A stretch of DNA of 26,956 nucleotides. Source: a virus. Location of the stretch: positions 1 through 26,956 of IMG/VR virus record IMGVR_UViG_3300032235_000390; one strand, written 5' to 3'. Under the pieces are notes generated by a model, which was not told the DNA's origin, searched no databases, and saw only the letters and a program-made list of their open reading frames with translations. The position numbers and the translations under genes were made by a program. Each line of letters opens with the position of its first letter. The stretch's first letter is position 1. Positions 1 through 26,956 of the stretch are shown piece after piece.

Positions 1-1354
1 CAACGTAGAACACCCGGATCTCATCCTCTGGGTGTTTATCCGCAGTCTCTGCTACCCGCTGAGTCATGTCGGTCAGCAGTATCACGCGATCAGCCTCATG
101 CCCCTTGGATGCATGAATAGTAGATAGCCTAATGCTAGGAGTAACATCAAGATCAACATCACGGTAAAAATCAATGACACGAAATGGGATATCCAGCGCG
201 ACATAAAATGGCCTCTTTATGATCGATGCATAGTCATTAGCGTCGAGCAGCACGCGTGTCTCAGTTGTACCCACATTATACAGCGACGAGCGTTCGCCGT
301 CTTGCAGAGTCTTTCCGCTCTCCAGCTTCTTGAATGCGAGTATTCCCTTCGCATACTTGTTCTGGAACATGCCGGGGCGTCCGGATTGTCGCAGGTACGG
401 AATGCGACGGTCTATCAGATCCCTCTCGATTTCGCGAAGGACCGAATGCGTCCGTCCCAAGAGTAGTATATCCTCTTTCGGGTCGAAATGTACCGAGTTG
501 AAATTGCCGTGTAAAAATACGGATCCCATATCCGGTCGGGGATTGAAGTCCTTATCAACCCGGTTAAGTATCCGACGAATGAGGGACTGCGATCTTTCGT
601 GCACGCTAGATGGAAGTCTATGTGATTGCGAGAGAACTTCCACAACACCGCTATACTTTTGCGTGAATCGAGCCATGCCATGCGGATCCGCTCCTGACCA
701 TGCGTAAATCGCCTGATCGTCGTCACCCGCGATAACGACTTCGCTCGCCGATTTCGCGAATTTCTCGATAACGCGCCACTGAAGAGGTGACAAGTCCTGA
801 GCCTCATCGATGAATATGATTTCTGCATCGAGTCGTGTATTCTTTCGGGCGACCCTATCCAGCATATCGGTGAAGTCGTAAAATCCGTAAGTATCTTTCC
901 AATCAGTGTACGCCCGAACGAACATATTGAACTCGGCCCTAGTTCCGGGTCGATCGGAAAAGTCATAGATCTCCTCCGGTACGAGGAACTTGCTGCGTGC
1001 ATAGTTGATAATGTCGAGATACGCATCACCATCTGCTCTCTCCTCGTCGTCTTCGGGCGATTTACCGATCACCGGCACGCCCACGATTGATGAAAATTCG
1101 CGCAGCTTCGCCGGATCCACCACCTGCGCCTGTTTAAGACCCAACACGCGAAAGCACATCGAATGGATGGTGCTCACATTGTTGGATTTCTTGAGACCCA
1201 GACGTGATAGTGCTTCCGACGCCGCTGCGCGTGTGAATGACATGAATGCTATTCGCTCGGCCTGAACACCGTTCTGCTTGGCAAGTTCGACCCGCCTGAG
1301 CATTTCGGTGGTCTTGCCGGTACCCGGTGGCCCGTAGATCGCGGTTACTTTCAC
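1..1354 (-). CDS. UvrD/Rep-like superfamily 1 DNA helicase, 3' end cut by the window
   Basis: ATP-dependent DNA unwinding enzyme, probably serving phage replication or recombination. About 451 codons are present. The reading frame begins at a GTG that overlaps the TGA of the upstream lipoprotein gene (GTGA), and is open to base 1. Seen directly: Walker A motif GPPGTGKTT near residues 8-16, motif II FIDEAQD, motif III AGDDDQAIYAWSGADP (the Q-GDxxQxIYxWxGA signature of UvrD/Rep helicases), the SHRLP motif IV region, and motif V LSTIHASKGHEADRVILL. The last visible residues, EIRVFYV, are where motif VI (usually followed by a TRA sequence) should begin, so only the C-terminal end is missing. The order and spacing are those of a compact phage SF1 helicase without large inserted subdomains. 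Identity as an SF1A helicase is firm; the exact biological role is inferred. Confidence 0.93.
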   Translation of the reverse strand, partial: MKVTAIYGPPGTGKTTEMLRRVELAKQNGVQAERIAFMSFTRAAASEALSRLGLKKSNNVSTIHSMCFRVLGLKQAQVVDPAKLREFSSIVGVPVIGKSPEDDEERADGDAYLDIINYARSKFLVPEEIYDFSDRPGTRAEFNMFVRAYTDWKDTYGFYDFTDMLDRVARKNTRLDAEIIFIDEAQDLSPLQWRVIEKFAKSASEVVIAGDDDQAIYAWSGADPHGMARFTQKYSGVVEVLSQSHRLPSSVHERSQSLIRRILNRVDKDFNPRPDMGSVFLHGNFNSVHFDPKEDILLLGRTHSVLREIERDLIDRRIPYLRQSGRPGMFQNKYAKGILAFKKLESGKTLQDGERSSLYNVGTTETRVLLDANDYASIIKRPFYVALDIPFRVIDFYRDVDLDVTPSIRLSTIHASKGHEADRVILLTDMTQRVAETADKHPEDEIRVFYV

Positions 1355-1614
1355 CGGAGCCAAGGAGCGTTGTAACGGGGTGCGCAGGTCACATCGACGA
1401 CCACGTCGGTGCTATGGTTCGATATCCGACGCTTGCTGTACACCATCACCGGACGATTGCCACTATACTCGCATTCCGCGATCGCATTGATCACTTCGTT
1501 CCGGCTCATGGCATTGATCTCGCGATCCAGCACCAATTTCTGACGCGCGGGCTGGTCATCAGTAGATGCGCAACCGGCGGCGATAAGACTGAATAAGATA
1601 ATGTATTTTTTCAT
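1351..1614 (-). CDS. Small secreted lipoprotein inside the replication module
   Basis: An 87-residue protein of unknown function. The N-terminus is MKKYIILFSLIAAGC: two lysines, a short hydrophobic stretch and a lipobox-like AAGC with the modified cysteine at residue 15 (the -3 position is Ala rather than the usual Leu, so slightly atypical). The mature part is about 72 residues with two further cysteines (AECEYSG and DVTCAP) that could form a disulfide in the periplasm. The start is supported by a GAGGA Shine-Dalgarno sequence about 7 bases upstream (AGAGGATAGCG before ATG). Its TGA overlaps the GTG of the downstream helicase by 4 bases, so the two are probably translationally coupled. Placement among early replication genes rather than lysis genes makes a role in altering the infected cell surface, such as superinfection exclusion, possible but unproven. 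Confidence 0.8.
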   Translation of the reverse strand: MKKYIILFSLIAAGCASTDDQPARQKLVLDREINAMSRNEVINAIAECEYSGNRPVMVYSKRRISNHSTDVVVDVTCAPRYNAPWLR

Positions 1615-1832
1615 CGCTATCCTCTAGTGTAGGGTGGGGTACTCGCTGCGTCTGGCCTACCCTTGACGTCTCGTTTAGAGAGCATAAACCAGCATCCGCT
1701 TTCCCCCGTTGAGGGGTCCCCGTCTTTCCGGGGTGTCCGCAGAATCATCAAACAGGGGAACCGCCCGACTTCTGCTGCCGCTGTTCACAGGGGTAATCGT
1801 AACCTGTACCACCTTCGGCTGGGTGTCGTAGC
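1615..1832 (-). other. 218-base gap with two short overlapping ORFs and GC-rich hairpins
   Basis: No confident gene. On the minus strand there are two overlapping short open frames. One runs 1748-1617 (ATG, 43 codons; ends in KGRPDAASTPPYTRG and stops 2 bases before the lipoprotein ATG). The other runs 1812-1675 (GTG, 45 codons; contains PVNSGSRSRAVPLFDDSAD and ends KRMLVYAL). Neither has a strong ribosome binding site at its longest start. However, a GGGGGA stretch precedes an ATG near the end of the second frame, and a further ATG then opens the tail of the first frame as a possible 22-residue peptide. Between 1703 and 1732 lie two small hairpins (CCCC/GGGG arms and CCCCG/CGGGG arms), neither followed by a T-run, so I do not call a terminator. 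Confidence 0.35.
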
Positions 1833-2573
1833 TTAGAACTCCTCGGAGTCCTCTACTGCAGCGTCGTCAAAGTCAGTGTTGACCTTAGCGCCGCCCTTGC
1901 TGATCACCTCGTATAACTTCTCACCCTGCTCGTAGACCTCTTTTGATACGAAACCGAGAGCCGAGATATTGAAGTTATGATACTGCTCGTTGCGTGCATT
2001 GGTCTCGACGACTGCCGATAACTTGTACGCCCGCGAGAAGGAATCAGTGTCAGTCAGACGCATTAGAGAATTCCAACGCTTCGACACCTTCATCTTGGAC
2101 TTGGCCATCGAGATGACCGCCTCCGACCACTTGCCATTGTGATATACTAACACGAAATGCTGGGCCGTGTCTACTACCTCCAACCCATCCTCGCCTAGCG
2201 ACGAAATGGTCGCATCGGCTTCGGCTTTCGTGTTAAATGCACCGCGATAACCGTTGGTGCCGCCACCCGCCTTGCGGTCTTTCCATACCAGATACTGCTT
2301 GGCATAGTAAACCGGTACGACGGTGAGGTCGGGACCGTACAGGTCGCGGGTCACATTGTTGAACAGCATACCCTCATCTGCCCCTTCAATGTAGGCCGGA
2401 TCGCTCTTCTTTCTGGCCGGGGATAATGCTTGGACCAGTTCGATTCGCGGGATGATGACGTCTTCCGAGCCTACATTCTCCGCGCCACGCTGCGATCCCT
2501 TCTTCAGGAACTCGGGCATGTCCTCGGATACTGCGAACGCTTCGACTTTGGTTACTGCGTTGCTTTTTGCCAT
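1833..2573 (-). CDS. Single-stranded DNA-binding protein, gp2.5-like
   Basis: A 246-residue protein probably coating single-stranded DNA during phage replication. Supporting features: conserved N-terminal text with GSEDVIIPRIELVQALSP, a central part rich in beta-strand-forming and aromatic residues (DLYGPDLTVVPVYYAKQYLVW, HFVLVYHNGKWSEAVISM), and a strongly acidic C-terminus ending in Phe (DFDDAAVEDSEEF). An acidic tail with a terminal aromatic residue is the hallmark of SSB and T7 gp2.5-type proteins, where it recruits partner enzymes. The start has a clear AAGGAG Shine-Dalgarno 7-8 bases upstream of the ATG. It lies in an apparent operon with two conserved small proteins upstream and helicases on either side. 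I recognise the architecture rather than a specific close homologue, so the SSB call is an inference from the tail, context and general family resemblance. Confidence 0.7.
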   Translation of the reverse strand: MAKSNAVTKVEAFAVSEDMPEFLKKGSQRGAENVGSEDVIIPRIELVQALSPARKKSDPAYIEGADEGMLFNNVTRDLYGPDLTVVPVYYAKQYLVWKDRKAGGGTNGYRGAFNTKAEADATISSLGEDGLEVVDTAQHFVLVYHNGKWSEAVISMAKSKMKVSKRWNSLMRLTDTDSFSRAYKLSAVVETNARNEQYHNFNISALGFVSKEVYEQGEKLYEVISKGGAKVNTDFDDAAVEDSEEF

Positions 2574-2645
2574 GATAATTCTCCTTTAAATGGCGTGAAT
2601 ATCAGACCAGCGAACTGGCCAGGGTATCCGCTCTCGCGGAATTCT

Positions 2646-3080
2646 TTACGATTTGGTGATTGATGCGCGTGTAAATGGGGAGACATTCAGCAGCTCCTCA
2701 GGCACCACTTCACCCTCTTTGACCATATTCTTGACTGTGGCCTTCAGCGTTGACGGGTTTACGTTTGGCTGAATCAGATCCGACCGCCCGTTATCGCGCA
2801 ACCACTCGTAAAAGGACTCCTTCAGACCATCCTTGATCGACACGTGCATATCTGCGGTCAGAGACACTCGACCCACACCTTCGACGTTCAAGTTACGAAT
2901 GCCTTCGTCTTCCATCATCTGCGGCACCTTGGTGATGCGTAGGAAATCAAATACCTTATTGTGACGCTTAAGCTCGGACTCGCATTCTTCCTTGGCCTGT
3001 TGCACGCGACGCATCTCACGGATTAGCTCAAGCAGGGACATCGAGTCGTACTGCCCGAATTCGTTAGTGTCAAAGGACAT
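2646..3080 (-). CDS. Conserved phage protein of unknown function, replication module
   Basis: A 144-residue soluble protein. Residues about 10-50 form a charged helical segment likely to be a coiled coil (LLELIREMRRVQQAKEECESE). It is followed by a compact domain with the text VEGVGRVSLTADMHVSI and a C-terminal helical region ending in NVSPFTRASITKS. I recall this last PFTRASITK pattern from many phage replication-region proteins, but no function is assigned. The start codon lies inside the 3' end of the upstream gene (11-base overlap at 3070-3080), which suggests coupled translation. There is no signal peptide or membrane segment. Position directly before the ssDNA-binding protein suggests a helper role in replication or recombination; that is inference only. 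Confidence 0.8.
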   Translation of the reverse strand: MSFDTNEFGQYDSMSLLELIREMRRVQQAKEECESELKRHNKVFDFLRITKVPQMMEDEGIRNLNVEGVGRVSLTADMHVSIKDGLKESFYEWLRDNGRSDLIQPNVNPSTLKATVKNMVKEGEVVPEELLNVSPFTRASITKS

Positions 3081-3405
3081 GGCCGGTCTCCTTCAGATCG
3101 AATGTGACCTGCGAATACTGCCGGTCGCGGTTACTCCATTTCAGGAAATTAAACGTCGTACCCTTCTCGCGTGCGAATGCCATCACCAGACACGTGATAA
3201 TAGGTGACCCAGATGGTGCGATATAGTCAACCTCGGGATCGTATGCGCGGAATCGTTCGCGAATCACGTTGAGCAGCTTCTTGTTATGCAGCGAACCCGT
3301 GATATTCGACACCTCGGATGTGCATAAAAATACGACTTCGCCGAATCGCTCGGCTTGCTGATAGTCAGCATATGATACTTCTTGTGTTACATATACTTTT
3401 GGCAT
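3070..3405 (-). CDS. Conserved small phage protein, first gene after an internal promoter
   Basis: A 111-residue protein with no signal peptide or membrane segment. The N-terminus MPKVYVTQEV and the middle part, with VDYIAPSGSPIITCLVMAFAREKG, resemble a family of uncharacterised proteins common in tailed phages that often sit beside SSB-like or helicase genes; I do not know a biochemical role. The start is well supported: an AGAGGATAAAG Shine-Dalgarno region directly precedes the ATG, and an extended -10 promoter with a 12-bp palindrome lies 14-51 bases upstream. It is therefore probably the first gene of a sub-operon that includes the 144-residue protein, the ssDNA-binding protein, the lipoprotein and the SF1 helicase. 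It overlaps the next gene by 11 bases. Confidence 0.8.
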   Translation of the reverse strand: MPKVYVTQEVSYADYQQAERFGEVVFLCTSEVSNITGSLHNKKLLNVIRERFRAYDPEVDYIAPSGSPIITCLVMAFAREKGTTFNFLKWSNRDRQYSQVTFDLKETGHVL

Positions 3406-3418
3406 CTTTATCCTCTCT

Positions 3419-3430
3419 AATACCGGTATT
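3419..3430. promoter_or_regulatory. 12-bp perfect palindrome at the start point of the internal promoter
   Basis: AATACCGGTATT is self-complementary over its full 12 bases. It overlaps the last bases of the TATAAT box and the expected transcription start region. A symmetric site at this position is where a repressor dimer would block initiation, so it is a candidate operator. No binding protein is identified. Confidence 0.45.
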
Positions 3431-3456
3431 ATACCATATTACAACAGGCCGAGCAA
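3428..3456 (-). promoter_or_regulatory. Extended -10 sigma70-type promoter for the SSB sub-operon
   Basis: On the minus strand a TATAAT box (3428-3433) is preceded by TGG (3434-3436), which gives an extended -10 element TGGTATAAT. A weak -35 match TTGCTC lies 17 bases further upstream (3451-3456), inside the 3' end of the SNF2 helicase gene. Transcription would start near 3421 and run into the gene starting at 3405. The 12 bases ATATGGTATAAT recur exactly at the promoter near 18840. Confidence 0.6.
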
Positions 3457-5172
3457 TGACTCGGCATTTTTGGTGTCAATGCTCTCGCGCACGAATTCCG
3501 ATACGTTCTTTTTGCCTTTGAGCGCCTCCAGAATCGCACCGTCCACCGATTTTTCCATCACCAAATCGATATACGTCACTGACTTGGTCTGACCGATGCG
3601 GTGCGCCCGATCTTCGGACTGGTCGCGCTCGACATAGTTAAACGAATTCGAATAATACACCACCAATTCGGCAGCGGTCATATTCAGTCCGGTGCCGCCC
3701 GTTGATGCGTTTCCGACCAAGAATCGCGCACGCTTAGTCTGGAACTTCTCCTGCACATTGATGTCCCGATCAGCCTCGGACACCTGACCATAAATCTGCA
3801 CGATCTGATCCGGGCCATACTTTGCGGCCAATGCCTCAGTCACCATGTGAATCTCTTCGATGAATCGGCACCAAATGATGGTCGACACTTGGTACTCCTC
3901 GGTGATCAAGAGCAGCTCCTCTATCTTCGGATTTTTACCCGGGATTCGCGAGTGTTCGAACTTGGCTTTGTTATAGATATCGGGATTTCTTTCAAACGTA
4001 ACGACACCGCCGCATACTTCTTGGAGTCGTAACATTCTCTCCAGCACCGTATTGACTGTGAGTCCTCGATCCCCCATGACTGTACGGTTTTTCTTAACAA
4101 GGTCGCGATACAGCTCTTTTTGCTTTTCGTTGAATTGCACTTCTCGGATTTCATATACTTTAGGCGGTAATTCGGTTAACACATCCGACTTGCGGACTTG
4201 ATACACGTACGGTGATACCAATTCGATCAATTCCTCCATATTCTGGTATCCGATGACTTCGCGACCTTCGTAACCACCCATCACCGCATACCGATTTCTG
4301 AAAGAGTAGAAGTCGCCGGTGCCGATGATGTTGTCATCTAGGTACTGGAACTGCATAAACAAGTCCATCGGCGCATTGGCTACCGGGGTGCCAGTCATGA
4401 TCAGCTTGTACTTGGCTCCCTTACCAATCTTCACCGCGTTCTTGCTGCGCACCGCGTTATGTGTCTTGATCATGTGCGCTTCATCCACGATCATGCCCGC
4501 ACGCGTGGACGTATTCACGAATCGGTCCGCATACAACACCGCTGAACCTGCAGCGAGTGATTCGGTGCCGACCACCAATATCTTCAGGCCGTCGGTCACT
4601 CGTGTATTGAACTCGTCAAACAGCTTGGGCTTCGACGTATCCAGGATTGCGACGTCATGCGGTACCGGACAGTGAATGCCGAATTCGCGTACCCAGTTCA
4701 TACGGGTTGAAAACTTGGTTAGCACTAATAACCGATCGACTTCGCCCTGCAAGAAATAGGCCGAATACAAATCGATCGCGGTCTTGGTCTTGCCGGTACC
4801 CATGTCCATGTAATACGCGAACCCCGGCTTCATCCACGACATTGATATCGCTTGCATCTGGTATGCACGGGGTTCTGTCTTGAATACGTAGTCCGATGGG
4901 AACTTGGCCACTGGTGCCAGTGATTGACGGCTCACCGAATCGCGTGCAGCCTCAAACGCTTGAAGATCCCAACAGTCTCGATTAAACGTCTCAAGCATGT
5001 ATGACGAATTCGCACGCAATGCGGGTGCGGTCCATACACGGCGTCGTGAATCCCATCGACGGTTAGGTATCGACCGGATCTTGTCAACCATCCATGGCGG
5101 CGATTCGATGATGAACCTGCCGGATTTGGGGTCGAATGTGATTCTAGTATTCGGGTGTGAAGTCTGGAGCAT
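3439..5172 (-). CDS. SNF2-family (superfamily 2) DNA helicase/translocase with N-terminal HARP-like segment
   Basis: A 577-residue ATP-dependent DNA translocase, expected to act in replication or fork remodelling. Seen directly: an N-terminal segment (about 10-60, ITFDPKSGRF and RRWDSRRRVWTAP) similar to the HARP/SMARCAL1-type substrate-recognition domain; Walker A MDMGTGKTKT at about 122-131; DEAH box VDEAH at about 229-233; motif III TGTPVAN at about 260-266; and, in the second RecA lobe near residues 490-540, the STGGTGLNM motif and the QSEDRAHRIGQ motif VI characteristic of SNF2 enzymes. The ATG at 5172 has a GAGGA Shine-Dalgarno (GAGGATAAAGTAG) and lies within the upstream primase gene, overlapping it by 29 bases. 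Length and motif order are complete, so it is probably functional. Confidence 0.95.
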   Translation of the reverse strand: MLQTSHPNTRITFDPKSGRFIIESPPWMVDKIRSIPNRRWDSRRRVWTAPALRANSSYMLETFNRDCWDLQAFEAARDSVSRQSLAPVAKFPSDYVFKTEPRAYQMQAISMSWMKPGFAYYMDMGTGKTKTAIDLYSAYFLQGEVDRLLVLTKFSTRMNWVREFGIHCPVPHDVAILDTSKPKLFDEFNTRVTDGLKILVVGTESLAAGSAVLYADRFVNTSTRAGMIVDEAHMIKTHNAVRSKNAVKIGKGAKYKLIMTGTPVANAPMDLFMQFQYLDDNIIGTGDFYSFRNRYAVMGGYEGREVIGYQNMEELIELVSPYVYQVRKSDVLTELPPKVYEIREVQFNEKQKELYRDLVKKNRTVMGDRGLTVNTVLERMLRLQEVCGGVVTFERNPDIYNKAKFEHSRIPGKNPKIEELLLITEEYQVSTIIWCRFIEEIHMVTEALAAKYGPDQIVQIYGQVSEADRDINVQEKFQTKRARFLVGNASTGGTGLNMTAAELVVYYSNSFNYVERDQSEDRAHRIGQTKSVTYIDLVMEKSVDGAILEALKGKKNVSEFVRESIDTKNAESLLGLL

Positions 5173-6703
5173 CTACTTTATCCTCTAAGTCACCGCTGAT
5201 CGGTGCGTACCATACATTCATCGGATGATTCTGACCCGGAATCCGCATCTTGGTGTGATTGGCACCACACTCGCGTCTCAGGGTGGTCCAGAGATCCATG
5301 CCTTGCTGTAACTCGGCCTTATTACGCTTCAAGAATTCAGAGAATGCGATACCCTTGAATACGATGCACCGGGTACCGTCGATCTCCTGCACCACCGGGA
5401 TGTTGCGAGTCAGTGCCCGCCGATCCTGCGGGTCGCGCCCGTCAGACGACAAATCGGCCTTCTGTACGAATTCGTTAAACTTCTGTGCGATAACACCCGA
5501 AGCTGATGCTTCTTTCGGAACTTCGACCACCCGCAAGTTAGGGATGAGTGGATCCAAGATCCTCTTGCGCCAAGCATCCTGCGTGATCTTCGGTATGTTG
5601 ATCTTGAGCTGTTCGAAGATGAGGGTTCCCATTGTATTAGGATCACGAAGTACAACAGTAGGAATATTAGCAATGAGCTTACCGTTAACATGAAGTCCCC
5701 ACCTTGGGGGATCAGATTGGTATTCAATAAGATCAGTAAACTGAGGCAGAGAATCATATGCTTCCAAGGCTTTAGCTTCATCGGACGTGATCCCATATTC
5801 ACGAGTTACACACACCTTGCGATCGCATAGCGATTTACAAGGCTCTTCTCCGCACTTGTACTGGTAATCACGCCGAGATGCCGACCGAATCACCTTGCGA
5901 GCTTCCTGATTGCCCAGCGGTCGGTCGAACATGGTCTTGTTCAGAGCCATCGCGTCGTCGAAGAACGTCTCCGGGTGCGCTCTCTTGAGGTAAATCACCA
6001 CGTTGTACATAGCTTCGTTGCGGGCACCGGATTCAACGCCGGTGTGGATCATCTTCTGAATGCAGGGCGGGGCCTCCAAATGTTCCTTGCCCGCCATTTC
6101 TTGCAGCTGCTCGGCGGATATACGTTTGGACTGCGCATACTGGATGAACAGCTCGAACGATAGCTTATTACCCCCGGCGTCCAAGGCATACCGGTTGGTG
6201 TCATCGCCGCCGAAATAACACAAATTCAGCCAGTTACCGAGGGATTTTTCGCCGGATTTGGTGACCACTGAATCCTGCTTCGGGAACACCTCGACCTTGT
6301 GCGGGATCTGGAGCATGTCGCGCCACGAGGCCAGCATTCGAATGACGGTCTTGGCCGGTAGCCACTCCGACCCAAACAGGTAGCAGTGTGCACCCCCGGA
6401 TTTGGATCGGCACACCACCAGCGGCAGTCGATGTCGCTCGATCTTTTCCGCCAGACCGACCAAGTCTACATCTTTCGACCGATCGTCGTGGTTATCCACG
6501 TCCAAGGCACCAAACATTACCGTGCCACCGTCCGAAATCGGCACTATACCCAGTCCAGTACCACCCGTGACATGGCTCTCGTAGTGCGCCAGAGTCACTT
6601 CACCCTTCTCGGTCACCGCCCGGTCAGTCTCGGAGTCGTATTGCCCGAAGGACCGGAGATTACCGACGAACAGGTCTGCAAAGTCTTTGATTAAGCCACT
6701 CAT
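5144..6703 (-). CDS. Archaeo-eukaryotic-type primase (AEP) with Cys-rich C-terminal part
   Basis: A 519-residue protein likely to make primers for phage DNA synthesis. The AEP catalytic core is in the first 170 residues: FGALDVDNHD carries the metal-binding Asp pair (D68 and D70), SKSGGAHCYLF (about 100-110) is the S-x-H nucleotide-binding motif, and VEVFPKQ (about 138-144) supplies the later conserved strand. A helical segment with PPCIQKMIHTG (Cys214) and a cluster of four cysteines between 284 and 298 (C-x4-C-x3-C-x4-C) follow, together suggesting a zinc or iron-sulfur site as in PriL/PriCT-type modules. The C-terminal 200 residues are of unknown function. It is the first gene after the non-coding hub. 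Its ATG has an AGAGGG ribosome binding site and it overlaps the SNF2 helicase gene by 29 bases. Confidence 0.87.
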   Translation of the reverse strand: MSGLIKDFADLFVGNLRSFGQYDSETDRAVTEKGEVTLAHYESHVTGGTGLGIVPISDGGTVMFGALDVDNHDDRSKDVDLVGLAEKIERHRLPLVVCRSKSGGAHCYLFGSEWLPAKTVIRMLASWRDMLQIPHKVEVFPKQDSVVTKSGEKSLGNWLNLCYFGGDDTNRYALDAGGNKLSFELFIQYAQSKRISAEQLQEMAGKEHLEAPPCIQKMIHTGVESGARNEAMYNVVIYLKRAHPETFFDDAMALNKTMFDRPLGNQEARKVIRSASRRDYQYKCGEEPCKSLCDRKVCVTREYGITSDEAKALEAYDSLPQFTDLIEYQSDPPRWGLHVNGKLIANIPTVVLRDPNTMGTLIFEQLKINIPKITQDAWRKRILDPLIPNLRVVEVPKEASASGVIAQKFNEFVQKADLSSDGRDPQDRRALTRNIPVVQEIDGTRCIVFKGIAFSEFLKRNKAELQQGMDLWTTLRRECGANHTKMRIPGQNHPMNVWYAPISGDLEDKVDAPDFTPEY

Positions 6704-6732
6704 TGTACCCTCTAATATGCTCTATAATCAGA

Positions 6733-6741
6733 ATTATAACA
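6733..6741 (-). promoter_or_regulatory. Extended -10 promoter element for the primase operon
   Basis: On the minus strand the sequence TGTTATAAT is a perfect TATAAT box with an upstream TG, i.e. an extended -10. No good -35 is present at 16-18 bases (TAGTCA is the 17-base candidate), as is acceptable for extended -10 promoters. The start would fall near 6726, giving a leader of about 22 bases before the ATG at 6703, just enough to contain the AGAGGG ribosome binding site. Confidence 0.55.
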
Positions 6742-6754
6742 CAGTCTAGGATAG

Positions 6755-6783
6755 TTGACTAGACCCTCGGCTTGTGATACACT
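6755..6783 (+). promoter_or_regulatory. Rightward promoter candidate pointing away from the primase
   Basis: TTGACT (6755-6760, 5 of 6 to the sigma70 -35) is followed after exactly 17 bases by TACACT (6778-6783, 4 of 6 to TATAAT), with TG at the extended -10 position (TGATACACT). A transcript starting near 6790 would read through the repeat cluster and be antisense to the virion operon. No convincing coding sequence follows, so a short RNA or transcription through an origin is the likelier role if the site is active. Confidence 0.4.
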
Positions 6784-6836
6784 ACATCCAGTCGGTGATC
6801 CGTGCAATGCGGAATTGTTATTTTCAAATCGACAAC

Positions 6837-7122
6837 GTTTGTATCCGGTGTTCCATCTCAATGGAACATATCATGGAACGGCGAAGAATCAAGAACGACG
6901 CGGCCTCTGGGGCAGTTGTATCCGCTGTTCCACACGCATGACCCCCTATTCCTGTCGCAAGCCGTTGACAGAACATGTCCAGACGGCTGGAACGGTATAT
7001 ACAACGGATACAAACTTCCCGAATATGCTCTCATATGTGCGCGTGTTCGACGCTTCGACGTAAGTGAACACTAACTCGGCTGTTCCATGAGCCGTTCCAT
7101 CTGACCCCTAGTGATGGAACAG
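6837..7122. repeat. Iteron-like cluster of eight TGGAAC/GTTCCA motifs
   Basis: Copies read GTTCCA at 6850-6855, 6927-6932, 7082-7087 and 7094-7099, and TGGAAC at 6862-6867, 6874-6879, 6988-6993 and 7115-7120. Successive copies 6850/6862/6874 and 7082/7094 are exactly 12 bases apart. Five of the eight read as the longer ATGGAAC/GTTCCAT (those at 6850, 6862, 6874, 7082 and 7094), and the copy at 7115 is also ATGGAAC. Two copies belong to a longer direct repeat, TTGTATCCG-S-TGTTCCA (6839-6855 and 6916-6932, 16 of 17 identical). An inverted CGGATACAAAC (7005-7015) mirrors GTTTGTATCCG at 6837-6847. By chance about 0.14 copies of the hexamer would be expected in 280 bases on both strands. Confidence 0.75.
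6849..6868. promoter_or_regulatory. Perfect inverted repeat TGTTCCAT-N4-ATGGAACA
   Basis: Two 8-base arms that are exact reverse complements flank CTCA. This is the tightest symmetric site in the hub and fits a dimeric DNA-binding protein. A wider version with 9-base arms, CTGTTCCAT and ATGGAACAG, is found at 7080-7088 and 7114-7122. Confidence 0.6.
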
Positions 7123-7156
7123 ACTTATTCGAATGTTCGGACGAATAGGTGGCGTA

Positions 7157-7201
7157 CATAAAAAGATGCCTCCGGGACCGCACGGGCAGTACCTCGGAGG
7201 C
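7157..7201 (-). terminator. Rho-independent terminator of the virion operon
   Basis: Read on the minus strand, GCCTCCG (7201-7195) pairs with CGGAGGC (7174-7168), and the hairpin is followed by ATCTTTTTATG with five consecutive T (7164-7160). It lies 34 bases after the stop codon of the transglycosylase gene, the last gene of the virion module. On the plus strand no T-run follows, so it acts in the minus direction only. Confidence 0.85.
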
Positions 7202-7234
7202 CGAAGAGAGAGATGGTCGCTACTAATATAGCTA

Positions 7235-8710
7235 CTACTGCATCGGAGGCAAGGAGAAGCCTCCCGTCGCGCCTCTAGACTTTTGCAGATTCGATTGATA
7301 CCTCTGCTCAGTCTGCTTCAGATCCTGCAGAATAGTTGCCGGGATGCTGACGGCTGGTGATTCGAGGGTCGGGCGACCCTGGCTGCGTGTATAATCCATG
7401 AGGGCAGTGGCAACCGGCCCGGCGACCGACATCGCTAATCCGGGTGGTCCAAAACCCGGTGCGATCCGGGGTAGCATGGTCATCGCCGAACCCAAGGCAC
7501 CGGTACCCATTCCCACTGCTCCGGGGACATCACCCTGCCGAGCGCGTTCAGCGGCTTCTGCAGCTTGAGCACCCATCGACATGCCACCCAGAGTGCTAGT
7601 CATCAGCGGACTGCGGCTCATGACATTGGCGACCCTTTGGCCCATCGAGGGCTTCGGGGGTTCGACCGGAGGGATCGGTACTCGGCGAGCGCCGCGAGGG
7701 CCACCACCTGCCGATTCGGGCAGTAGTAGATCCGCACGTTCTGGTGTCATCTTGTACCCGGGACCGATTTTGGCTTCCGCTTCGCGAACCTGACGGGCTA
7801 CATCCCAAGATCCGCCCGGACCCTTCGACATATCCGCTGCACGTGCCGCATCAAAATCGGTCAGACCGAACTGCTTTGCATAGTTAAACGTGCCTTGGCC
7901 ACCCGCCGGTGTCCGAGTGACCGGGCCTCGCGGAGGGGGCATGCCGCCTTGACTCGGAGCCGCTGAAGGCGCACCCGGAGCACCGGCAGGCGGGGGTGGT
8001 GCACCCAAGCGTTCCAGAGCGGTCAGGCCACCGGAAATCGCCGGTTTGACTGTCTGGTAGGCACCGAGTGATCCACCGATCATCGTGCCCGGAATAGCAC
8101 CCGCCGCCATCGCGGATGGGGTGAATCCCAGTTTCGGGCCACCGGCTTCCTCGGGCGGGCTGGCGATAGGATCAGCCTTCCAAGTCTCATCGGCGCTGAC
8201 CGGAACTGGGCCAGCGTCTGGATACGGGGCATCGGCGGTGGGTGCAGAAGCTGAGGGTGCGGTTCCTGTCTCTCCTACAGGCGTTAGGATGCCACCGGAC
8301 ATACGATTGACCATATCCACGTATTCGATCGTCTTGTCACCGATATCCGCCGGATCACCAGTCTTGAAGAATTTCGCATCTGGACCCATGTGGTACGCGG
8401 CCACCACCTTGGTCAAATCCGAACCAATGTTCTTGTGCTCGGTCAGGCGATTTAGGAAGGTGATACCGCCACGAATATTCTCTTTTAGATCCCGGGGGTT
8501 TACCTTCATGTCTTTTGCGGTTCCGGGCATGAGCTGCATCACCCCCATCGCGCCCGCTCCCGAATCCTTGACATTCGGGTTAAAGCGGCTCTCGACATAC
8601 GCGATTGACAACGCCAGATCCGGGTTCACCCCCTGTGATTCTGCCTCTTTGATGATCATCTCCGCGACCATTAGTTGGTCGTCGGAAAGCTTCGAGACGT
8701 CGAATTTCAT
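7235..8710 (-). CDS. Virion-associated protein with N-terminal lytic transglycosylase (SLT) domain
   Basis: A 491-residue protein. Residues about 15-135 form an SLT-type lysozyme-like domain that cleaves peptidoglycan glycan strands: the catalytic Glu is E40 in AYVESRFNP, followed by GAMGVMQLMPGTA (about 54-66) and VAAYHMGP (about 103-110), the three standard motifs of the family. The rest (about 140-491) is Pro/Gly/Ala-rich with low complexity and no recognised fold. The gene is the last in the virion module and the terminator follows its stop. The start has a GGAG ribosome binding site and overlaps the upstream gene by ATGA. Its place among large internal-type proteins suggests that it is packaged and locally opens the wall during DNA entry, like the SLT part of T7 gp16, rather than acting as the endolysin. 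Confidence 0.88.
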   Translation of the reverse strand: MKFDVSKLSDDQLMVAEMIIKEAESQGVNPDLALSIAYVESRFNPNVKDSGAGAMGVMQLMPGTAKDMKVNPRDLKENIRGGITFLNRLTEHKNIGSDLTKVVAAYHMGPDAKFFKTGDPADIGDKTIEYVDMVNRMSGGILTPVGETGTAPSASAPTADAPYPDAGPVPVSADETWKADPIASPPEEAGGPKLGFTPSAMAAGAIPGTMIGGSLGAYQTVKPAISGGLTALERLGAPPPPAGAPGAPSAAPSQGGMPPPRGPVTRTPAGGQGTFNYAKQFGLTDFDAARAADMSKGPGGSWDVARQVREAEAKIGPGYKMTPERADLLLPESAGGGPRGARRVPIPPVEPPKPSMGQRVANVMSRSPLMTSTLGGMSMGAQAAEAAERARQGDVPGAVGMGTGALGSAMTMLPRIAPGFGPPGLAMSVAGPVATALMDYTRSQGRPTLESPAVSIPATILQDLKQTEQRYQSNLQKSRGATGGFSLPPMQ

Positions 8711-10320
8711 GGTTTATCTCCTCGACGCTTGCGAACTTCATCCATGATGGCGTTTCTGGTCGTGGTAGAAGTCTCCCCATCACGCTTGCGATATGGGATA
8801 TTCAGATTCTTAGACAGCCATTTCTCGAATGCATCGGATAATTGGCTATACTGTTTCGTGTCCTTGAAATCATCCACTGTCTTATTACCGCCCTGCGACT
8901 TATTCCACTTGCGGTAGGCATCGGCAACGTCCATATCGAAGTCGAATGACCGACCGGCCAGCATCATCTTCTTCTGTAGTGCTTGTGGGGTGTCATAACG
9001 ACTACCGATGATATCTTTGATCGGTTGACCTTCAAGGTTAGACACTGAACCCATGCCTGAACCCGCATAGATCTGTTTACGCATTCCGAGTTCGAGCCGA
9101 GCAAGGTTACTGGTCAGGATCGACAGATCGGTAAAGTCCGCGATTTTAAAATCCGGATCTACCTTCTGCAGTGCGGATTCGAGATCGGTCTTCTTGATGT
9201 CCACTTGGACACCGGGCGCACCCGACGCCGTGTGTGCTTGCAGCGAATCCTGAATCACCTGCCAGATGGCATTGCCGACACCCGGTTTGTTCAGGTAACC
9301 CGCGATTTTGGGATTTTTATTCAGGATGGTCAAGTTCTCGGCGGCAGCGGCTCGAGCTAGACGCGCATCGGATGCGATTCCCAATAATTTTGACGTCCGC
9401 TCGGCTTTTTCTTTCGCCAAGGTCGTCGCGACTTCTTTCTCTCGCGCCAGCTCGACCTCACGCTGCTGCATGGTCTTGGGTTCGGTGGCGTCGCCGGTTA
9501 TTGGTGCGGGTTCGACGGGTCTAGTACCCACGCCCTTCGAGTACTTATCGATGATTCTGTACACGCCCTTCGCGTCGCCTTTGTCACGGGCTGCACGAAT
9601 AGCCATGACGTCTTCCATTGACATCATCAAATCACCGCCGGTTTCCGGCACATATTCTTTGCGCTGCTCGGCCCCCGGAATCGCTCGGGTCGTTCCGGTG
9701 CTTTTATCGAGCACATAGCCTTGTCCAGCTGCATATTGGTCTTGCTCGACTTTGCGTTGATCGAGTGCCAGCTTGAACTCGGTCTCCAGCGCCTCGCCGT
9801 AGTCCTTGTCCACCATCTTCATGCGCGAGATGACACGCGGACTCAGGGGTTTACCCTGTAGTGGTCCCGACATCTGCGACACGACCGGAGCCGCCGGTAG
9901 CTCACCCTCGATGGCTGCACCCTCGGGTGCCATACCCGGAGCACCACCCACCGGCATCTCCTTCGACAGGTCGGCGAGTGCTTGGCGTTTGAGCGCTTGA
10001 CCGGCACCCATTTGGGCCAGCTGGAGCTGCATCATCGCATTGTCCCGTAGATCCTTCTCTTCGGCCATCTGAGCACCGGCATAAGCCTTCGCCCCACGAC
10101 CCAGCGCCTCACCGAAAGACCCGGTGCGACCGGGATCCAGCATCTCACCCGCCAATGCCAAGAATGGCATACTAATGCGGTTGGTGTTGCGCTGTTCGAG
10201 CAGGTCCATTAGCCGTTGCTCGGCTTCTTGTGCTGCCGCGAATTTTTGCGCGTAGTCCGATCCTGGACCACCCAACACTTCGGGTGCGACGAGATTCGCC
10301 GATTTAAGTGCTGATGCCAT
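8707..10320 (-). CDS. Large helical virion protein, probable internal or ejection protein
   Basis: A 537-residue Ala/Lys/Glu-rich protein, predicted mostly helical, with no recognised catalytic motif. Heptad-like segments near residues 25-45 and 285-335 (REVELAREKEVATTLAKEKAE) suggest coiled coils. I place the start at the ATG at 10320 because GGGGTGG lies 6-8 bases upstream. An ATG at 10335 in the same frame would add MGWLI but has a poorer upstream sequence and would overlap the preceding gene. The stop overlaps the SLT gene by ATGA. Its position between other internal-type proteins, and its size, match the internal virion or ejectosome proteins of podophages (gp15/gp16 of T7; gp7, gp16 and gp20 of P22 are functional analogues), but sequence alone does not prove it. 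Confidence 0.8.
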   Translation of the reverse strand: MASALKSANLVAPEVLGGPGSDYAQKFAAAQEAEQRLMDLLEQRNTNRISMPFLALAGEMLDPGRTGSFGEALGRGAKAYAGAQMAEEKDLRDNAMMQLQLAQMGAGQALKRQALADLSKEMPVGGAPGMAPEGAAIEGELPAAPVVSQMSGPLQGKPLSPRVISRMKMVDKDYGEALETEFKLALDQRKVEQDQYAAGQGYVLDKSTGTTRAIPGAEQRKEYVPETGGDLMMSMEDVMAIRAARDKGDAKGVYRIIDKYSKGVGTRPVEPAPITGDATEPKTMQQREVELAREKEVATTLAKEKAERTSKLLGIASDARLARAAAAENLTILNKNPKIAGYLNKPGVGNAIWQVIQDSLQAHTASGAPGVQVDIKKTDLESALQKVDPDFKIADFTDLSILTSNLARLELGMRKQIYAGSGMGSVSNLEGQPIKDIIGSRYDTPQALQKKMMLAGRSFDFDMDVADAYRKWNKSQGGNKTVDDFKDTKQYSQLSDAFEKWLSKNLNIPYRKRDGETSTTTRNAIMDEVRKRRGDKP

Positions 10321-10322
10321 GA

Positions 10323-11366
10323 TTAACCACCCCAATAACTGCTGCTACCACCGCCACCGGGCGTATTGCCGCTCGTATTACCGCCGCCACCACTTGGAGG
10401 CGTGTAATAGGTCGGAGGAGTGATATTGATGTAATCTTTAAAGTAGTCGCCACCCGAACCAGATGAGCCGCTACCGCTGGTCGCACCTTTGAGCAGGTTG
10501 CCCAAGAAGTCAGCCACGCCGGTCGCCGCGCTCTTACCGGATCCAGAAGACGAGAACAACGATCCCAGACCCACGATGGTCTGCAGTGGCGACGCGCTGT
10601 ACGCACCCGGCATCGGGCCAGTGTAACGCTGGTTTACACTGGTCGGCACGTTGTAACCGCGCAGGAGTCCAGCTGCATTGGTCGCCATCTTTAGTGGTGC
10701 TTCGATTCTGGCTTGCTCGTACGCTTGCTGCAAGGCACCGGCATCGAGGAGGCCGCGACCACCGGCTAGTCCCAGCTCTTGCTCTTTGCTGGCGAGCGCA
10801 CCTTGAGTCTGCGCTGCCTGATTTCGCAGGTTCGCTTCCTGCAGGGCCGCGTTCATCGCATCCGAATACCCGGCTCGCAGCACCTCGGCTTGCTTTCCGG
10901 TCAGACCTGCCTGAATGTCGGCCAGCGTTTGGCCCGACACGTCCGCGAATCGCTTGGAACCAAACCCACCGGTGCCACCAAATGCGGCCTTCAGACCCGG
11001 CATGATGTTGCGTTGGACGTTCATCGCGGACTGGCGCGACAATTCGTCCACCACCGACTGCGTGTACGGGTTCATCAGCGACTGGATGGCACCCGGGGTG
11101 ATACCCTCTGCGGCTCTTGCAGCGGTCGTGGTCGCCGCCCCTAGAGTGGGCTTGTAGGCGGTCGAGGCATCACCGATCTGGCCAAACCCCTGTGTTTGCA
11201 GGTTCGAGAACCCGGCCACCATCTTGGACGGATCCATGCCCGTCGCTGCCGTACCCGCCGCCGCGAGGTTACTGAGGTAATTATTGTAATAATCCGGCGC
11301 AGTGGTCGTCTGCGCGGTGGTAGTGGTAACGTCCGGTAGCGGCGCGCCTTGAACAAAATCAGCCAT
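10323..11366 (-). CDS. Ala/Gly-rich virion protein, probable internal or ejection protein
   Basis: A 347-residue protein. The N-terminus is Thr-rich (about 13-24). Residues about 70-240 are Ala/Gln-rich amphipathic helices containing GLKAAFGGTGGFGSKR and the segment LRNQAAQTQGALASKEQE. The C-terminal 60 residues are low-complexity Gly/Ser/Pro/Tyr, ending YWGG. I recall similar helical proteins with a central AAFGGTGGFGSxR motif from podophage virion modules, without an assigned activity. There is no signal peptide, although a weak hydrophobic stretch lies near residues 260-275. The start overlaps the stop of the upstream gene (TAATG), which indicates tight coupling, and the stop lies 3 bases before the next ATG. 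Confidence 0.78.
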   Translation of the reverse strand: MADFVQGAPLPDVTTTTAQTTTAPDYYNNYLSNLAAAGTAATGMDPSKMVAGFSNLQTQGFGQIGDASTAYKPTLGAATTTAARAAEGITPGAIQSLMNPYTQSVVDELSRQSAMNVQRNIMPGLKAAFGGTGGFGSKRFADVSGQTLADIQAGLTGKQAEVLRAGYSDAMNAALQEANLRNQAAQTQGALASKEQELGLAGGRGLLDAGALQQAYEQARIEAPLKMATNAAGLLRGYNVPTSVNQRYTGPMPGAYSASPLQTIVGLGSLFSSSGSGKSAATGVADFLGNLLKGATSGSGSSGSGGDYFKDYINITPPTYYTPPSGGGGNTSGNTPGGGGSSSYWGG

Positions 11367-14305
11367 TATTTCGCCTCTTTGAAGTATGCCAGTGGCGATT
11401 TCGCCTTAGGCGGTATTTTATCATTCGGAGCGCCCCTTTTGTGCGATCGGATCAGCTCGCGCATTTTGTCAAGCCTCTTGGCACCTTCCTTGTTCGAGCC
11501 ATCACCGAGTGCCGCCACGATATCGGCGTCAAATACATACTCACCATCGGCCAGTCGGGCGTCGATCAGATCGTCCTGACCACCACCCGCACCCTGCACG
11601 TAGTGCGAGCCTTTGTGTGGCACCTTGCCGAGACCACCCTTGGCCGCGAACAGCGCTGCGAATGGGGTGTTCAGCCCACCCCTCGCAAAGCTGGCCAAGC
11701 CACCCCGAGCCAGAGTGACCGTAGGCGCGGTAGGAGTAGTGTAAAACGGACTCTGAGTCATCGACAGCAGCGCATTCGGCGACCCGTAATTGTAAAAGGA
11801 TGGGGCCGCAGGCTTTTGCTGTGACAGGAACGGTTCGGGCGTCATCGTCGCCTGTGACACATTTTGCATGGTGTATGCATTAGGGTCGGTGGACGAAACC
11901 GGTGCGGATGGTTCGAAATCCGAAAATGGTAGGTACATATCTGGCTCTTCTCTAGGTGCTTCGGGTTGTTGACCTTCGACGGGCATGTCTTCGAAAATCT
12001 CGGAAGTCTCTTCGATCGGGTCGAACACTGACTGATAACCCGGTCTCTTGAGTAAGCTGGCTTTGAGGAAATTCTCTTTGAGGCTTGGCGACTTCCAATC
12101 GGGAATGGCTTGCGGTTCTTCAATGATAAGCCCAAATGGCCCGATCTCGGGTCTCTCGATGTCTAGGCCTATGTTGGAGACGATGTTCGGCGGTGGACCA
12201 CCCCGTCTCTGCGTACTGCCCTCTCCCATCAGCTCGCGGGCGCGTTGCAAGCGAAGATCGGCCTCTTCGCGGCCCTCGACGGTCACCTCTTGAAGCCTAC
12301 CTACTTTCTCTTTTTCGGCTGCCTCGGCCTCGGTCGCCACCGCAGCGGCGTTGGTCAGTTTAGTCTTTGCATCAGCGATAGCCTTCGCATCACCCGACGC
12401 GGTCGCGGCATTAAGTTCGTTCTGCGCATTAGTCAGGTTTATCTTCGCCTGCCCAGACATCAGACGAGCCTGCACCGCAGAATTCACCGCCTGCTTGTAA
12501 AAATCCTGGCTGGTAAATGGACTGCCCGGTGTGGCCGTTGGAGCCATGTATGGTTCGGATCCTAGAATCTCTACAGGATCATTAGGTGCACCCGAACCTT
12601 TGGAGTATATCACCTCTCCTTGGTCGATGAACTTGTTAGTCGCCCCGGGGAATCGGTTGTACTTCGATAGATCGGGTGTCTCTGTGGTGTCAAAGACTGG
12701 ACGCGTGGTCGAGGCACTGACTGTGACTGGCGCCAGTGTACCACCGGGACCAGATGGTAGATCCTGCGATAACCCACCTACAGTCTCATAAGTGACCGGT
12801 CTTTGCGCGTCCAATGGATCATATGTACCGGTGTATTCATACCGTGTACCGTCAGGAGCGGTCGCGGTGAAACGACGTTTGTATGTGTAACTGCCGTCTT
12901 CCTGTAATTCTGGGATGATATCACCCGCCAACTCGCCTTGTCTTGGCGCGAGTTCGGGCATGTTCATCACATCCCTTGGCACCCTCGAGAAGCTTGCGGG
13001 TAGTATCGTACCTGATGCGTCAGCGGTCGAGCTATATAGGAAATCGATCTTCGCCTGTAGTTGTTCTTCGGGCGACATCGACTCATACTTCTTCTGAGCG
13101 ACGTAATCACCGGCTGAATTCTCGATATCACCAGTGTTGAATAATGACGCGAGTTCTTTGGTGGTTGCTTGGCGACCAAGTTCAGTCTCAAATCGGGATT
13201 TCGTGTTGTTTAGATCGCGGTACGCCTTCGCGACGACATCTACGTTCTCGGCCTCTTGCTTCGTAAACAAGTCCGTCGCATCAGTCAAGCTCTTCTGGCT
13301 GGCTACGTAGTCGTTGTAATAGGTGTCGTAATCTGCAACGGCTTTGTTAAAATTCGCTTGTGTTGACGCGATATTGTCTCGCTGACCATTCAAGAAGGCC
13401 ACATAATCGTTCGCGTCTTTGACAGCAGCGTTTAATGCAGGAATGGTTTCGTCTACTTTGGCTTTGTAATAAGTCGCGTACTTGTTTGGACCATTCTTGT
13501 TGTACGCATCCACCGCAGCGTCATATTTCTTTTTTGCGGCTTCATACTTATCGATTTTGGGGTCTAGACCTGCGACGTCTTGATTATACTGATCAATCGC
13601 GGAATTATAATTGTCAGCCAGCGTTTGCTGCAGCTTTATGTTATCTTCAAGATTGGTCGCGGCGGTGTTCGTTTTTTTGTAGGAATCGCGCAGCTCTTTG
13701 CTGTAATCTTTGAGATTAGTCTTTAGGTAATTGCCAGCACTTTCTGCCAGTTCAGCGACCGCAGCTTCAGTTGGATTTTGGCCGAGTGTCTTTGCAGCCA
13801 GTGCACTATTGATCGCTCGTTGGGCGGGATCAGGGAGTGCATTAAAGGTCTGCGATTGCTTGGTGACTGCTTGAATTCCAGACAACGCGGTAGCTGATAA
13901 CCCGGCGGTCAAGCCACCTTTAATCAATGCTTCAACAGGGTCACCACCATAAGCCGCTGCCATTAAAGCAGAAGAGGTACCACCCGCAGCAGTTGCACCT
14001 GCAATGTTCCCGAATGTCTTGGATAGTTCTGGGAATTTAGACGCGGTGGCCGAGGACACGGAATTCGCGACTTTGGCTCCTACGAACCCGCCGACGTATG
14101 TGGTCACACCCCCTAGCGCCGCCGATTTTAAAATATCCCCGGCATCACCACCTTGGAGTGCTGTCACGCCGCCCGAAATCAAGCCCGCACCGATCGCGGT
14201 CGCGGTAAGTGTCGATACAGTGCCCAATCCGACTAGCGCGGCTGCACCAGCCCCAAGGGCAGCTGCTCCTCCGGTACCTACGGCAATGGCTACGACTAAT
14301 GGCAT
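11366..14305 (-). CDS. Very large virion protein with glycine-zipper N-terminus and coiled-coil body
   Basis: A 979-residue protein, the longest of the internal module. Residues 1-80 are strikingly small and hydrophobic (Gly/Ala/Val/Thr), with repeated GxxxG-like spacing and two or three possible membrane-inserting helices. Residues about 190-420 are long charged coiled coils rich in Asn, Asp, Lys and Tyr. The part near 640-690 is a second helical stretch (AKINLTNAQNELNAA). Near the C-terminus are repeated RGGLASFARGGL-type turns and the conserved text GGGQDDLIDARLADGEYVFDADIVAALGDGSN, followed by a basic tail; I recall this ending from phage tail and internal proteins. A membrane-active head plus coiled coil suits a protein that is ejected and spans the host envelope during DNA entry. 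Exact role unproven. It starts 1 base after the upstream stop. Confidence 0.8.
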   Translation of the reverse strand: MPLVVAIAVGTGGAAALGAGAAALVGLGTVSTLTATAIGAGLISGGVTALQGGDAGDILKSAALGGVTTYVGGFVGAKVANSVSSATASKFPELSKTFGNIAGATAAGGTSSALMAAAYGGDPVEALIKGGLTAGLSATALSGIQAVTKQSQTFNALPDPAQRAINSALAAKTLGQNPTEAAVAELAESAGNYLKTNLKDYSKELRDSYKKTNTAATNLEDNIKLQQTLADNYNSAIDQYNQDVAGLDPKIDKYEAAKKKYDAAVDAYNKNGPNKYATYYKAKVDETIPALNAAVKDANDYVAFLNGQRDNIASTQANFNKAVADYDTYYNDYVASQKSLTDATDLFTKQEAENVDVVAKAYRDLNNTKSRFETELGRQATTKELASLFNTGDIENSAGDYVAQKKYESMSPEEQLQAKIDFLYSSTADASGTILPASFSRVPRDVMNMPELAPRQGELAGDIIPELQEDGSYTYKRRFTATAPDGTRYEYTGTYDPLDAQRPVTYETVGGLSQDLPSGPGGTLAPVTVSASTTRPVFDTTETPDLSKYNRFPGATNKFIDQGEVIYSKGSGAPNDPVEILGSEPYMAPTATPGSPFTSQDFYKQAVNSAVQARLMSGQAKINLTNAQNELNAATASGDAKAIADAKTKLTNAAAVATEAEAAEKEKVGRLQEVTVEGREEADLRLQRARELMGEGSTQRRGGPPPNIVSNIGLDIERPEIGPFGLIIEEPQAIPDWKSPSLKENFLKASLLKRPGYQSVFDPIEETSEIFEDMPVEGQQPEAPREEPDMYLPFSDFEPSAPVSSTDPNAYTMQNVSQATMTPEPFLSQQKPAAPSFYNYGSPNALLSMTQSPFYTTPTAPTVTLARGGLASFARGGLNTPFAALFAAKGGLGKVPHKGSHYVQGAGGGQDDLIDARLADGEYVFDADIVAALGDGSNKEGAKRLDKMRELIRSHKRGAPNDKIPPKAKSPLAYFKEAK

Positions 14306-14716
14306 TTACATCTCCAATACGTAAGCGGTGGTGGGCTCACCATCCACTTCGATGTCTAGTATTTTCCACGGCAATCCGGTCATCTTGGCGATGCGTTTGA
14401 ATTGTGGGTCGCTCGCGTAGGAATATGCGACGGTGATACCAATATTCTTCAGATACTTCATCAGGTCCACATAATCTCTCACCAGATCGCGAGGATTCTT
14501 TTCTGAACCGACGGTATGAAATTCGATCGCGCCCTTGCCACGTACGAGCACTAGAAATAATACATTTCCCAGATGCACCAATTTTGCGCCCGGATCTTGC
14601 ACTGCCTCCGCGAGCTTGGAGATTGATTCATCGATTTCTTCGGGAGACTGGCCTTGCGACTGGAAAAAGTCGTAGGCGATCTGGTATACCCGCTGGTTAT
14701 GTTCTTCTTGGTTCAT
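14306..14716 (-). CDS. Small virion-module protein of unknown function, possible GNAT-like fold
   Basis: A 136-residue soluble acidic protein. The N-terminal third is helical (YQIAYDFFQSQGQSPEEIDE). The middle has two strands, LVHLGNVLFLVLVRGKGAIEFHTV, and the remainder alternates helix and strand (YLKNIGITVAYSYASDPQFKRIAKMTGL). This strand order, with an internal charged site and a late helix-strand pair, resembles GNAT acetyltransferases. However, the canonical acetyl-CoA loop (Q/RxxGxG/A) is absent, so catalytic activity is doubtful. It lies between the small Trp-rich protein and the giant coiled-coil protein and overlaps the former by ATGA. Reported as conserved hypothetical with a speculative fold. 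Confidence 0.75.
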   Translation of the reverse strand: MNQEEHNQRVYQIAYDFFQSQGQSPEEIDESISKLAEAVQDPGAKLVHLGNVLFLVLVRGKGAIEFHTVGSEKNPRDLVRDYVDLMKYLKNIGITVAYSYASDPQFKRIAKMTGLPWKILDIEVDGEPTTAYVLEM

Positions 14717-14961
14717 TCAGCACCCGCATTTACCGCGCCAATTAACTGCTCCGCCCAGTCACGCCAGTCATTAAACGTGTACGGGTTCGGTGCCGCTTCG
14801 TTGGCGAATATGTCGATGGCTAATAACCCTGCCGCCCAATCCTGCCAATTCATACCTTTGAATGGGATCACGATATTCTGCGCTCCGTACTGCTCGCATA
14901 TCAGCGCCGCCCAATCATCGAACTCCATGTAACGCGGGTCATATGGGATATAATTCGCCAT
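14713..14961 (-). CDS. Small Trp-rich protein with three DWA repeats
   Basis: An 82-residue acidic protein with no signal peptide or membrane segment. Three imperfect internal repeats are visible, each centred on DWA followed by a hydrophobic helix: FDDWAALICEQY (about 14-25), NWQDWAAGLLAIDIF (about 38-52) and NDWRDWAEQLIGAV (about 64-77), with DWA at 16, 41 and 68. The spacing of about 25-27 residues suggests three similar short helical hairpins. No known family comes to mind. It is tightly packed between the gp10-like tail hub gene (TAATG overlap at its start) and the GNAT-like gene (ATGA overlap at its stop), so it is probably a tail or internal component or assembly factor. Confidence 0.8.
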   Translation of the reverse strand: MANYIPYDPRYMEFDDWAALICEQYGAQNIVIPFKGMNWQDWAAGLLAIDIFANEAAPNPYTFNDWRDWAEQLIGAVNAGAE

Positions 14962-16940
14962 TAGTAACCTCTCACGTCTCCGGTGTCCGCATTCAGCAGT
15001 AGCTTACCCAGCTGGTAGTTCCCGCCTTGCACGTTCGACACGAACCGGAGTCGTAGTTCGCGACGCTGCTCGCGCATGTCGATCTTGTTTGTGTTCTGGT
15101 CGAATACGTACGGTTCTGACGTGTAATCTTCAGCTTGCGCGAATGGGCGACCGGTGACGTACATCTCCATCTCGCCCGTAAGCAGAAAATCCGGTTCTAC
15201 ACGCTCTAGGCGGAGCCAGACGTTGTCGCCGACCGGCGATGGCTGCGACGGGCCACCAGATACGAACCCGAGGTCATTAGTCTCGAACGCCGATTCGATT
15301 GCCATGACCGAAGAGCCGGTGATTTTATCTACGCCCAGTTCGTGTTGCCAGACGGTGACCTGCGAAGTAATAAGCGATACCGAGAACGAAAAGCTAGATC
15401 CGCCCGGGATCACTGCGGAGCAGGAGTCGCCCACCTCATAATCGTGGCCACCCAATTCAATAGTCACTGATGTGACCGCACCGCCAGAAACCACCACTTT
15501 GATCGTGGCACCCGAACCCGAACCACCCACCACCGCGAGGCCGGTGTAAGTACCGTTTGTGTACCCAGAACCGGGGCTGACGATTGATACTCCATCTATC
15601 ACGCCGATCAAGTTCGGCACTGAATCTGCGTTTACCGGATAGTGGAACACCTGCGAAAAGTAACCCGCCGACCGACGAGCACCGACTGCAAGACCCGCAT
15701 CATACCAAGTATTCTCGCGCACATTATAAATGATCGCATCGTTGCATTCGATCGAGTCGCCGCGAGGATAAAACCACCAAATCTCGCCGAACCGAGGCAC
15801 CTTGCTGACGAACACCTTCTGCCGCTGCGCGTAGTTGATGTTATCGAAGAAGTAGTTCTGGTTCATGTTGTTGGGGATCTCTTTGACCACACCATTATAA
15901 AGCAAGAACCGATCAACACCACACCAATAGTACACGCCGTCATACTCGATCACGCACTGGGACGACATGATCGACGATTGCGTCGAGATGATATCATACC
16001 GCCAGAATTGGGGTGGTGAACCCGCGCCGCCGACGAATGATACGCGAATCAGCGAATCGAGTGACCAGAACAGGCCCGATGGAGCATTCGAACCGCCTCG
16101 GACTGCCAGACCTTGCACGATTTTGCCGGTCGCGACGTTCACTTCGTTGGCGTCAGCCGACACCCAGTCATTGAAGTTACCGGCTGAACAGTTCTTAATC
16201 AGGCCGTTGTTGCCATATACGAATACATATGGGTGCAACACCACCACACCGCCCGATACCGACACTTGATTGTCGAAGGTGAGTGTTACAGTACCGCTCG
16301 CGGTTGCGTTGTTCGACAACACCACGTTGGTAGTGGACACCGACACCACGAATGTATTAGCGGGGATGCCCGTACCCGTCACTTTCTGACCGGCACCAAT
16401 CTGGAAATTTGCCGCTGCTAGAACTACTGTCGAACTACCATTAGTGGTAGTAGCCGAGTCGGTAAAGACACCTATGGGTGAAGCCGACAAACCACTCACC
16501 AATCCACCGAGTACGGGCGTGTTGGTATTATTATCGACCAGCGCCAAGTTCTGACCCGGGTGCGCGAGCAGGTAAGTATCGCCAGAGCCCGCAGTGTCGG
16601 TGAACATGTCGAACTGCCACATGTTATTATTGCTCGCGGTGAACCCGGTAAGTGTGAACTGATTCAGACCTGAACCGACGCCCACCTCGTTTACCGGGAG
16701 TCGTTGCAGCCCGTTCGCATAACCCGAGAAAATGTTAGTGAATGCCTGTTGCGGGTTCACGTACATGCCACGCGATGGCCCCGACAGGTTGTTAATGATC
16801 TGCCTGAATCCACCCATCTTACGAGGGCGACCGCGCTGAAACCGGCACCACACACCATCGGTGTAATAGGCCTTGTCGAAGATTGTACCATCCCGCTGAA
16901 TGCCAGCAAGTGTGTCTAGCGCGAAGACACGAGCGGTCAT
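14961..16940 (-). CDS. P22 gp10-like tail hub / DNA stabilisation protein
   Basis: A 659-residue structural protein expected to sit below the portal-adaptor ring and close the tail channel. Recognisable parts: an N-terminus with DGVWCRFQRGRPRKMGGFR (about 28-46), typical of gp10-like and related beta-propeller tail proteins; central propeller-like blades with SSQCVIEYDGVYYWCGVDRFLLYNG (about 327-350); and EIWWFYP followed by IECNDAIIYNVRENTWYDAG (about 386-416), the most diagnostic text. Two segments look inserted: about 160-226 (Ser/Thr/Val-rich, Ig-like beta) and about 450-527 (SPGSGYTNGTYTG, a short beta module common in phage appendages). It is longer than P22 gp10 (about 470 residues) by roughly the size of these inserts. 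ATGA overlap with the gene upstream. Confidence 0.83.
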   Translation of the reverse strand: MTARVFALDTLAGIQRDGTIFDKAYYTDGVWCRFQRGRPRKMGGFRQIINNLSGPSRGMYVNPQQAFTNIFSGYANGLQRLPVNEVGVGSGLNQFTLTGFTASNNNMWQFDMFTDTAGSGDTYLLAHPGQNLALVDNNTNTPVLGGLVSGLSASPIGVFTDSATTTNGSSTVVLAAANFQIGAGQKVTGTGIPANTFVVSVSTTNVVLSNNATASGTVTLTFDNQVSVSGGVVVLHPYVFVYGNNGLIKNCSAGNFNDWVSADANEVNVATGKIVQGLAVRGGSNAPSGLFWSLDSLIRVSFVGGAGSPPQFWRYDIISTQSSIMSSQCVIEYDGVYYWCGVDRFLLYNGVVKEIPNNMNQNYFFDNINYAQRQKVFVSKVPRFGEIWWFYPRGDSIECNDAIIYNVRENTWYDAGLAVGARRSAGYFSQVFHYPVNADSVPNLIGVIDGVSIVSPGSGYTNGTYTGLAVVGGSGSGATIKVVVSGGAVTSVTIELGGHDYEVGDSCSAVIPGGSSFSFSVSLITSQVTVWQHELGVDKITGSSVMAIESAFETNDLGFVSGGPSQPSPVGDNVWLRLERVEPDFLLTGEMEMYVTGRPFAQAEDYTSEPYVFDQNTNKIDMREQRRELRLRFVSNVQGGNYQLGKLLLNADTGDVRGY

Positions 16941-18175
16941 GGGAACACGCCCCCTTGTACGCCCCCACTAAACACGCCAGTTCCGGTGACGGTCAGACCG
17001 GTCGAGTCAACGGTTACGATTTGGGTGCCTTGGACCGAGATTCCGAATTCGCCGAGCGCTGGACGGAACACACCGGTCGAAGGCTCGGAGCCAAATGATA
17101 ATGATGGACTGGCCGCAGTTCCGTTAGTGAGCTGGATCGACGTACCACCTGCTTGAATGGTATTGGCGTTCAGGAAGTTCACGCCATCGCAGATCAGGGT
17201 CGCCTGCTGGCCCGCTGGAATGACCGCATTGGTGCCGCCCGGAATCCCGGTGCTGATGGTCAGTGAAAAGCCGTTAGACGTGACCTGGTTACTAATCACG
17301 TACAAGTTACTGGCACCCGGGAATATGACCGTGACATTGCCGGTAAGATTGCCGACATATTCCTGAATCGTGTTCGAAGCTTCGGCGGTGGTCAGAGTCA
17401 CGGTACCAGTAGTGACCGGTTTCACCAGCGTATTGAACGAGAAGCTCGCGTTCTGTCCGTAACCGACCGTCACATAAGCCGTACCCGTCGATATGATGAA
17501 CGCCGATTCTGCCGGATTGAAGATCTTCGAGATCGCGCCATCAATCAGATCCGAGCCTGTAGTCACCACAGTACCGGCACCAGTTCCGTTATTCTTGAAG
17601 ATGGTGAACCAGTTATTGCCGACGCTAGATGCCAGCGGTAGCGTGAACGAACCCGTACCACCACTCCACACCTTAGTCTGGGCGCGGTCGGTACCATTGA
17701 ACGTGTATCCGTTCGTCAGCACCGATACTGGATGCGCCTGATTCAGGGTAGACGATGATGCAAGTAGACCCAGACCGGCCAGAGATGCCGCATCGGGCGA
17801 TGAAGTGCCAGTGCCGAATGCTATAACACCCCAGACACCCGCCTCAGTGGTGTTGTTGGTGATGTAGATGTATTGCGCAGACCCGGCAGGGATGGCAATG
17901 ATCGTACCGCCATCCGAATTCACCACAGTGAACGTGTTCGAACCCACATTCCTAATCAGCGCATCGGTACCTACCGAGGTCTGACTGGCCGGTGGCATAA
18001 ACAGGTCCAGGCCCGAGGTAGTGGCCGTGACCTGCATGATCCGCGCCGCGTAGTTATCGCTGACGTTACCATTAATCGGCCACGATAACACCACATCGGA
18101 AGACATGGTAAACGACCGATAAGATACATCGGTCGGCTGGATTACGTTTCCAGTGAACGGTGATATATAGCTCAT
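16937..18175 (-). CDS. Beta-rich tail or head appendage protein (fibre-like)
   Basis: A 412-residue protein dominated by Thr, Ser, Gly, Val and Asn with very few Lys/Arg, the composition of trimeric phage fibres. The N-terminus MSYISPFTGNVIQPTDVSYRSF resembles virion-attachment ends of phage appendages as I recall them. The middle has repeated beta modules (TNTFTVVNSDGGTI, GYTFNGTDRAQTKVW). The C-terminus has SIQLTNGTAASPSLSFGSE followed by STGVFRP, a module found near the end of many tail and head fibres, usually followed by a chaperone (S74) domain; here the protein stops about 45 residues later, so no autoprocessing domain is present. It sits between the adaptor and the hub protein, with ATGA overlaps on both sides, suggesting that it is attached to the tail. 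Confidence 0.75.
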   Translation of the reverse strand: MSYISPFTGNVIQPTDVSYRSFTMSSDVVLSWPINGNVSDNYAARIMQVTATTSGLDLFMPPASQTSVGTDALIRNVGSNTFTVVNSDGGTIIAIPAGSAQYIYITNNTTEAGVWGVIAFGTGTSSPDAASLAGLGLLASSSTLNQAHPVSVLTNGYTFNGTDRAQTKVWSGGTGSFTLPLASSVGNNWFTIFKNNGTGAGTVVTTGSDLIDGAISKIFNPAESAFIISTGTAYVTVGYGQNASFSFNTLVKPVTTGTVTLTTAEASNTIQEYVGNLTGNVTVIFPGASNLYVISNQVTSNGFSLTISTGIPGGTNAVIPAGQQATLICDGVNFLNANTIQAGGTSIQLTNGTAASPSLSFGSEPSTGVFRPALGEFGISVQGTQIVTVDSTGLTVTGTGVFSGGVQGGVFP

Positions 18176-18807
18176 GAGTCTTGTACGATAGCTTGACGAT
18201 CGGCAATACGCACCACATCCTCATTCTTCAAGGTGGCGACATATTGGGCGTACATTTGCTGCCATAGAGCCACCCGAGAGTCATTCTTCAGGAATGGCAT
18301 TGCTTGTAATAGGCACCCGTACAACAACGCTTGCGGGGCGTACTCGGTAAACCAGTTAGCCTGATTCGATGAATTCAGTGGCTGTACACGCTCGTAGTAC
18401 AACACTTCGAACGTATAATCGTCATCGGGTGTAGGTGCCACCAGCCAGTGGGTGTAGTCGTAATCGGCGTAGTATTTGGGCACGTCGGTTTCAGTCGCCT
18501 GTGGCCAGTACTCGCGGAGGTACTCGTATTTGCGCATCAAGACAGGTGTTCGGACACCCGCGACCACCACATTCATCGAGACGGTCTTGCGCCACCGGGC
18601 GGGTTTCACGATGATGGGCTCACCCACCACCATCGCGGATTCGTTTACAGTCAGATTCCCGAGGAACTTGATATCTGCGGCGAGCGCCTGCTCAGCCAGC
18701 ATAATGAAGGTCGGAATCTTCTCGATAGTAGCAGTGTCCGTACGCTCGAGGTACGACTGGATGTCTTCGACCAACGAGGTGTAGGTCATTACCGCAGCCG
18801 CCGTCAT
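18172..18807 (-). CDS. Head-tail adaptor protein (P22 gp4 / T7 gp11-like)
   Basis: A 211-residue protein that should form a ring under the portal and join head to tail. The text TYTSLVEDIQSYLERTD at the N-terminus, the helix IPTFIMLAEQALAADIKF, the strand pattern TDVPKYYADYDYTHWLVAPTPD, and YTFEVLYYERVQPL are characteristic of podophage adaptor proteins, and the length fits (P22 gp4 is 166 residues, T7 gp11 is 196). The ATG at 18807 is chosen because AAAGGA precedes it by 7 bases; an internal ATG at 18789 would begin MTYTSLVED and also matches homologues I recall. It is the first gene downstream of the promoter at 18840-18868 and heads the virion-tail operon. Confidence 0.87.
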   Translation of the reverse strand: MTAAAVMTYTSLVEDIQSYLERTDTATIEKIPTFIMLAEQALAADIKFLGNLTVNESAMVVGEPIIVKPARWRKTVSMNVVVAGVRTPVLMRKYEYLREYWPQATETDVPKYYADYDYTHWLVAPTPDDDYTFEVLYYERVQPLNSSNQANWFTEYAPQALLYGCLLQAMPFLKNDSRVALWQQMYAQYVATLKNEDVVRIADRQAIVQDS

Positions 18808-18839
18808 AGTCGTCCTTTCATACGGTTGTGCGCCACCGA

Positions 18840-18868
18840 ATTATACCATATCTTTCGCATGATGCCAA
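18840..18868 (-). promoter_or_regulatory. Sigma70-type promoter heading the tail module
   Basis: On the minus strand TTGGCA (18868-18863, 5 of 6 to consensus) and TATAAT (18845-18840) are separated by exactly 17 bases, with TGG giving an extended -10. It occupies the only gap of note (68 bases) between the lysis cassette and the adaptor gene. Transcription would start near 18833, about 25 bases before the adaptor start. Confidence 0.7.
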
Positions 18869-18875
18869 TGCAAAA

Positions 18876-19163
18876 TCACTTATTCTTAATGTAAAAGCCG
18901 ACCGCCAGAAGGCTCAGGAACCCGACTGTTAACGTCTGAATAACAGTCTTCCATGCCACCTTCTTGGCCGACCTCCAAGAGTCGAGCAATGACCGGAGTT
19001 CTTTTACATCACTTCCGGCCTGATCGTCGTGCAAGCCGATGTCGTAAAGGGCCTTCTTGGCACCCAACAGAGCGGCCTCTTCGACTATTTTGTGTATTTC
19101 GTCTTTCGACAGACTGTACGTCGCGATGATAGGCGATTCCATTATGTCTACCTTCTTTCTCAT
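18876..19163 (-). CDS. DUF6127-like small membrane protein, last gene of the lysis cassette
   Basis: A 95-residue protein with a charged helical N-terminal part (LSKDEIHKIVEEAALLGAKKAL), a loop with DDQAGSDVKELRSLLDSW, and a single C-terminal membrane helix (about residues 72-91, VIQTLTVGFLSLLAVGF) ending in KNK. The arrangement resembles DUF6127-type phage proteins, as far as I can judge from memory. The ATG at 19163 overlaps the Rz1 stop (ATGA); an internal ATG at 19142 (MESPIIATYS) is a possible alternative with AAGG about 9 bases upstream. With one tail-anchor helix and its lysis context it could be a holin partner or antiholin, but the function is not known. Confidence 0.75.
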   Translation of the reverse strand: MRKKVDIMESPIIATYSLSKDEIHKIVEEAALLGAKKALYDIGLHDDQAGSDVKELRSLLDSWRSAKKVAWKTVIQTLTVGFLSLLAVGFYIKNK

Positions 19164-19411
19164 TTTTTAACGGTTCCTGACGGCGTTGTATTGTTTGACG
19201 CATTGGTCGAGGGCGGCTTGGAGACGGGCGGCGTCGGCAGCGTACCCTGCAAGAAACTCTCCATCTCCTTTAGCCAGTTCCGCACCGGTGGCTCCACTGC
19301 AAGCTCGGGCGGCACCGGAGGCGGTACTGCTTTGGGCGGGGCGCTCCGGCCTGTCGCGCAGCTGATTAGCAAGGGCAAGAGACCGAGCATTAATATTCCT
19401 GATTTCCGCAT
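19160..19411 (-). CDS. Rz1: Rz1-like outer-membrane spanin lipoprotein, in a different frame within Rz
   Basis: An 83-residue lipoprotein. The signal MRKSGILMLGLLPLLISC has a lipobox LISC with the lipidated cysteine at residue 18, followed by a Pro-rich mature part (PPKAVPPPVPPELAVEPP), as in lambda Rz1. The start ATG at 19411 has AAAGGA 6 bases upstream. The frame is open further upstream to 19603, but that extension is basic shadow sequence with no signal. The gene lies almost wholly inside the Rz gene in another frame and ends 7 bases beyond its stop, the classical overlapped spanin arrangement. Together with Rz it bridges the envelope and fuses inner and outer membrane in the last step of lysis. 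Its TGA overlaps the next start (ATGA). Confidence 0.88.
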   Translation of the reverse strand: MRKSGILMLGLLPLLISCATGRSAPPKAVPPPVPPELAVEPPVRNWLKEMESFLQGTLPTPPVSKPPSTNASNNTTPSGTVKK

Positions 19412-19631
19412 CTTTTTCCTTTCGCAGCTGATCCGCCGAGGCTTGCATCTCCTGCTCACGACGGCGGGCTTCTTCCTGACCCTTGGCATAGGCGGCGTAC
19501 TGCTCTGCCTTCTCCTTGTCCCACGCTTGCTGGACTTCGGCCTTGCCGGTCGAGAAGCCTTTGTAAAATCCACCACCCGCCGCCGTACCCACGGCCAGCA
19601 CAAAAGCGAGGATTACCCAAGGGTTCATCAT
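19167..19631 (-). CDS. Rz: Rz-like inner-membrane spanin
   Basis: A 154-residue i-spanin. The N-terminal membrane anchor is about residues 4-24 (PWVILAFVLAVGTAAGGGFY) and is followed by a long charged periplasmic coiled coil (KAEVQQAWDKEKAEQ through ARRREQEMQASADQLRKEKDAE). Two cysteines in the distal part (ARACSG and DQCVKQ) may make disulfide-linked dimers. Length and layout match lambda Rz (153 residues). The ATG at 19631 overlaps the stop of the preceding 54-residue gene (ATGA). The C-terminal 80 codons also encode Rz1 in another frame. Strong call from topology and the embedded partner. Confidence 0.9.
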   Translation of the reverse strand: MMNPWVILAFVLAVGTAAGGGFYKGFSTGKAEVQQAWDKEKAEQYAAYAKGQEEARRREQEMQASADQLRKEKDAEIRNINARSLALANQLRDRPERPAQSSTASGAARACSGATGAELAKGDGEFLAGYAADAARLQAALDQCVKQYNAVRNR

Positions 19632-19792
19632 TTCGGCGGGATCTTAGTGCCGTCGAGCTTCTTGTGCACCTTGATGTCCCGGCAGACCTGTTTCTTGGTC
19701 TTGGGGTCTTCGCGACACACCTTCTTAATCTCGCCACCCGCTAAAGCGAACAGCGGCACCATTAGGACTACTGCAAGGATCTTCTTCATCAT
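19628..19792 (-). CDS. 54-residue secreted Lys/Cys protein in the lysis cassette
   Basis: A short gene easily missed by length cut-offs. It begins MMKKILAVVLMVPLFALAGG, a good signal peptide with an ALAGG cleavage region. The mature part is about 35 residues, very basic (12 Lys/Arg), with two cysteines (KVCRED and QVCRDI) and ending GTKIPPK. The ATG at 19792 is preceded by GGAG 5 bases upstream and overlaps the TGA of the holin-like gene (ATGA). Its own TGA overlaps the Rz start (ATGA). Double coupling, a ribosome binding site and a clear signal peptide make it a real gene. I recall similar KVC..KKxVC..KVHKK..GTKxP peptides from other phage lysis regions, with no assigned role. Confidence 0.85.
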   Translation of the reverse strand: MMKKILAVVLMVPLFALAGGEIKKVCREDPKTKKQVCRDIKVHKKLDGTKIPPK

Positions 19793-20262
19793 TCGATCTC
19801 CGGATGAGGGGGTTGAACGGGAGCGGGCTTGCCGCCGTAGCCGGATACTACCGGCGGTGGCGAGGAAATGGGGTCGATCGTCGGCTCTGAACGGCGCACC
19901 GGCGTCTGCGTGGGCGCTGGGGCTTTAGGTGCCGGTGGGACTGGTTTATCGTCTCGCTCTTCTTTGCTCGACAAATTCGGCGGGATGAACTGCGGCAGCG
20001 CGTCCTTGCCTTTAACCGCGAGCAGTGTGGCCAGACTTCCCAGGATATATTTTGACATATCCGACAGGATGAGGAAGAACTGTTTATCCGCCGGTGCCAT
20101 CCCGCTCATCGGTTGTTCGACGAATACGACCGAATATAAGCTCACGCCCACCATGATGATGACTACGCAGCAAAATGTTAACGCGATAAAGAACTTAATT
20201 ACTGCATCGTGTTGTTCCTGTGTCAGTGCAAGGAACTGGCTTATTAGTTTTAGCGGGTTCAT
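19789..20262 (-). CDS. Holin-like membrane protein with Pro-rich cytoplasmic or periplasmic tail
   Basis: A 157-residue protein with a strong membrane helix at about 23-47 (KFFIALTFCCVVIIMVGVSL), a short loop, and a weaker second helix at about 62-84 (FFLILSDMSKYILGSLATLLAV), followed by a Pro-rich tail of about 70 residues (PVPPAPKAPAPTQTP). Two membrane segments and location between endolysin, lipoprotein and spanins make holin the likeliest role: timed permeabilisation of the inner membrane to release the endolysin. The long Pro-rich tail is unusual for a holin. The start has GAGGA 7 bases upstream. The first 68 bases are shared with the end of the upstream lipoprotein gene in another frame. 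Confidence 0.7.
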   Translation of the reverse strand: MNPLKLISQFLALTQEQHDAVIKFFIALTFCCVVIIMVGVSLYSVVFVEQPMSGMAPADKQFFLILSDMSKYILGSLATLLAVKGKDALPQFIPPNLSSKEERDDKPVPPAPKAPAPTQTPVRRSEPTIDPISSPPPVVSGYGGKPAPVQPPHPEIE

Positions 20263-20446
20263 TGGGTTCCTCTTTCATCACTTCCGGTTTCAACAACTGA
20301 TCCGGGCAGGTTCCGGTTACTGCACATTGTGGACGTTGGCATCGCGGTTTGTCCCAGTTCTCGGGGTTCTGACAAAAATATCTAACCCGTTCACACCCAC
20401 TAAGCCAAACGACTGCCAGTATCAAGCATATTGAGTGCCATTTCAT
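20195..20446 (-). CDS. Cys-rich lysis-cassette lipoprotein
   Basis: An 83-residue lipoprotein. The signal MKWHSICLILAVVWLSGC carries a canonical LSGC lipobox (Cys18). The mature part has five further cysteines (YFCQN, PRCQ, PQCAV, GTCPD, VPCTD) plus one near the C-terminus (RCSN), and a Pro/Glu/Lys-rich stretch. Length and Pro content recall an o-spanin, but a separate Rz1 is present, so this is probably another envelope lipoprotein conserved in phage lysis regions. The ATG has GGGAG about 7 bases upstream. The gene overlaps the endolysin by 47 bases at its 5' end and the holin-like gene by 68 bases at its 3' end, both in other frames, so this stretch of DNA encodes two proteins over most of its length. 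Confidence 0.82.
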   Translation of the reverse strand: MKWHSICLILAVVWLSGCERVRYFCQNPENWDKPRCQRPQCAVTGTCPDQLLKPEVMKEEPNEPAKTNKPVPCTDTGTTRCSN

Positions 20447-21053
20447 AATGATGCTCCCTATCTTCCAGTCCTATGTACCCGCCGTTAATAGCCTTGGTCA
20501 GGCCCTTGAAATCGTTCGCGTCCACGAATCGGTTCAAGCGGTTGGTCTCCCAGTACCAGCACGCCGACTGCGCGGCACCCTCAAAAGTTCCGAGGTAGGC
20601 CGGTACGTCATTGATGTTTATTTCAAGGCTATCTGCAAATGCTTGGTAATTATTACGCCCAGTGAGCTGAATGAGACCGCGACCGCAATAGCGGAACCCA
20701 TCACCGCTAGACTCGTCACCATTACCCATTCGATTGGCATATACTCGGTTTGCAATTTTTTCAGGCTTTCTTTCGTATTGCGCAGCGATTTCATCGGTTT
20801 TAAAGTAGTTAGGAAAGATCCGGCGGAGGCCCGCCGCTTTATAATTCAGATTCTCAGTCAGCCACGTGAAACCACCCGACTCGTGACCGCATTGTGCCAG
20901 AAATGCCGCAATCCGTTTAGATGTGTTTATATCGTATTCTTCAACGAGCGATTTGCCACCAAATTCCTCTTGTGGTCCGAACAGCGCCGCGTACCACTGC
21001 TCAATATACCGGTTCTTGGGAAGAAATTTCCTGAGTTGTGCTTGAGTGATCAT
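20400..21053 (-). CDS. Endolysin, glycoside hydrolase family 19 (chitinase-like muramidase)
   Basis: A 217-residue peptidoglycan hydrolase. The family 19 signature is complete: FLAQCGHESGGF with the catalytic acid Glu58, YANRMGNGDESSGDGFRYCGRGLIQLTGRNNY (second acidic residues near 113-114), and a C-terminal CWYWETNRLN followed by ANDFKGLTKAINGGYIGLEDR. There is no signal peptide or wall-binding domain, so export depends on the holin. Length is typical of single-domain GH19 phage endolysins. It overlaps the upstream membrane-protein gene by ATGA and the downstream lipoprotein gene by 47 bases. Confidence 0.95.
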   Translation of the reverse strand: MITQAQLRKFLPKNRYIEQWYAALFGPQEEFGGKSLVEEYDINTSKRIAAFLAQCGHESGGFTWLTENLNYKAAGLRRIFPNYFKTDEIAAQYERKPEKIANRVYANRMGNGDESSGDGFRYCGRGLIQLTGRNNYQAFADSLEININDVPAYLGTFEGAAQSACWYWETNRLNRFVDANDFKGLTKAINGGYIGLEDREHHYEMALNMLDTGSRLA

Positions 21054-21262
21054 TGCCCGTACATCCTTTCAATCTGTATTTCTTTGCGCAGCTCTCGCAT
21101 CTTCCTGACCTCTTGCACCGCCGCTTGGGTGGCATAGTACATGTCGTAGTACATAAAAGCCAACACAGGCATCACAATAAAGAACATCAATACTACCGCC
21201 AGCACGACAGTAATCAATGACCAAGGGACGTTCTCGTAATCATGCTTCTTGTCGTTAGCCAC
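21050..21262 (-). CDS. Small one-helix membrane protein upstream of the endolysin
   Basis: With the GTG at 21262 it is a 70-residue protein: VANDKKHDYENVPWSL, then a membrane helix (LITVVLAVVLMFFIVMPVLAFMYY), then a charged helix ending RKEIQIERMYGQ. The frame is open further upstream to an ATG at 21355 (101 residues). However, those extra 31 residues (low-complexity Asn/Gly/Ser) overlap a clearly coding membrane segment of the preceding gene, and no Shine-Dalgarno precedes that ATG; an ATG at 21280 is another option. I prefer the short form, which still overlaps the preceding gene by 49 bases, but the start is uncertain. A single helix next to the endolysin could act as a holin or holin regulator. 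Confidence 0.7.
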   Translation of the reverse strand: MANDKKHDYENVPWSLITVVLAVVLMFFIVMPVLAFMYYDMYYATQAAVQEVRKMRELRKEIQIERMYGQ

Positions 21263-21900
21263 ATTAGACCCACCGCCCATACTATTACGAAGAGTACTGC
21301 CGAAACCCACATTGCCTTTGCTCTGATTTCCGCTATTCTTCTTTTGCGTCGCCATGATGCAATCTGTGCCAGTCTAAGTTCCTCTGCGTGAGCTACCTCT
21401 TGCTCGGCGACTATTTGCTGCCGCATTTCATCGAATTTGCCCCAGAGTGCTCCCAACTCCGGCGGGGCCTTGTACACCATCGTTTCTCTGACTTCTGCCC
21501 ATATTGCATCCAGTCTTGAGTTGATTAATATCCGCCGCAACGCCCGCTTACCTATACTCTCTTCACCCTTGTAGACTTGCCTTGCTTCGATCTGCTCTTT
21601 CAATAACAGCTTACTAATCTCGTCATGCGTATCCATCAAGACGCCCAACTGAGTGCCGATGTCGGTGAATACATCATTCGGATCAGCCTTGGCTATCTCC
21701 TGCACCCGCTGCACTTCGGCGTAATACTGTGCTTTTTGCGCCGGTGTCGGGTCTACTATCTTGTTGTACTGCTCCTTCAGATCCTTCAGTACGTCACCTA
21801 CTTCCCCCGCTGCGCCCTTGATGTCCTTATAAAGCTTACACCCCGCCTTGACCGCAGCAACAGCAGCATTAGCCGCAGCGAGAAGGGTTAACGGGTCAAT
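21214..21900 (-). CDS. 228-residue coiled-coil and C-terminal membrane protein, apparent AUU start
   Basis: The reading frame starts immediately after an in-frame TAA, at the codon ATT (21900-21898), and no ATG, GTG or TTG occurs for the next 62 codons (the first is GTG at 21714). That first part reads DPLTLLAAANAAVAAVKAG after the start and continues as a normal charged helical protein, so it looks translated. A perfect AGGAGG lies 5 bases upstream of the ATT. The body is helical and charged (DVLKDLKEQYNKIVD, AHAEELRLAQIASWRRKRR), and a C-terminal membrane helix runs about 197-217 (MWVSAVLFVIVWAVGLMWL). Function unknown. It lies between the LamG protein and the lysis genes. If a GTG start is preferred, the product is 166 residues (21214-21714). 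Confidence 0.78.
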   Translation of the reverse strand: MDPLTLLAAANAAVAAVKAGCKLYKDIKGAAGEVGDVLKDLKEQYNKIVDPTPAQKAQYYAEVQRVQEIAKADPNDVFTDIGTQLGVLMDTHDEISKLLLKEQIEARQVYKGEESIGKRALRRILINSRLDAIWAEVRETMVYKAPPELGALWGKFDEMRQQIVAEQEVAHAEELRLAQIASWRRKRRIAEIRAKAMWVSAVLFVIVWAVGLMWLTTRSMITRTSLGH

Positions 21901-21905
21901 TTATT

Positions 21906-21911
21906 CCTCCT
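21906..21911 (-). promoter_or_regulatory. Perfect Shine-Dalgarno AGGAGG that selects the AUU start
   Basis: AGGAGG on the minus strand overlaps the TAG stop of the LamG gene and sits 5 bases before the ATT codon at 21900. The only other nearby start, TTG at 21899, gives MTR and a stop. The site therefore argues that ATT is used for initiation. Confidence 0.65.
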
Positions 21912-24900
21912 ACTGTAGCTGCAGCGCCGAGGTCGGCGGGACGAAGTTAGCGGTGTAACGGGCGAAGCGGGCGATACGAAAGTCGTCAACAAACCCGTTG
22001 AAATAGTGTATTGCCGTTGAGTTTCGCCCCATGTAAAAACGTGAATCGCTATACCAATTTATCGCGTTAGTACCAATGGTTGACGGTGTTCCAACAGAAG
22101 TTCCGTTTACATATAAGCTAATAGTCGTTCCGTTCCTAACAAGGGCAACGTGATACCAAGTAGTTGCAGCAATGGTGGCGTCTACGGCGTATTGTGTTCC
22201 ACCAACCCAGAGTGCACCTCTCAAAGTGTTAGCGCTTACAAGATACAACTGCCATGAATAGTTCGACCCCGAACTTCCGTTGGTAACTTGGGCAACGATT
22301 TGCGGGTTTGTAGATACGTTATTAAAGTACACCCAACCTTCAATAGTAAGGTTTCCAGCACCAAAACTTCCAGAAGGGTCTGGGGGCCCGATCAAATAAC
22401 TTGTTGACCCATCAAACGCAATACTCGACCCACCGAACCGACTCTGTGCCGTACTGATCTGCGCGTTTCCTACAGTCTCAAGGTCGCTCTTTGCTGTAGC
22501 GTCAATGATGCCAGCGTTGGTGAAGTTAGTTAATAAATACGTTCCAGAGATTGGGGTCGGTGGTGCTGTCGGCGGTGTAAATGCAGCGGTATAAACAGCA
22601 TCCCCCGTCACCATCCGTGCACCAGCTACATACCCAAGTATTCTTCCGTCCACAGGGTTTGAATCAGAACCAATGTTGACTCTTGTGTAAGCCGTGCCAA
22701 AATTTCCAGAATCGGTTTGAGTGTTCACTAATGCGCCATTGACAAATAATCGGAACGTGCTACCTTGTCTTGTGACTGCGATATGATTCCAACAGTTTAA
22801 AAAGATCGTACCACCGCTAACACCAGAGGAAAAACCGGTCGCTGGGATAAATGTGTTGTTATTAACAAAATAGTAGTTAGCACTCGTACTATTTCCCGAT
22901 GTTTTATTTGCACGGATCATAAGCTGACTACTGGTTCCACCAAACGATATTAGTGGGGCACCATAAGTTCCTTCATTGAAACTAGCCCAATATCCCCAAG
23001 CCTCTATGCAGAAATTTGAAGTGCCAAGGGTAAGCGTAGGAGACATTGATGCATTACTTAACCAGTCCCCGGTGCCATCGAAGTATCCACTACCACCTAC
23101 TGCAGCCGCGTTATACGGGATCGTAGGCGCGAACGGGCTGAAGGGTAAGACAGATGTATTTCCGTTAACGGTGAGCGGAAAAGTGTTGGTGCTGTTATCA
23201 ACAAATCGGTTACTCTGGCACGTCAGTAGGCGGGTGTTAGTAATCGCTGTCAAAGGCGCTGTTGGCACAGTAATAGTCGCCTGAGCCGGGTCGTAAACTG
23301 CCGTACCTGCAACAAATCGGATTTGAGACATAAAACCTGTAAATGGCCCTACCCCCGCAAAGGTAGCACCTATTGAAGCAGCGCCTGTCGTCGTAAACGC
23401 GTTAGACACCGTTCCATTTGCCACTCTAGTACCATTTAGAAAGATACTAGTTTGGTTCGTACCAGTCCCGCTGCGACAGATGGCGATGTGGTTCCAGGAA
23501 TTTAATGTCGGCAACGTGGTTGTGGTTAGTAACCACGCTACCGAGAAATTAGCCAAGCCCCAAGATGTAGTTCCATTAAATCCGACCTGAATTCCGTCAC
23601 TGACATTTACTGCAAAATAATTCGTACTATTTCCTGCGGTAGTTGGGTATACCCACATTTCAATCGTAAATACAGATCCAGCAGCAAATTGTGAACTAGT
23701 AGCAGCAGTAAGATAATCTCCTGTCCCATCAAAAAAATTACTCCACCCCGTCTGACTGAACGGCGAGAACGTACCCTGCGTCGTGTTGCCGTTACGGGCG
23801 ATCAGGAAGTTGTTGCTTGACGAGTCTAGGAACGAGTTGTTGTTCGATGACTGCGAGTTTTGCAGGATGAGTAGGGCTGTAGAAGTGCCCGTAATCGCCG
23901 AGATATTTGTCCCAGCAGACTGCGTTGCCCCTAACGGTGCAGTAGGCACAGTGAACGCGCCGGTGTAAACCGCAGTACCATTTACAACTCGCACATTTGA
24001 TACATAGCCATTAACCGCATCACCAGTTGTGCTGCCGCCAACGTAAATCCCGCTGGTAGAAGTGTAATTAGATGTTACGCCTGTTTTTAATGTTGTAGCA
24101 GCACCGTTTACATATCCTGTAATGGTCGAGCCGTTTCTAACAACTGCAACGTGATACCACTGGTTAAGCGCAGCCGTCCCACCAAACGCAGTAGCATTGT
24201 TGATATTCCAACTAGAACCATTATCGCTTGAATAAAACGAAAAACCTGTAGTGTCAATCGCAATAACAACTGGCACAAAAGCATTAGTTGATGTGCTTTG
24301 ACGCATTCCCAATACTTGCCCAAATGCGGGTTTTGCGTTGAGATATACCCAGCACTCAAACGTCCAGTTATTTGTTCCTAGTACAGCAGCACTTGTCGGA
24401 GTGTTAATGTAATCCGACGTTCCATCAAAATACCCCGACCCAGAGTTCGGGAAGGTCGTCAAAGAGAACGGTGATAGGTTAGCTGCGCGGGCATCTCCAC
24501 TAACGGTGATTGCAAAATTGTTCGTGCTTACGTCCGTAATCCATGTCGGCAGACCTGTTGGGCTATTACCCGATAACATCAACGTCGTTAGGTTAAAGTA
24601 CGGGTCGTAGATAGGCCACAGGCGGTTAGCCGTGAAGTACTGCGCTTGATCTAATGTCCACACCCCGGGAGCCGCTGCGCCATACGCCGGGTTAAATCCA
24701 GCGATGTTCGAGGGCACCATACTTCTGGTGTTGCCGTTTGTAGGGGCGTTGTAGAAGTAATAGCTTGACGGGAAAGGCGTGAAGGTGCTGACCGCTGAAT
24801 TGCCAAAAACGGTAAAGGTTAAGTTACTGCTGCTCTGATCTATTATTGTCGGGGAGTTGCAGGTTAGTAGACTTGCGTTCCAACTTGGTGAAGAGCCAGC

Positions 24901-25455
24901 TATAGAAGAACGGAATAATTGGGTCGGCGGCGTGAACGTCGTGGTGTAAAGTGCAGTACCGATAACCACACGCACATTCGACATGTAGCCATTAAAAAAG
25001 AAACTACCCGAATTGTTGCCACCGATCCAAAATTGCTGCCCTGTCAGAGAGGTGCTGTTGGACACCGATTGAGCTTGCACACCGTTCACGAACAAACGCA
25101 GTGTCCCCGACGCACGACAAAGCGCCAAGTGCTGCCAAGTATTCGCTACCACTGCTGAAGTGGCGTTTAGTGTTACTGAGCCGCCGGGACTTAACCAGAA
25201 CTCGATAGCCGTACCGTTCTGATAAAGCGACCAACCACCAGTCGTCGCCGAATAATTTTCGCTTGAGACTAATGCCCTGTATGCGCTGGACGTGTTGATG
25301 GGCAACATCCAGAATTCAATCGTAAAATCACCTGCACCCAAGACATTGCTGACTGATGAAGAGGATACTATGTAATCTCCACTTCCATCAAACACTACAG
25401 AATATCCTGCGGGCGCTGCCGCAGTTACTAGGCCACCGGGATATTTGTCACTCAT
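21910..25455 (-). CDS. Multi-domain LamG/ConA-like tail or fibre protein
   Basis: A 1181-residue protein, probably a receptor- or glycan-binding appendage. Five LamG-like jellyroll units are visible, each running from FDG(S/T)xDY(I/L) through a W(Y/Q/N)H(V/L/I)A strand, an (F/Y)VNG strand and an (F/V)NGY(M/V)SNVRVV-like strand to a VYTxxFTPPTAPL-like end. They lie at about 20-180, 340-510, 570-740, 800-970 and 1010-1175. Linkers between units repeat the pattern LL..S...D.S.N.F...GN....FSPF. Composition is almost free of Lys. The N-terminus MSDKYPGGLVTAAAPAGYS has no signal peptide. A segment APGVWTLDQAQY (about 262-273), which I know from the N-terminus of related phage proteins, is internal here, after domain 1. 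AAGGGA precedes the ATG; 9 bases separate it from the upstream paralogue. Confidence 0.85.
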   Translation of the reverse strand: MSDKYPGGLVTAAAPAGYSVVFDGSGDYIVSSSSVSNVLGAGDFTIEFWMLPINTSSAYRALVSSENYSATTGGWSLYQNGTAIEFWLSPGGSVTLNATSAVVANTWQHLALCRASGTLRLFVNGVQAQSVSNSTSLTGQQFWIGGNNSGSFFFNGYMSNVRVVIGTALYTTTFTPPTQLFRSSIAGSSPSWNASLLTCNSPTIIDQSSSNLTFTVFGNSAVSTFTPFPSSYYFYNAPTNGNTRSMVPSNIAGFNPAYGAAAPGVWTLDQAQYFTANRLWPIYDPYFNLTTLMLSGNSPTGLPTWITDVSTNNFAITVSGDARAANLSPFSLTTFPNSGSGYFDGTSDYINTPTSAAVLGTNNWTFECWVYLNAKPAFGQVLGMRQSTSTNAFVPVVIAIDTTGFSFYSSDNGSSWNINNATAFGGTAALNQWYHVAVVRNGSTITGYVNGAATTLKTGVTSNYTSTSGIYVGGSTTGDAVNGYVSNVRVVNGTAVYTGAFTVPTAPLGATQSAGTNISAITGTSTALLILQNSQSSNNNSFLDSSSNNFLIARNGNTTQGTFSPFSQTGWSNFFDGTGDYLTAATSSQFAAGSVFTIEMWVYPTTAGNSTNYFAVNVSDGIQVGFNGTTSWGLANFSVAWLLTTTTLPTLNSWNHIAICRSGTGTNQTSIFLNGTRVANGTVSNAFTTTGAASIGATFAGVGPFTGFMSQIRFVAGTAVYDPAQATITVPTAPLTAITNTRLLTCQSNRFVDNSTNTFPLTVNGNTSVLPFSPFAPTIPYNAAAVGGSGYFDGTGDWLSNASMSPTLTLGTSNFCIEAWGYWASFNEGTYGAPLISFGGTSSQLMIRANKTSGNSTSANYYFVNNNTFIPATGFSSGVSGGTIFLNCWNHIAVTRQGSTFRLFVNGALVNTQTDSGNFGTAYTRVNIGSDSNPVDGRILGYVAGARMVTGDAVYTAAFTPPTAPPTPISGTYLLTNFTNAGIIDATAKSDLETVGNAQISTAQSRFGGSSIAFDGSTSYLIGPPDPSGSFGAGNLTIEGWVYFNNVSTNPQIVAQVTNGSSGSNYSWQLYLVSANTLRGALWVGGTQYAVDATIAATTWYHVALVRNGTTISLYVNGTSVGTPSTIGTNAINWYSDSRFYMGRNSTAIHYFNGFVDDFRIARFARYTANFVPPTSALQLQ
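24971..25117. repeat. DNA-level repeat shared by the two LamG genes, copy 1
   Basis: This 147-base stretch within LamG unit 1 of the 1181-residue protein aligns without gaps to 26810-26956 in the neighbouring LamG gene, 1839 bases away, at roughly 88 percent identity by hand count. Both encode the LRLFVNGV to NGYMSNVRVVIGTA part of the fold. Similarity in the third codon positions shows recent duplication or recombination. Confidence 0.75.
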
Positions 25456-25464
25456 GTCGTTCCC

Positions 25465-26956
25465 TTATTGTCTCGGCAGTGCCACTTGGGGCGGGGTGAA
25501 ATTAGCTACATAGCGGGCCAGTCCTTTGGTCACGCGCAGATCATCGATGTAACCGTTGAAGTAACCATTCGCCCCAAAACCGATTCTCAAAGTATTACTT
25601 GTGAAGTTCTGTGAAGAGGTGACGACAAACGGCGTACCTTCTAAAATTCCATTCAAATAAAGTCTCATCGTCGTTCCACCGCGAACCGCCGCCAAGTGAT
25701 ACCAAACACCATTCACCAGCGTTGTGGTGTTACTGGTATAAACGGTCCCGGATGTGCCCCAATTGATCTTCGAAGTGGAAGTGAAAATGTCAAATCCAGC
25801 ATTTGCGGTATCCGGATTTCTTAAATCAAACAGAGCAGCGGTACTGGATGCGGAATTGCAGAAAAACCAGAATTCGATCGTAAAATCACCTTGATCGAAA
25901 GCAAAATTCTGCGATGAAGGGAACTGTAAATTATCCCCAGTGCCATCAAAAAACATCGATCCCGAGCCATACTTCACGACATTGGTGCTAACTTGTGCAT
26001 TCCCCACCGTCTCTACTACGTTGTCCATCGTGCCATCGATGATTCCGGCATTGGTGAAGTTGAGGAGAAGCTGTGTGTTTGTGATGGCGGTGGGCGGTGC
26101 TGTTGGAATAGTTAATGTCGTTAGTGTCGGATCGTACACAGATGACCCTTTAACCGACCGAAGACCAGAAATATATCCCGGGAAAAATTGATCGTTCGCA
26201 GGTCTTCTTCCAATACTAAAAGCGTCAGTAGATGAAAAATTATTCGGCGTTCCACTAGTTGATGCTCGTCTTACACCATTAATAAACAATGCGGAATTAT
26301 TTCCAGAACGACAATTAACGATATGTTGCCAAGAATTCCCAACTATAGTTCCGGCTGCACTGTCTAAAAATGCGGTATCCCAACTACTAACTCTAATTGA
26401 GTTTCCATTTCTTATGAATATTCCGATTTGCGAATTCCCGCCACCGCTTGCAAAGTTTGCATACAGCGTTTGATCGCCAGATAGCGCAGTCGGGTAAATC
26501 CACATCTCAATGCAAAAATCGCCAGTACCAAAAGCTAGTGCTGATGTACTTGGAACAGTAAGAAAATCCCCACTCCCATCAAAGTACCCACTACCACCTA
26601 CTGTAGCCGCGCTATACGGTATCGTAGGTAAGAATGGGCTGAAGGGTTGGATGGATGGGTTGCCGTTGACAGTAATTGCGTTTGCTACGCTGCTGTTATC
26701 TACAAATCGATTGGATTGGCAAGTTAAAAGACTTGTTCCTAATATTGCTGTTAGTGCTGCTGTTGGAGGCGTAAACGCAGTAGTGTAAATTGCTGTTCCT
26801 ATGACAACACGTACATTTGACATGTAGCCATTGAAAAAGAAACTACCAGAATTGTTGCCGCCAAGCCAAAATTGCTGACCTGTAAGCGACGTACTGTTTG
26901 CCACCGATTGAACTTGCACACCGTTCACAAACAAACGCAGTGTTCCAGACGCACGA
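25465..26956 (-). CDS. Paralogous LamG/ConA-like tail or fibre protein, 5' end outside the window
   Basis: An open frame that reaches the right edge without a start; the visible 497 codons are the C-terminal part. It begins inside a LamG unit (RASGTLRLFVNGVQVQSVANS), followed by two complete units beginning SGYFDGSGDFLTVP and MFFDGTGDNLQFP, with the same linker LLTCQSNRFVDNSSVAN and the same type of ending (FNGYIDDLRVTKGLARYVANF). The ending matches the C-terminus of the downstream LamG protein, so the two share both domain type and terminal unit. A TTG at 26934 is not a real start, since the same LamG strand continues upstream of it. It is probably a virion appendage protein acting together with, or as an alternative to, its neighbour. 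The adjacent stop and start (9 bases apart) indicate co-transcription. Confidence 0.83.
   Translation of the reverse strand, partial: RASGTLRLFVNGVQVQSVANSTSLTGQQFWLGGNNSGSFFFNGYMSNVRVVIGTAIYTTAFTPPTAALTAILGTSLLTCQSNRFVDNSSVANAITVNGNPSIQPFSPFLPTIPYSAATVGGSGYFDGSGDFLTVPSTSALAFGTGDFCIEMWIYPTALSGDQTLYANFASGGGNSQIGIFIRNGNSIRVSSWDTAFLDSAAGTIVGNSWQHIVNCRSGNNSALFINGVRRASTSGTPNNFSSTDAFSIGRRPANDQFFPGYISGLRSVKGSSVYDPTLTTLTIPTAPPTAITNTQLLLNFTNAGIIDGTMDNVVETVGNAQVSTNVVKYGSGSMFFDGTGDNLQFPSSQNFAFDQGDFTIEFWFFCNSASSTAALFDLRNPDTANAGFDIFTSTSKINWGTSGTVYTSNTTTLVNGVWYHLAAVRGGTTMRLYLNGILEGTPFVVTSSQNFTSNTLRIGFGANGYFNGYIDDLRVTKGLARYVANFTPPQVALPRQ
26810..26956. repeat. DNA-level repeat shared by the two LamG genes, copy 2
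   Basis: Counterpart of 24971-25117. The match runs off the right edge of the window, so its true length is unknown. Confidence 0.7.

Follow-up and report, generated by a model that had tools for sequence, protein, structure and literature searches.

An array of facing short repeats ahead of the primase gene is a candidate replication-initiation element in PurZ/DpoZ phages

Results

A dense repeat array lies in the non-coding gap ahead of the primase operon

The window, i.e. the whole stretch of DNA analysed, is a 26,956-bp viral contig (G000); all of its main genes are encoded by the minus strand. A 531-base gap without a credible gene separates the SLT transglycosylase gene (7235-8710) from a gene for an AEP (TOTE-type) primase of phrog_21866 (5144-6703, minus strand), followed in the primase operon by a gene encoding an SNF2-family helicase (3439-5172, minus strand). 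On the virion side, the gap contains a terminator-like hairpin followed by TCTTTTT (7159-7201, minus strand; fold z = -3.9), in agreement with the location between a virion terminator and the primase operon proposed by a previous sequence-only reading. On the primase side, it contains the sigma-70-like promoter of the operon, TAGTCA-N17-TATAAT (6733-6761, minus strand), the TATAAT of which is retained in most relatives. The AT-rich tract described beside the repeats is indeed present (about 6712-6763), but corresponds mainly to this promoter (6761-6733). Two small plus-strand open reading frames in the gap were rejected as genes; they show no third-position bias between relatives and vary at all codon positions.

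Eight exact copies of TGGAAC/GTTCCA were found within 271 bp, at 6850-6855, 6862-6867, 6874-6879, 6927-6932, 6988-6993, 7082-7087, 7094-7099 and 7115-7120, reproducing the count reported earlier. The exact 12-base steps were also recovered (6850-6862-6874 and 7082-7094). The hexamer occurs 27 times in the whole window against 14 expected, 8 of these copies being at 6850-7120. In 1000 dinucleotide shuffles of 6704-7234, it was found 0.25 times on average and 3 times at most. The cluster also survives a look-elsewhere test, since the best 6-mer of any sequence per 300 bp never reached 8 copies, with a maximum of 5 in the gap shuffles and 6 in 20 shuffles of the whole window. A sister word absent from the earlier description, TGTATCC, is interleaved in the same array at three sites (6840, 6917 and 7006). 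We refer to the resulting array of 8 TGGAAC/GTTCCA and 3 TGTATCC half-sites, found in both orientations, as hub 1 (6840-7120).

The half-sites of hub 1 fall into three modules. In the promoter-proximal module (6840-6879), the sites at 6840 and 6850 point one way and those at 6862 and 6874 the other way. The middle module (6917-7012) has sites at 6917 and 6927 and at 6988 and 7006 around a core containing the imperfect dyad TGTCAACGGCTTGCGACA (6953-6970, minus-strand reading); central palindromes are better in relatives, for example TGTCGCAAGCTTGCGACA in hub 2 of G004. In the terminator-proximal module (7082-7120), the sites at 7082 and 7094 face the one at 7115. In the window, the core of hub 1 is only moderately AT-rich, with a 30-mer maximum of 67%; clear AT runs are present in the hubs of several relatives.

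The palindrome of the promoter-proximal module can fold back on itself as a hairpin (z = -2.8), which would be expected if the gap encoded a structured RNA or a regulatory leader. We consider this highly improbable: an Rfam scan of the gap returned no family at its cut-off, folding of the dyad region was not superior to that of shuffled sequence, and the layout is retained in both orientations. Furthermore, hub 1 is upstream of the primase promoter and is therefore outside the primase transcript.

The array is conserved in close relatives and its repeat word turns over between phages

The same primase was found in seven viral contigs with 71-99% identity. All 8 hexamers were present at identical spacing from the primase start in L002, L003 and L004. 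In L002 and L003 (97-99% relatives), 48 of 48 site bases were unchanged, the remaining gap being 86-89% identical. The sequence-only reading had made its proposal depend on related phages keeping these sites; the alignment showed that both hexamers and spacing are kept, and no conserved coding sequence was found, so that the absence of a gene in the gap was upheld. Hub 1 is a non-coding cluster of short repeats, beyond chance and conserved, and it adjoins replication genes; both properties are those of an iteron origin.

Beyond these close relatives, the word itself differed. In L005 (83% primase identity) and in L006 and L008 (71-72%), most sites read TGTATCCG, many of them at corresponding positions. 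The word was TGTTACAT in L010 and TGTTCCAT in L011-L017, with up to 13 copies, and more distant loci displayed TGTAGAA, TGTTACCG, TGTAGCA, GTTACTT or TGTAAT. Hub 1 of L018/G016 was weak when taken alone (p = 0.04), and no hub was seen in L019 and L023. Cultured phages were recovered by tblastn of the primase. TGGAAC[G/C] arrays were found in the same place in Salmonella phage PMBT28, Klebsiella phage VLCpiS6a, Pseudomonas phage PSA28 and Providencia phage Kokobel2. Among the Acinetobacter phages, the word was GAGCAACC in SH-Ab 15497, DMU1, AbaSI_2 and 2AB-P, GAG(A/T)AACC in phages 53 and pB23, both GAGTAACC and GGAAACC in Bhz20, and GAGGAACC in Bhz9; within this group the hub can still be aligned, with one repeat base changed in most copies (GAG-N-AACC). 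Hub words thus vary by phage (TGTTCCA, TGTATCC, TGTTACA, GAG-N-AACC and others), and judging from these alignments, TGGAAC is only the version carried by the clade of the window of a word that turns over. Most of the genomes are metagenomic and many are near-duplicates. Counts of genomes therefore overstate the independent variety, which amounts to about eight repeat words.

A second hub at the early-to-late junction carries the same word

A pattern search in longer contigs revealed a second array. This hub 2 is located at the early-to-late junction, upstream of the terminase genes, in G004, G005, PMBT28 and SH-Ab 15497 (gene neighbours were described leaving out G016, G018 and G019). The coordinates of hubs 1 and 2 are 20891-21067 and 43040-43242 in SH-Ab 15497, and 20886-20983 and 43644-43906 in PMBT28. 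Hub 2 was present in 14 of 14 genomes with a recognised hub 1 and sufficient contig reach, a count which excludes the clade of the window, whose contigs end before that position. Each of these genomes has its own word in both hubs, against a background of 0.01-0.14 copies per 600 bp. The two hubs are 12-23 kb apart. In alignments with hub 1, hub 2 was inverted in 13 genomes (in G004 as short pieces only) and in direct orientation in PMBT28, indicating that hub orientation relative to transcription is free. In G005, the stretch before each hub also contains a long hairpin with GCTA...TATAGC in its loop (L006 4440-4620; G005 48420-48570), and this inverted repeat is found near the hub in many relatives.

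The position of the hubs at both transcription-unit boundaries, where a regulator would need them, counts against an origin. With terminators and sigma-70-like promoters nearby, the hubs could be paired master operators, at which a phage regulator would switch early (primase operon) and late (terminase and virion) transcription, perhaps by looping. A regulator would also account for the coordinated change of the word. Phage lambda provides a precedent: OL and OR are paired multi-site clusters bracketing the early region, and the repressor loops between them. Lambda operators, however, overlap promoters and their repressor is phage-encoded. The nearest sites of hub 1 are 78-88 bp upstream of the primase -35 and do not overlap it, the distance between sites and TATAAT varies by genome, and hub 2 is mostly inverted. 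No repressor or integrase was found among the best 25 families per library for the early proteins of SH-Ab 15497. We therefore regard paired operators as unlikely, albeit the strongest competitor: the distance of the sites from the -35, their unconserved orientation relative to promoters and the inverted pairs make the evidence lean to an origin. The sequence-only reading had offered an iteron-type origin or a multi-site operator; the class was right.

Because hub 2 is just upstream of the terminase genes, a role in packaging, segregation or another form of genome handling was also considered, either as a terminase recognition site or through partition-like pairing of the hubs. This appears improbable, since hub 1 lies 12-23 kb away beside replication genes, the terminase types vary while the hub layout is constant, and no ParA/ParB-type gene was found among the best families for the SH-Ab 15497 early proteins.

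Facing modules may extend beyond the primase lineage

In relatives, a hub can reach about 12 half-sites, grouped into three modules that each consist of two right-facing and two left-facing sites. The layout was clearest in hub 1 of G011, with start-to-start distances of > 8 > 12 < 11 < in the first module, > 8 > 62 < 8 < in the second and > 11 > 12 < 8 < in the third, the modules being separated by 61 and 43. The pairs of the middle module flank a dyad, TGTC...GACA, an AT-rich stretch, or both. Hub 1 of the window matches this three-module arrangement after loss or replacement of certain sites.

Scanning IMG/VR for one exact module, TGTTCCAT-N4-ATGGAACA, returned 43 stretches, some of which were contigs already analysed. 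Among these, 22 were dense hubs, and 21 of the 22 had terminase, VRR nuclease or primase genes on the same stretch. The same layout of facing pairs (TTGTTCCATTGTTCCATATATATATATA ... TGGAACAATGGAAC) was seen in a clearly distinct group of AT-rich phages with only distant terminases, represented by L155, L157, L178 and probably L172, with clear AT runs in L155, L157 and L178. The architecture may therefore reach beyond the primase phage group. No hub was seen upstream of the primase in the distant primase loci L029-L087, where the order is gp32-gp33-gp34-primase-UvrD. Linkage cannot be judged fairly from this survey, as the primase is mid-operon in these loci and comes first in the hub-bearing phages. 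Whole-locus scans of the distant loci, which are short, detected no comparable two-way cluster.

Hub-bearing phages encode PurZ and DpoZ

The window ends inside the UvrD gene. Its sister G001 (99% primase identity) continues to DpoZ (798 bits, cut-off 500) and PurZ, which was the best model (E 1.9e-84) with a score slightly under the cut-off (283 against 300 bits), and also encodes a YfbR-like HD phosphohydrolase and a dATP/dGTP pyrophosphohydrolase. On the basis of their gene content, the hub-bearing phages, including SH-Ab 15497 and PMBT28, are PurZ/DpoZ phages, and the DNA of the window's own phage presumably contains 2-aminoadenine. SH-Ab 15497 is among the phages in which the dZTP pathway has been worked out (PMC12884076).

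Three further observations were made on these genomes. In G004 (L095 10315-11340 and 11294-11821), PurZ shares 71-72% identity with that of G005/G007 and only 41-45% with G006 and G008-G015, whereas the neighbouring pyrophosphohydrolase displays the opposite pattern (42% against 60-66%); these opposite patterns point to gene replacement within the Z cluster. A 65-aa gene lies between the primase and SNF2 helicase genes of most Acinetobacter phages (L133 21574-21771 in SH-Ab 15497), and is unannotated in JeffCo. Finally, two large adjacent minus-strand proteins of the window (21910-26934) have repeated stretches such as FNGYMSNVRVV.GTALYT, which look like laminin-G/concanavalin-type tail-fibre repeats.

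The primase C-terminus as a candidate reader of the hubs

Many copies of the word change together at two places 12-23 kb apart, and a trans-acting reader is the best explanation for this. We infer that the hub is read by a phage-encoded, phage-specific binder that diversifies together with its word. Common to hub-bearing genomes are the primase, the SNF2 helicase, gp32-, gp33- and gp34-like proteins, UvrD, DpoZ, PurZ and DatZ. No residue or segment of a shared protein clearly followed the repeat word. Positions that did so were in weak surplus in the N-terminus of SNF2, isolated in the primase, and present to some extent in the variable linker of the dATP/dGTP pyrophosphohydrolase, none of them convincingly. 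A winged-helix gene of G005 was rejected as the binder, being confined to G005/G007.

Sequence searches of PDB and Pfam with the primase C-terminus gave no credible match. In the AlphaFold model of the primase, the Prim-Pol domain resembles the one in CAPP (7nqf, E 4.5e-12), and the order of elements in the C-terminal region suggests a winged helix. Its best structural neighbour was SaPIbov1 Rep (E = 0.047) and SCCmec Cch was also listed (E = 0.36), neither being significant; both are iteron-origin proteins. The sequence-only reading had seen no obvious binder encoded in the window. The primase C-terminal domain, which the window does encode, is a candidate for this role and no more than that.

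Discussion

Collectively, we consider it probable, though far from assured, that the hub at 6840-7120 serves to initiate phage replication, with another origin or a helper element in hub 2. A phage-encoded initiator would bind the short half-sites as facing pairs in three modules and build a nucleoprotein complex across the central dyad or AT-rich core. The DNA would open at this core, where the primase/helicase set of the adjacent operon would be loaded. Hub 2, usually inverted, would either be an origin itself or pair with hub 1 as its helper. Binding of the hub by a phage protein, the start of replication through this binding and the role of the primase C-terminal domain as reader are inferred from evidence that is comparative throughout.

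An origin is favoured because the hub heads the primase/helicase operon, multi-site facing arrays surround a core, and the hub is duplicated in an orientation independent of transcription. Synonymous GC skew was higher in early than in late genes in 8 of 8 freshwater genomes, whereas SH-Ab 15497 had almost no such contrast and PMBT28 had the opposite one. The skew is weakly compatible with forks leaving hub 1 and was given little weight, in view of the relatedness of these genomes and the different use of early and late genes. Also counted against an origin are the moderate AT-richness of the hub core in the window, the lack of a shared protein segregating with the word and the absence from hub 1 of any DnaA box, so that it does not qualify as a host-type oriC.

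Several known systems share parts of this organisation. Phage P4 has two separated cis sites, ori1 and crr, with the same short repeats and a primase-containing reader, and an origin with a helper is likewise possible in the hub phages. P4 differs in being a small satellite whose alpha protein has a helicase domain, and the likeness may be one of organisation only. The origins of SaPI and SCCmec, where Rep and Cch helicases act on short iterons (PMC7581432), also combine short repeated words beside a replication gene with an initiator encoded by the mobile element, the SCCmec initiator working with an AEP-type primase. Unlike the hub phages, which have no such helicase, their reader is an AAA+ helicase and their origin is downstream; the hub phages have far more sites, facing modules and two hubs per genome. 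In the RepA iterons of PLE and in ICP1 Odn, both the repeat and its reader have diversified, and origin variation alters recognition (PMC8263062). The same diversification of word and reader is proposed for the hubs, although PLE has one origin with three semi-palindromic repeats of ~30 bp read by RepA, and each hub has about 8-13 half-sites of 6-8 bp. This resemblance of the private words to known iteron/initiator pairs (SaPI and SCCmec, PMC7581432; PLE, PMC8263062) also favours an origin. The SV40 core origin, with four GAGGC, an AT region and a palindrome (PMC5295021), is similar in layout only, in that a set of short sites adjoins one AT-rich and one palindromic element; its initiator is an SF3 helicase and there is no homology.

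We put forward a more specific model, which is doubtful as a whole. Z-genome phages of the phrog_21866 type would have paired, inverted, multi-module origins with the primase as initiator through its C-terminal domain; facing sites would open the strands, and word and reader would co-diversify. If so, facing sites would replace A:T-rich opening, which is less easy when A is Z, and each phage would have a private origin. Our literature search found no origin described for the PurZ/DpoZ phage group in the papers retrieved. Exact candidate sites are now named in the cultured phages SH-Ab 15497 and PMBT28, so that origin opening in 2-aminoadenine phages can be tested directly, and the Acinetobacter phages differing mainly in one repeat base (GAG-N-AACC) represent a natural series in which to find the reader and follow a change in its specificity.
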